From the NCBI GenBank assembly GCA_025602905.1, contig JAHLKI010000029.1:62001-126000 (forward strand): a DNA stretch of 64,000 nucleotides. Direction: 5' to 3'. How positions within the stretch are numbered: the first letter of the stretch is position 1; each line of letters starts with the position of its first letter. The notes under the pieces are model-generated. The model was not told the origin of the DNA, made no database searches, and worked only from the letters and a program-made list of their open reading frames with translations. Positions 1 to 64,000 of the stretch are shown one piece after another. The position numbers were made by a program, and so were the translations under genes. Source of the DNA: Phlyctochytrium arcticum. Taxonomy: Eukaryota > Chytridiomycota > Chytridiomycetes > Chytridiales > Chytridiaceae.

Positions 1-194
1 CCCTGGTCGCGCAGTCACATTCTTTTTCATCTTTGAGCATACAAAGGAAGTTAATATCAACAGAATAAGAAACCAAGCAAGTCAGGATGGTACAACAGTC
101 ATCATACTCGAGTATGTATTTATATTCTAAATTTACAAAGCATCTCTCAAAATTTTCAGCATCCGGTCTATCATAGTCTATCCATAACCCAGGT

Positions 195-1159
195 TTAATG
201 GTTCTGGTTCTTGTTCTGACCGCTGTGGTTGTTTTTGTTGTTGTGGTCGTTCTTCTGGTTTTGGTGTTTGTTCTGGTTGTGGTTGTTCTTCTTGTTATGG
301 TCGTTGTTGTTGTTCTTCTTGTGGTCTTTGTGCTGGTCGTGGTTATTCTTCTTGTTGTGGTCGTTGTTGTTGTTCTTATGGTCGTTGTTCTGGTCGTGGT
401 TGTTGTTCTTCTTGTTGTCGTCGTTGTTCTTCTTGTTGTCGTTGTTGTCGTTGTTATTCTTCTTGCCATGGTCGTTGTTGTTCTTCTTGCCATGGTCGTT
501 GTTGTTCTTCTTGTCATGGTCATTTTTGTCATCGTCATGCTTCTTGTGATCATTCTTCTTCTTGTCATTGTTGTCATTGTCATGCTTTTTGTGGTCCTTC
601 TGGTTGTCACCGTGCTTCTTCTTGTTGCCAGAGTTCTTCTTGTGGTTGTCCTTTTTCTTGTGGTCCTTCTTCACTTCATCATGCTTGTTGTCAGCGTTGC
701 CAGCTTTGATAATCCATTCGTGACCACCGTCTTTGACGCCGTCCCACATCTTGGGTGCCTTCTGGACATGATCATCCTTCTTGTGGTCATTGTCCTTCTT
801 GTCGTAATCTTTTTTGTCGTCGCCCTTCTTGTTGTGATCTTTCTTGTCGTCGCCCTTTTTCTGGTGATCTTTTTTGTTGTCGCCCTTCTTGTGGTCATTG
901 CCCTTTTTGTCGTGATCTTTCTTGTCGTCGTCCTTTCGGTGCCAAGGAATTTGGCCCGGGAAAGGTCAGGCACCATTGGGGTTAGGCTTGTAGGCCGACT
1001 GTGAAAAAGGAAGCGGGTGTAGGATGAGTACATAGGAAGTTGTCAAGTGGGATAATTTGCTGCGCAGATACTCACCATATCAACGTCGGGCGTGGGGGCG
1101 CCGTAGGCCGAAGAGACAAAAGGCACAATGGCCGCGGCGAGGAGGAAGCAGACCTTCAT
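195..1159 (-). CDS. Secreted Lys/Asn/Asp/His-rich low-complexity protein, two exons
   Basis: The start at 1157-1159 opens a signal peptide (MKVCFLLAAAIVPFVSSAYG, then APTPDVDM). Exon 1 is 1076-1159 and the donor GTGAGT begins at 1075. Exon 2 reads to the stop at 195-197. It begins with imperfect repeats of a KKDHxKKGDD-like unit, passes through the only complex stretch (KMWDGVKDGGHEWIIKAGN), and ends in about 150 residues of K, N, D and H. Two acceptors fit the phase: CACAG ending at 999, or AAAG ending at 933. With the first, an in-frame TGA at 966-968 interrupts the frame; with the second, that TGA lies in the intron, so the second is preferred. A TATA box lies about 125 bp upstream. The protein is probably extracellular or cell-wall associated; the His/Asp content would suit metal binding, but that is inference. 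No family was recognised. Confidence 0.6.
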
Positions 1160-1282
1160 GTTGCAAATGGTAGGGAGTGTTCTATTCGATAGCTGAGGGA
1201 AGGGGAGTGTAGTGGTGGATGAGCTTTTCTTGTGGTAAGATGAGCTGGTGATGTTGGTTGGGAAGGGACAACCTCTACCGCT

Positions 1283-1290
1283 CTTTTATA
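1283..1290 (-). promoter_or_regulatory. TATA box of the Lys/Asn/Asp/His-rich gene
   Basis: TATAAAAG on the minus strand, about 125 bp upstream of the start codon at 1159, ahead of the signal-peptide exon. The same octamer precedes two other small-protein genes in this window. Confidence 0.45.
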
Positions 1291-2419
1291 CAAAATGCCT
1301 TTGGGGAAGGCTTTGGATCTTTGGTTGACTGAAGGAAGGATAAATTTTTTTTTCGATTTAACTGTCATCGTCGATCTGCGCAGTTGGAAACCATTGACCT
1401 GAGAACCATGCAAGACGTTGTGCGATCAGATTCTCTTTGCTATTGTTATTTTGCATCTGCCAGCTGGCGGTCGCTGCGCTGACATCTCACACGTTATGTT
1501 TTGACAGGCTCGGACTGTCATTATTGCGCAGGCGCGAGGGTTGACCGAGTGACACAGGGTAAATTCGCCTCAATTTTGGCATTGATGCTCCTTTTACGCA
1601 CCAAGAGTCCAAGACATAATTTACGTGGGCGGCCAAATTTCAGCCAGCCATACCCATTGCATCAGATGAGCTCAACAAATGAATACGTGTCAAAAAGACG
1701 CGTCGACCCGCAAACAAGCAGCGGCGAAATACCCACGGCGACAATGACTGTTTTTGTGGGGACGAAGGTTTAAAACAGATATTTTCATTTGACCGGGGAC
1801 TTGGGAAAAAGTCGTCGTGTAAAACACACCCTTCAGCTTGGACGGTTGTTCGCTTGGGAGATGAACCCTTCTATGAAAAGTAGGATCAAGGAAAGCCCAG
1901 AAAAGCCATTGCCCTCACAGATTTTACAAAGTGGTTGGCCATGTGGAGAGAGAGAGAGCGGGAACTAGAGAACCGGAAATTAAAACGGTGGGAAATTCCA
2001 ATGGCCATTGCTGTCAAATGTGGCTCGAGCCAATGACAAATGACCCAACGCGCCGCGCACACATCATTGGAATAAACAAACGCCTCAAAAATTAACACTT
2101 TTGGAAAAGACTTTGAGCATTTTGCGGCAAATGCTGCGATTGTGACGACGCTTTTCCCATTGGCAGAAAAGTATTCGTGCGGCAGCAAATTCGTTCATCA
2201 GAGGGAAAAGAGCTTATTAGGTCGACGACACCGGCAGCGGGCCCTCGCAGCGTAACTTTCGGATATTTTTGGTTTGCGATACTTTCACCACCAACCCCAC
2301 AGCGAAACTCACTCTTGGCCCTCATATAGTTTTCTCCACAAGTCTATTGAAGTAGTGATTCCTTGTCCGACTTTTGGTTTAGTGCTCTCCGTTCCCAAAT
2401 TCAACCACCCGCCGTCGCC
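1291..2419. other. Intergenic region
   Basis: This stretch separates two divergent genes and probably carries both promoters. ORFs up to 100 codons occur on both strands, but none has recognisable domains, convincing composition or splice structure. Confidence 0.4.
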
Positions 2420-5208
2420 ATGGAGCGCAACGACTCCCAATTCTATGTCATTGACGTCCTGACGCTCAAGCAGCCGGCCGGAAAGCCCTTTCATGTCGAA
2501 GCTCGCTTACGGGGACGTAGCCCAGTGCCAGGGTCTTCGGCAACCGCTAGGCATACCGCCTTTATTGAAGACCGCGTCCGCCGGCTCCGACGACGAACCT
2601 CTCACGTCCGTGCAGTCTGCGCGGCAAATCGGACTCGCGAAACTGGCGCCAAGTCTGCCAAACGAAGCAGGATTGCCGAGACTCTTCAGGTCGCCGAGCG
2701 CAACCGCCAAACCATTCTCGACCGTCAAGTTCAGTCCTGCGCCGAGGCTGTCGCTCATGCCAAACAGGTTGCCAAAGCGCAGTCGGAACGACTGGCGCAG
2801 CTTACTCTTTCACGCAAGGCTGCTCTGGATGAACGACTGCGAATTTCGGCATTACGGCGTCAGCGGTTGTTGACTATCCCGCGATCTCGCTTACTGGAAG
2901 CCCAATCCTGGGATGAGGATAGCGACTTGAAGACGGTTGCTACTGAAGCTGTGGTCTGCATTCAGCAATGGTGGCGGCGTGCCAAGCTGGAGCCCATCCT
3001 CAAGAGCTTTTTGCGTCACAAAATCACGTTGGAAAGCGCATTTGAGCAACCTTTCGACAAGCTGGTAGTGGCTATGCGCTCCCCGGTTCTCATCAAGACT
3101 GTTGCTCGCCTCATGGGTCGTCTTGGTCGCATGTCGCCCGACTCTGCAAAGTCATTCCGAAACCCCGCACGCGTATTCTTGAGCGCGTACATGCTGGCGG
3201 CTCATCCTACTGAGCTCATGCCTAATATGGTAGAGGACGAAAAGGTATGCGTTCCCTCTTTTCCATTTGAGATGGGGATCAATCACTAACCACAGCTTGA
3301 CACTTTTTGCTCTTTTAGACACTCAGCGAGTTGGCTAAAAACATGCTCAAAGAATTTGAGGCGTACTTGGCGGCAATCGACAGTGGCTCTGGCTATCAAC
3401 CTCCTTCCGCATTCCTCGCGTTGTGGGCAACCTACTACAGTGCATTTCAAACTTGGAAGGCGGCCGACTCAGCAAAGATTATCGACGGCATGATTGCGCA
3501 CTTTATGCAGCTGGAACGTCTGTGGTTGTCTGTCAAGGATCAGATTGACGCGGACGAACAATGGGCACCCCGCATCACAGAACATCAACAACAAATTCAC
3601 CGCAGCCTTTCAAAGTTCGGCGATGAGGCTTTGCAGCGCTTGCATACTGAACGGGACTCCCTTCGTATGAGTTTTGACGCTTCTACCGACCCTGTCCCCT
3701 CAAGCGACATTCTGTCTACGTCCCCACAAGTGTTCCCATCCCAAAACAGCTCTCCAGATCGCCGCTCAGACTCCGTTAGCCCCTCCCGAACACCTCCTCG
3801 CACATCACCTACTCCTAGCATCGCCAACGGACCCAAAGTTTCTACGGGTGGCCCTGTGTCACGCTCCCAAACCATTAGTCCCACCGTCCCCACCATGGAA
3901 CACGCAGATCCTCAGTTAACCGCTTTCGGCGGCAACCGTCTCAGCAATGCGCAGCTGGCTCATGAATTGGTGATGGATCCCGATTTTTCATTGAAGCCGG
4001 CCAAGCGTTCACCACTGGAGGAACAAGTTCGTACCATGGCGCGTCGTAGCTTTTTCGATTCCGTTCGACAAGATTTCGCCAACAACGACTTCGCCCGCCA
4101 TGTACCCGTCTTCATTGAGGAAATTCGCGACTCTTTGTTGGCTATGATGTCGGGCAAGAGCAAGCACGCCGAGAACATCAAAGAGGTGCTGGATGTTGCT
4201 TTGATTCGCCAGCAAATTGACAACAAGACATTCGACATTCTTGGATGCCTTTCGTACATTACCCAAAAAATGTTGCAGCTTTGCGCCCCCATCCGCGACG
4301 CCGCCATCCGCGCCATTGTCTCGTCAGCGGACTTGGGTACAGCTTTCGAGAAGATTTTAGATATCTTGGAGGACATGAAGCTGGATCTCGCAAATTACCG
4401 GCTACAAGCTTTACGTCCCGTCTTACAACAACAGGCGGTAGAGTATGAGCAAACAAAGTTTAATGAAGCTCTCGCGTCTGGCGTCGTCTCCCTAGTCAAA
4501 ACCAAGGCATGGCTGGAGGCTGCTGTTGCATCACTCAAGGCAATCAATGCGGCCCGCAACCCGGAAAACATTCAACTACCCCAGAACCGAGTTGGTTACG
4601 AGGAGGCATACAACGAAGCACTTTTGGGACTCATCTTTTCCAATACTCCTGTTTCGCCTGCGGACATGGCCGAAACGATGCTGCTGGATGCCGACCGGTT
4701 GTTTGGATTCCAGAACGAAGCACAAGCCACCACTATTGTCGCTGCCTTGGTTATGCTATCCAAGAATGCCGTTCGTGAACTGCGAGAGCACCGACCCGGA
4801 TTGACAAAGTTGAAGGAGACACTCTTTATTCTTTTGCAAGACAAAGGGACCAACGTCGATAATCTCGCGCTTCACATCATTCAAACCATCAACGAGTCGC
4901 TCGCTCGCCCGGGACAGACCCAACCCAAGATTAGCTCCGAACAAGAAACCCTCATCCGCAACATGGTCGAAAAGACCCTTTCCTACAAAGACCCAGTCTT
5001 TTCCCTTCTCAACCGCCGTATCCAAACCGCCATCAAGTACCAACTCGAAAAAGGACAGTTCAAAAGCGAGAGTCTCGCCAGTCACGGTCTGGACTGTGTC
5101 GAGAAGGAACTGCAGGAATTGTCTGTTCGGATCTGCCGTCTCGCAAAGCATAACAAGGAGGTCTATGCCAAGCACTACGACGACATTTTGAGCAAGACCG
5201 TGCAGTAA
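2420..5208 (+). CDS. TCP11 family protein (Sok1-like), two exons
   Basis: Exon 1 is 2420-3244, intron 3245-3318 (GTATGC...TTTTAG), exon 2 3319-5208; the product is about 904 residues. The start at 2420 sits in a good CGCCATGG context. The N-terminal third is Arg-rich and probably coiled (IEDRVRRLRRRT...). The middle has a Ser/Pro-rich linker (residues about 390-460). The C-terminal half carries the TCP11 signature: an acidic helix with EEIRDSLLAMM, then ALIRQQIDNKTFDI and LCAPIRDAAIRAIV. TCP11 proteins include yeast Sok1, linked to cAMP/PKA signalling, and mammalian TCP11 of sperm. Family membership is from these motifs; the role in this organism is unknown. Confidence 0.85.
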
Positions 5209-5591
5209 TCTTCTTGTATTTGTATGACTTTTTTCTCCCCCCGTAAATAATAGTTTTGGCCTACAATGTATATAACTTGATTTAATTTTCACACGTTTTC
5301 ACATCTTTCTTGGTAATTGACTACTGTACAGTCGAGTAAAAATCTGTCCAACGTAAACTTTGAGTGGGTATACATTTACAGTTGACGGCGTGCAGCATCC
5401 GCTGTGCTGGGGCCTATTAGCAGGACCCGAGGTCTCTCCCGACGGGGCGGCGCATTCCAGAAACATCAGGAAGAATCCGGCCACGCCCCAGCTGCAACCC
5501 AAGCACCTTCTTGCCCGCTTAAAACAGAGGGCATCATTGCATTTGCTTAAGTCATTCCGGAAATGACGCGGGAATGCATCCTGAACAAAAG

Positions 5592-5609
5592 CACACACAC
5601 ACACACACA
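5592..5609. repeat. (CA)9 microsatellite
   Basis: An uninterrupted dinucleotide run in intergenic DNA downstream of the TCP11 gene. Confidence 0.9.
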
Positions 5610-5850
5610 TATAGGAAAGATGAGATGGACCGCGTACAATTTGTCTGGCTCGTTTTCTACCTTTAACAAAAGTCGATCAAAATTATGCAGAGTGAAGAGT
5701 TTGATGTGTAAGATAACTCAAACAATATATTGATATGATGATATGCAATAGGGTAAGAGTTAAAGTTAATAAGGAGAAGCAGAGCACTACGCTATCTATA
5801 CAGAAGCGTATCACTAACTAACTTAAGCTTCCTGTGAACACCCACTCATC

Positions 5851-6003
5851 CTACTCCGACTCTTCCATTACGACTTCCCGATTTTTTCCTCTTTTGGGTG
5901 TTTTCAGAGGACGTGCTTCGCTGGCGCTTGTTGGATCCTGAGTCGAGATCCCGCTTGAACTGCCGTTCGACATAAATCCCGAGAACAATGGTGTTTTAAC
6001 CAT
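5851..6003 (-). CDS. Possible small protein or terminal exon, 50 aa
   Basis: A short minus-strand ORF whose composition looks coding: it starts MVKTPLFSGFMSNGSSSG, continues with a Ser/Thr-rich stretch, a basic TPKRGKNR patch that could be a nuclear signal, and ends VVMEESE. It may be a complete small protein, or the last exon of a gene whose upstream exons I could not find. No homologue was recognised. Confidence 0.25.
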   Translation of the reverse strand: MVKTPLFSGFMSNGSSSGISTQDPTSASEARPLKTPKRGKNREVVMEESE

Positions 6004-7624
6004 AAACAAACAAACAGGTGAGTGTTCCAGTGATAGGCTGCCGCGTCAATATCAATTTTGCTACTGACATACTGCTGTCGCAGGGCCTCAAATCAGCCTT
6101 GTTCCTGCAATCAAAGTACATGAGTCATTGCTGATTTCAAATAAACAATGCGACGTACGAGCCATTTCATTAGTCGGTCAGCCTCGTCTGAGCGCTCGGC
6201 CATTTCTTTTATGTACATCAATAGATGTATTGGCTAGGTTGGTGTGCACTTCTCGATCTGGTCGTTCTACCCGGAACAGCATGAGGCCTTGGAATATTTC
6301 CTTATTTGCGATTTTTTCGGTGACTTTCGTCACTTCAATATTTTTGAGGGCTGGGTGTTTCGCTAGTATCAGCGGCTACGCCATATACTTTATACTGTAT
6401 CCTTATAATTGGTGTCAGGAAACAGTCCTCTCTATTTTGAGCATTCAATGAGCAAAAGCTTGGGGTACGCCGTTCAGAATATGGGCTTACTAGAGAGCTA
6501 ATGGTGCTTATCAGGTTCTGGACGAGGTCGAGGTCGAGGGAGTGTTGGGCCGTTTGGAGCAGATGATATGTCTTGGGCGGTCTCTGGCCGCCGCTGGAAG
6601 CCAAGGTGTTGACCATCAGCTTTTGGACCAAAGGGAGGGGGAGTTGGACCGCCGGAACAGTGGATAAGTCTTGGGTGGTCTCTGGCGGCCGCTGGACAAA
6701 ACGAGGGAGTGCTGAAAGTCAATACAAATCAGTACAATTCATCATGTATGCTCTATGTGTGGAAAATACCTGGATCTAGCGTATTTGCAGGTTCCGTTCA
6801 ATGTATAGTTTGGCCAACGAGGCGTGGGAAAGCTGTTGGTTCCAGCCAGCAAAAATCGCGTTGCACCCGAATTTTCCCGAAGTCAGATGTATTCCAGCCA
6901 ATTGCTCAGTTGCTTTCATCAGCTGCAGTGGTATAAAGTGCTCGAATCTCAGGTACAGAAGTTCTGATGACGCGAATCTCAGGTCTTGGATTACATGCAG
7001 AAACAGATTCTCCAGGCGAAGAAGTCCGAGAGCAGATTTTGGACAAGGCAGTTCAGATGTTTAGGATCGGTTCTGATGTATCGGAGATGGCCTGCCGGGG
7101 GCTGCCATAGGCAAGGGCCGTGCTGGCCATCTGCAATTCCTGATATCCTTGCGTAAACAAACTCGAATCATGGCCGGGTGCGCTCTGCATGCCGTCTTAT
7201 TTCCTGTGCATCAGGCTCGATAGAAATGCCCACCTTTGCCGTACATCTCGTCAGCCAAAGTGGATATCTCAAATGAATGTGCACCTACCAAAGTCGGCCA
7301 GGTTCTTTTTGAAATCCTTGGTGACTACGGCTACGTACTGCATATATCAAGGCAAGCACAGAAAGCTAGATATATACCGATAGTGCTTTTGCTGGGACAT
7401 GCCTCCACTGGAAAATTTTGATGTTTAGCTGGTCGGCAGTTTCATTGTCTGCTGGTAAAATCCGGCGAGGTGGGCACTATTGGCGGAAGAGTGGATTCTG
7501 CATGCTGTGGTGTGACACTCCGCGTCTTCCGTCTCCTGTTTACTTGTGTGTGAATGCCATCTCGTCAAAATTGTCAATCTCGTTTCACTAACCGCCACAC
7601 TGCTTTTCCGCTTTTGCCAAAGAA

Positions 7625-8696
7625 ATGCGCAATGCAAATGCGCCTGATAGAGATAGAGATTCAGATGAGCAAGACGACACACCGCTCTTGTCGTCCAAGC
7701 GTCGCAAGATTGAGGAACAGACTGAACCGGCTGCTGCCTTTTACGTAGATCGCGAAGGGGATTCCCGCGAGCCGCACGGACTAGCCCAGCGCGGCGAAAC
7801 TCAGGATGAGGATGAGTATCCTGGCACCTTGCCGGAAACCATGGACGACGCCGTTGGGCACTCGTGGGAGCCTAGAACGAATCAGGAAGAGGCGGAGGAG
7901 CCAGCGCCCACGATGCAGCCGGGACCGAGCAGCAGAAACTTTTCTGCAGGAGAAGCCAACGCTGGAGACGGCAACCAACATCTTGCTGACATTGATCTCG
8001 ATGCGCCCTTGATTTGTTTATCAGACGAGCAGATTGTCCACCAGATTGAAGAACAAAGGGAGCAAACTTGGAATGCCCTGTCAGGTAGAGCCTTTCCGAT
8101 GCACTTGCCTTCCTTTCCTCATCTATGAAAATTCAGGGCAACTTTCGAGCATGACAGATATGATGGAGGAGTACCGTTCACTGCTAACCCACCCAATGAT
8201 GCGAAAAGAAAATCAATTCCAGGAACGCATCGTCCGTGAACTGCATGACGTACGCAAAATTGAAGATGAGCAAGGTACTTCAATTCGTATCATGAGCGAC
8301 ATATGCCCCACGAGCGTACTCAATGCTGTATTGCGTAGATCTCCTGAAGAGGCGGATCCTTGGTTTCTTGGATTCACTGCAACTGAATTTCAGCAATTTC
8401 TTCCGAGAACCAAGCCAGGACTTATAGTAGATCGGGACAGGGACTCATTATTTAGTGTGCCTATTACTGTATTCCAAAAAGCAACCTATTACATTGTCAC
8501 CCTACACCTGCCTCTTCACTTTGTGTCGTCGAGATGGCTTTTAGATTTAGGTATCAGATCATTATATTACATTTCGTGTCCAATGGGTCGAGAGTATTCA
8601 AAAATTATTTCTTTGATCCCTTCTTTTGGGTCGACTTTCGTTTACTACGCCGCTGAGGGGAAGTTAGAAGCGGCTCGCTCATGTCGTCGCCACTAA
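7625..8696 (+). CDS. Unrecognised acidic protein, two or more exons
   Basis: Exon 1 is 7625-8084 and intron 1 is 8085-8136 (GTAGAG...TTCAG), which restores the frame in phase 1. The N-terminal 150 residues are acidic and disordered, with a possible nuclear signal (SSKRRKIEEQ). The following DAPLICLSDEQIVHQIEEQ and the first part of exon 2 (MMEEYRSLLTHPMMRKENQF, RIVRELHDV) look helical and coiled. After about position 8400 the reading becomes atypical, so the true end may lie earlier behind another intron; the ORF as read overlaps the 3' end of the convergent signal peptide peptidase gene. Helical shape plus a disordered acidic N-terminus suggests a complex subunit, but no family is claimed. 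Confidence 0.5.
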
Positions 8697-10176
8697 TGTT
8701 GGCGGCATGGATCTCCTCAAATGTATCGGCTTCAGCGGTATCAACTGCTTTCCTGCCCTTCTTTGTCTTGGTGGACTCAAACTCATCCGCCAAATGCGCA
8801 AGTGTCTTTTTGGCAGACATTCGGTCTTCAGGTGAAAAGTTGAACACCTGTTTCAGCTCTCCGCGGGCAAGGCCAGTTATGAGTACCGATAATATACATG
8901 CAGGGGACAGATAGAGCAATGCAGGCTTGTAAGCAACGTTAGCGATCCGCCGACGCAGCAACAAAAAAAAGATTGCGTGAACGAACCTGCGCGGCTTGGA
9001 AATTATGCATGACCACCACTGTGGTAATCAAACCAAGAGCATAGGCAATAAAGCAAGCTGTGAAATATGGCTTGGGGAAGGCGAGAGATCGAGGGTGTTT
9101 CTTGGAGGCAGGAGACTTCAAGTATCGATGATGATCAAACTGTAGACAAAGAGCGACGAAAATGCCTAGGAATAATGCCGTTAATGACCATGATCAAATC
9201 GCAAGTAGCTCCCAATGACCAACCGGGTATAACAATGTCTCCCAGGCCAAGAAGCGTGAATTGAACTCCTTCAGGTTTGAACCAATTCCCGCCAAGCACC
9301 TCAAAAATATCCTTTGGGAAAAGAACTTTGACTGGAGCGTCGAATCCCTTGGCTACAGTCACCATAACGTCTGTGCCAAACACCCAAAAGATGTCGTAGA
9401 CAAAGAGGAACGCAAGCAGAGCCATGCCCGTCTTGAATGAATCAAGGTTTAAAAGGGAAACGGCCGAAACAGAAAATGCCTCGCCGTAAATGTTGTTGAG
9501 AATCCAGTGCTTGGTCATGGCGTAGAGGCCGGCAATGACTACAGATACGACAATGAGGAAGAGATGGTACGTGCCAAAATGGTAGGAAGCAATTTCTGTT
9601 CCGCGGGTGCTCAAGGTCAGAGGGAGTAACTTTTAGAGAATGGTATACATCATCCTTCTCCAACCTGTCTTTTGTTTCCACATATCCACGCGATACTCCC
9701 CCTTGATTTTCCATCCAGTGACTTTACGGGATACAGCAAGGAAGGCTTTCAGCGTTGCCCCGATGCCCAGGATTGAGAAATAAGCGGTAAATAGAGCATT
9801 GAGGTATTCTTTATTGAGGTATTTGAAGACGAGGTACAGGGAAAGTAAAGCAAGGGATCCAAAGACGGGAAACCAATAAGCGTCCTCAAATCGGAAAAAT
9901 TCTGGCTCCTCGTCGCTATCAGACTCAGACTCAGACTCGTCTCCCTTCTTGCCGCCCTTCTTGGTATCAGACTCAGACTCGTCTCCCTTCTTGCCGCCTT
10001 TCTTGGCCGGCTGATAGCAGGTATGGTGATCAGTATGGGTCATTCAAGAGTGGGAAAGAGATGAGGGGTGCGCACACCTGCTTTGGCAGCTTCAGACCAG
10101 CGTAAGATCCATAGTAAATTGGCAGCACTGCCATCGTGCCCAAGGCCAGATAGGCGATCAGTAGTCCCAGCTCCAT
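8605..10176 (-). CDS. Signal peptide peptidase (intramembrane aspartyl protease), five exons
   Basis: Exons: 10078-10176, 9665-10010, 9224-9595, 8987-9165 and 8605-8925, giving about 438 residues with phases consistent throughout. The catalytic motifs of the presenilin/SPP family are present: YD in FLFVYDIFWVFG, GLGD in LLGLGDIVIPG, and QPALLYLSP, which is created exactly by joining exons 4 and 5. Several membrane segments surround them. The enzyme cleaves signal-peptide remnants and other type II membrane peptides inside the ER membrane. Oddities are a duplicated charged insert, KKGGKKGDESES, after the first membrane segment, and a Lys-rich C-terminal tail. The exon 2/3 junction has one alternative (intron 9630-9689); the chosen one (9596-9664) shares a GTTGG donor with intron 3. 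Confidence 0.92.
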
Positions 10177-10464
10177 AATTTCGCACTTTATACGCGTCCG
10201 CAACGTTGTGCTTTTGGGATCCTCCGCTGCAGCATCTTTGCGCTGGCAATGGCCAATCCTGACTACACGTGACCAACATTCTGCTTGCGCCACGGCAGCT
10301 CTGCGCGCCCTTGACCCAACGAAGCGTTCCGTAATTGTTGCGGCAATGTTTCCCTTCACCGACGTACAACCACGTTCCCATCGGTTGCGTGCAGATTGCC
10401 AGAGAATTCAGCAAAATGTCTGATCCGATCTGGCATCAGTTCGGACGAAGAAGAGAGGCGGCAA

Positions 10465-10725
10465 GCAAAGAAGAGGTGGCTCTTCTAGACAAAAGATGAA
10501 AATATATATTTACGGCAAATTCAAGGTAAGGAAAGCTTTTGTGGTGGTGTTCGTCGTCGTGCCTTTCCATTTGTAGACACGCTCTGAACTGATTTTTTCT
10601 TCTTTGATTAATGTTGACTTGCAGAATGAGCCGGAGGGCCTCGAGCAGACAGAAGATTAAAAAATATCTCTACCAAAAGTATAAGGTAAGGAAAGCTTTC
10701 GTGGTTGTCGTCGTCGTGGCCGTGT
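10465..10725 (+). repeat. Duplicated exon-intron segment in the H15 gene
   Basis: Two related segments about 160 bp apart (around 10477-10560 and 10637-10722). Each has AGACA(A/G)AAGAT, an A-rich stretch, and AAGGTAAGGAAAGCTTT followed by GTGGT and GTCGTCGTCGTG. Both copies read SSRQK-type H15 sequence up to a GTAAGG donor, so the duplication covers an exon end and the start of its intron. Confidence 0.6.
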
Positions 10726-11161
10726 TGGGGTCACGCTGTCAGTCTTGAGATGCTCAGTGTGGGATGGGACTTTTTGGAGGATCGCGTGTTTTACTCTCGC
10801 GTTTCACTTCGCATCTTGCCATTATGGAAGGCAACACCGGTTACTTCATCAATCTTAGCCAATACTTATACTGCATCTTGTCACTAGGGAATTACAAAAT
10901 CCCACAACAAATATATCAATAGCGCAATTCAACAAGGGGTTGAAAAAAAAAATTCTATCAACCGAAGGGCACTAGTGGGCCCATTAAGTTGGCGCGAACG
11001 GCCACGGTACAGACGCAGACGGGGGGGTTATTCGATGAGTTATTTCAGAATCAATTTACTGTGCCCAATCCCATTCAAGTGCAACCAAAGAATCAAGATA
11101 AGTTCTGGCCGACCCACGCGAACAAGGAATGGAGCGAGAAAAGTGGGAAAGTCTACAAGAT
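10626..11161 (+). pseudogene. Linker histone H1/H5-type (H15) domain gene, frameshifted
   Basis: Exon A (10626-10685) reads SSRQKIKKYLYQKYK and ends at a GTAAGG donor. Exon B (10888-11161) follows a CACTAG acceptor, reads NKYINSAIQQGVEKK and then, after a one-base frame change in a run of ten A (10943-10952), FYQPKGTSGPIKLA. Together these match helices 2-3 and the wing of the H15 winged-helix fold of linker histones. Exon B continues about 50 residues without the usual Lys-rich tail and ends at a GTAAGT donor. Helix 1 was not found. A degenerate copy of exon A lies at about 10460-10525. The A-run frameshift may be a real lesion or a sequencing error, so this is a damaged or misread H1-like gene. 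Confidence 0.5.
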
Positions 11162-12690
11162 GTAAGTTACATGGTTTTCTGTCGAATTCCCGTTCTCTTT
11201 TACTGGAGTACGGACCATTTGCATTTCATGCTTCATTCTACTCTTTCTTAGACATCACAACTTTTGGTGCATGCTTCAACTTGCTATATACATCCGCAAT
11301 ACATACATTGTCCACGTACTCCCCATAGTATCTCTTTTTCCGGCAGCCTTATCTTGTCCGGAATTCGCTTGTGGTTTCAGGCGTATTCCTTGTTCACTGA
11401 ACATGATACTTTTGCTTTGTCCTCACATTGCCCGGCTCAGATAAACGGTTTTACGGTTCGGAAAGATCCAAAAAGTTGCCGTCACGTTCAGAGTCTTCTA
11501 CTTTTTGGTTAACCCGCACGCAATCCGTCCTACTAACCCGACCAACTTGTTTTTCTTTGATTTGATCATGTCCTCCTCCCTCCCTTACTATGAATGTCCT
11601 GATGAAATTACACTTAATAGCTATGATAGATTTGAAAATCATGATGCTTGTCAAGGATTTAGGTTTGGCACGGTTGTAGGCAGATCGTAACATGACCAGA
11701 AAAACTCCGCTCGCAGAAGAGAAAAAAGTAAATGGAAAGACTTACTCCAATGAAAAAAATGATTCCGGATTCCCCACTTTAGTAAAATGCGACATGCCAA
11801 CAATTGCAAAGAGTCCATAGTTTTTTATGACAAATCATAAAGGGAGAAGAGAAGATGGTTGAATACACAGAAGCTGTGGAAATCGGCGGATGGTGGTTGT
11901 CGTAAAATCAAAAGTCTGTGGAAAAAGAATTTACTCTTCGTCGTCTCCAAGACTGTTGCTGTTCTCCCATGCTTGATGTCCCAGTCTACCGTTGCTAAAA
12001 TAACTTTGGAAACCGGTTGGAGACCTCCACAAAATCACATTAATTAACCTCTTCTTCCCAAGCAAGCACATCCACAAAGTGTGGAAGAGCATCCTTTTAA
12101 CGAACGCATAATCTTGCGCATTTCTGACATTCAAATCACATTCAGGATGCGCGCAGTGGTTTTCCAGCGCTGGGTGCAGCTGCTGTTCACATCTTCCATC
12201 ACAATTACTCTTCAAAGCTGGGCACGAATTTTGACAATTGGAGCTTGGCAATGCTGCGTTGGATGGCTATGTTGAATCGGTCATCATAACTTGTGATTAG
12301 AGACCGCAAGAGAGACTTCCATGTTTTTGGATGGCTTTTTTCCCCTTAAGCCGCTGATTGACAGTCCGGGAGTATGCCTGTGCAAAGCACTGACAGCTCA
12401 GGGGCGACAAGCCGGAAGCGTAAGGCCGGGGCCGTGCGCTTTTTGTATCTTGTTTTGCATGAGTGCTCTTGATAGTTCTAGCCTTGTGGCATTCCCTCGC
12501 ACCCACAGGTGCAAATGAAGCGCATTCCAAATTTGCTTTGCAAAAATCAGGCAGTATTTACCGCAAAGAGTAGTAAGAGTGATGATAACTTTTATTGCAA
12601 GTTGTGATAAGTGTGCATTACATTGAACGCAGGGTAAAACAGCAGCAAGCTAGTAGTAGACGACGACGACGACGACTCAAAACACACTAT
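11162..12690. other. Intergenic region
   Basis: No gene can be supported. A minus-strand ORF at 11931-12251 contains a Cys-rich stretch (SNCQNSCPALKSNCDGRC) that could be an exon of a small secreted protein, but neither a signal peptide nor matching splice sites were found. A short GAC trinucleotide run lies at about 12660-12676. Confidence 0.3.
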
Positions 12691-13050
12691 CTATGATTGA
12701 CCACAGGTGCAGGTATCCTTGCATTCACATCCTTTGCCAGTTCCATTACAGCTACATGCCTGGAGAGTGACGAGATTAGTCCTGATGATACACATGGAAA
12801 AAAAAGGACATTAGGAAAAGGTACCTCATCGTGCTTGGTCTTGTTCAAACGGGCATCAGCATCACGGGCGTGAGCGGCAGCGGGTTGATGGGATGCAGCG
12901 GCACATTCACAGTTTTGGGTTCCAGTCGAGCATGGGCAGGCACCCGTGTCGCTTTCTACATCAAGAATCTGTGTTAGCGGTAACACACATATAAAAAAAT
13001 TGAGAACACATACTGGGGCATGAGCAGTTCTTCTTTCCCGAGTCGGCCAT
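12691..13050 (-). CDS. Metallothionein-like Cys-rich protein, three exons
   Basis: Exons 13014-13050, 12825-12955 and 12691-12759 join in frame to a 78-residue protein. Cysteines come in two clusters of C-x-C pairs: an N-terminal one (CSC, CPC, CEC) and a C-terminal one (ACSCNGTGKGC, ECKDTCTC), separated by a spacer of about 35 residues rich in Ala, His, Asp and Lys. No signal peptide is present, so it should be cytosolic. The two-cluster, Cys-x-Cys layout with no aromatic residues is typical of metallothioneins, which bind Cu, Zn or Cd through thiolates. All introns have GT-AG ends (58 and 65 nt). A TATA box lies 110 bp upstream. None of this is visible from long ORFs, because every exon is short. 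Confidence 0.85.
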
Positions 13051-13160
13051 TGTTCTTTAGTAGTAGATAGGATGCGAGTTAAATGTGGTTTGAGATGTGG
13101 TTGAGATGTGGTTGGATGGAGTATAAATTCCAAAGCGGGGGAGGAACGAGAGACCTCTGG

Positions 13161-13168
13161 CTTTTATA
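13161..13168 (-). promoter_or_regulatory. TATA box of the metallothionein-like gene
   Basis: TATAAAAG on the minus strand, about 110 bp upstream of the metallothionein start at 13050. A strong TATA box suits an inducible metal- or stress-response gene. Confidence 0.5.
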
Positions 13169-13685
13169 GGCAAACCGCAAGCAGTCTGTGATGTCACCGC
13201 GATTGTCATCACTCATGGATGCGCGATTTATGCCCTAATAGCAGATTCAGCACAGATTTCAGCTGAGACATTTTTGCTCTCCAACGCCATTTCAAAGATC
13301 ACACTCGAGGGATTTATTTCCAGCCAGACGCATTAATGGCTCGTTTTGCGGGAATTGTTATCTAGGCAGAACAAACGGCGAAGCGGCGAAGCTACGGGCA
13401 GCGAGAAACAAAGGAAAAGTGACATTGGATCTGGAGCCATGGCTAGTTGAAAGCAAGACAGAAAGGCTTGAACCCGGCGAGCAATATTAGCTATCATAGA
13501 TCAGCGCTTTTAGTTTGGTCAAGTATACGGCAGAGTGGACAGCCTAGCGCTGCCCACTCTGTCGTAGTCTGCACAAGAGAAAATCCACTACGATATATTC
13601 CTTCAAAAATCAATGCATGGGCTCTCCTGAATAGGAAATGAACTCAGAAAAGATTTCCCAATGAATGCTAAAGGGTAAACTCACG
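13169..13685. other. Intergenic region
   Basis: It carries the upstream promoter DNA of the metallothionein-like gene and the 3' flank of the next minus-strand gene. The only long ORF (13447-13641, +) has no recognisable features. Confidence 0.35.
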
Positions 13686-14357
13686 TCACATTTCGTCCAA
13701 AGTGTCCCAGTCCGACACAGGCGGGCCAGGTTCAAAACAAAACTTGACCCCGTCAACGCAAGTCTCTAAATCAATGACCTTCAACTCGACACGCTCTTCA
13801 TCAAATGAATAGAACAATTCCACTTTCGCCTTTTTGATATTGAGATAGGACTTTGCCCAAGCGATAAGAGGCTCAATCGCAGTTCCATAAGTTCCTAAAT
13901 GGAGCCGCATCCAGTCGCCCGTCTTTGTGTGGCGGTATACATCTTGTTTGTCGCCATCCATCGGTTTGAGAGTATCCAGAGTTTTGTACAAAAACCCATC
14001 GTTCGCCATGTGGACGTTCAGAAAAAGTCCGTTTTTGCCGCTCCAGCGTTCTTCATGCGTCCACAGGTCAGAGGAATAAGTGACACTATTGTCATTGTCA
14101 GCGGGGACCATATACTTGATGCGGACGTTGTTGGTAAGGACTTGGCCGCGACTGAGGGACATTGCGTTCTCAGCAAGGGCATTTTTCCAACAGTCAAAAA
14201 TCCGTCCTAGGTTTTCCAAACTAAAGCGGTGTGGAGTAGTAGCCAGCGCATGGCAATATGCCTGGAGCCCTTTCGCTTTAACCCCTCCATCGTCAACGTC
14301 AGTAAAGAAGGCACGATAGAAGGACTTGGTTTCTTCAGTACTTTCAGTCACCGACAT
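13686..14357 (-). CDS. Unrecognised 223-residue protein, single exon
   Basis: A complete intronless ORF from an ATG at 14357 to a stop at 13686. Composition is that of a soluble globular protein with mixed alpha/beta character (GLQAYCHALATTPHRFSLEN, LFLNVHMANDGFLYKT, VELFYSFDEERVELKVIDLE) and no signal peptide or membrane segment. It lies divergent to the aldo/keto reductase with 569 bp between the starts, so the two may share a promoter region. The reading resembles a small lipocalin-like or NTF2-like barrel in its strand spacing, but that is only an impression. No family is claimed. Confidence 0.65.
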   Translation of the reverse strand: MSVTESTEETKSFYRAFFTDVDDGGVKAKGLQAYCHALATTPHRFSLENLGRIFDCWKNALAENAMSLSRGQVLTNNVRIKYMVPADNDNSVTYSSDLWTHEERWSGKNGLFLNVHMANDGFLYKTLDTLKPMDGDKQDVYRHTKTGDWMRLHLGTYGTAIEPLIAWAKSYLNIKKAKVELFYSFDEERVELKVIDLETCVDGVKFCFEPGPPVSDWDTLDEM

Positions 14358-14926
14358 CTATTGTAAAACGAAGTGAGGAAAAGGTCATTAGGCTACCGAA
14401 AACGTACGGTAAACGTACCGTATTGAAAAACTATCTGGGCCTTCCGAACGAGAGCTGTAGGGGACTCGGCGGGGAGTCCAAGGTATTTGCATAGACGTGG
14501 GGCAACATTCGAAAACTGATCCGCAAAGGGAATTTGGACGACGACTTTGTTGATTTTGATAAAAAGGTGACCCGAATCCTGTCCTTTGACTGCTAAATGG
14601 GTTTAGGGGAAAAGGATGGGTCTCACTGTCTCTTCACAAGGGACAGTGAGACCACGGTGCTTCGCACTTGCTGCTTCGGGAGCAGGGTCTGATAGCAAGT
14701 GCGGCTCTATTGACCGTCACCTTGTACATGTTGCAACCACACCGAAAGTCTTTTGGCTTCTTGCCGTCGTTTGAAGAATATAGAGTTTTTATAGATCTAC
14801 TATAGTAGTCGAGGATATTTCATTTATGTGAGATGGCTGTCGAAGAGTGTTCAATAGATAAAATATCGGTAGTCGGTCGCTGTCTGCACACTCACTTGTG
14901 TCAAGATCAGCTGGAAGACAACAATC
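14358..14926. other. Shared upstream region of two divergent genes
   Basis: This stretch separates the minus-strand unrecognised gene from the plus-strand aldo/keto reductase. No ORF stands out. It contains a short inverted repeat: CTCACTGTC near 14621 and GACAGTGAG near 14643. Confidence 0.4.
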
Positions 14927-15929
14927 ATGTCAGTCCCAAATTGCAAACTCTCTGACAAAAAGACCATTCCGGTGCTTGGTTTCGGAACAGGAACAGCCTG
15001 GTTCAAGCGAGGCGACAACGCTGCTACTACCACTGTCAACCGTGCACTGGTAGACTCGCTCAAGAGCGCACTCAAGGCCGGCTTTACCCATCTTGACACC
15101 GCTGAGGTAGGATGAAACCCTGGATGAAACCTCCTATATACTTCGAATCATTGATTGACCACCTACACTGAGCTACATACACACTTTCAATCTGTCCTAA
15201 CGTTTGTTTAAAAAGGCCTATGGCACCGAGGAAGAATTGGGTATTGCCATCAAGGAGACGGGCATCTCCCCCTCCTCCCTCTTCATCACCACCAAAGTAT
15301 CAAAAAGCATTCAAGACCCCGTCGCATCCCTCCAGGCCTCCCTAAAGAAACTTGAGCTAGAGTCCGTCAACCTCTTTCTCATCCACAGTCCCTTCTCATT
15401 CGAAAAATACGGCACAACACTCAACGATGCCTGGCGAGCCATGGAGGCTACAGTCGATCAAGGACTCGCCAAATCCATTGGAGTCTCCAATTTTGGTATT
15501 GAGGATCTGCAACAGGTCCTTGATATCGCCCGAATCAAACCTGTCGTCAACCAGATTGAATTTCACCCGTACCTGCACGTACAAACCGCTGACTTGCGTC
15601 ACTTTTGCGCTGCCCACAAGGTTCTTATTGAAGCTTACTCCCCGCTAGCTCCCTTGACGCAGGAGGCTGCCAAGGGTCAACCCGTTGAAGCGGTCGTTCG
15701 AGACATTGCCCAAACACACGGCAAATCACCCGCCCAAGTGCTCATCCGATGGTCGATTCAAAAGGATGCAGTGCCCATCACTACATCGTCCAAAGTAGAA
15801 CGCCAGCAGGAGTACTTGGCATCTACCCAGTTTGAATTAACATCGGAGGATATGGAGAGGATTGACGACGCTGGCAGTCAATTCCACATGCGCATTTATT
15901 GGGAACAAAACTTTCCTCCTGAGGGGTAA
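14927..15929 (+). CDS. Aldo/keto reductase, two exons
   Basis: Exon 1 14927-15106, intron 15107-15215 (GTAGGA...AAAAAG, with a CCTAAC branch motif), exon 2 15216-15929; about 297 residues. The AKR catalytic tetrad is visible: Asp in THLDTAE, Tyr in AYGTEEEL (at the exon junction), Lys in ITTKVS and His in FLIHSPF. Cofactor-side motifs follow: GLAKSIGVSNFG, NQIEFHPY, AYSPLAP and the NADP-binding segment VPITTSSKVERQQEYL. The enzyme reduces aldehydes or ketones with NADPH in the cytosol. It is near the usual family length (about 300), and the substrate cannot be told from sequence. Confidence 0.93.
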
Positions 15930-16278
15930 GCTGTAGGCTCCCCAATGCCAATGCTTATCGTAGGGTTCTAGTATAGATCTCTAGTTTTTTGCCCCATCGA
16001 TGTAGGCAAGTTTTGGGGTAGCGAGTAATGATGCAGTGTGAGCAGAGATGGGTATTAATGACAATATCAATTTCAATATAACAAAAAGTGTACAGATACA
16101 CTGGGGGACAAAAGATTACTACAAAAAAAGCCAAACATAAAATGGGTGGACAATCAAGCGATGGGGGGAAAGGGTGAATTGGATGTCGCGTGGGCGACAG
16201 GAGTTTCTTTGCGTGTATAGAGTTTAAAGTGGGATATGTGAGCAAGAGAGAGGGAGGGTTAGGAATTTGAGCATTCGC

Positions 16279-19200
16279 TTAACGCACAGTTGAAGTCACG
16301 GCCTCTTCTGGGGTCACACCACTTGGGGTAGTAGAACTGACGGTATTAGATGCACTACTGGTTAATGGCGGCGGCGGGATGGTAGATGGGGGATGGGAGG
16401 GTGTAGGAATGGTATACTGGTTCATCGACGACGCACTTTGCTGCTGTTGGTGGTGCTGCTGCTGCTGCTGCTGTACAGACCCCACTGCGGGTACAACCTG
16501 ATACGAATGATGCGGGTATTGATGATGATGATGTTGCTGTTGTTGTTGCTGGTGCAAGAGCATCGCTCTCCGCCGCTCAAACATGCCTCCCAGAACCGGA
16601 TGAACACTATTCATGTGTTGCGTCGTCACATCTAATGCAAATCGGGCGACAATGTTGAGGTACGGGTTATGCGGTCGGGAGAGGTAGGTGATGGGCGATG
16701 GGATGTTGGAGGAGGAGTAGAGTGCTGTAGGGGGAATTTCGACGGGAAAGGAAAACGCCGGCTGTTGCAGAAAATCGGATTCACAGTCGCTGTTCCAGAG
16801 ACCAGCAGAGATGAGCCGGTTTTTTAAAAGGGCCATCATGTCTGCTGCGGGTGGTCCAGCCTCCGTCCTCGCGCCTATAGGAGACGGACGAAGAAGAAGC
16901 AGATCGGAGGATGGATGATCCACTAATAGCCATGCTGCAGAGGATCCACGGACGACGGGTGGTGGTGGGGTAGGCACCCGCGGATACTCCATGTTCATAT
17001 ACCGTCGATACTCTTCCTGGTCTTCCTCTTTCACGAGACCATTATAAAGCCTGGGCAGGGACGCTCCCATCATCAGTATTTCCCCTCCTTCATCCATATC
17101 GTCGTCTTCAGCCCCACTGCCTGCAGCAGTAGCATTCCTAAGCCCGTCGCCAAACTCAGGTGGGGGCGTCGATTCCGCCGTTCCGAATTCAACCTGTCGA
17201 TGCTGAACATCCCCCAGTTCGGCAACAGGCACAACCCGTCGTCGCCCCCGCCGGCCCCCAAAATCTTCCGCCAGAATTTCTTCTACGGTAGCTTGCTTTT
17301 TGCGGAAAAAGTTGTGGGCTTGCTTGGCGGATTTTGTGCGGACATGCCGAGCGATGAGTTCCCAGTTGAGACCATAGACACGGAGGGCATCGCGGAACGC
17401 CAGTGTTTCCTCATTGTTCCAATACGATATGGTTCGTTTCGTAACTTGGGTTTCCTGGGTGGGTGTGCTGCTCGCCGCGGGATGTTCATACGGTGATGAT
17501 GCCGCAGAATGGGGTGTGACGTCGCCGCCGGTCATTCCGGACAGGGGGCTGTCAACGCCGGGAGAGATTCCTTCACCAGTAAGTAGCAATGTGGTCGCCA
17601 AACTATGCTCACGTCGCCTGCCAGCACGACGACGCTGCTGCTGCTGAGGAGGTAATGGCTGTGTGGGAGGAGGTTCTTGTGAAATGTCACTGGTCGTGGT
17701 GTCGGCGGCAACCGCTGCTGCTGGAAACTCTTCGGCCAGTACCAAACTACTAGCGACAGCTACCGGGCCCGCCGGTAGCACCGTGTCTACTGTTGTTGTT
17801 GTTGTTGTTGTTGTTATTAAAGTTGTTACTGTGCTGACCACTTCTGGTGCAATGGTAGTTGTGTCCATGACAGTGGTTATCTGACTTTCGTCCAGCCGTT
17901 GCATACCACCAGAAACTTTTGTTCCCAGATCCGGTTCTACTACTACTGCAGCAGCATCCTTGCCTTTACGACGACGTCCAGGACCACCCTTCCCAACTTC
18001 CGCATCACCCGTCTCCTCTTCATCTTCAACCACATCCATATCCACATTCTCCGGAGCAGTAACCCCTTCCACGACGTTTTGGACGACAGCAGCTCGTAAA
18101 CGAGCGCGAGATCCACGCCGTGATTCGGAATTGGGACCGTCAGCCGGGGAAGCTAGCGATGCTTTTCCTTTTGCACCACCACCACTGCCTTGGCCTGCCC
18201 CGGCTGTGACGTCCTTTCCTCGCCCAGCCCCTCGACGGCCTCCTGCCGGATCCTGCGTCGAGGCTGATAGTTGCCGCAGCTGTTTTTGTTGATTCACAAT
18301 TAGATAGGACTTTCCATCCGCGGGAGTCAGTTCTTTGCCGGCCTTCTTGGCTTGAGCCGCCTTTCTCTTGGCTCGACTCATGGCTCGCTTGATGGAATGC
18401 TTCAGATTCAACATGTTCTTTTCCCGATAGTAATATTCCACCACCTGTCGCGTGGTTTTGAAGGGCAAGAATGCCTTGATGGCGGGAAAGTTTTTGCCAA
18501 ATAAGTGCACCTTTTCCTTGAAAATCCGCTTTTCGGATTCTGACCAGCAATTGGCGAGCCGTGCGTTAAACGTATCCAGATCCCGTTTAGGGTGAAATAC
18601 CAAGTCGTTATAACTCGGGGCGGCTAAAAGCTGTTTTTGAAACGGGTCTATGACCATGGGTGGCTCGACTGCTGAACGTTGAGGATCGTGATCGGTGGGA
18701 TCATCATCCGAATTGCTGAGCTCGGAAGATTGCAAAAGTGCCAGTGCTGCTTGAAACTCTGCTTCGCTATTTACAGCATCAGACAAGAACGGGGTAGCCG
18801 TTGCCGCTGCGGCCCGCCGCGAGGGTCTTATAAAAGAAGTCGGTGGAAACTCAAGTCCATTTGAGGCGTCCACATCTCCATCATTGCCGGTATTGTTGGC
18901 AGCGTGAGTACTTGCCCCAGAACCAGCGCTGCCGCCCCCGCCGCCTCCCATGAGTGAAGGTCCGCTAGCGAGACCTCCCCGACTGCTACTTCCGCCTGCA
19001 CTACCTTCGTTTCCATTGCTGCCGTTAGCAAAACGACGTCGTTTGCGTGCCCGTTCCTCCTCTTTTAGCATCGCCGAGATTTCGTGCCACGCTTTCAGTT
19101 TCGTTCGGTATTCCTCTCGCAGCCTGCGCCGTCTGGCCCTGTTGGCCGCAAAGCGCTGGGCAATGTTTTTAACCAAAACAGGCTCAATTTTCCGAACGGC

Positions 19201-20298
19201 TTTCGCCCATTTTTCGGTGGCAATCGACTCACTCAAATCGTTCCCGGGCTGCTCGGATTGTAAAACTTCGGCGGGGCGCGCGAAAAAGACCAATTGTGCC
19301 CGTCCTGGCTCAGCATCGCCCCTCAAGGGAACATTATCAGATTCATGTGCTGTCGCTGTATCTTGATGATCCTTATTAAAAACGGTTTTAGTTCCCTTAT
19401 CTGTTTTGGTTTCGATGGAGCGATGAGCATGCCACGAGCGACGACGATTTTCCCGAATGAGTTTGCGGTAAAGGGTAAACTCGTTGTAGTGAGCCGCAGG
19501 TTCATCAAAATCAACGTCAGAGGAGTCTGAGCTGTCCAAATCATAAAAGGGGAGAAGTGAGCGGTTCTCTTCTTCTTCAAGGGCAGGGAGATTGGATTCC
19601 CTATTAAGCTTTGACTGCTGCATTGGTATCAGGTTTGTACCAGACATACTTCCAGTCGTGTTACTCCTCCGTCTAGGCAGTCTCCGCTTTCCGCCATCAT
19701 CGTCTTCTTCCATTTCAGCATCGGGGGAAAGTCTATCATGATTTTCTGTTGATTTCCCGGCTGGGCCGTTTCGTGACTCTTCATCGTCCTGCCTCTCATC
19801 CATATCGGAGGCGCTTTCTTGGTCGTCATCATCCACCGCCGCTAGTTCAGCCTCGAGAGCGGCAATCTCACGGTCCAACTCTGACAAGCGTCGCAAAGAA
19901 TCACGTCCTTCTTCGCCACTGATGGAGGGCGCAAACATTGACGAATCAGCAGTTCCGCGCATATCATCGCCACGAGCATGATTCCAACTAGATGAGTACT
20001 CCAAGGGGTGATGGTCCAGAGGTGCATGGGGGCGCGGGTAATCTCCTTCACTCAAAGATTCCCTCCTGGACGAGAATGCCTGATGGGAGGCATCTGATAG
20101 ACGGCGTCCCCTGTTATCCGCTAGCCCAAATTCAGCACTGTCATATCTAATGCTGCCTCGCCTGCCACCGGGTCCATCGCGAACAGGTGAGGAATTATAG
20201 GGAAAGTGGTGAGCCGCTGGCGTATCATGAGGAGAAGTCTGGTTCATGGCAGGATTTGCATAAGTTTTACGGGGTGCACCAGGAGCTTCATCTTGCAT
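16279..20298 (-). CDS. SNT1/NCoR-type SANT-domain corepressor, single exon
   Basis: A 1339-residue intronless ORF. Residues about 375-420 hold a basic helical segment (AKAVRKIEPVLVKNIAQRFA, then an Arg-rich coil). SANT domain 1 lies at about 575-635 (WSESEKRIFKEKVHLFGKNF, then VVEYYYREKNMLNLKHSIKR), and SANT domain 2 at about 955-1000 (YWNNEETLAFRDALRVYGLN, then AHNFFRKKQA). This two-SANT layout with the KNF/YYY pattern is that of NCoR/SMRT and of yeast Snt1, the scaffold of the Set3 histone deacetylase complex. The rest is disordered: acidic N-terminus, Gly/Ser runs, Thr-rich and Gln/His homopolymers near the C-terminus (codon runs at about 16440-16560 and 17795-17820). It is a probable nuclear transcriptional corepressor. 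Confidence 0.85.
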   Translation of the reverse strand: MQDEAPGAPRKTYANPAMNQTSPHDTPAAHHFPYNSSPVRDGPGGRRGSIRYDSAEFGLADNRGRRLSDASHQAFSSRRESLSEGDYPRPHAPLDHHPLEYSSSWNHARGDDMRGTADSSMFAPSISGEEGRDSLRRLSELDREIAALEAELAAVDDDDQESASDMDERQDDEESRNGPAGKSTENHDRLSPDAEMEEDDDGGKRRLPRRRSNTTGSMSGTNLIPMQQSKLNRESNLPALEEEENRSLLPFYDLDSSDSSDVDFDEPAAHYNEFTLYRKLIRENRRRSWHAHRSIETKTDKGTKTVFNKDHQDTATAHESDNVPLRGDAEPGRAQLVFFARPAEVLQSEQPGNDLSESIATEKWAKAVRKIEPVLVKNIAQRFAANRARRRRLREEYRTKLKAWHEISAMLKEEERARKRRRFANGSNGNEGSAGGSSSRGGLASGPSLMGGGGGGSAGSGASTHAANNTGNDGDVDASNGLEFPPTSFIRPSRRAAAATATPFLSDAVNSEAEFQAALALLQSSELSNSDDDPTDHDPQRSAVEPPMVIDPFQKQLLAAPSYNDLVFHPKRDLDTFNARLANCWSESEKRIFKEKVHLFGKNFPAIKAFLPFKTTRQVVEYYYREKNMLNLKHSIKRAMSRAKRKAAQAKKAGKELTPADGKSYLIVNQQKQLRQLSASTQDPAGGRRGAGRGKDVTAGAGQGSGGGAKGKASLASPADGPNSESRRGSRARLRAAVVQNVVEGVTAPENVDMDVVEDEEETGDAEVGKGGPGRRRKGKDAAAVVVEPDLGTKVSGGMQRLDESQITTVMDTTTIAPEVVSTVTTLITTTTTTTTVDTVLPAGPVAVASSLVLAEEFPAAAVAADTTTSDISQEPPPTQPLPPQQQQRRRAGRRREHSLATTLLLTGEGISPGVDSPLSGMTGGDVTPHSAASSPYEHPAASSTPTQETQVTKRTISYWNNEETLAFRDALRVYGLNWELIARHVRTKSAKQAHNFFRKKQATVEEILAEDFGGRRGRRRVVPVAELGDVQHRQVEFGTAESTPPPEFGDGLRNATAAGSGAEDDDMDEGGEILMMGASLPRLYNGLVKEEDQEEYRRYMNMEYPRVPTPPPPVVRGSSAAWLLVDHPSSDLLLLRPSPIGARTEAGPPAADMMALLKNRLISAGLWNSDCESDFLQQPAFSFPVEIPPTALYSSSNIPSPITYLSRPHNPYLNIVARFALDVTTQHMNSVHPVLGGMFERRRAMLLHQQQQQQHHHHQYPHHSYQVVPAVGSVQQQQQQHHQQQQSASSMNQYTIPTPSHPPSTIPPPPLTSSASNTVSSTTPSGVTPEEAVTSTVR

Positions 20299-21413
20299 GC
20301 GTGAAAGTGTCCGTCGTCGTCGTCGTCCAAACTCCTAGACCCGGGTATTTTGCCGTTTTGCTGTAGCTAATCTTCTTTCCAAGGCGCACTTGATCCTGCC
20401 GGCAGGACCGTGCTCGGTCTTTACTTTTGCGTTAATGGTAATGTCCTTTCGTTCCGTTGGCCCCGCGGCCCTACCAAATCATTATCATGCTCCGGCTGTG
20501 GCTTATGACAATCACCGCCGCCCATCATTTCATTTCATGCAGGCATGGTCTAAATTCCAAAGAGTATCTAGTGGGACATCTCATGGGGATTTAACTCCCA
20601 CCCCATATTCCGATGTACTTGGCACTACTTCTTTCTCAGCCGATGAGTGGCCCGAATCCCGGGACAGATCAACTTGACCCATCCCGGGCCATCCGGTAAA
20701 CTAAACGAGATACACGCCACTACTTTTATCCCAACCGCTTGATCAACAGCCAAAAGGATGGAGAGGTCGGGATCGAGGGCAAGATGGACTATATCCTCCA
20801 ATAATGCTTTGAGTTGGTGCCCGCATGCCAATCGCCGGTAATGCGCGATTCAAATGAAAACACGGACGTAAAAAACCTGCTCGACGGACAAAATGTTGGG
20901 CCAGAGATCATTTCCGGATAGGAGGACCCGCTGAGAACGTGTGTGGAAGCAATAGTATACGAAATTCGAAGCAATAACGCAATTTGGGAAAACAATAATT
21001 CGAAAGCAATGGCATGATTTGAAGAGAGACCAGTAAAGGATCATTTGCTGGGGTTCAGTCGAATCGGTCCATGCTCTTGCGGATAACCAACCCCAATGCG
21101 AATTCATGATGGATGATACGGGCCTCGTGCATCTCCCAAAGGTAAACTTCACACTGTTTGAGGAGGCTTTCAACACAAAGAAGGAAGTGGAACGATTGGG
21201 ACAAGTCAAGTCCACCATTGTGCAAGGGCAAGTGACAGCAAGAGCTGGGTACACTTTAGAGAATAGTGGGCACTAAATCCCCAATTGGATCTCACGCCTG
21301 GTCCTTTGCTGTGAATCAACAATCCTAGTAAAACTAGTCCAAAGATGGTTCGCATGGGCATCATGTATTATTATATACATTGCAAAGTAAACAAAGATAA
21401 GAGCACCGATCGC
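20299..21413. other. Intergenic region between SNT1-like and uS10 genes
   Basis: No gene is supported. A run of GTC repeats lies at about 20310-20330, just upstream of the SNT1-like start. Minus-strand ORFs at 20789-20995 and 20850-21254 overlap each other and show no recognisable domain. Confidence 0.35.
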
Positions 21414-21847
21414 TTAAGCATTCTGGATGGTGACCTCAACCTCCACACCGGGCTCGATAGAGATGGAAGTCTGGAAAATAAACAAAAGCAATAAGTACAC
21501 GGACAATGCCAGCAAGTAAAGGAAAAACAACGTACAATCTGCTTGACGATCTCAGAGGGAGAGTGCAAGTCAATGAGACGCTTGTGGATACGCATCTCGT
21601 AACGGTCCCAGGTTTTGGAACCCTCTCCACAAGGGGTCTTACGGGTGGTGATGCGCAAAACCTTGGTGGGGAGACGGACGGGGCCCTTGACCTTGAGCTC
21701 CTTCTCCTTGGCGCGGTTGATCAAGTCAGCGCAGACCTTCTCGAGGTTCTTGACGTTGCGGGAGGTCAACGTGATGCGGATGCGGTGGACCTTGGCCTCA
21801 ACGGCCTCCTCGTAACCGGGCTTTCCCTTGGGAGCGACGTAGGACAT
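21414..21847 (-). CDS. RPS20: 40S ribosomal protein S20e (uS10), two exons
   Basis: Exon 1 21536-21847 starts [20 protein letters not shown] and ends IVKQI; intron 21471-21535 (GTACGT...TTCCAG); exon 2 21414-21470 reads [18 protein letters not shown]. The 122-residue product is close to the usual eukaryotic length (about 120). The motifs [39 protein letters not shown] and [20 protein letters not shown] are those of uS10/S20e, a small-subunit protein at the head of the ribosome. The ORF is open upstream of the chosen ATG, but that extension has no resemblance to the family. Confidence 0.97.
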
Positions 21848-22265
21848 GTTCGTTTTGTTGTGGTGTCGGAAAGAACAAGTCTCAGCGGTGACTCCCTGAA
21901 CGATTTGCAAGCGAATGAACTTTTGCAAAGAGGAAGAACTCGTCCAGTGTCCCGCGATCGCCTGGTCTTTTTCAGCTCTGCAGCCAATCACGTCGCAGAC
22001 ACTCGAGGGCGGATCGACCCGCTTGCGCAGCAATCATCTGAAAGGACTTTTGACTCTGCGAGGTCTGCGAGGTCTGCGGTGGAAAGAATACTTGGAAAAT
22101 AAAACGATGACGCAGCTGCATATTACCGCCCCGCCATAATTACCGAGGATGCTGTTACCAGTAACCAGTGGAATTTGAGATGCAGGTAAATATCATTTTA
22201 GCTGCACCAAGCAGATTTGGTTATGGAATTATGAACAAGAGTGAATAGAAGATTAGGAAAGTATT

Positions 22266-22279
22266 GGGGGGGGGGGGGG
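22266..22279. repeat. Poly-G run, 14 nt
   Basis: Uninterrupted G homopolymer about 90 bp beyond the stop codon of the S41 peptidase gene, in the 3' flank. Confidence 0.9.
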
Positions 22280-22364
22280 ATCTACAGTAAAAGGGGCTAT
22301 ATATTTGGGAGAGATAGGGAAGAAGGGATTTGTACTAAGTAAAAAGAATGGTGCTGAAAAAAAA

Positions 22365-25241
22365 TCATCCCCGGACAGCCAGGTTGCTGAGCCGAATACC
22401 CCCCTTATCCAAAGAGTTGCCGTTGATGAATCCAAAGGAAATGGCAGAAAGTCCATTCAATGGCCCCACATCAATTATCCGATTTTGGGTCTGAGTGCCG
22501 TTGATGATGTCCATGAGTTTTGGGCTGATTTGACCATCTGGTCCGATAGAATTGGCAAATACGCCGACATTGTTTTCGAAACCGTCAAATGTCTTTGGTG
22601 CAAATTTGGAGTCAATGTCGACGGATACTTGAATATTATTACAGCCAGGTGCCACGTTGAGAAATACGAAAAAGTCGGAGCGGATACCAGGTGCAGTCGT
22701 GGGGTCGATGCTAGCAGTAATACCCGCAATCTTCCAGCCAAGTTCCGTGAGCTGCCCGTCCTTATTGTAAACACCGGTAGCCCCACCCCCATTGGCTGGC
22801 AATGCGGTAATGGCCCCTGGTGAAATTTGAAGCATTTGTTTTGGGCCCGGGATAATGTTGACAAATCGGGACGTTTTCATCACTTGCTTTCCAGACTTGA
22901 AACCATAGATGGTAAAATCTGCCCGGCCGGGGAGCAGATTCTGCAATGGGGAGGATACGAGGTTGCCTTTGGCGCTTTGCCCAATGCTGGCTTCGCCAAC
23001 AGTTTTGTTGCCCGCGTTGCGCAGCTCAATTTTGTCAAAGCCGGCCGCGGTGAATGGAAATGTGGGGTTAGACACAAAGGGTGGGACCACGGGAGAGTAA
23101 GTCTCGAATTGAAGGCCCGACCCGCAGCTGGTCTGGGCGACTTCCTTGAGTATCGCCGCAATCTTGTCGAATTGCGCAAATTTCTGAACGGCACCGCCAA
23201 CAAATTCTACCGCAGAGGGCCGGACAATCACATCAGATTTGATCCCGATCGTTTCAATCAGCTTTCCTTTGCTTCTGCCAGCTCGGACCGATTGTCGCCA
23301 TCCCATTCCTATTGATGCATCAAAGGGCAACGCTGGAAAAAGTTTTGGTGCATCGCGCCTTAGTGTGGGATATTGAATCAAATTGGCTCCCCCTCCGCCA
23401 GTTTGGGCATCTTCGCCAAATATGACGGCGGCCCCGCTATCTTGCATTGCGGCCGAAAACAAGTCGCACGAGGAATAACAGGCTGCATTGTTGAGAACGC
23501 CAACGGGACCAAAGTAGAGTTGCCCTTGTCTGTTTGCTTCCTGCGGTGAGGTAAATTGGACTAATCCCGAAAACTCGCTGCCGGCTTTGGCCGACAAAAA
23601 TGCCTCCTTGAATTCTGCGGCAACCTTAGGTCCATCATTCGTGTTTTTGTCTACCAGTAATGCCTTGGTCACCGGGTTGATGACTGCGCGCGCCGCACCC
23701 GGAACGACGTCTTGTACGAAAAACTGGGGAATACTTTCCGGGAACTGGATCGACCCACCGCCGTTGGCTCTCACATCAAATAAGAGGCCGTCCGTGTCTT
23801 TGAGCTCGGTGGTCAGTAAATTGGCAATGAGGTTGAGGAAATCGTTGGGGAAATTGCTTGTGCTGAAAGAGTTGATTTGAATGACACCCAGATTAAATCC
23901 ATTTGAGTTGTAAGTTCTGAAAGCGATTGAATTCAGGTTGGTGGGAGTATAGTTGAATCGGGCGTAATCGTCGACAAATCCAATCTTGTTGGGATCTGGT
24001 CGTTTTAAGGGTCCTGGGCTGGGAGGCAGTGGGGGAAGGGGTAAGGGAGCCATGGTTGATCCGGGACCGCTTGGACCGGACTTTGTTGCAGGGGCTATGG
24101 TGGGTACGGGCTCACACTCTGGGTTGGCTGCTCCAGTAGTAGGTCTAGGCGTGGTATTGGTACGGTCCGTTGCTGCTTTCTTGGTGGCTCCGTAGGAGTA
24201 TCCTGCTGTCCTCCGCCCCAACCGCTTCATTCCGCGTAAAGCTGTCGGTATGACAGCGGGTCGAATCGCCCGGGTTGCAGATGGACTGGGGGTTGGGACA
24301 TTTCTTGAAGGGAGGGTGGCCTTGGCAGGGCTCTCTTTGGTTGCTGCTGGAGCAATGGAGGATGAGGTAGCGGTACTACCTGATTTGCGTGACTTGGACG
24401 ATGCGAGTTGGTCCGCGATGCAGTCAGGATTTCCCACTGCTACATATGGGACCTTGACATTTACCGTTTCCTTTTTCTGGTTGGCAAACACAAACTCCAC
24501 TTCATCCTTTGGGGGCGGTGGGGCGATACTACCCCCTCGAGACGACAAGAATGCCGAAGCTTTGCGAATGGCAGCTGCACTATTTGCTGAAGCGGTGAGT
24601 TGCAGTACCGACGCAGAGTAATTGGCAAACGACTGTCCGTCAATGGTCACTAGCTGGTCTCCCGGCCGGGCCTTGAGCGCGTCTGGACCTGCCAGGGCGA
24701 GGATATCCTGATTGGCAACATACGAGACGATGACAGCTTGTGGATTGTTTAAAAAGTCTGGACTGTCGATGAAATCAAAGCTGTAAGGTGTTACAACGCT
24801 GAAGCACGAGTGCACGCCGGGAATGGAGTAAGTGGTATGGCCGTCCCGAAAAGACTGCATCATGCCCGAAAGGCCATAATGGAACTCATTGTCCGATAAT
24901 GAAGGAGCAATCTGAACAAATTTGGCAACGGCTTCTTTAGGATTTACACCGACTGCCGGAAGGGAGAAGAATGGTTAGGCACAATGAATGGAAACAAGAC
25001 CCCAATTATGATAAAAAGACTTACAGTTTTCAACTTTGACTTGCACGTTCGGATAGGCTTCAAGCATGGTTTGGACCGATTTTGCGAGCAAAAGCTTCTC
25101 GTCAGGGTTAAGAGGTAAAGTCGTCATTTTAGGCCGCACATCTTTGAGAAGGCCGATATTGGACGTGACGGGACCATTTTGTGCAGAGACGGTAAAAGTT
25201 GCGCAGAGTAGGGTTAGTGTAGCGAGAGCCGTCTTCCACAT
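22365..25241 (-). CDS. Secreted S41-family serine peptidase, two exons
   Basis: Exon 1 25025-25241 has a signal peptide (MWKTALATLTLLCATFTVSA, then QNGPV). Intron 24953-25024 (GTAAGT...GGCAG) joins in phase 1 to exon 2, 22365-24952, for about 934 residues. Early exon 2 reads FRDGHTTYSIPG, typical of the S41 N-terminal domain. It is followed by a PDZ-like region (KARPGDQLVTIDGQSF) and a Ser/Thr/Pro-rich linker (about residues 235-350). The protease core includes DGLLFDVRANGGGS and, near residue 560, the nucleophile region ACYSSCDLFSAAMQDSGAAV. The large C-terminal part is probably beta-rich. Related fungal proteins are extracellular or cell-wall proteases of unknown substrate. The linker and C-terminal extension make it much longer than bacterial CtpA-type enzymes. 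Confidence 0.88.
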
Positions 25242-26212
25242 TCCGAATGATAGTTTGGCTGATTCACACTACGAGTTCTTTTGCACTGGGAAGGGAGCCT
25301 GCTCGCCTATAAATCGTTTAGTGCAGAAGAAGAGGCAGTCGGCCCTTTCCCGATTCTCATAAAGGATGTTGGACGTCCTTGTTTCAGAAAGCTCTGAGAG
25401 CAGACTGTTCCTCCGGTCGATTGAATCAACTGATAGGGAGCACATGTCATGGTTGTCGACCAAAGTTTCGCCCCAGAGTGCGTCGTGAGTAGATGAAGGA
25501 TGTTTTGTCTTGATTCTGGACGCGTCGACGCGTTTCATCCAAAATCACCAAAATGCCTTTGCAATACACCCATAAAAGGCAAGATTACGTCCCCCACAGT
25601 CTCTTTTCCCTGCTCTTTTCCGAAATTTCCCCTCTCCCGACAAGTAAAGCGATCAAGAGATGTATCAAATTATTGTTCTGTCAGTGCTTGAAGACTCGCA
25701 CTGAGTGCAACGAATGCCAACGTCCCAGGAGTATCGAATTCATATCGCATTCACCAACGGTGCCACGTACTGCGTGCAGCTCGCTCAACCTCCGTCTGCG
25801 GGAATAATACGGGGAAATCCACAAAGTAATCACATTCAAGGCAGGACGAGGTCGATACCATATATCTGTGAGCACTAGCGATTCCTGATGGCAGAGAGAC
25901 CCCATCTCTGCATGTACATGACCTCTTTATCGGCTTACAATCCTTAGTGAGTACTATGATCCCCCCAAGATCTCACCAGATGGTAGACCAAGGCATCGCA
26001 AAACTGCGCAATGGTTCCCGGCCACCTGCGGCGAAGTCGACGCGAAGTCGCCGAAGTCGGCGACGGCGACACGTTTTTTTTAAAAACTTTTTTTTTTCCC
26101 GGCTGCTTTTTTCTTGGCTGCGCAGCCAATCGCGGGCCATGAGTCATATGACTTTTGCGGTTTTTTCCGCGGAAAAAAATCTTATCAGATCGTGCGCAGC
26201 GGGCGCCGAGGG
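25242..26212. other. Intergenic region with promoter-like 3' part
   Basis: No supported gene. The last 200 bp carry runs of T and A, GC-rich patches (CGCCGAAGTCGGCG-type inverted repeats near 26040-26070) and then the TATA box at 26213, so it is probably the promoter of the small gene at 26364. Confidence 0.35.
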
Positions 26213-26220
26213 TATAAAAG
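26213..26220 (+). promoter_or_regulatory. TATA box of the 66-residue protein gene
   Basis: TATAAAAG within GAGGGTATAAAAGGCGG, 151 bp upstream of the ATG at 26364. Confidence 0.55.
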
Positions 26221-26289
26221 GCGGCCGCGAGCACAAAGTGCCCGCTAAAAAATCCATCTACTTCGCCGCTCGTTCGTTATACCTTACTC

Positions 26290-26356
26290 CGCTCAAGCTC
26301 AAGCTCAAACTCAAGCTCAAACTTCAAGCTCAGACGCAAACTCAAACTCAAACCGC
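26290..26356 (+). repeat. Hexamer repeat (CTCAAG/CTCAAA) in 5' UTR
   Basis: About ten imperfect copies of a CTCAA(G/A) hexamer between the TATA box and the start codon at 26364. They would be transcribed as leader sequence. Confidence 0.7.
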
Positions 26357-26363
26357 ATCAACC

Positions 26364-26564
26364 ATGACCTCCACAACCATCTTTCGCCGGATCCTTGCCA
26401 CCGCCGCAACTCCAACCTCAAGAGCTACTGCCGCTACCGCCGCCGTCCGCTCAAATACAGGCTCAAATACAGCCTCAAATCATACACGGCGCTCCATTCC
26501 CAAGATGGTCGCAGCTGCCGGTGCCGTTGCACTGACCGTTCAAGCCGCCTCAGAGTTTCACTGA
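26364..26564 (+). CDS. Small (66 aa) protein with mitochondrial-type presequence
   Basis: The ATG sits in CAACCATGACC, downstream of a TATA box and a repeat-rich leader. The N-terminal 30 residues (MTSTTIFRRILATAATPTSR...) are rich in Arg, Ala, Ser and Thr with no acidic residue, as in mitochondrial targeting sequences. They are followed by a basic Ser/Asn stretch and one hydrophobic segment (MVAAAGAVALTVQAA). The product would be a small single-pass inner-membrane or imported protein. No homologue was recognised. The strong promoter context is the main reason to take so short an ORF as a gene. Confidence 0.55.
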   Translation: MTSTTIFRRILATAATPTSRATAATAAVRSNTGSNTASNHTRRSIPKMVAAAGAVALTVQAASEFH

Positions 26565-28426
26565 AGTATCCCTTCACTGCCTTTGTCGCTCGATTGCTCA
26601 ATCTCTTTCGGCACAAGACGAACGTATACCCTCTGGACAGTATGGCCGATTGCCCTTTTTGTTTTTGGCATCTTTTGAGGAGATCTTTTGGGACATTTTG
26701 GGACAACAGTAGTCTTTGTATCATAGCACTTGTACATTTACCCACACACACACACACAACTCCACTAGATCTACAACCTATAACTTACAGTACTAGAGTA
26801 TTTACTTAATAATAAAGTGCCATTTGCTCCTTTTGTATGATATTTTGGCAACACCGTTCTCATTCTCGCACTTGCTTCTCGGATGGCAATGTGTCTGGAT
26901 CTTTGTGACTGTGCCAGATACGGATTCCAGCAGTCCGTCTGGAGTTGGTGGGAGGGTTGGGACTTCCAAGTCCCGCAAACGCATATTCCGACAACCGATG
27001 TTTGGCCTTCAAAAATGTTTCGCCCCTATGATCTCGTGCCCAGATGATTTCTACCTTGGGCCGGCAACGCGTTGCATAGCCTTGGGTGGTGTCAGATAGG
27101 TGTACTGTAAGGCACATCTTCTGTTGCCGGGACCGTAAAGCTGAAGTCATTCTGGCCTCTTCGCCGCATTGGATTGCCATTTGGCTCGTCTCGTTCCCTG
27201 TAATAATCACCCTCTCAGGAGCGGTGGAAGGGAAAGTGTACGGTTGGGCCGCAACCGCAGCTTGCGAAAAATGGATCGCTTCACTTTCTCTGGTTGCGAG
27301 AGTCTGGAGAGTGGGGGAGCGTATCTCGTCGTTGCGGCACAGATCCATCAAGCGAACGCTGCAATACCGGCAGGCCCTATCCAGGATTTTTACTAATGAT
27401 TCTTCCAAATTATGGCCAGAAACGATCGAGCAGATCGACATCTACTTACGGAAACGTTTGGAGAATGACGCCTATCAAGCTAGCAACTTTTGGCGTTGGA
27501 TGCCGTGCACTGCCTCAGAGCGATCAGAAGCCAAAATAAAACTCTTCATATTCAAAAGCGCCTAGGTAAGTGCCCACAAACTCTGCCGAGCCCTCGGCTT
27601 ATGGACGAGTTTTAATAAAGTTGCAGACGTATCTTACGGGTCTCTTTCGTAGCCGTTTTGCAGGGCTTTGGTCAGTGGCTGCTTTCCTCTCTTCCCCGCA
27701 ATCACTCGTGAGTCTCAGTCATACCAGCATGCTAAGGTCCACCGTTTGCCACTTTCAGAATAATTCACATCTTGGCCCCCGTTGCCCACCGTCCTCTCGT
27801 CTGGCTATCCTATATCGCCATCAAGACAGCAGAGACCTTGTCACGTCCTTCCAGGACTCTGTTAGCCTTGCTGATTGACCGCTGACACTCGCATATATCT
27901 CCTGGGGTATCGCGGCATCTACCGGTACAATGCATCTACAATAACAGTGGGAATGCCATCTACAGCAGTTGGTTTCTAGTAGGCCGCAAGTTTGCGGCGT
28001 GAGGAGGAATGCGTTATCACGGCCGTGCGGAATCACCCCTGCAACATCACACCTACAACTACCATAACAATAGGCGAACCATTTTTCCGTTCTCTTCGTC
28101 CATGCCATCTTCATTTTCATCTTCTTCTTCCCAAATCTTCTTCTTACCCTTTGGTCAGGATACGCGTTACACTTTCTGTTTGCCAAGATGTTCACCACGT
28201 TGTTCTAATAGAACAACATGAAGTAGTCGAAATTTTTTTATACAATAAACATGAAGTAATAGAAATCTTATTATACGGATAAACATTTTGACGTCTGTCG
28301 ATTTTTATGCACCGTATTTCAGCAGGTCAGACGCTCGTGCAAGTGGATTACACACCTACAGAAGGTGTGTGGTATGCTGAGGGAATTATCCGAACTATTT
28401 TCGGCACAGACTCGGCAGGCACCTGG
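26565..28426. other. Unresolved region with overlapping ORFs on both strands
   Basis: Two ORFs overlap here: 26860-27441 on the minus strand (193 codons, e.g. PKVEIIWARDHRGETFLKAK) and 27086-27565 on the plus strand (159 codons, e.g. TIEQIDIYLRKRLENDAYQA). Both have protein-like composition and only one can be real. A GTAAGT donor follows the plus-strand ORF at 27566. Neither matched a family I know. The part from 27.6 to 28.4 kb shows nothing convincing beyond a short direct repeat, AACATGAAGTA, near 28215 and 28249. Confidence 0.3.
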
Positions 28427-28762
28427 CTAGCCCATATATACTACCCATAATTCCAGTAGCTGATCATCGAACAGGTCATCGAACAGGTCATCCAATTCAA
28501 ACTCCGCCGCTAAGCGGAAATCGCGGGTATAACCTTTACTCAAATGGATTTCGTCTTCAACTTTCCCATCAGAATGCCGGGGTGCATGAAGTACAGTACC
28601 TAAAATCCGCTGAATTTGGCAGAATTGTGAGACATAGCATCCGCCCTGGATCGAAGCCAAAAATGAGCGGAAAAAGTCCAAGTGCGAACTCGTACAGAAA
28701 GAATTCAGCATGTTCAAAGCATCATAAAATTTATGCTTGTTTGAAGGCAGCCTTAAATCCAT
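28427..28762 (-). CDS. Possible 111-residue protein
   Basis: A complete ORF starting MDLRLPSNKHKFYDALNMLN and ending with a small acidic duplication (DDLFDDLFDDQLLELW). Composition is plausible for a helical protein. There is no signal peptide or known domain, it has no splice or promoter support, and it could be spurious. Confidence 0.3.
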   Translation of the reverse strand: MDLRLPSNKHKFYDALNMLNSFCTSSHLDFFRSFLASIQGGCYVSQFCQIQRILGTVLHAPRHSDGKVEDEIHLSKGYTRDFRLAAEFELDDLFDDLFDDQLLELWVVYMG

Positions 28763-28968
28763 TATGTCTTACCCTGAGAAAATGAGGCACAAGGGTTACC
28801 GAGGTAGTTAGAAAAAGAAAAACCCTCAGGTATATTCCACGAAGATTTGTGGCCTCGCTGTAAATGATTTTCTATTCCCGGACATTACCTGTGAACTCAA
28901 TTTCCATATGCGCACCTCCGCTCGGTAAAAAAAAATCGTTTGTATATTAGTAGCTGTCCACAGCAAGA

Positions 28969-30407
28969 ATGGAAGAGAACATCTCGTCAGTCGCGGATGA
29001 AGTTGCTGGAGAGCAGGAAACATTTATTCCAGCGTCTGTGGGGGACGAAGAGCTGTCGGGGAGCATACCAGATGGGAAACGCACTGAAGATGATACATTT
29101 TCACCGATGGACGAGACGGCGCTGGTAGATCCAGTAGGACACACACAAGAATCGGCGCATAACCTGGCAGATGAGACCCCGTCAAGGCAGATTGCGAAAA
29201 ATGGATCAAAAACTCATAAACCGCCGAAGAAAAATGTCTCAAAACAGTCTCTGCAACAAAAAAGTTTGCAAAAACCATCATTGCCAGATGATGGCAATCC
29301 CTCCCATATACCACCAGCAGAACCCAGCAGACAGACATCACGCCTTTCCGTAAAAAACCGCAAATCATCCGGTGATCCCGACCCGTTCAACTACCGTCAC
29401 TTTCAGAGTTTACACCCAACGACAAACAAAATCCTTAGTAGAAAATGGGAGCAGATAGATCGGCGCATTCATCACGAAAAGCTGGCAAAGGCGAAATCCA
29501 CCGTAGATAGTGCGCCTCCAAAATCTTACGGGCATCTCCAGAACAAGTCAAAGAAATTACAGATTGAAGAAGGTACATTTACTTTGAATCATATCGGTTG
29601 AAAGATCTGAACTGACAATGCACACCATTCAGATCGCCAGAAGCAAATTGATCGGGACAACAAAACACTTATGGAAAACATGACATCTATCATGCGGCTT
29701 GAGAAGAAGCTCATTGGAAATCAAAACACACTCCCACCCATCTCACATAATGTGCATGCAGAACGGCGGCAGCGACAGCAGGAAAAAGTTAATCGCGATA
29801 ATCTGGTGAGCTTGCAGATCTCATTAGATGTTCGAACGAAGTTGTAGGAGTGTCTCTGACCATTCTGATGTTACAGGCCATGCTTGACCGTTTGGAACGG
29901 AGAGAGTCCTTCTATGACCATTCTAACCACCTGCAAGGTCGCCGCCAAACCCTTGGCTACCTACGAAACATTTCGGCTTACCCCCGCCGGTTCATGGAAC
30001 AGGAGCAAGTATATGCCAAACTGACCGAGACACATGGCTCCCATCATCGTCCCGGGCCAATGGCAGAGGAGCGGCGAAGACAGCTAGAGTCGGATTGGAG
30101 GGGCGTGCCGTCTGGCGGTGTTACGGCACTGAAATCAGGCAAAGAGGTTCAAAAAGTACGTTTTCCCAAACAAGGGCAGCCAAAGGGAACTACGGGAGAG
30201 TACCATCAAAAAGTGCGCAGTCAGACGCCAAAATTAGGAATTTCGGAGACTGACTCTCGGCTGCTGGCATCGGAAAGACCCATCGCGGGCAACGATAGAC
30301 CACTGCCTGACATTCAAAAGGATTTAGTGGGATCATCTGGCTATGAATCGCCAGAGCCCACAGAACCCGTTGAAATGATTGAAGCAGAAATGGTTCAAAG
30401 TGTATAA
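28969..30407 (+). CDS. CFAP97 (KIAA1430/Hemingway) family flagellar protein, three exons
   Basis: Exons 28969-29572, 29633-29805 and 29877-30407; introns of 60 and 71 nt keep the frame; about 435 residues. The N-terminal 150 residues are acidic and disordered. The CFAP97 domain begins in exon 1 (LSRKWEQIDRRIHHEKLAKA, STVDSAPPKSYGHLQNKSKK) and crosses the intron (LQIEE, then DRQKQIDRDNKTLMENMTSI). It ends in exon 3 with LDRLERRESFYDHSNHLQGR and a motif around LRNISAYPRRF. The domain is associated with motile cilia and flagella in animals and protists. Its presence in a fungal genome implies a zoospore stage. Expression probably tracks sporangium or zoospore development, which is inference. Confidence 0.85.
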
Positions 30408-30614
30408 TAGCGGTTAATAACTTATGTCTAGCTTGTATCCTTTACTTTGACTCTGTGCCAGCAACTGTTTGATTGGACGCGGTATTCACACGCATTCGCA
30501 TTATTTCATTTGGAGAAACGTCTCAGACAATGTTCATTAGATACATGAAAAGATGGATAAAGAAATGCTTGACGAATAGAAGCAAACGAACAAATTAAAT
30601 AGCAAAACATTAGA

Positions 30615-32254
30615 CTAGTCTCGAAGGTGCTCAGGCACTGAAGCGGGGTCGAAACCAGGCATATCGAACGAGTGAGCAAAGTCTTCAACCTCCTTGCGAA
30701 GAGTCTGAAAGCAACCATAACAATTTAGGAAAAACATTCATTCTATAGTCGAAGAGTGATCACATTACCTTGACTTCTTGACTAGCTTCCAAAGCAACAA
30801 CAAAGTCCTTAATCAACTTTCCGGTAGACTTTTGGATCTCCAAAGCGAGTTTAGCGGCGCGGTCCAAAAAGTCGGCGACGCGCTCAAAGTCCGCCTCTCT
30901 GAATCCACGAGACGTAAGGGCAGGGGCGCCTAATCGCACTCCTCCAGGAACAAGAGCAGAGGAGTCACCGTGGACTGCATTTTTGTTCACGGTGATGTTG
31001 AGGTAGTCACAAATCTTCTCCATCTTGGATCCAGTCAACGCCTGAGGACGAAGATCCCACAGGACAAGGTGGTTGTCAGTGCCATCCGTGACGATTTTGT
31101 AACCCTTTTGCTTCAAAGACTCGGCGAGTGCGCTAGCATTGGCCTTGACTTGGCGTGCGTATTGCTTAAATTCTGGGCTGCAGGCCTGCTTCAGAGCAAC
31201 AGCAATGCCAGCAATGGTGTTGTTGTGAGGGCCTCCTTGATTGGAAGGGAACACGGCAAAGTTAATACGGTCCTCAAGATCCGAGTTCTTCTCGCCCTTG
31301 GGGGCCCGACGGAAGAAGATGAGACCGGCACGGGGTCCACGGAGGGTCTGGCACATTTGTCAGCACACAGCAATCTAAACAAAGTAAATAACACCGCATA
31401 CCTTGTGGGTGGTGGTAGTTACAACGTCGCAGTACTCGAAGGGGTTGGCGGCCTCTTCGGCGGCAACTAGACCAGAGATGTGAGCAATATCCGCAAGCAA
31501 GTAACTGCCGTGTTGGTCGGCAATCTTTCGCAAGCGCGCATAATCCCATTCACGTGCGTATGCAGACGCGCCGCAAATAATGAGCTTTGGGCGGTAAAGG
31601 GCGGCGTTCTTTTCGAGCAAGTCATAGTCGAGGATACCAGTCTTCATGTCGACTTGGTAAGGAAACGACTCGAAGTAGATTGCGGACGATGAGACCTTCT
31701 TCTTGGGAGTGGCGTAACCGTGGGTCAAGTGTCCACCAGATGGGAGGTCGAGACCCATGATACGGTCGTGGGGAGCAAGAAGGGCAGTCAAGGCAGAGAA
31801 ATTGGCGGTACTTCCAGAGTAAGGCTGGACATTGACACCCCACTGTTCAGGGTTGAGACGGAAGGCCTTGAGGGCGCGTTCGCGGCAGACATTCTCGATA
31901 ATGTCCACAAACTCATTTCCTCCATAGTACCGGGCACCGGGAAGACCTTCGGAATACTTGTTGGTCAGGGCTGATCCGTTTGCCTCCATGACAGCCTGCG
32001 ACGTAAAGTTCTACCATGCCGCATCAGATATCATTTCGCAACGCGTTGAACGCTCAGACAGACTTACCTCTGAAGCAATCAACTCCAGGCATGAGTACTG
32101 TCGCCATTTCTCCTTCTGGACGAGCTCATAGATCTCCTTGTCCTCGTCCTCGAGAGTAGTGTTCAGACCGACGTTCTGTCCGATACCGGGTGTTAGTTTG
32201 GCAGGCCTGACAAAGCCCAGGAACAACGCAGCTTACCCAGTTTTGCGCGACCAT
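30615..32254 (-). CDS. Serine hydroxymethyltransferase, cytosolic type, five exons
   Basis: Exons 32237-32254 (six codons), 32068-32175, 31402-32010, 30769-31347 and 30615-30704 give a 467-residue protein, the usual length. It starts [18 protein letters not shown], with no targeting peptide. Family landmarks are LELIASE joined to [20 protein letters not shown], the PLP-lysine in VVTTTTHK at the end of exon 3 followed by [14 protein letters not shown], and [20 protein letters not shown]. The enzyme is PLP-dependent and interconverts serine and glycine, charging tetrahydrofolate with a one-carbon unit. The very short first exon is easily missed. The gene is divergent from the zinc-knuckle protein with 375 bp between the starts. 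Confidence 0.95.
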
Positions 32255-32629
32255 GGTTTCCAAAAAGTGCTGTTGTTTGGTTGCGAAAGCTAGCGGCGGC
32301 AAGGTCTGGGATCCCTCAATCTTTATATAAAATGCGGTTGGCCTTCCCCCCACCTCTCGGGGCAAAGTCGCAGTCAATAACCGCCCCGCTGTGGCGCGGC
32401 CGCTGATGTTGGGCGAAGATGCTAGGGTTGTAATTTCGCCAGAAGCATCGGAATGAACTAACCAGCCGCTTGAGGCAGCAATTTGGTCGACCGTCGCTGG
32501 GATTTTGCCTCTTCTCCCAACTCCATTGGCATTGAAAAAGAAGACGCTAAAGACACTGCGCAACGACAAAGCCCAGTGCTCGAAACCCCACGGACCTAGT
32601 TGCAAAGGATAGTGCAGGCCGTACAAACC

Positions 32630-35600
32630 ATGGCCGTCAATAGACCCGCAAGCGCTCTCTCTTCCAACAATCTGTCGGGCGATTCGTACAAAAAGGTCAT
32701 TGACATTTTTGAAAAGAGTCTCGATGGCATTCCCATCAATGCCTCTCAAATCCGTCAAACCTTGAAGACTTCAAATTCAGCAACAAGTCCTGCCCAGAGA
32801 ATAGCCCAGGAATGGGCCTCCCTGGTTCTTAAGCGCGAGGTCTTTCAGCGATCTTCCAATGTCGGCGGTGGGAAAAAGACAACTCCCAAATCCCCTCCAT
32901 CGGAAGAGGCCGAGAATGGACAGGGCACGACTTCTGACAGCAAGAAAGAAGTCCCTTTGCGTAGCTCATTGACAGACTTACGACAGACGATTGCAAAGAT
33001 TTTCCAGCATAATCAAGCCGAAAGCAAGCGGATGGCTGAGGAAAAAGTGACTGCCAACGGTGTAGTGAAGAAGCAGCCATTTTGCGCAAAGCAAATCGAA
33101 GCTCTGGTGGAAGAGTGGATTAGCAGCAAGTCAAACCCAGAGAACGCGGCTTCAAATCAAAAGAGCCAAAAGCCGGTACCAGCCCAAAATTCAGGGAAAG
33201 GAAGCAAGAGGCCAATCGAGGAGGAGGTTGACGATGATGAAGATGAGGAGGAAGAGGATTGGGAAAGTTTCATCGATCTCGGAACAATCGACTGGGAGGA
33301 AAGTGTCGAAACGGTTCTTCGTTTGAGCCGCATCGACCAAGTGGAAGATAACGTCAAAGATTTGTCTGTATTGCCAAGCACTCTTGAACTCGAGAAAGGG
33401 AAGTTTGTTTTCAAGAAAAAGTACTTCTCTTTGCTCCTTGCGGCAGTTTATGAAGATGCCGGATTTGTGCACAGCGATTCGCCTACACCAGAGGCTTTAA
33501 AGCTGGATATTGAATCGTACAATGAGTCGGCAGAAAAGGCTTTTAACGAGTTGAAAACAAGATTGGAACAGAAGATTACATCAGCTTGGCAACCTACCAG
33601 GGCCCTGCTCGCGGCATTGGTAAAAGCGGAGGCCGATGGCGTGGCCACCGTCACAGCCGATCTGGGAAAGCGCGCAAATCAGTTTCTCGAAACAAATGCC
33701 TTACAGTTGCAGCCCTTTGAAAGCTTCTGGGCCGCTCACTCAGAGAAATGGAAGAAGAAAGGCAACAAGAGTAAAAACTCAGGTGCTGGATTTAATGAAG
33801 ACCAGGCAGAGTTGGTGGATCAGGAGTTGGAAACTTACCTGATGAACGCGACAACCATGTCCACCGAGTTTCTTAAAGTCGTGCTGGAGCCCATTTTTGA
33901 AAAATTGAAAATCAACATTACTTCGTTCCAGGCTTCGCTCGAGCGGGTGGTAGCACAGGGTAAACTCGTCAATAATAAGCTCCGACAAGCTGTTGATGGC
34001 CTGGAAAACCGGTTCAAGGAAGTCATCGATGACCTTGTGCGTCGCGACTCGCTACTTCGTGCCGAATCAGTACAAAATGCAAACGTCATTCGCGCGGCAT
34101 ACTACAAGGGATCTACTCCGACAGTGCAAGGACGTCTAGAACGTTGCAATAGCCGTGATTTCCGTAAACTTATTAAAGATTTTGAGGCGGCTCAACAGCA
34201 GCAGCGACGCGCTATTCTGAGTCAAACGGCTTCCCAGGCCCCCTGCTTCTCATCTCTGGCCGTCATATCCCTAATGATGCTTCAGACTTTATTGGCTCAG
34301 GGTGAGATTACGGAAAAGAAGATCATTAAAGCTCACCGAGAAGAGATTCTGGACGACCCGGACCTTGCAGAGTTGGAGGAAAGGGGTTTGGATTTGTCAA
34401 GTGAGCTTGACGAATTGATGACTGGTGGCTTGTTGGAGCTAGGAAGGCACATTGCGGTGGAGGCATGCAAAGAGGGTACCAATATGCTCGAGGACAAGGT
34501 CTGGACAACTTCCATGTCGAAGCAAATGTCGAAGATGTTTGGGCCTGGCAAATCATCCGGGGATGGCGACGCAATCTCACCTGCTTCTGCATCTTCCCCG
34601 GCAAGCTCTTCCAGCTCCAAAAAGAACAAGAAGAAGAAGAAGAAAGGTGGCGCGAAAGAGACTGAAGCACAGGATAGAGAACAAGTTGTCATATCGCCGG
34701 ACGAGGACGGAGTAGATTACGATAAAGTGTTAGCAGACCATTATGCGGCAGAAGCTGCATCTAAAGCAGAAGCGAAAGCCAAAGTAGATGCAGAAGCGAA
34801 AGCGAAATCTGAAGCAGAGGCAAAAGCGAAAGCTAAAGCAGAGGCAGAAGGGAAGGCCAAAGCAGACGCGGATGCGAAAGCCAGAGCCGAAGCGGAAGGG
34901 AAGGCCAAAGCAAAAGCTGAAGCAGAAGCAAAAGCAGTGAAAGCAAAAGCTGAAGCAGAAGTGAAAGCAGCGAAAGCGAAAGCCGAAGCCGAAGCAAAAG
35001 CAGCGAAAGAAAAAGCTGAAGCAGAAGCAAAGGCAGCGAAAGCAAAGGCCGAAGCAGAGGCAAAGGCAGCGAATGCAAAGGCCGAAGCTGAAGCAAAGGC
35101 AGCGAAAGCAAAGGCTGATGAAGAAGCAAAAGTCAAAGCGAAGGTGGGGGCAGAAGCTAAAGCCAAGGCAGAAGCGGAAGCAAAAGCAAAAGCGGCAGCC
35201 GAAGTCACAGCCAAAGCGGCAGCAGATGCAGCAGCAGAGGCAGCAGAAAAAGCGACAGCGGAAATAGCAGCACAAGCAGCAGCAAAGAGAGCAGCAAAGG
35301 CGGCAGCAAAAGCTGCGAAAGCTGCATCAAAAGCTATCCCAGATGCAACGTTTTTTGAGGAATCGTCGGAGTTAGTTGGATCACCCCCCAAGGTTGCTGA
35401 ACAAATTCCAAATTCCCCTTGGGAAACCGAAGCTGTAGTTGACAACGCATCCCCTCTGCTCACAGCCCGCAAATCTTTACCTAGTTCACCTAAAAATCCA
35501 CATCGCTCTTCTTCACCGGATGATATTGATAAGTTTGATCTTGATTTGCGTACACTCCGTCCGGATCTACCCGACGCCCTTCACGAAGATCCAGCAACCA

Positions 35601-36232
35601 ATGCATCTTTCCAAGAAATCGCACGTGCTCCCAATATCGGAATGCCTCTTCCACCCAATCCACCAGGCATTGCTTATTTGTGGGGTCCTCCCGGCCAAAA
35701 TCTTCGAGGAACTGGGGCTGCTGCCGCAGCATCAACCTTCCTTCCTTTTACCAACACGGTCAATTCCGGCATTATTGGTTCTTCCATGGGCATGTCCAAT
35801 ACACAACAGCTGACTCTGGAGAATCACGACCTGCGTAGCGAGCGGGATTCCATGCGTAATGAAAATGCATCACTTCGCAATGAGAACGCCGAGTTGCGAC
35901 GATTACTCGAAAAGAACTCGACGGACATCAAAATGGCCCAAGCTCACATTCAGCATTTGATGCACACAATCCGGGATATGGAGCGTTTGATGTCAGTGCA
36001 GCATGCCCCTTTATCTCCTACAGCAAGTGTGAGTGGTCAGCTTAATGGTGGGACTTTCTCTCAGCAACCGGGTCACATTTCGAACAAGGCCGTTCGGCGC
36101 CCACAATCAGTTCGTTGCGGCAATTGCGGAAATGCTGGACACGAGAGTGGTCAATGCGAGTGGGGCTGCCGGTACTGCCGTTCCAAAGATCACTTGAGCG
36201 ACGCGTGCTCTAGATCAGTTTCTGTCGTCTAA
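32630..36232 (+). CDS. Large Ala/Lys/Glu-repeat protein with two C-terminal CCHC zinc knuckles
   Basis: A single-exon 1200-residue ORF; the ATG at 32630 has a good context (ACCATGG), while the frame is open further upstream. The N-terminal 600 residues are mostly helical with an acidic stretch near residue 205. A Lys-rich patch (KKNKKKKKKGG, about 665) precedes about 200 residues of KAEAEAKA-type repeat (34745-35340), expected to form a long charged helix. A short coiled coil follows (RNENASLRNENAELRRLLEK). The protein ends with two perfect C-x2-C-x4-H-x4-C zinc knuckles: CGNCGNAGHESGQC and CRYCRSKDHLSDAC. Zinc knuckles usually bind single-stranded nucleic acid, so an RNA-associated scaffold is the best guess. 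I do not recognise an orthologue. Confidence 0.8.
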   Translation: MAVNRPASALSSNNLSGDSYKKVIDIFEKSLDGIPINASQIRQTLKTSNSATSPAQRIAQEWASLVLKREVFQRSSNVGGGKKTTPKSPPSEEAENGQGTTSDSKKEVPLRSSLTDLRQTIAKIFQHNQAESKRMAEEKVTANGVVKKQPFCAKQIEALVEEWISSKSNPENAASNQKSQKPVPAQNSGKGSKRPIEEEVDDDEDEEEEDWESFIDLGTIDWEESVETVLRLSRIDQVEDNVKDLSVLPSTLELEKGKFVFKKKYFSLLLAAVYEDAGFVHSDSPTPEALKLDIESYNESAEKAFNELKTRLEQKITSAWQPTRALLAALVKAEADGVATVTADLGKRANQFLETNALQLQPFESFWAAHSEKWKKKGNKSKNSGAGFNEDQAELVDQELETYLMNATTMSTEFLKVVLEPIFEKLKINITSFQASLERVVAQGKLVNNKLRQAVDGLENRFKEVIDDLVRRDSLLRAESVQNANVIRAAYYKGSTPTVQGRLERCNSRDFRKLIKDFEAAQQQQRRAILSQTASQAPCFSSLAVISLMMLQTLLAQGEITEKKIIKAHREEILDDPDLAELEERGLDLSSELDELMTGGLLELGRHIAVEACKEGTNMLEDKVWTTSMSKQMSKMFGPGKSSGDGDAISPASASSPASSSSSKKNKKKKKKGGAKETEAQDREQVVISPDEDGVDYDKVLADHYAAEAASKAEAKAKVDAEAKAKSEAEAKAKAKAEAEGKAKADADAKARAEAEGKAKAKAEAEAKAVKAKAEAEVKAAKAKAEAEAKAAKEKAEAEAKAAKAKAEAEAKAANAKAEAEAKAAKAKADEEAKVKAKVGAEAKAKAEAEAKAKAAAEVTAKAAADAAAEAAEKATAEIAAQAAAKRAAKAAAKAAKAASKAIPDATFFEESSELVGSPPKVAEQIPNSPWETEAVVDNASPLLTARKSLPSSPKNPHRSSSPDDIDKFDLDLRTLRPDLPDALHEDPATNASFQEIARAPNIGMPLPPNPPGIAYLWGPPGQNLRGTGAAAAASTFLPFTNTVNSGIIGSSMGMSNTQQLTLENHDLRSERDSMRNENASLRNENAELRRLLEKNSTDIKMAQAHIQHLMHTIRDMERLMSVQHAPLSPTASVSGQLNGGTFSQQPGHISNKAVRRPQSVRCGNCGNAGHESGQCEWGCRYCRSKDHLSDACSRSVSVV

Positions 36233-36439
36233 ACACATCTTCAGCACTTTTGTATGCTTGACGATTACTAGTATCAATGGGAATCTATCGAATTGAATTT
36301 CATTTAGCATAGTATATCTAGTCACGGTAGATGACCACCGCTGTTTTTAATATTATTGTAAATATAGGCTTGGGAATCGGTGGACGATGTGATATTGTGG
36401 GAATTTCCGGCTGCTCAAGTTTCGCATTTTTTGCCCCGG

Positions 36440-37409
36440 ATGAGTGACATTTCAACCTCCGAGCAGGGATCACCCACAAGTAAAACACTGGACGACAAGG
36501 ATAGCGACACAGATCCTGATACCAACAATAATAGGCAGCTGTGTGCCCACAATGCAGCAACACCACCACCAGACGCTTTGCCTCGCGAACCCCGCATCGG
36601 CGTTGAGGGCAATTGGCCAACTTTCGTCTACCTATCCTGTAAGATCACTTCTTCCCTATTGTTTTTTCCCATCCCAAACTGACGAAACACCACTTCATCT
36701 CAGTTCCTCTCCCTATAGATCTTTATGAGACGCTTCCTTCCTTATTGAGTCAAACTCTCGCAAACCTCCCACCTGGCGTCGAGCTCAAACGGGTGAATCC
36801 ATTGGAAGAAGCGTACCATCTGAGCTTATCAAAAACCGTGTACTTGAAACTATTTCAAATTGATCGGTTCGTGGCGAATTTGAAGAAGCGTTTGAAAGGA
36901 TCGAAGAAGTAAGCCAAGTCTGCGTTTTTGGCCGTCAATTTGTAAAATACTAAACTTTCTCAGATTTAGTATCGGATTCGCCAATTTGAGCACTTTTCGA
37001 AATGATGCCGATTCCAAATCCTTTCTTGGGCTGATGGTGGGGGCCGGCGGGGGGCAGGTAAACTAACATTTTCGATCGAATGGTATCTCACGAGCCTCAC
37101 ATCCCTTTTGCATGTAGCTAAGAACCATTTTAAAAGAGGTCGACCACACAATGCTTGATTTCCGGTTTCCTACTTTCTACACAGTACGTTCCTCCACGTA
37201 AACATCCCCTGGCTTATAACACTTTTTTACTTTAGAAACCGCGGTTTCACATATCAGTCGCCTGGACAGACGGTCCTATTTTAACGGATTCCTGCTTACC
37301 CAGTATAGAAAGGGATACCCAAATTGAGATTCTAAAGGCAAGGGTCAAGGTAGACAAGATTTTGGCGAGGATAGGAAATCGGCTGATAGAGATTCCTCTG
37401 GAAGAGTGA
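36440..37409 (+). CDS. USB1 (Mpn1) U6 snRNA 3'-5' phosphodiesterase, five exons
   Basis: Exons 36440-36638, 36704-36908, 36964-37057, 37118-37183 and 37236-37409 join in frame to a 245-residue protein. Both catalytic H-x-S tetrapeptides of the 2H phosphoesterase fold are present: YHLSLSKTVYLK and FHISVAWTDG. They are flanked by family sequence (EGNWPTFVYLSFPLP, FSIGFANLSTFRNDADSKSF, LRTILKEVDHTMLDFRFPTF). USB1 trims and end-modifies the oligo(U) tail of U6 snRNA in the nucleus, protecting it from decay. Introns are 53-65 nt with clear GT-AG ends. The N-terminal 60 residues are disordered and acidic. Confidence 0.9.
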
Positions 37410-37731
37410 GTAGCGTCAGGATAATTTATTGTAAGTTGATAGTATGTAGTCAACCTAATGATAGGTGCGAGCTATTGAAAAATGTATATACAAATGGGAT
37501 TAAGTAAAATGGGCAAACTCCCTGCGCGCTACCCTGATCAATGAAATGTCACAATTGAATTGGCATAAGGTCCAAAAAAGTAGGCAGACGGCAACACGCA
37601 GGCCATGCTACCCAGACATCCGAGGCAGGAGATCCTCATGGTCGCTAGATATTTTGAATAATTGCTGCTGGTTTCTATCATGGCTATCGTTAAATAAAAG
37701 GTCGCGTGAAAGTAAAATTCATGATGTGAAC

Positions 37732-40700
37732 TCACGCCAATGCCCAATTATGTACAAAGGCTTTGCGTTCCTTTTCTTCCGTACTATAGGCTCTGGTACG
37801 CATGTCAATGTTATGACCAGCTTTCAGCTTGTGAATCTTGAAATGTCTGTCGTAAAAAAGATATTCTAAATTTCGGAAAAGAACCGTCTCAAATTTAGGA
37901 AGAGTCTGCATGAAGTACTTTAATAACGTGTATCAGACCATATTAGAGCCTACACTCACCGAGAGCTTCAGGCTATCAGCTTGGTGACGAGGAATCTGAA
38001 TTGTGATGCGAGTAAGTGAAGGATCGATGGCGAGTACAAAGACATCCTCATTCCGGCCATCGCCCACTGGCATTCGGTGATCTGTGAAGTCACATTCAGC
38101 AATTTGCCCAAACCTGATGAGAGAGCGCACATACCAAGAATGATGATCATTAAGTCCACTTCCTCGTAACGTTTCAATTCGCCTAAATCGGCGCATTGAA
38201 TGCTGCCTAGGACCGGCCGCGGCTGGTACAGCGTTGAAGCAAGTCTTGTGGGCGTGGTGCTGCGCTCTATATACTGAGTAGACCGCTGTGCTCGCAATTC
38301 TATAACTTTGGACCACGAAGCATTGCGCTTTCCCGGTAAAAGACGATAGACTTTGAACCGCTTTCCTTCTGTCAGCTGTGAGAGCTGACTTTCGTTTGGG
38401 CCCCAGATGGTTAAGGTTGCCAGTCCACATCGTTCTTTGGGTATTGCCTTTGGCTGGTAGTCGCAAACTCGGAAGGTCACTAAGCCGGTTACATTGCGGG
38501 AAGGGGTAACTTCATCAAGCTGGTCCTTTATTTCGCTCTCTAATTCGGAGGTCCTTTTATCCACAACCTGTTGCAACCTTCCAAGAGCGCGCTCTTTCCT
38601 TTCCGGGCATAGATTTGATGAAAGAATGTATGGCATCAAGGGTTCTCCCAGGTCTTCAACCATCTCATCCAAATCCTGAGTGTCCAGATCTGTCAGAATT
38701 TTAACGGTTAGTAAAATCCGTAGGTCAGCGTAAACGGGCTCTTACCTTTGGATTCTAATTTCTTTATTTGTGCAGGATTGAATTGCACGCGATCTAAACT
38801 TGTCTGAGCCGCTTTCAGTTCGATGATTCGCTCCTTCTCTCGCATAACCCGCCTCTCCCACTCCCGCGCCGCATGGCTTTCCTCGCCGGCGGATAAAAAC
38901 AAGGTTTTGCCGTCAGCCAATTTCTCGAAATATCTCAGCGGGTATTTCCGGCATATTACAAGATCCAAGCAAGGAATGACCCCCCCGTCAGGCGAAACGT
39001 GCCGAATTCCGTATTGAAACTCCTTGCCGATCTGATATCCCAACTTGGTATCCCACGCACTTCGGCGTGTGCCATTCGCATGCAATCCCAATTGGACTTC
39101 ATCAGAAGCCTCCAAAACGGGACAGGGCTCAGAAGGACCCAACAAACGTGCGGCACAAATGCTCAGCTTCATGCCAACATATATCCGCGATTCCATGATT
39201 TGACGTTCTAAAATCGAATCCACGGACGCTTTAATTGTGTACCAACCGTCAGTCAGCTCGAGATGCCACTCCGGTGGGGTCTTCACACCATTCTTCGTCG
39301 GCCTTGTATCATCGATGGCCCTGCGAGAGACACAAAGGACCATAAATCGACTAGGCGAGTTATCTTGCTCAACAATCAACTTGATGGCGGAGCGTTTCGC
39401 GCGGTTGATTTCACGCTCATACCGATACCGAAGCTGATTTGCAACTTTTGTTGGGCTCCAATATTCATCCAACAAAGTCGGAAATGATCGGACCATACTT
39501 GCCAATTTCCAAAGAATGAGGCTGTAATGATTCTCCACCCATTCTGCTGAGGCAAGTCCACCATCCGCACCTGCACCCAAGAGCGCGACCCGGGCCTGTG
39601 TTAGACCCCACTCGGGGTGGTCCCCAGATTTCGCAGGAAACTTAAAATCGCGCGCCGTACAAATATTCATCATTAATGCAGCAGAGGGAACTCCTGCGGC
39701 GATAAGTTCTTGCCAGCTTTGTGCAAAGCGGGCTGGCAGCGAATTGAGTGCCAAGCGTTGCTCGCTTCGAGTATCCAAATCAAATAATTTCAACAGTTCC
39801 AACTTTCTAGGTCCCATTAGCCCATTGTTTTTATTCACCAGTGAACTAACCAAGCTTCTGTGCGCTATGGGGGTACCCACCGGGGAACCTGTGGTTTTCT
39901 TCATCGGTGACACGAAGGGTTTGCAGTTAAACCCAGTTGCAACTCTTTTCACAGGAGTAGGAGTTCGGGAAAGAGCCATGGGTTTAGAGCCCGATGAGGC
40001 ACCGCCGGTGCCGCCAGGGGAATGGAACGAGGGTTTTCGGTATGGCTTGGACCAAGACGCCGCCATCGATGAAGCTGCTGGCGTTCTCATTGGGGTCCTC
40101 GGTTGGGGTCGGTTTGTAATGGAGGGCCGGAGCTCGCCCGGATTCAAGAGTGAGTTAAACTCAGTATTTTCCCGAAACGGCGTATTTAGTCTGCTTGGGG
40201 TGTTTCCGTTGAAAGAAGATTGTCCAGTCAATCCAACGCGTTGTGTAGTTTTCTGCGGTGTTCTTGAATCAAATCTTGAATGGTTTAATCCTGAAACCTC
40301 TTCGGTAGAAGCATTGGACACGCTGCTGCCAGTTAGCTTGCTGACTTCCGCGGATTCGGATGCCGAGCCGTGCATAATCAGCGACGCTCTTACTTCGGAT
40401 TCTCGCGAAACCGTCGGAAGTGCCTTGCCTGACGCTCGGCTAAATCCGCTGCTCCCAGTTTGAAAGTTTTCCGACTTCGGAAACTCCTCGCGTATGTCCA
40501 TGAGATGTGCACCGACCTGTAGAGACTTTGCAGACAACTGAGGTAAAGGTCTCTTGGATGCAGTCTGAAACCCTCCCAGGTCACCCAAGCCCTCAATGTT
40601 CTCACGTGCGTTATTTTTCTCTATCGATTGTCCATCTCCTGTAACATCCCCATGACACTCGAAATTTGGTGTTGCTACACTGCTGATGATGGTTTCCGCT

Positions 40701-43700
40701 CTTTTGAATGCTTCTTTTGACAGTGGTGGGAGAGACTTTCCGGACGCCGTACCAAATCCGCTAAAGACACCAGGGATCGATGTTGTCTGAGCTGCGTCAA
40801 CTTGTGGTATGCCCAGCGATGTCTTTTCTTTAGGAAACACATCATGCCCCTTAGCAGAGCCGGAGTTTGCTGTTGCCCCACCGTTCATGATCGCCTGTGC
40901 CTTATGGAGCGATGCGCTTGACAACGGTGGGAGAGACTTTCCGGACGCCGTGTCAAACCCGCCAAAGAGGCCAGGAATTGATGCTGCGCGAGCCGCGTCA
41001 AGTTGCGGTATGCCTTCTGATGGCTTTTTCTCTGAAAACACTTCAGAGTCGGAATTTGTTGTCGCCGCGCTGTTGATGATTGCCTGCGCCTTATGAAGCG
41101 ATGCTCTTGGTAGTGGTGGGAGAGACTTTCCGGATGCCGTACCAAATCCACTGAAGACGCTAGGGGTTGATGCTGCCTGAGCTGCGTCAACTTGTGGTAT
41201 GCGCGCTGATGACTTTTCTTTTACAAACACATTCTGCCCCCTGACAGGTTCGGAATTCGTTGCTCCCGCACCATTCATAATCACTTGCGCCCTGTGAAGC
41301 GAAGCGCTTGACAATGGTGGAAGAGATTTGCCGGAGGCCGTACCAAATCCTCCAAAGACGCCAGGAACTGCTGCTGTCTGACCCGCGGCAACCTGTACCG
41401 AGTCGACTGATGGGGTTTGTTGGGGTAATACATCCTGCCCGCTCACAAGGTCGGTATCTGTTGCTGTCGCACTGTTTATGATCGCCTTTGCCTTAAGAAC
41501 CGATGCGTTTGACAGTGATGGGAGAGATTTCCCGGAGGCTGTACCAAATCCGCTAAAAACGCTAGGGGTGGATGCTGTCTGAGGGGCAACAAGCGATATC
41601 GTGCCCGCTGATGGGGTGTGCTTGGTTAACGTATCCTGTCCGCTCACAGAGTCGAGATTTTTCACTCCCACGCTGTTCATAATCACCTCCGCCTTACGAC
41701 GCGATGCACTCGAGAGTGGTGGCAGAGATTTGCCGGAGGCCGTACCAAATCCACCAAAGAGGCTGGGACTCGTCATTGTCGGTGATGCAGTAACCTCCCC
41801 CAAGCCTACTGACGACATTTTCCCGCCATGGACCTCGTGCTCACCAATGTCGTCGGTAAGAAACAAGGATTCAGCTTTGCGCATACCATCAACAAAGATA
41901 GTGCCGAGTTCTTTTCCGGAAGCCGCTTTGAAACATGCAGTCTTCCTCATTGTACTTAGTGCATTTAACGTGTCAGGAGAGTTGACGCTTGCTGCATCAG
42001 ATATGCCCATAACAGTTTGGGCCCTGGAAAAAGCTTCAGTGGATACTGGGGGAAGACTTTTCCCGGAAGCTCTGCGAAATTCTCCCGCTTCCAGATTAGT
42101 GATCTTTGCGGGGACAAGGCATTCCTGATGCTCCGGGGAAATGTTAGGTACAGAAGGAGCGGCATCGTTTTCTTGAATGATGATCGCTTTCGGGATACGC
42201 AAATCTCCATCGGGTGGTTTGAGGAGTGTCTTTCCGGCTGCCGTGTCGGAGCGGGAAAAATTTGGGACCTCCGCCGTGTCACTCGCGTTCGCAAGACCTG
42301 TCGGCTCCGCACTGCCAGTGGATTCACGATTCCCCGCGGTGCATGTGACTGTAGGAATTTCTGGCGGAACGTCCTCATGCAATGGCAACGGGCCAGTGTG
42401 TTTGTTCCCGGAAGAGTGGTTCCGAGTATTCGATCTGTACGAGGGTTTAATCGAGCGGCTACGTATCGCGGGCGTTCGATTGTTGGGGCTTTTCGGCAAA
42501 TTTGGCCTCTTGTATCTCAAGCCCATGGCCCCAACCTTTAGTTCTTCCAAACCCTTCGGCGCAAAATTAGCAATACTCGGCTTATAATTGTTCAAATCGA
42601 AGGGATCAATCGTCCTGTCCTTCGTCATGTCAATGTTTACTTCCTTGCCCCCGGCCGTTTTGAAAAGCGCAGGCTCTTGCACAATACTCCGTTCAGTCTG
42701 ACTGGGACGTGTTTCGAGCGACTGACCACTCATATCAAGCTGTCGATCCAATGCCTGCACCATACTCGCGGAGATTTCATGGTCCATCGAATCGAATGGG
42801 TCATCGAACTGTGTGATCCGACAGCTGGCTCCTTCTTGAAGTTTGGAGGCCTCCAATGAATTTTGTCTATATATTTGACTTGCCATGTGAACTTCATCAA
42901 GAATGGCATCATCAATCTCGTCGTATGCATCTAAACTGAGTTGTGACGGTGCGGCCTCTGCCTCACACTTGCGCCTTTTAGAACGCTGCGATAACAATTG
43001 GCTTGCTTGGTTCAGCCCGCTATTTTTTGGTGAAAGCCCGCCAGTCGATCGGTCTTGATGCTTATTGACAATATCACCGACTCCCGTGAACAGCTCGGGC
43101 AAATCAGTAACTGGGTCTTCATGCCGGGAGGGAACTGACGAATTCCTACGCCAGAAATTAATCGATCATATAATTCTACAATGCTTGCCCGACACATACG
43201 CTAGATAACATTCGGTCAATGCTCTTTCCGGTTCCGGAGGATGAATAAACTCGAAAAACGAGGAGCTTAATGGGGACCCTTTCCGTTTGCTAGTCACAGT
43301 AGGCATCGTTACTGAGGTTATTTCGAGGGAGGGGCTAGCCAGCTCGGTTGATGCCAATAAGGAATTGCTCGTATTATTGCCCGTGGAAGCGTTATGTAAA
43401 AAAGACCCCGCTCGTGAAACTCGCTCTGGGTCTGGCGATGTAGTATGTACAGCGTCGGGCGCTCTTCTCTCAGATTCCTCGTCCATAGCATTGGAGCAAA
43501 GACTTGACTCTTTTTCTCCCGCGAATTCTGCAGATGGTGGCCTTGAGGGGCTGTTGTTTTCGAGAACAGGCCCCGAGCAAGTAGTGGTTTGCGTAAGAGA
43601 TACAACATTATGCATTACCTTGGCATTGGTCGCATTCAGCAATTCCGAGGTATTGTCATGGTTGATCTGGGATGTCCCACTTCCTTGTGTCGTGCTGATT

Positions 43701-46398
43701 GCGTCCCCAGAGAATGGCTTGTGCCTACTGATTCCATTAGTGGCTGGCCGCTCCGCGCATTCATAAACATTTGAACTTGGGGATCGACCACGTTTTCTAC
43801 TTGTGCGACTGGGAGTGTAGGACCGCTCCTGGCGTGATGCCCTGCCTTCACCCTGCTGTTCCAATTCCTGCTCCACCTCAACAAATACCCTCCTAGGTAT
43901 CTCATTATTGTCAGCTAACGTGCTTAGCAGCGACGGGCCGGGAGACTCGGGAGTATTGGCCAACAAATGCGAAGCAGGATTCCCAGGAACATTTGCCTGG
44001 ATCAACAGGTTCTTTGGGCCATCATCTTCAAAAAGGGGAGAAGACATTCGCTCATACTCCTCAAGCCTGTGCTCACGCCCGACGTCAACGAGAAGTTGCT
44101 GGCTGCCTATTGATTCATCGCAATCATCTTCGTCTGCGATGTCATCCTTGTTCATGTTCAAGTCCCAGTCGAAATCATCGTTCGCATATGTGATGTCTGC
44201 AGCTTCATTCTCAATGTTTTGGTTGCCCTCTTCACCGCTATCTTCTGGGTGCGTCCTCACTAACGATTCCGCATTTGAAGGACTCGAAGATGAATGATTT
44301 GAAAAGTCTGAGTCATGCTCCGCAGCAGCTTTGGCCTCGTACAGGCGCCTTAAAAAAGGAGGCATATCCTCGAAAGGTATTGTGTTAAGGCCATCATCAA
44401 TAGAGAGGCCGCCCGCCGTGTGAAGAGAGAAGTCGGAATGGGCCTTGGGAGGAGAGATGTAGACGGGGGGTGTCCTCAGTAGGGGGGGAGAGATTGCAGA
44501 CATATCCTCAATTACAGAACGGGCAGGAGAGTATGGCGCATGATCACCAGATGTCATGGCCGACTTACTCATCTGGGTGGGACTGGGTGATTTCGCTGAC
44601 AGAGTCGGAATATTGCCTTTGGCGTCGGTAAAGTCGTCCAAACTGACTGGAGTATGCGAATAGTGAAGCGGAATGGGATTAGTGACAATGTCGTGCCGAA
44701 ATGGGTCTGATTTAGTGATCGGCGGGCACTGCACGCAAGGTTCATTGTCCTCATCTACCGTTGCATCTGTTATTTCGGACATTTGATTCCGATCAGACAG
44801 TGGCGACGATCCAAAACAAGTCGTTCCTGTATCTTGTCGCATGGGACGCGCTGTTGTGGAGACAGTCTCAGTTGTGAAATACAGCTCCTGAGAGTTTGAA
44901 TCTTGCGTGTTTTCATTTTCCATTTGCAAGTGATGTGCTAGGGATGCAGAGCGTATATCCTCTTCCACTAGGTTGCCATCCAGCTCAGAATCTATTGAGG
45001 AAATAGTGTCACTGCGGACTGATGCCTGCAAAATCGTCTGCATCGTGACACGATCAGCAACTTTTCTTGATGGGGAGGGAGGATTGCTGGCGGAGCGCTG
45101 CAAAAAATCACCAGACTTGTGACGTTTTTCCGCTCGAATTGATGGAGTTCGATCTCCCCGTGCGGAATGTGGCAATCGAGTCCAGATGTTTGACCTCGTT
45201 GAATTACCCCGTTTGGGCATGGTACTCGAACCTGCCACCGAATTGTAAAGTTTTCGGAAGGATGGCTTTCGAGGTATTTCGGGTGTTAGGGAGCGTTCTC
45301 TGATTCTCGATATTGATGTGGCAGCAATGCGGTCAATTTTAGCACGCTTGCCCTCTGCAGACTTCTCCGGGAGACGTGCCGCCAGCAGGCGCCGCTTCGT
45401 ATGAGACTGCGCTTCCGCATCATTCCTTCCACGTACCCGAAGTGGTTTGGTGATGGTTTTAGGTATTGCGATGGCAGTCTTATACTCGCTGAAAACATTT
45501 TCTCTATCAGCCCGTGCTGTGCATCAAAAGTTATAAGGAATTGCGAACAATGATAGATAAGCAGTCAATCTGCACTAAGACGGTACCTGAGCGTTGATCA
45601 CTCTTAACTGCGGGTTTCATTATCTGCGTTGGCGAGTCTGTGTATGAATTTTGTTTGCTCGACCTCGTGCTCCGTGCGTCCGTCGCCAGGCCATGTGTTG
45701 TAAAGTCCAACTGACCTCCCCGCGTAGGGTCCAAGGTCGATTTTGACCTTCGTTTGGAAAGACCAGTGGTTGGCGAGGCAGCAGCTGAACTCAATTCTTG
45801 CCAGGAGGTCGACGCCCTTCGCAACGGGTCCCGTGTATCAATGTGTCGCACCGATGATGCTGCCGAAGGTATCTTTGCCCATGTGGGGGGCGAGTCAAAC
45901 ATTTCCGACTCCTTTCTGCGCATACAGTCGGCAACCTTGCCCGGCGTTTGCGTACGCTTTTCGATTCCAGGTGATGGGGTTTCCAATGATGGTGACCAGT
46001 TGAGATCCTTTCCCTTCCGATCTTTGGCAGGCGTAATGAGTGATTTTAACAATGCGGCAGCGCTATTCTTGAATGGACTTTGTTCAGCAGGACTTTTGCT
46101 CAGTCCATGATGTGGGAAGGTTTTAGTTGAGCTGGAGGCATTGCGATTGTGAACGCTTAGTGCAGATACGTTCGTCTGGTGCTTGTTTATTGGAGTGTCG
46201 TTTTTGTTCTCGCAATCGCTGCTGCGTTGTTCAACTCCATCACTTTCCACGTCCGATGACAGCCACCCATTATGCACCTGTAACTATCATGGAAGCGGCG
46301 AGCTATTGTTAAAAGAAGGATCATTGGCAACGTATTCTATGCCTTACCGGTACAGGCTGCCTTTCGGACGTGCGTTTAGCAGCTACTCGTTTTGGCAT
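37732..46398 (-). CDS. BRCA2 homologue (RAD51 mediator), seven exons
   Basis: Exons: 46348-46398, 45587-46277, 43200-45516, 38746-43145, 38135-38689, 37960-38081, 37732-37905, phases consistent, about 2769 residues. It starts MPKRVAAKRTSERQPVP and is disordered for about 1150 residues. Then come ten to twelve BRC repeats (F-x-x-A-S-G-K core, e.g. GFGTASGKSLPPLS) between about residues 1180 and 1960. The DNA-binding domain starts near 2135: helical domain (FAQSWQELIAAGVPSAALMM), OB1 (LELTDGWYTIKASVDSILER), a tower-like Glu/Lys helix (MREKERIIELKAAQTSLDRV), OB2 and OB3. BRCA2 loads RAD51 on single-stranded DNA in homologous recombination. Exon joins are my own reading. It is long for a fungal BRCA2; related genes such as Ustilago Brh2 have one BRC repeat, so the array is unusual. 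Confidence 0.93.
40560..41800 (-). repeat. Tandem BRC-repeat array, about 201-bp period
   Basis: Six consecutive, nearly identical units inside BRCA2 exon 4. The (C/T)CCGGA(G/C/T)GCCGT-like core recurs at about 40740, 40941, 41131, 41332, 41533 and 41734: four steps of about 201 bp (67 codons) and one of about 190 bp. Each encodes GF(G/D)TASGKSLP plus a less conserved spacer. More divergent units flank the array on both sides (about 40440, 40570, 41925, 42075, 42655). Confidence 0.9.
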
Positions 46399-46848
46399 TG
46401 CCTCATGATTTGCAGCAAGAGTTGAGTGTTTCGAAAGCAGCGGTCTAGCGGACCTGTTTACGCACGCGAAACACTTGAGCTCCTATAAGCCAGGTCGTTG
46501 CTTTTGTGATTGCTTGTAGATCGTGGCGACTCTTTTCGCACAATCCACAAAATGCATTCTCCGCCAGTGACAAGTAATAACTTAATTTGACCTTTTTAAG
46601 CTCTATGAACAAATACACACCAGAATCAGACTCGGACTCCGAAAAACGTCGAACCCTCACCCGGGACATCGACCAAAAGGGTTAAACTGACAAAAGAGAT
46701 AGGGTTACGCGTGGTGTGGTGTTGTGAAATGACCAAGTCCTACGCTACAAGTCTGATTCTAAATTCTTGGTCTGATCTGCTCTGATCTGAACGTCTCACC
46801 GTGTATGATCACTTCTTTTGTCACAACAACACTCACAACAACACACCT
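46399..46848. other. Intergenic region between BRCA2 and the MULE
   Basis: It contains the BRCA2 promoter side and the left flank of the MULE. A minus-strand ORF (46445-46669) has no recognisable domain. MULE terminal inverted repeats could not be defined here. Confidence 0.3.
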
Positions 46849-49423
46849 ATGAATTTCGATTGGCACTTATCTTCCATATCACCGCAACCTGTGGGCCCGA
46901 GGGTGTGCTCTGTCAAGCACTGCCATGTTTCCATTTCAGCAGAATCAAAGCACAAATTATGTCCCGGTTGCCGCGAGCTCGAAAAGAAGAAGAAGCGACG
47001 ACAAAGAAACAAAGAAGATACACCGGCGCCTGAGAAACGCCTAAGGCTCGAGTCGGATGGACCATCATCTCCATCCTGTACCATTAGTGGCGAGAACGAT
47101 GCAGCCGAGGTGGTAAATTAACCCTTACTTGTATCGCAAACTTCTTTACCTACCTAAGATTTTGTAAAGGGCCAGACGTCACATACCTCTGCTCAGAGTA
47201 TGCTTTCTACGCTACGGGAGGTGGCAAAATCTTCAGAGTCAATTGTTTTTCATGGAACATGTCCCATACAAGCTGATAATGATATTTCCGATCGTGAACG
47301 TGTTCAGATGATGGCCAAGGACATATGGGGTGTGACGGGTTTCCGATTCACGTAGGTTCAATCTAATCTTGTCTCAAGGACGCACATATTGAGCACACCC
47401 TCAGCGTACGTGACAATAAGCCGCTGCCAGCTGGGCACCGGACCAGGTATTTTTGCAGTCAAGATGAAGCGAGGAAGAAAAAGGCGAAACCATCCCAGAA
47501 ACCAGGTGTGAACCATCGAGAGCACGTTGGCATGAAACGATTCCCATGTCAAAGTTCTCTCACAATCACCTATCGGCATCTTGAGAATGGTTCGCAGATA
47601 TCGATCAAACTTCATCACCTCCAAAATCATCCTCACTACGTGGATGTATCAATGCCTGAGGGGGCCCTAGACATTATTAGAGAGCATGCAGAATGGCTGA
47701 AACCGACCCCCCTAGTTGCAAAGGTCCAGCGTGCCTTTCCCACTGTTACATCTACTCAGATACATACTGCATGGCGCGAGTGCAGTCAGGTTCATTGGAA
47801 AAGACATGACCTGCAGATGTTGTCTGCCGAGACCCTCCTTGGGGAATATGCTGATGTCGCCGATATTTTTAAAATTGATGGCCTCCCTGAGGGCCTTCAA
47901 ATGTTAGCGTGGGGAATGAGAGATGTAGGAGAGAGACTGAAAGGGCAAGCCACTGAAATTGGGATGGACGCAACGTGTAAGCTACCCACTTGATCTGCAT
48001 ATGCCTCACTCACATTCCCACATTTTCAGACAATACTAATTCCAAGCATCTTGAGCTATATTCGATAATGTCTCAGTACGACGGTGCTGGTTTCCCGCTC
48101 AGCTATTGTCTCTTGACCACAGCAACTGCTATAGATCAAGGCAAACGAACCATAGCGCTCTCGAAGTGGTGCCGTCGGGTCCGGGATGAGTATGTATAAC
48201 AAGACTCCTTGGTTCAGTGTTGTTGAGCAATAACTATGTCGAATGAAGTATGATACAATGAGAATAGAATTGCTAGAGAAAGAAGAGGGGATGTCCAGAG
48301 GACCAAGACTATATACAGGGGAGAACTATGTACAAAAAGGCTACCGCTAGCTATCTAATGAAAAGGATGGCGAACGGTAAACTACGGAAATGAAGACGCG
48401 AACGCGACACGCGACGCGTTAACAATGACAAGATTATACTGACAAGCCGGGCTTGTCACAGTATGACATCCGCCCGACCTTCGTTCACATTGACAAAGAT
48501 ATGGCAGAAATTGCAAGCTGCAGACAAGTTTGGCCACAGGCCAAGATAAGCTTATGCCTCTGGCATCTTAAAAGGGCAGTGCGTACCCTTTTAGCAAAAG
48601 CAAAGCTTGCTACAACAGCTTACAATGTTGACCGCGCCCATGGTGAATTTCTTTTATCAAACGGTCATTCCAGCCATCAGGATCAAAGACCGATGTGGAC
48701 GACTATGAGGGCGGTATGCCCGAAGATCACCCGCCTGAGTCAGAACTGGTTCCACCATCTGACCCTCACATCTTGCGCATACGATTGCCGCCGATGCCAA
48801 GACGATCCATCACCACGGACACGTCGGCGGACGCACTCTCATCCATCAGCAGAATTACTAGCATGCAAACGCCGCAACAGCCGGAGGCGGAGGAGCAGAG
48901 CGAAAACGACGATGGCGATACTAGCACACGCGACAGACGAACCTTCTGCCCAGCCGACTTCAGAGAGGATATCCTAACGATGATGGAGCATCATTATTGT
49001 GCCCATCCAATGATTCCGGGGTACAGTGCCCCAGACCCCGCTGCGATCCGAAAGTGGGCTGCTCAAAATATGTACAACTACTGCGAGGATAATGACCTCC
49101 CTGAAGTATGGGCGTACCTTTGGGAGAACTGGTACCGAAAAGGACGATGGGAGCTATGGGCACGCTGTGTGCATGAGGAAATTCCTGTTCTGAGGACGAC
49201 AATGATGATTGAATCGCAGTGAGTATCGATGAATACAGTAGCGGCATAACACACTGACCTATTGGAACAGCTGGAGTCGTCTTAAAAGGGGCTTTCTGCA
49301 CCAGTTCCACATGCCTCGATGCGACTTGCTCGTCTGGATCTTGATCACCAAGCTAGGGCCCACGTACTCCCGTGTAGGAGTTGGATGGTTTGGGTCGGAG
49401 TTTGTGTACACCGCTAAAGTCTC
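46849..49423 (+). pseudogene. MULE-type (Mutator-like) DDE transposase, broken
   Basis: Exons 46849-47112, 47170-47351, 47405-47976, 48030 onward and 49271-49423 can be followed. The N-terminus has a Cys cluster (CSVKHCHVSISAESKHKLCP, GCRELEKKKKRRQRNK) seen in fungal MULEs. The catalytic triad is recognisable: D in GMDAT-YNTNSKHLELYSIM (split by an intron), D in FVHIDKDMAEIASCRQVWPQ followed by the typical LCLWHLKRAV, and E in ESHWSRLKRGFLHQFHMPRC. Lesions are a solo LTR at 48195-48460, a one-base frame change near 48650, and loss of everything after KLGPTYSRVGVGWFGSEF at 49423, where the CACTG end of another transposon begins. It cannot encode an active enzyme. Confidence 0.85.
48195..48460. 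mobile_element. Solo LTR in the MULE transposase
   Basis: A 266-bp insertion flanked by a perfect 5-bp duplication, GTATG (48190-48194 and 48461-48465). Its ends are short imperfect inverted repeats, TATAACAAG and CTTGTCACA. Removing the insert and one duplicate restores the reading frame exactly (VRDEYDIRPTFVHID). Size, 5-bp duplication and lack of coding capacity fit a solo LTR of a copia- or gypsy-type retrotransposon. Confidence 0.85.
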
Positions 49424-49640
49424 CACTGTTGGTGCAATGTGATGGCCAACATTGTGTCAATGTCAGTAAAATATTGTCTCAATAGCGCCTGTTTTATTGT
49501 GGCAAGGTTAGGGTGCTCGCATTTACTACAGATTGACCTCCACACATTGTAGCAACATTTCAATCCATATTGCTGCAATGTTGATACCTGAAATGTTGAT
49601 ACACTCATGGGATTCCAATACTGTGTCAATCTTCTAAGTC
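49424..49640. repeat. Subterminal repeats of the CMC element
   Basis: Many short copies of AATGTTG/CAACATT and ACAATATT in both orientations (for example CCAACATTGTGTCAATG, GTAGCAACATTTC, GCTGCAATGTTGATAC, GAAATGTTGATACAC). Such arrays next to a CACTG terminus are characteristic transposase-binding regions of CACTA-group transposons. Confidence 0.7.
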
Positions 49641-49833
49641 AATCATGCCATGGCCGGATATGCAATATTATTCAGAAAAAATAGCTCTCAAATACAAATG
49701 AAAGGAGAGGGGGAAACAAAGAATGACAAAATACATGAAAGCATCAATGAGCGCACTCTCTGTGTGTCAATGCGATTAGTTCAATGAGCGAGTTATCATC
49801 TCTCAAAGGTACCACCTACCGAGTAACGTCTTA

Positions 49834-50986
49834 TCAAAAGGCACCAGAGTGTGATACCTCATCTTCTCGCCCCATCTCTTCAACGGTGCTGGATAGGAAT
49901 AAATAATGAGAAGTCCGAAGACCCGAAAAAAAGACTTCAACGCTTACCTCGCGAGATTGACTCCTTGCTCCGCTTCCAGCTCCGTCAGCGCGTTGGTCAT
50001 GCTTTCCCAGAATTTGTGGGGACTCGCCTCCTCGAACGTAAATGCTTGTGCGAAAGTGCGCTATACAAACAAACATCAGCAAACATGGACATGGGAATTG
50101 ATGCAGTGAATACATACCATGACGGCTGCACGGTTTTTCTGGTCCGGAGAATGATCGACGCCAAAAATGTCGTTCGCCAACTCGACCAACGGGCAAGTAC
50201 TGACCTCTCCTCCAGGACCTCCAAGAATAGCTTTCTTCATTCGTGTCTTGACTTGGGCAAACTCGTCACTGACCGCAGTTTGTACGGTTTTGTAAATCGA
50301 TTCAACTGTTTTGAGGTTAGCAGCGACTCCCAACTCGTCATCGAAAAGTTTGTCTGTAACCCCGACAGATTCTTTGTAGAAACGAGTTTTGAAAGGGTTT
50401 TGGGAGTAATCCCTGACCTCTTTTTTGATGTTCGCCTTCAAGAAAAAAAATATTAATGATTGGTATAGCAGATGGATTTTCGAAAATGCTTACCTTCAGA
50501 CTCGGATTAACCTCGAAATTCTGGATCTCAGACGTTTGCACTCCTACAACCTTCCTATTGAGTTTCTCAATGGCGACAAACAAGCTGAGTAGCTGTTCGC
50601 CCATGCCCATAGCGGCAAACTGAATCCCGGCGTGCTCGAGCTGACGGTCGACTTTGAGGCGTTGGAGCAGGGCTGATGCACTTTGCACCGACAGTGGAAA
50701 TCCCGATGTGGGCCTGAAGGGAGATCCGTTGGGCGGGGTGGGGGTGTCAGTATTGGGGTTGAGAACACCGGACTCATCGTCGGAATCATGATCCTGGTTG
50801 AGGAGATTCAGTGACTGGCATACTGATACAGAGCATAATTTCACTTACCCGGTCAGTCGACACCGTTCTTTTTCGCTTATTCAGCGACAGCCGTGACATG
50901 AAGCTTGAGGCACCTGCACCTGTTCTGTTGGGAGTGATTGGTTGAGAAGAGCCAGAGGCAGCGGATTGTTGGTGTTGAGAAGCCAT
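49834..50986 (-). CDS. Unrecognised 314-residue protein, five exons, partner gene of the Plavaka element
   Basis: Exons 50849-50986, 50494-50814, 50118-50435, 49948-50060 and 49834-49888 join in frame, with GT-AG introns of 34-61 nt. It starts MASQHQQSAASGSSQPITPN with a disordered basic N-terminus, then a Pro/Thr-rich segment. The rest is helical (SASALLQRLKVDRQLEHAGI, FVAIEKLNRKVVGVQTSEIQ, NIKKEVRDYSQNPFKTRFYK, LVELANDIFGVDHSPDQKNR). Its ATG lies one nucleotide after the stop codon of the transposase as I splice it, on the same strand and within the same element, so it is probably element-encoded and perhaps co-transcribed. No family is recognised. It could alternatively be a host gene captured between two transposons. 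Confidence 0.65.
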
Positions 50987-50987
50987 T

Positions 50988-53900
50988 TTATTGAGAAAAA
51001 GGGTAACGAGGCCACTCAAAAAGTTGGGATTCGTATGATACAGGAGGGGGAGGACGCAAAGCCCGATTGCTACTTATAGGCGACAAGCTGGGTGATGGGC
51101 GTGCTGATGTGGATCCTGTGGAAAATGGCGAAGGAAAATGTCATTGCGTCACTATCATTGCATCAAAGTCAAAAATGATGTAATACTCACTGCCTCGGCG
51201 GCCTTGTCCTCTGCTGTTTCGTGGGCGACCTCGACGTCGTTGTCCGCTACCAGATGCCGTGGGTTGAGAAGGATCTTCCAAGACAAAGGTGTACTCTGTA
51301 GTCGCAGATGACGCAACAGAAGATACGTCATCTTCAGCATCATCATGATTTGCGGGATTGGCAATGTCTGCGATATAATGTGGATCACTATGTGGTCATG
51401 TTAGCAGGAAATCAGCAACAGAACTCGTACCTTGTAGGTCGAGCACAGCTTCAAGTCGGTCCAGTTCCTCGCCTTGTCGATCAAACGCGTCTTTGCAATG
51501 TTGTTCCAAATTTGTGGACTCAAGAGTTGGGTATTGTCGGGGAAACCTGTTCCTGACCCACTCATGCTGCATACAAAAGACATTAATAAGGAAACGCTTT
51601 TCATCTGAGTGAATCCAAGCGTCATGATGAATGGTTCTGCGTCGGCCCTCCAGCACCAATTCATCTTCTTTGCCAGTCTTGCAAGATGCAGAGCACCAAT
51701 GCTGGCAGTTGATTCCTCCTTGGATGTCACGCCCCGCTATCACTGCATACGAGCCAAGTCCATGGATAACAGGACATTGTCGGTGGTATTCCCCAGAGAG
51801 GTCGTATTCTTCAATCAGGAAGCGTGCGGAGCGGCGTTTTGCGTTTTTAGGAACAATCTGTTCCAAAATTTCCAGAACTCTCCCGAAAGACCCGTCAGAC
51901 AATCCCACGAAGTCGCCAATTCGTACGCGTATAATAGCATGCGTAACTATCGCGCTTGTCCATCTTTGGTATTGTTGTTGTTCGGAAGAGGGAGCGAATG
52001 TGGTGATTTGATGAGTGAGGGTATTTTGGAAGGGCATTGGTTCTTTGTCCACTTTGAGAGTATACAGGGCTTTGGGAGTTTCATCCTGACTCGATGACAG
52101 ACCTGAGGATGGACGGAAATTAATTGATGATTGCAATAATATTGTGTCAGTGAATCACCTAAGACGCTCCTGACAGTCTCATCCCGAGAAAGATTCTGAA
52201 CGTTTGGTCCGGCGTTAACCCAAGAGGCATTCTCTTCCCAGTAACCTCCACTGATCAGATGACGAATTGTTCGGAACCGGGCAAATCGAATGGACACATC
52301 CTTGGAAGGAGAATGGCGGTTGGTATGGTTGAGTTGGTTGCGGACTATTGGATTGAAACTCTCGAACTTCTCTGATGCATAAAGACGCGGGGGACCAAAG
52401 CGACGAATGTCCTCGATAATGTGAACGAGGGCATGGTACTTGCGACGCGAGAAGATGGCAATATCGATGTCACAGATGGACGCATACATTGCCGTCATAG
52501 CCCTCTGTAGATCGCGAAGGTAGAGCTCCATGTTTGGGATTGATTGCACATAGACTAATAGGAAGACGTCGGCCATGCAGAACCATGCTCTCATCCAACT
52601 TTCTGGCAGAAAGCCGTCGTACGCAAATGGCGCCATTTGGATCCATCGCCGAAAGTCTTTGCCTACGAGCGACCCTCCGTATTGTACCATCTCTTTGCCA
52701 CGAAACGGACGCTGAAACCCTTGCCAGTTGAGAGCATCGACGCGTAAGAGCAGCTCACGTTGCTGTCGATCGGATAGCTTCTTCTGAGATGCGCGTGACA
52801 ACCATTTGATGATACCCAATAATATGGTATGCAGAACCTCCACGGGAAGATCCTGATGGCCACTGAAGGACGGCAAGCGGAAAAGTGGGTTGATGAGATC
52901 CTCATCGCTGCCGAGCGTTTGTCGAAAAGCCGTCGTTTCTTCAACTGTATGTGTTTTGGCATACGTCAACAGTTTTTCAATAGTAGTTTGTGTGAACTGG
53001 CATTTGATACCGGTAACGGTTTGTTGCCTGCGCACTTCAGAAGCATTTCCGATACATGCCTTGTCGAGTTGCTTGACAATCTCCGCCTTGGTCTCTTTCC
53101 AGTTCCGCTGCTCACCAGGCTGAAGGAATCGCATCAATTGGTCCGCGTTGTTCAGCTTTCCCTCAACGGTACATACGCGGCAAAAGCGCGTCCCCCGTCG
53201 AAAGTCAATGGTGGAACATAATTCAGAATGCATGGGATTATCGCCCAAGATGCAGACAACACCTCCTGTCACCAGCACAGGTTCCATTGAAGCTGAATCG
53301 AAAGACCACACACCCATTGCCAACTTGGTGTTAATTGAATCCACTATAGCCTTAGCCATTTCGAGGGCGGAGGCCCTGTTGCTGGTAGCAAGAAAATGTG
53401 TGTGAAAGTCTCGAAACCCTTCCGAAGAGCGGAGTCCGCCCAGTCGCATCTCCCAGTTGTAGAATGGGTTCCATTTCTTTGAGTCGGTGCCGGCCGAGTC
53501 ATCACAGAAGAGGTCAACGGGGGCCATGATGACTCTGTGGCCGTTGGCACGAACTTTGAGGGGATGGGGCTGCAAAATTTCATCCAAAGCTGATTGGGAC
53601 AGAGGAGTGACGGTGTATTCTTCCTCCTCCTCCCGAGTAGAGCATCTCAAAACTCCCCCGATAGGTTTGGCAGTCGGGCAGCGGAGGTCGACTACCTCTG
53701 TCAAATCGTTAATGTTGTAATTGAGCTTGAGGTAAAAAAAATAGTTGTCCTCATCCTCCACCAAACCCGTTCCCTCGGCAAAAAGCTGGCCATCTTGGCT
53801 ATAGAATCGCTCAATTTGGAGCATGAAGTCGTCCTGTGTGCGCACCACGTCTCGGACAAAGATGTGTGATGATCGCACCACAACCATGGGAGCTTGAATT

Positions 53901-54580
53901 GTTTCGTTTTGATGCCATTTACCGGCGTGGTAGATTTCGGAGACTGCATCGTTGCGTTCGGCGTAACACTGCAAATGTTGCATAACAATGGGATTTGCAA
54001 CTTCTTGAGCAACAATGCAGCTGACGTCGTTCATGTAAAAAGGTGTTCCATTGATCGACTTATGCTCATCAACTTGTCCGCCAGTCTGGAAAATACATTT
54101 AGAAATGGCCGTACGTACTCCATTCGTTGTGACAAACCTTGGTGTGTAACTTTGCCAGCAGTTTCTTAATCGCATCAATCGGTGGTAATACCAATCCAAG
54201 TTGTCCTGCCCACCACCAAATCATTTTCAGGACCGCATTTGACAGGGGATGTCGCGGCATGGTCATGAGAATAGCGCAAAGGGCTGTTTTGCGATTGGGG
54301 AATGGAAACCAGTTTGGGTCATCTTTCTCATTCTGGCGAGGGGGTGCATGAGTGGTCATTGGTGGTGGCTGCTCCCACTCAAATGTCTCCTCGTCCCTCT
54401 TCCGGCCGTCCAACTCCTCAGCCTCTGCTTGTAGTCGCGCTCTTTCTGCCTGCTCGCGAAGATAATAAAATAGATTCAAGCCATTCGCTGGCGCAGATGT
54501 TTGGGTGCTCGGATTGTACACGCCCAGGGTCTCCAAATCCACTTCCATCACATCCTCATCCACTTCCATCGGAGAAGGAT
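50988..54580 (-). pseudogene. Plavaka/CMC-type transposase, N-terminus truncated
   Basis: Exons 54138-54580, 52159-54085, 51431-52102, 51191-51367 and 50988-51115, about 1115 codons in frame. The first exon begins at an acceptor (TTTCAG, then PSPMEVDEDVME), so earlier exons are missing beyond 54.6 kb. Landmarks of fungal Plavaka proteins are DPNWFPFPNRKTALCAILMT, the Cys motif after FRRGTRFCRVC, LPVEVLHTILLGIIKWLSRA, and YHALVHIIEDIRRFGPPRLY. A Zn-binding tail (QHWCSASCKTG) and an AT-hook-like RRRGRPRNSRGQGRRG follow. The frame is otherwise intact, which suggests recent activity before the 5' end was lost. Confidence 0.75.
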
Positions 54581-54641
54581 CTGAAATTGTACTATCGTCG
54601 GTAGCTAAATGGTTTTAAAATATTGCAAAAGGACATACATA

Positions 54642-55007
54642 ATGAGCGACGAACTTGCAACCCCAGAATCATTGATACATCCAGAGTATTTGCAACTCAA
54701 CCCAGTATTCAAAGTCGAGTGGTTAGAATCATGCAAGGCGCTCAATACGATAATCAGCGAGAAGCTTTATAGACCACGTTATGCTTCACTGGAGACATAT
54801 CTATTTGAACGATGGAATCAATCTACCTCTAATGGATATCGAGTTTCGAATACGGGAAAAGTTTTGAAAGAGTTGGAGCAAGTATTTTCTCACGCTCAAC
54901 TTCCCACTTCAATACAATTATGTCTTGCACTCAAGAAGCAAGCTGCAACTCGTAGTTTATCAGTTACAGAAGTATGGCGGCTCATTTTCGAACAAGAGAC
55001 AACGTAG
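54642..55007 (+). CDS. Phage-type helix-turn-helix protein
   Basis: A 121-residue ORF from an ATG at 54642; the frame is open to 54609. The sequence WLESCKALNTIISEKLYRPR, then ASLETYLFERWNQSTSNGYR and LPTSIQLCLALKKQAATRSL, has the layout of a DNA-binding module common in phages and plasmids: a helix with ALxxIRxxxLYR, then YxSFExYxxxRWxxSxxxxY. I know this layout from memory and have not searched it. It overlaps the following methyltransferase ORF by 34 nt in another frame and ends in two successive stops (TAG TAA), so the two could be translationally coupled. Its role would be regulation or DNA tethering of the methyltransferase. Confidence 0.55.
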   Translation: MSDELATPESLIHPEYLQLNPVFKVEWLESCKALNTIISEKLYRPRYASLETYLFERWNQSTSNGYRVSNTGKVLKELEQVFSHAQLPTSIQLCLALKKQAATRSLSVTEVWRLIFEQETT

Positions 55008-55786
55008 TAACATCAGAGTTGAATGCCGTATTCGCCGAGACTGAACTAGTATTTCAACTTTCACTTGTTGAACAAGAACCGCTTCCTTCGACACCCGTGT
55101 CACCGCCATCGTCAACTCGCTCGTCTACCCCTTCTGATGGATCTCAATCACCAGCCATTTCACTAAAAAAAAGATTAGGGTGTGAAAACGAATTTAATTC
55201 TCCAAAGTGGCTCATTGAAGCAATTGAGCGTTTCACGGCGCCGGATGGTGTAGATTTGGATCCATGTACGAATACTGAGAGTATTCTGAGGGCGAAACGA
55301 ACATATGGGAATCAACCGGACGGATCATTCATCAATGCGTTGACATTAGAGGATTGGGACGAGTCTAATTGGGTATATTTGAATCCACCCGGAAGCGCAT
55401 TATTCGATCATGAACGAGGACCAAAGAACTGTTCCAATTTGATATCGGCTTTTCTCAAAAAATCATATGAGGAGTTGGAAAAGGGGAATATAAAACGTAT
55501 CATAGGCATTGTACCAGCAGGATCAGCTCGAGGCTGGGGAAGTTTAGTTTATGAGAAGTCATTGACATGTTCAGTCAACAAGAAAGTAAATTGGCAACGG
55601 ACAGCCGCAAGCATGTCAAGAGCGACTAGCAATCCTAAATCACGCAATGCAGGCGATATTCTCTCACGTGTGATATTCTACATGGATAGTGATCCGTCTT
55701 TCCCGTATTCGGATCGATTTGTTGAAGTATTCGGCGAGCATGGATTCATACCCGGCCACAATATGAAATGTTACCACGTAGAATAA
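54974..55786 (+). CDS. Phage-type DNA N-6-adenine methyltransferase (Dam family)
   Basis: 270 residues. The first 60 are a Ser/Pro-rich linker. The catalytic domain follows: EFNSPKWLIEAIERF, the cofactor-binding VDLDPCTN, and the catalytic VYLNPPGS (an N-P-P motif for amino methylation). It ends with RWG-like and FxPG segments (GFIPGHN). This is the compact Dam-type family found in phages and some large viruses, with the order of motifs (DPCT before NPP) typical of it. The expected activity is methylation of adenine in viral DNA at a short site. All visible key residues are intact. Confidence 0.85.
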   Translation: MAAHFRTRDNVVTSELNAVFAETELVFQLSLVEQEPLPSTPVSPPSSTRSSTPSDGSQSPAISLKKRLGCENEFNSPKWLIEAIERFTAPDGVDLDPCTNTESILRAKRTYGNQPDGSFINALTLEDWDESNWVYLNPPGSALFDHERGPKNCSNLISAFLKKSYEELEKGNIKRIIGIVPAGSARGWGSLVYEKSLTCSVNKKVNWQRTAASMSRATSNPKSRNAGDILSRVIFYMDSDPSFPYSDRFVEVFGEHGFIPGHNMKCYHVE

Positions 55787-55823
55787 TGTGTTGTCTTTTT
55801 TTGGTTGAATACAAATAAAGGAA

Positions 55824-56615
55824 ATGAAGCCATTCGTATCATATGTTGGTTCAAAGGCGAAAATCATGAATCACATTGATGCCAAGCTACCACCAGTCAT
55901 AAATCGCTATTTTGAACAATTTGTAGGTGGTGGAAGCGTCCTGTTTCATATAGCAGAAAAGTACCAAGAGAATATAAAGCAGTATTTCATCAATGACAAA
56001 GATGCGAATATGATGAACTTGTACAGCGCTATAAGAGACAACAAGAAAGAATTGCTTGATGAGCTTCAAGAACTGAATACAATACGAGATAAAGAATCAT
56101 TCCAGAAGTTCTTGGCGATATTCAATCATGATGAACTGAATACAACAAAGAGAAGCGCGCTATATTTGTATCTATTGAAACTGTCATTCAACAACAATTT
56201 GAAACACAAGAAAGGTAAGATACAGCCGACGTATTCCGCGAGAAACGCTGCATCTAACATTTACAATACGGAACATATAGAAACGATTGCCACATTTCTG
56301 CAGCAAGTGAATATTTCCAACCTGGACTATACTGCATTTTTCAAACAATTTGAATATGAACAAGATGATTTTGTGTTTCTCGACCCGCCTTACAATGTAG
56401 CTTCTGTGAGAGAATATTACAGCTCGATATTCGACGAAACAGATTACAATGAATTACTAGCCGTATGTGATGACTTGCATAAGAAAGGAATTAACTGGAT
56501 GTTAACATTAGACGCCAATGAGACTCACAAGAAACTGTTTGCCAACTACGACAGACATTCTTTCATTTCAAATGGGAAAAACAAGGATAAGGAAATCATC
56601 ATAACAGATTACTAG
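55824..56615 (+). CDS. D12-class DNA adenine-N6 methyltransferase
   Basis: 263 residues, 37 bp after the previous gene. Motifs are SYVGSKAKIMNHIDAKLPP (binds AdoMet), FEQFVGGGSVLFHIAEKY, FINDKDANMMNLYSAIRDN, and the catalytic FVFLDPPYNV, followed by NWMLTLDANETHKKLF. These are the hallmarks of the D12 class (T4 Dam, DpnM), which methylates the N6 of adenine. It is intact. A second, different adenine methyltransferase directly behind a Dam-type enzyme is unusual and suggests two target sites. Confidence 0.92.
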   Translation: MKPFVSYVGSKAKIMNHIDAKLPPVINRYFEQFVGGGSVLFHIAEKYQENIKQYFINDKDANMMNLYSAIRDNKKELLDELQELNTIRDKESFQKFLAIFNHDELNTTKRSALYLYLLKLSFNNNLKHKKGKIQPTYSARNAASNIYNTEHIETIATFLQQVNISNLDYTAFFKQFEYEQDDFVFLDPPYNVASVREYYSSIFDETDYNELLAVCDDLHKKGINWMLTLDANETHKKLFANYDRHSFISNGKNKDKEIIITDY

Positions 56616-56738
56616 TGTACATGTCAAATGAGAGTAGCTACTGATTTCTCAGGTATCGAAGCTCCGATTGTTGCATTAAAGCAACTAGGAGTAGAATATT
56701 CGCATGAGTGGAGTTGCGAAATCGATGCCAAATGCCGC

Positions 56739-57922
56739 GTTTATAGGAGTTTATGCGGTGCAGCATTGCTGAAACAACATACTTTGGACCTCCGAATTCT
56801 CTCTATATATACATAATTTAGACATGTCGCATGGGTCTTTACGCATTCCCATTTGTATAAAATACCAGAGCTAATCCTTGATCAAGTTTTCTGTTTTGAT
56901 GTGTAGAGTAATTACTTTTTGGTTGATGAATTGAATACATGCTTTTCTTGATTCGATAGCCAGATTTCTTACTCTATATTCGAAAGAGAAAAAGTGCAAT
57001 GCGCAAATCGTAACCAAAACCATCTATTGTAAAATGAAAATCGTTTGATATATATATACCTCAGTCAAGACCATCATCAGGGCAATGTATTTATTTATGA
57101 ACAAAATTCGAGAGTGAATGTTATTGCGCAAATGACCATGCCCAGGGCGATGAGAGAGGAGGCTGGTTTGATGGAGGTAGCATCACTACATTGCCCCATT
57201 CCAATCGATGTAGCACTACATGTTGGTGTCCACGTCTTTGTCGCCGTCGTACTTTCCGCGGTGGTAGTGCTCGCTACGCTCGAACAATGAAGGTCTTCTG
57301 GGGTATGGCATGTGCACCCATAGTATGCAATCCCGCCTGCCAAACACGTTCCATTAGCGGGATAGGCACCGGAAGTAGTAAGCAGTGCACTTTGCTGACA
57401 TCCGGGTCCGCTGTACGAGCGACCCCACATTAGGCCCTCTGCACAAAAGTAGGCGTTGGATTCCTGCATATTTGTAGCGTTGAAACAGGTATTTTGGGCA
57501 AATGCTTGGAGCAATTGATAGGACCCCGTGCAGTTGGGGTGCTGCCATTGATATGCTGCGATGTCCTGACCATTCACGCCGCAGCTGCTAATGATGGCGA
57601 AAAGGTGTACGATTACTGCCGTGTGGAATGTTGCAGGGAGGGTGTTTGAGGTACGCATGCCTGCGTGGGACGTCTGCCGAATGAGTATGTTCTGGAAAAA
57701 AATTTCTCGTTGGGAAATGTTCGCTACACTGTTTAAAACCCTGGCTTGTTCCGAAGCTGCGGAGGGCTTGTAAGTGTTCTGGTCCATGTCTTGTATATGT
57801 GGGGACAGACAATTTCTGGGATATGGGCCCGCTAGGGGCCTGATAACGTAGCGGAAATTTGATGACTTAAGCCATGCACTGTTTCGTAGGTAGCAAAGGA
57901 TTCATTGATGTGACCCTATAGT
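56739..57922. mobile_element. 1184-bp insertion in the C5 methyltransferase
   Basis: Flanked by a 3-bp duplication CGC (56736-56738 and 57923-57925). The ends share a short inverted motif, TATAGG near 56742 and CCTATA near 57915. It contains one minus-strand gene with a signal peptide and is more GC-rich in that gene than the virus-like DNA around it. It has no transposase. It could be a non-autonomous transposon with a captured gene, a host fragment joined during repair, or an unknown insertion element. Confidence 0.6.
57095..57658 (-). CDS. Secreted Cys-rich protein with C-terminal membrane or GPI signal
   Basis: 187 residues from the Met at 57658 (the frame is open to 57787, but that extension masks the signal peptide). 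The N-terminus is a signal sequence with the core TAVIVHLFAIISSCGVNG. The mature part has about twelve cysteines (NCTG, NTCFNAT, AYFCAEGLMWG, GPGCQQS, GTCLAGGIAYYGCTCHTPED). It is followed by a Ser/Thr-rich stalk and a C-terminal hydrophobic segment (SSLIALGMVICAITFTLEFC), as in fungal GPI-anchored wall proteins. It sits entirely inside the insertion, opposite in strand to the interrupted viral gene. No family was recognised. Confidence 0.6.
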   Translation of the reverse strand: MRTSNTLPATFHTAVIVHLFAIISSCGVNGQDIAAYQWQHPNCTGSYQLLQAFAQNTCFNATNMQESNAYFCAEGLMWGRSYSGPGCQQSALLTTSGAYPANGTCLAGGIAYYGCTCHTPEDLHCSSVASTTTAESTTATKTWTPTCSATSIGMGQCSDATSIKPASSLIALGMVICAITFTLEFCS

Positions 57923-58785
57923 CGCAAAATGATACAAGCGAATCATTCACCGAAACATCTGTTTGAGGATATTACGACTCGAGATCATAGTCAGTTACCA
58001 GAAATAGACATCTATGTAGCTGGTTTCCCATGTCAATCATTCTCTGGTCTCAGAAGGCTGAACGAGAGAATACCCGAAAAACACGATTCAATTAGACCCA
58101 ATCTTTCAATTCATTGTATTCAAACGATTCGTTGTACGTCACCCAAAATATTCATTCTAGAGAATGTTCCACGCTTCAAGACGTATATGAAGGGTGAAAA
58201 GTTCAACAATCTGCTTGTAGAGTTAAACAAAGATGACGAATATTCGATTCATCATGCTATTCTGAATACCAAAGATTACGGCATTCCTCAAAATAGACGC
58301 CGTTTGTATATAGTTGGAATACGGAAAGACTTTCAAACGAAACCATTTGAATTTCCCACACCACTATCATCACATCCTCTGACTGAGTTTTTACATGATA
58401 CAACGTTAAACGATTTTACACCAGACAAGTATTCAAAACGACTAGTTCATAGGCTACCCATCGATCACAAAGAAGAGCTCTACGCAGTGAAGCATCGTGG
58501 TGGTGAAGGAACATTTGAACAATGTTCTCCATGTATAACGACGAGTTGTTCCATATTCGTCACGCAATTGAATCGAGACTTGATTCCACGCGAGAAATTC
58601 GAACTACAAGGTTTCTCAGTAATTGATACAAACATTGTAGTATCAGACAGCGTCTTGGCGAAACAGGCTGGAAACACAATGAGTGTCAATGTTCTGAAGG
58701 CATTGTTTGTTTCTGTATTTGATTGTATTCAATGAGACGCATTATGTACCTATCTTTAATAAAACTTTGTTTCTAAAATGTAATA

Positions 58786-58875
58786 ATGGAACCTGTAAAG
58801 ACTCAACCAGAAACTAAACCGAATATCCCAGAAAAGCCAGTGAAACCAAAGACTAAGATTGTGACATTTGATTAG
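58786..58875 (+). CDS. 29-residue Pro/Lys-rich ORF
   Basis: A short ORF between the methyltransferase and the tRNA: MEPVKTQPETKPNIPEKP, then a basic VKPKTKIVTFD. Pro/Lys spacing with no hydrophobic core suggests a disordered peptide. It is kept because it fills the gap in an otherwise gapless block and starts just after a poly(A)-signal-like AATAAA at 58759. Confidence 0.35.
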   Translation: MEPVKTQPETKPNIPEKPVKPKTKIVTFD

Positions 58876-58909
58876 ATGATTTTATTTTTTTGTAAAGAAT
58901 AGATATAGC

Positions 58910-58980
58910 GCGTTAATAGTTAAATGGTATAACTTCTGACCTCCAATCACATATCCAGGGTTCGATTCCCTGTTAACGCA
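58910..58980 (+). tRNA. tRNA-Gly(UCC), with C at position 33
   Basis: A 71-nt cloverleaf: acceptor stem GCGTTAA/TTAACGC (perfect), D arm GTTA/TAAC, anticodon stem TCTGA/TCACA with one mismatch, loop CCTCCAA, variable loop TATC, T arm CAGGG-TTCGATT-CCCTG, discriminator A. Anticodon TCC reads GGA. Position 33, nearly always T, is C. No CCA is encoded. The tRNA lies in the virus-like block directly upstream of the fibre gene, in the same orientation. Confidence 0.85.
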
Positions 58981-59029
58981 AATTGTGTCAACAGAGCTTT
59001 CTTATTTCATTTGATTTCTTATAAGTAAT

Positions 59030-62000
59030 ATGATGTCCGGTATTAATAGCAGAAATGCCTCAGGTATTCGGACGCTAGATAACACCAATATACAGAACAG
59101 CTTCATAAGCGGAATGTTAAAGGGCGACGAATACTCCAGTATAGATGTTGCAAAAGTATCAAATACTAATGGCGAAATGAAGGTAAATTCCGTGTCATCT
59201 GAGACACCGATTTCCACCACTCTCTCAGAGGGGACGGCAACCATTTCTTTAGATATCGATCCTCATCGATTGAATATAAATCAAGAAGGTCGTCTAACCA
59301 CAATTGATCCTTCATATTCGGTTCCGCTTTCATTTGAAGAAAATGATGCAAACAATGAACGGTCCAAAAGTCTTTTGATTGATTCTGAGACATTATTCGT
59401 TAATCAAGAGAATCAATTGCAGGCCAAGAAACAAAAGCCGGAACTAAATAGTCCTCTTTTTTACAATTCCGATGATGAAGTTGAGTTGCGTTACGCCTCT
59501 CATATGGAAGATGCAGAATCTATACTGGACGGTGATTTGAATCTATTTGCAAAAGGGTTGAGTCTCAAAATTTCTGATCCATTTTCATTCAATTCCGTAA
59601 ACAGTCATCGTCTCTCACTGAATATAGATGATGATACCATGGATATCGATAATGGAAAGTTGAAGGCGCGTATTCCCGACAAACTTTCATTCCAGTACCC
59701 ATTAGATGAAATCGACAATACAGTTCGTCTGAATATTGATCAAGAGACACTATATATAGACGATGATAGATTATATGTCAAGAAACAAGATGTTTCCCAA
59801 GCGTTGAAGGGCGCTGGTGCGATTAGTGTTTACAAAGACATAACCGAATCTATTGATGGATCGCTTGTAAAACTCGAGGTCGACCACCAAAATTTTCAGC
59901 AAAAGGGAAACAAGTTAGCATTCCGTAGCACCGGTATCGGCCAGGTGCCGTATGATTCAGGACTGTCATCTTTGAATCGCACCAGTGATTTTACGTATTC
60001 AGAGACACTGAATCAGTTAAGTGTGGGACATGTGAATCTATCACCAAATAGCAATCCAAGTGACTACGAGGCGACAACTGCCGAATACGTGAAAGGGGTT
60101 TACCAGGGCGCTGGTCCACTAGTGATTACTAATCACGTAGTCGAATTGAATACTGACGCTAGTTTAGCTGTTGATCAAAACTTGAATCTTGGTGTGAATC
60201 CAAGCGCGATTGTCAATGGTTCGAGTATTCGAGTGGACAGCAACGGCCGAATCTCAAGTGGCCTTTTATTTCAACAGAGTAACGGCCTTGGTATTCGAAA
60301 TGGTAACGATGTGTTTCTAGATATTCAAACCCAAGGGAATCTTGAATACGATGGCTCAGTATTGAGCGATACAAGAACATTCAGCAATGGTATTCATGAG
60401 AATACAAGCCATGAAGTCAGCCTGGATCTTACAGTATCAGGTGGGCTGCAAATGGATAGCACCAAGACGAATATTAAAGAAGTCCTGACATGTAGTAACG
60501 GTATAACTAGAGTTGGTAATGACTTTCGAGGCTCGTATTCAGCTGGGCAGAATATTCAAATATCAGGCTCGACTATATCATGCACATATCAACCAGAAAC
60601 TGAGCAGCCTTATGTGGGGGGTAATGGTATTTCAGTTGTTGGCAAGACGATTTCTAATACGCTCAGTATTCTTCCAGGCGTTGGTATCATTGTCAGCGGT
60701 ACGCCTGGAGGTCCTTATACGATTTCAAGTATCGACAATCTACAAACCAAAAGAACAGCAGAAGATCCGACAGAAACTCAAACTGATGTCAGTGAACCCA
60801 AAGTGTACAAAAGTGGATCAGGCTCGACGGTGGCTAGTAGCGGCGGTCTTATCGGCGGATTATCGGGTCTCGGCGGTATATTCAATATGGCAGGGAGTGT
60901 AGCAGCTGTACCTGGTTTATCCTCGTCGGCGTTGGGGGCGGCCGCTCAACTCGGTGGTGCTCTAACTGGAGGTAGTCTTGTTGGCGGCTTTATTTCAATA
61001 TTCGGTCATGAGCGCAAACAAGAGAAGGATGAAGAGGGAAACGGCTTGTACAATCCCGACAATACGCCCAAATTGGAACCAGGGAGCAACGTTGTGATAT
61101 ACACTGCTCCTGACGCACTGAACTGCCCAAGTACAAGAATATTATTCGATACTCCACCTTCTTGTAGTTATTTGGGTATCGACAGCGAATTCAAAGAGCA
61201 AGCAATAAACCTCGATATGTTGAGGCAATATTACTCTCAGGTGATTCAACCAGAAACAGTAAACTTAACAGGATCTTTGCTTGCTCCTTTATCCGATCAA
61301 TTAGAATTGACATCTTCAATTGTATCGGCACTAGAGACAAGTTTGAACAATGACTATCAGACAAAAATTACAAGTTCCAACAAGATCCCGTATTCTAATA
61401 TTTCATCACCACCCGATTTGAGTCTTTATTTGAATCGGAATATAGACTTGGGAAACATCAACACTTCAATTGCAACCAAACAGAATATAATATCAGCATC
61501 GAATCGTCTGGATTATAACCTACTTTCGAATATTCCAAATTTAGCGCTGAAACAGGATCTAATTACAAGTAGCAACAAAATTGCTTACAGTAATATTTCA
61601 GGAACTCCAGATCTCAGTCCGTATCTTACAAGAACCACGGATTTGAATACGATTAACGCATCGATTGCTACAAAGCAGGCTTCACATTCCAATTTGACAA
61701 GTCTTTCAAGTGCAGTGCCATCGCTACCAAGTCTTTCTATTAGTTCAAATATCGAAATTACAAACACGACATCATCAAGTAGTATCTATTGGACATCTGG
61801 ACCGACCATCGCTAGAGCGCAACTAGGGGGGCATTTTGTAAGCAATTCAATTAGTGGAGATTTTATTATTAGGTCAGGCGGCGGCGCCACTGCAAACAAT
61901 TCTCTGAGATTATCGGTCAACGGTACATCTAGCGCTTTGGATATTCTGTCTAGTGGATCAGCTCAAGTTAATACGGCAACTGATTCGTCAAATTCGACTA

Positions 62001-62827
62001 CAGGAAGTTTCATTGTATTAGGCGGTGTTGGAATCGTAAAAAAACTTTATGTAGGAAATGATATTTATAGCAACAATTTGAAAGTTGCGACAGAGACTTT
62101 CGTTAATACACAGATTGCAGCGATTCCCTTGGCAAATTACACTTTACTGTCTACATACAATACTCGACAAACGGCAATTGATTCACGGTTCACTCCAATA
62201 GAGACGAGACAATCTCAACTGAAAGCATTATCGAATCTTGATATTCTCGATTTATCGACTGCCTATGTTAATGGTATTCTTCCTATTGCAAATGTGAATA
62301 CAAGTACACTTCAGCCTATCATCACCTCGAGTAATGCGGCATCAATCAAAGCAACATTGGGTCTATCTTCAAGTGCATCAACTGGCCAAATAGATTATGC
62401 GAATATTCTCAACAAACCGGCATTTGGTACACTATCATTGAAGAATAATGTCGATTTGTCAACATCTGATGTAGTAGGAAATTTAGATTTTGCCCGGATT
62501 ATCAATGTTCCCTCATATGTCTTGACAAGTGAGTACAATACCAGAATATCACAACTTGGATCTTTGGCAAATAAATCAGCTGTCGACCTGTCTACTTCAG
62601 ATTCAATAGGGCAACTTGATTTTGCAAGACTTAGCAACGTGCCGAATTACGTTGCAACTAGCGATTACAATACTCGTATTACACCCATTGAAACTAAATT
62701 GACTGGATATGACACTTCAATAACGTCCAAACTTCTCACACTGAATTTAGGTACTGGTACTCAACCTCTTGCTTTTACATTAACGCTCCCTCAACAGCAA
62801 CAGTCGGAAATGCTGTTATTTCCATGA
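59030..62827 (+). CDS. Giant fibre protein, N-terminal part, adenovirus-like shaft repeats
   Basis: 1265 residues. About residues 70-300 and 360-420 consist of repeats with the pattern L-x-(I/V)-D-x-x-x-L-x-(I/V)-(N/D)-x-x-x-x-L, for example LSLNIDDDTMDIDNGKLKAR and VRLNIDQETLYIDDDRLYVK, as in the triple beta-spiral of adenovirus fibre shafts. Residues about 600-660 form a Gly/Ala/Ser-rich hydrophobic segment (GGLIGGLSGLGGIFNMAGSV). The rest has tail-fibre-like repeats: SNKI(P/A)YSNIS, (S/N)IATKQ and a TGSFIVLGGVGIVKKLYVGN module known from phage and algal-virus fibres. The frame ends at 62825-62827 after a probable one-base shift. The following ORF continues the same protein. It is probably the virion attachment fibre. 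Confidence 0.7.
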   Translation: MMSGINSRNASGIRTLDNTNIQNSFISGMLKGDEYSSIDVAKVSNTNGEMKVNSVSSETPISTTLSEGTATISLDIDPHRLNINQEGRLTTIDPSYSVPLSFEENDANNERSKSLLIDSETLFVNQENQLQAKKQKPELNSPLFYNSDDEVELRYASHMEDAESILDGDLNLFAKGLSLKISDPFSFNSVNSHRLSLNIDDDTMDIDNGKLKARIPDKLSFQYPLDEIDNTVRLNIDQETLYIDDDRLYVKKQDVSQALKGAGAISVYKDITESIDGSLVKLEVDHQNFQQKGNKLAFRSTGIGQVPYDSGLSSLNRTSDFTYSETLNQLSVGHVNLSPNSNPSDYEATTAEYVKGVYQGAGPLVITNHVVELNTDASLAVDQNLNLGVNPSAIVNGSSIRVDSNGRISSGLLFQQSNGLGIRNGNDVFLDIQTQGNLEYDGSVLSDTRTFSNGIHENTSHEVSLDLTVSGGLQMDSTKTNIKEVLTCSNGITRVGNDFRGSYSAGQNIQISGSTISCTYQPETEQPYVGGNGISVVGKTISNTLSILPGVGIIVSGTPGGPYTISSIDNLQTKRTAEDPTETQTDVSEPKVYKSGSGSTVASSGGLIGGLSGLGGIFNMAGSVAAVPGLSSSALGAAAQLGGALTGGSLVGGFISIFGHERKQEKDEEGNGLYNPDNTPKLEPGSNVVIYTAPDALNCPSTRILFDTPPSCSYLGIDSEFKEQAINLDMLRQYYSQVIQPETVNLTGSLLAPLSDQLELTSSIVSALETSLNNDYQTKITSSNKIPYSNISSPPDLSLYLNRNIDLGNINTSIATKQNIISASNRLDYNLLSNIPNLALKQDLITSSNKIAYSNISGTPDLSPYLTRTTDLNTINASIATKQASHSNLTSLSSAVPSLPSLSISSNIEITNTTSSSSIYWTSGPTIARAQLGGHFVSNSISGDFIIRSGGGATANNSLRLSVNGTSSALDILSSGSAQVNTATDSSNSTTGSFIVLGGVGIVKKLYVGNDIYSNNLKVATETFVNTQIAAIPLANYTLLSTYNTRQTAIDSRFTPIETRQSQLKALSNLDILDLSTAYVNGILPIANVNTSTLQPIITSSNAASIKATLGLSSSASTGQIDYANILNKPAFGTLSLKNNVDLSTSDVVGNLDFARIINVPSYVLTSEYNTRISQLGSLANKSAVDLSTSDSIGQLDFARLSNVPNYVATSDYNTRITPIETKLTGYDTSITSKLLTLNLGTGTQPLAFTLTLPQQQQSEMLLFP

Positions 62828-63942
62828 ACAATGCTACATCTAACTGTCAATGGGGTATGTACCACGCAGGGCAAAATGGTACAGGAGGTTTGCCAAACGG
62901 CTCACTGGGCTTCTACAATTTCAACCTATCATCTCATATTCTTCAATTAAGACCAGATGGAAATGTTCATGTTGTAAAATCACTCTATGTGGGTACCGAC
63001 ATATTCGTTGCTGGCAATTCATTAATTACATCTCTTGGTAACAAACAGCCTCTTCATGCAAACTTGACAACACTTTCAAGTGCAACACCCACGTTACCTA
63101 CTCTAATAACAACAGGAGATGTGACGATAAACGGGTCGTATCTAAAGATTCCGAATACAGGGTTCAGTCAAATCAACCTGGGAAATATGTACATCAATTG
63201 TAGCCCCGCACACGAGAGGGGGGATCTCCATCTATATGATACCATCACGAATCATAGATTCATTGGGTGGTATTCAAACTCACTGACGTTGTCTCTACGA
63301 CCCATAGGAGGCGCAGGCAAATTGTATTCCGACGCTCTGATAGATGTTGGTTTCAATTCTGTCGCACCAAGTATCATACAAAGCAATAATACTGGATCAG
63401 TTCTCAAAGTCAAGAACCGTCATGCAAGTGGATATTCTGAAGTAAGATTCTTCAATAACAACGAAACTTCCAATGCTGCTATTGGTATCGGCAATACGTC
63501 TACAGCGGCTCCTCATAAGGATACTTTATATCTTCAATGCGCAAACGGTCTGTATTTGGATAGCCCAGATGGTGGAAAAATTACAAGACCAGTTGTTTCG
63601 AATATATGGGATAATGCCAGTACGGGTCAGAATGCTACAATAGCCAACGCTTTTTCAAAGGTTTTTACTACAACACGAACTTTACAAGTTTATAATGGAT
63701 CTCTAGCCATCTATTGTAATCAACTCAGCGCAAATATTACCTTTTCATGCCGAATTGACGGTAACGTTGTAAAAACATGGTATCATAGTTTCAACACAAT
63801 GAACAATATTATTAGATTACCATTTGATTTTTTTACCTCCGGACTTGCATTGGGGAATCATACGTTCACACTTACTTGGACTGGAACAAGTCTGTCCTTT
63901 GATGGTTTTTGTCGCATCGACCTCCAAATGCTAGAATATTAA
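62824..63942 (+). CDS. Fibre protein, C-terminal part in a shifted frame
   Basis: 372 residues from an ATG overlapping the previous stop (ATGA). The frame is protein-like even upstream of this ATG (APSTATVGNAVISMNNATS), so the break is a frame change near 62760-62820 and not a true gene start. It repeats modules of the upstream ORF (VVKSLYVGTDIFVAGNSLIT versus KKLYVGNDIYSNNLKV; LTTLSSATPTLPTL versus LTSLSSAVPSLPSL). It ends with a beta-rich C-terminal domain (TFSCRIDGNVVKTWYHSFNT, LGNHTFTLTWTGTSLSFDGF) that would suit a receptor-binding head. No coding feature follows before the window ends. Confidence 0.65.
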   Translation: MNNATSNCQWGMYHAGQNGTGGLPNGSLGFYNFNLSSHILQLRPDGNVHVVKSLYVGTDIFVAGNSLITSLGNKQPLHANLTTLSSATPTLPTLITTGDVTINGSYLKIPNTGFSQINLGNMYINCSPAHERGDLHLYDTITNHRFIGWYSNSLTLSLRPIGGAGKLYSDALIDVGFNSVAPSIIQSNNTGSVLKVKNRHASGYSEVRFFNNNETSNAAIGIGNTSTAAPHKDTLYLQCANGLYLDSPDGGKITRPVVSNIWDNASTGQNATIANAFSKVFTTTRTLQVYNGSLAIYCNQLSANITFSCRIDGNVVKTWYHSFNTMNNIIRLPFDFFTSGLALGNHTFTLTWTGTSLSFDGFCRIDLQMLEY

Positions 63943-64000
63943 ACCTCGTTATATATCAGCTCGAAGACTTCAATACAAGTGTTTCTATTGCAACCCAAAG

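Follow-up and report, generated by a model that had tools for sequence, protein, structure and literature searches.

A truncated, probably polinton-like viral remnant in Phlyctochytrium arcticum and relatives whose terminal palindromes occur in flip and flop forms

The analysed window is a 64,000-nt stretch of the Phlyctochytrium arcticum assembly (31.5 Mb in 91 contigs), namely positions 62001-126000 of contig C29; C numbers denote contigs and the elements on them. From position 54614 rightward, the list of open reading frames and profile searches reveal AT-rich, co-oriented and intronless genes, and the GC content in 1-kb windows is 0.42-0.55 to the left of about 54.6 kb and 0.37-0.45 to the right of it, save for 0.48 where foreign DNA splits a C5 methyltransferase gene. 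The locus raises the question that an earlier note on this DNA had answered with an integrated large dsDNA virus, or a virus-like mobile element, of a zoosporic fungus, the virus group being left unassigned: what is this block, and where does it end? Our comparisons indicate that it is probably what is left of an integrated polinton-like virus (PLV) belonging to the Spizellomyces punctatus group: the right-hand part, cut short by a transposon and inactivated. Its relatives may be hairpin-ended, integrase-inserted and packaged.

The earlier note had correctly recognized the D12 and C5 methyltransferases, the adenovirus-like fibre and a tRNA-Gly within the block (Table 1). Its Dam-type gene stands as a phage-type Dam-like match, but the gene is frameshifted and its match to PF05869 (0.08) falls below the cut-off. 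The two resulting frames are 88% and 89% identical to pieces of one 388-aa C18 ORF, and what had been taken for a separate HTH protein is the 132-aa frame of this split gene, with no HTH family found. The D12 methyltransferase is 73% identical to that of element C26. For the roughly 1.2-kb DNA inside the C5 gene, a second match was sought across the organism's own genome and none was found; an ORF within it (57095-57808, minus strand) has a weak CfaA_B_C match below the cut-off and likewise no second genome match. The tRNA-Gly occurs at the window's own locus only (1 of 23 loci scanned), which rules it out as a gene common to these elements. The fibre gene is frameshifted near 62.8 kb, a point spanned by a single frame in C18 (1677 codons) and C26 (1694 codons). 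All three fibres exceed the PF06536 cut-off, although the match covers just a single short stretch, about 30 residues long, and the window's fibre protein finds 101 matching stretches within its own genome, beyond chance.

Table 1. Features of the viral remnant and of the adjoining transposon, in window coordinates.
Feature	Position	Strand	Evidence
Right end of multicopy, non-viral transposon that cuts off the viral element	51947..54613	-	long ORFs 51947-54175 and 54099-54569
Dam-like (phage-type) methyltransferase gene, frameshifted into 132-aa and 270-aa ORFs	54614..55786	+	phrog_111 6.8e-9
D12-class adenine-N6 DNA methyltransferase, ORF intact	55824..56615	+	PF02086 2.6e-32; TIGR00571 above cut-off
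C5 cytosine methyltransferase, codons 1-37	56628..56738	+	97% identical to C26 residues 1-37
Non-viral DNA, about 1.2 kb, splitting the C5 gene	56739..57922	.	no second genome match
C5 cytosine methyltransferase, remaining piece	57923..58735	+	PF00145 2.9e-42; 85% to element C26
tRNA-Gly (TCC)	58910..58980	+	Rfam 61.4 bits
Fibre gene, first frame, 1265 aa, adenovirus-fibre-like repeat	59030..62827	+	PF06536 27.9 bits (cut-off 22.7)
Fibre gene, C-terminal part, second frame, 372 aa	62824..63942	+	ORF list; genome matches

The left border was probed with a 500-bp query spanning the junction. Of nine transposon matches elsewhere in the genome, seven run as far as query base 413-414, with 98-100% identity in six and 84% in the other; the remaining two, which are diverged, stop 65 bases earlier, at 348-349. 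Viral homology at five other places begins at query base 414-415, corresponding to window position 54613/54614. Since other transposon copies stop where the viral matches start, the abrupt border marks the end of a transposon, and the window lacks the left part of the virus. A misassembled junction is not supported by these comparisons, as each flank of the junction recurs elsewhere and other transposon copies terminate at that very base. Bacterial contamination is ruled out by copies in many contigs, with target-site duplications (TSDs).

Extending the contig rightward, as the note had proposed, yielded no marker genes because the element soon stops; the capsid, packaging ATPase and integrase genes are found instead in sister copies. 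The viral end lies at C29:128290 (window coordinate 66290), 2.3 kb past the window, and its tip is a palindrome at C29:128222-128290, so that the remnant measures 11.7 kb from 54614, with 9.4 kb of it inside the window. To the right of the window are a 115-aa protein (47% identical to C26), a response-regulator receiver-like protein (C29:126333-126725; 81%), a diverged terminal-repeat protein (42%) and then the palindrome, outside which lies retroelement-like integrase sequence. The receiver-like protein, whose C18 counterpart matches PF00072 above the cut-off, is unexpected for a virus of the PLV kind.

With 21 C18 and C26 proteins as queries (tblastn, E 1e-4), only the Dam-like, D12, C5 and fibre genes were matched in the window, all of them on the right-hand side of the 54.6-kb border; the capsid, ATPase, integrase, recombinase and primase queries found nothing in it. 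The copy in the window is dead: the left half, and with it the capsid genes, has been lost, two genes carry frameshifts and another is split. Its membership in the group would follow from the identity of its pieces to C18 and C26 (42-97% at the protein level), together with the terminal palindrome.

The genes of a complete element were read in C18 and C26. By comparison of pieces, the C18 unit is 25.2 kb long (about 177965-203196), with terminal inverted repeats (TIRs) of about 1.05 kb that are 89% alike, and the C26 unit is 25.1 kb long. Both combine a 416-aa double-jelly-roll capsid protein with an A32-like packaging ATPase (PF04665 7.8e-10) in one unit with TIRs, within the PLV range of 14-40 kb, and both encode a tyrosine recombinase (483-490 aa), an rve-chromodomain integrase (in C18, rve PF00665 8.1e-12 and Chromo 9.4e-14), a replication gene with Prim-Pol plus a D5_N helicase, and a response-regulator-like protein. 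C26 carries D12 and C5 methyltransferases and a 292-aa protein without assignment, and C18 the Dam-like protein; a penton or minor capsid gene was placed by a guess from position. The note's view of an integrated dsDNA virus of a zoosporic fungus is right, but not that of a large one: the two copies whose genes were read are about 25 kb and polinton-like.

Further units with both tips placed measure 24.9 (C4, C40), 26.0 (C3), 26.8 (C15) and 27.0 kb (C23), with outliers of 33 (C41), 16.8 (C6), 15.8 (C1) and 1.7 kb (C25). The last of these, a mini-element at C25:139562-141298, has both terminal palindromes and the 5-bp duplication GAGAG, and is probably a non-autonomous derivative. Within the genome, the capsid protein has 57 matches, 26 of them stop-free and spanning the query (residue <=5 to >=415), the PrimPol 40 and the integrase 103, many of the latter being retroelements or chromodomains; matches are not equal to elements, as some elements give several and at least two give mirror pairs. 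Two elements are >99.9% identical across several kilobases, which together with at least two dozen full-length capsid frames makes recent activity plausible. A GH18 chitinase was rejected as an element marker: none of its six genome matches lies within a unit having both ends mapped, and the nearest are about 18 kb (C23) and about 21 kb (C10) from element genes, the limits of the C10 element being unmapped. Scans of IMG/VR returned no relatives of the capsid protein, ATPase or PrimPol.

The virus group, which the note had held to be unassignable from this part, can be named from the capsid protein, whose identity to proteins of Spizellomyces, Powellomyces and Gaertneriomyces is 38-44%. In particular, the C26 protein is 43% identical over its full length to Spizellomyces punctatus SPPG_02195, which we take to be likely a PLV of the published S. 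punctatus group. Full-length capsid matches within P. arcticum fall into identity classes of 89-100, 50-52, 42-46 and 22-28% relative to C26. In a capsid tree of 15 rows (midpoint rooted, with 4 of 12 inner branches well supported and one long branch), the P. arcticum copies do not all group together, and one of them pairs with Powellomyces at 100/98.

The ends of the elements carry the more unusual feature. Self-complementary tips are found in C18, C26 and the window copy, and a mismatch-free palindrome of 58-72 bp was present in 15 of 20 further end stretches; those of C8 and C3 missed the tip, their palindromes being placed by the pattern search outside the fetched stretch, those of C1:1343k and C46 showed no palindrome, and at C1:1736-1756k the right end is broken inside the palindrome, with no visible TSD. 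A genome-wide search for CRGTGCATA-N(16-46)-TATGCACYG found 45 sites, and the reversed pattern, used as a control, found 0. Element ends account for 33 of these sites, of which 22 are the left and right tips of 11 elements and 11 were placed through adjoining terminal-repeat homology; the other 12 were left unassigned, and the ends of more distant element groups fall mostly outside this reading. Because the pattern fixes nine bases per side, only the inner stem counts as evidence. Outside the central positions, the inner stems have 3 mismatches in 643 pairs, 42 of the 45 are perfect, and there are 21 distinct versions of their first nine bases. Pairing is kept. Five aligned stems of one type have 27 pairs, of which 3 are changed in both partners and none in a single partner; three such pairs were also reached by 54 of 500 shuffles, and the covariation score by 1 of 500, in what is a small set of five related rows. 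Five tips fold as single hairpins at -30 to -45 kcal/mol.

An exact 5-bp target duplication lies just outside the TG...CA of the palindromes in each of the 11 elements for which both ends were read complete, the mini-element included (C1:1308k and C3:1361k have one flank in common and were counted as one insertion event). The units move with 5-bp duplications, and the palindrome belongs to the moving unit. Beyond this genome, 80 of at least 120 matches to the palindrome motif in IMG/VR were examined; their inner stems were a median of 70% mismatched, the only near-palindromic one lies at the beginning of a phage-like contig, and these matches look like chance.

The loops of the palindromes invert. 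Read inwards, the right ends of C23 and C45 are identical over 211 bases save five loop bases, which are exact reverse complements. The centre base is the sole difference between the left and right ends of C26 (over 399 bases), between the right ends of C18 and C41 (over 400) and between the left and right ends of C41 (over 85), and the two ends of C23 are identical over 306. In the two types tabulated, the loop states are 4:4 and 4:3 across 15 ends, which are not all independent; both ends of the mini-element are in the same state. These flip and flop forms are seen in integrated copies, and the presence of loops in both orientations suggests that these fungal viruses may copy their DNA ends through hairpins.

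Under the proposed mechanism, the virus DNA would be linear and end in hairpins (or in self-priming terminal palindromes), whose copying would produce palindromic junctions with a loop that flips. The rve-chromodomain integrase would cut the palindromes at their outer TG...CA and insert the unit with a 5-bp stagger, an A32-type ATPase would package genomes into a double-jelly-roll capsid with fibres, and the methyltransferases would modify viral DNA. We infer hairpin copying, integration at the junction and a virion stage for the relatives; the window copy alone is capable of none of these steps. Neither a dedicated hairpin resolvase nor a nickase was found. The tyrosine recombinase, which has a Cre/Xer/TopoIB-like fold, is a candidate only for a hairpin-processing enzyme; protelomerases are absent among its listed fold matches, which excludes nothing. 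It has far fewer genome matches than the capsid protein (16 versus 57), and palindromes likely occur without it. That chytrid PLVs have true hairpin telomeres, replicate their ends without a protein-primed polymerase, flip their loops in replication and attach the integrase at the palindromic junction is, taken as a whole, an evenly balanced proposition.

The palindromes could instead be integrase recognition sites, that is, inverted end motifs whose loops flip after insertion by cruciform extrusion in the host chromosome, with no viral hairpin telomere involved. An outer TGNNAC(A/G)GTGCATA or near variant recurs at the ends read, as an integrase site would, and the data all come from integrated copies. 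However, the inner stem differs among lineages, with its 21 starts, yet remains self-complementary, so that pairing is kept and not sequence; the three two-sided and zero one-sided changes point the same way, with the reservation on shuffles given above, and ends alike over 85-400 bases differ in loop orientation alone, at close to equal numbers of states. We accordingly regard recognition sites without hairpin telomeres as unlikely.

The same copies might be domesticated or purely transposon-like elements that have no virion stage. Their number, the mosaic copies and a mini-element with both palindromes and a TSD do speak of movement within the genome, but the stop-free full-length capsid frames, and the ATPase and fibre frames that are open in C18 and C26, suggest that a particle was selected for at some stage, making a history free of virions rather improbable. 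Less probable still, to the point of being hard to sustain, is that a large or giant dsDNA virus has integrated here, whether one of the Nucleocytoviricota or a mriyavirus-like one. The C18 and C26 units share with mriyaviruses a small genome, an NCLDV-like double-jelly-roll capsid and a primase-helicase (PMC11253617, in the parts available), but the chytrid units span some 25 kb between TIRs and TSDs, against 35-45 kb, and they have an rve integrase; the main text of that paper gives HUH in all members and no integrase, and none of 20 C18 and C26 proteins scanned with Pfam matched HUH, a family of which a divergent member could escape such a scan.

The preferred assignment, an integrated PLV, accords with the group of S. 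punctatus PLVs published in 2021 by Bellas and Sommaruga (PMC7805220), which, as far as the available parts of that paper describe it, has a homologous capsid, integration into chytrid DNA, TIRs and a packaging ATPase. Unlike that group, P. arcticum has many copies in several capsid lineages, an rve-chromodomain integrase together with a tyrosine recombinase and a very large fibre in C18 and C26, and flip/flop terminal palindromes; the words 'hairpin', 'palindrom', 'fiber' and 'fibre' are absent from the paper's main text, and a chitinase is reported in 52% of the group. Polintons/Mavericks, going by the sections at hand (PMC12747079, PMC12220804), likewise have an rve integrase, a packaging ATPase, a double-jelly-roll capsid, long TIRs and a short TSD, but the P. 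arcticum elements differ from them by a PrimPol-D5 helicase, a TSD of 5 bp rather than 6 bp and palindromic tips. Protein-primed PolB had no match among the scanned C18 and C26 proteins.

Poxviruses, ASFV and the chlorovirus PBCV-1 resemble the P. arcticum elements in having TIRs tipped by self-complementary sequence in flip/flop forms (PMC8956199, PMC12085832, both in part); unlike them, the P. arcticum elements are 25 kb long, integrate, have stems fully paired save for the loop, and are known from integrated DNA. No report of hairpin ends in PLVs was found in the accessible text of PMC7805220, PMC10120064 (which, in the part available, leaves fungi out), PMC12220804, PMC4642659, PMC11253617, PMC11071308, PMC10640383, PMC5294986, PMC10675990, PMC12085832, PMC8956199 and PMC12747079, a search with supplements and most subscription journals outside its scope. 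If the hairpin proposal is true, hairpin telomeres also occur in small PLVs, the proposed kin of the ancestors of large DNA viruses, and the flip/flop ends would connect the way in which small integrating viruses replicate with the replication of poxviruses and other large DNA viruses. These ends would also provide a simple sequence signature for searching other PLVs and virophages. Moreover, according to the abstract of a 2023 paper (PMC10640383), no dsDNA viruses of fungi are known, and the activity of the present viruses is testable in a named species, Phlyctochytrium arcticum.

Several copies are composite. The PrimPol proteins of C23:404211-406742 and C26:383342-385873 are 100% identical, though the capsid proteins (51%) and recombinases (41%) of these elements have diverged, which indicates recent exchange between lineages and mosaic copies; the integrases of C23 and C18 share 75% identity. 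Further, some elements are mirror images. At C40:7178-32109, each end carries a palindrome and the TSD, and 500-bp samples of the two arms are identical 4.3 kb in and do not match 7.8 kb in. At C1:1324344-1343380, samples are identical 5.7 kb in from the left tip, and the right palindrome is absent. More mirror pairs lie at C9:368425/377915, C9:389714/405395, C18:111503/132181 and C10:4397/19874. Such elements would fit fold-back copying, or assembly errors, both of which are possible.

Elsewhere in the window, ARAGORN places a tRNA-Val (CAC) of 99 bases, possibly intron-containing, at 14596-14694, absent from the Rfam output at the gathering threshold, and positions 1-960 form a long pyrimidine- and TTG-rich low-complexity stretch (AT skew -0.56) that is probably repetitive host DNA.
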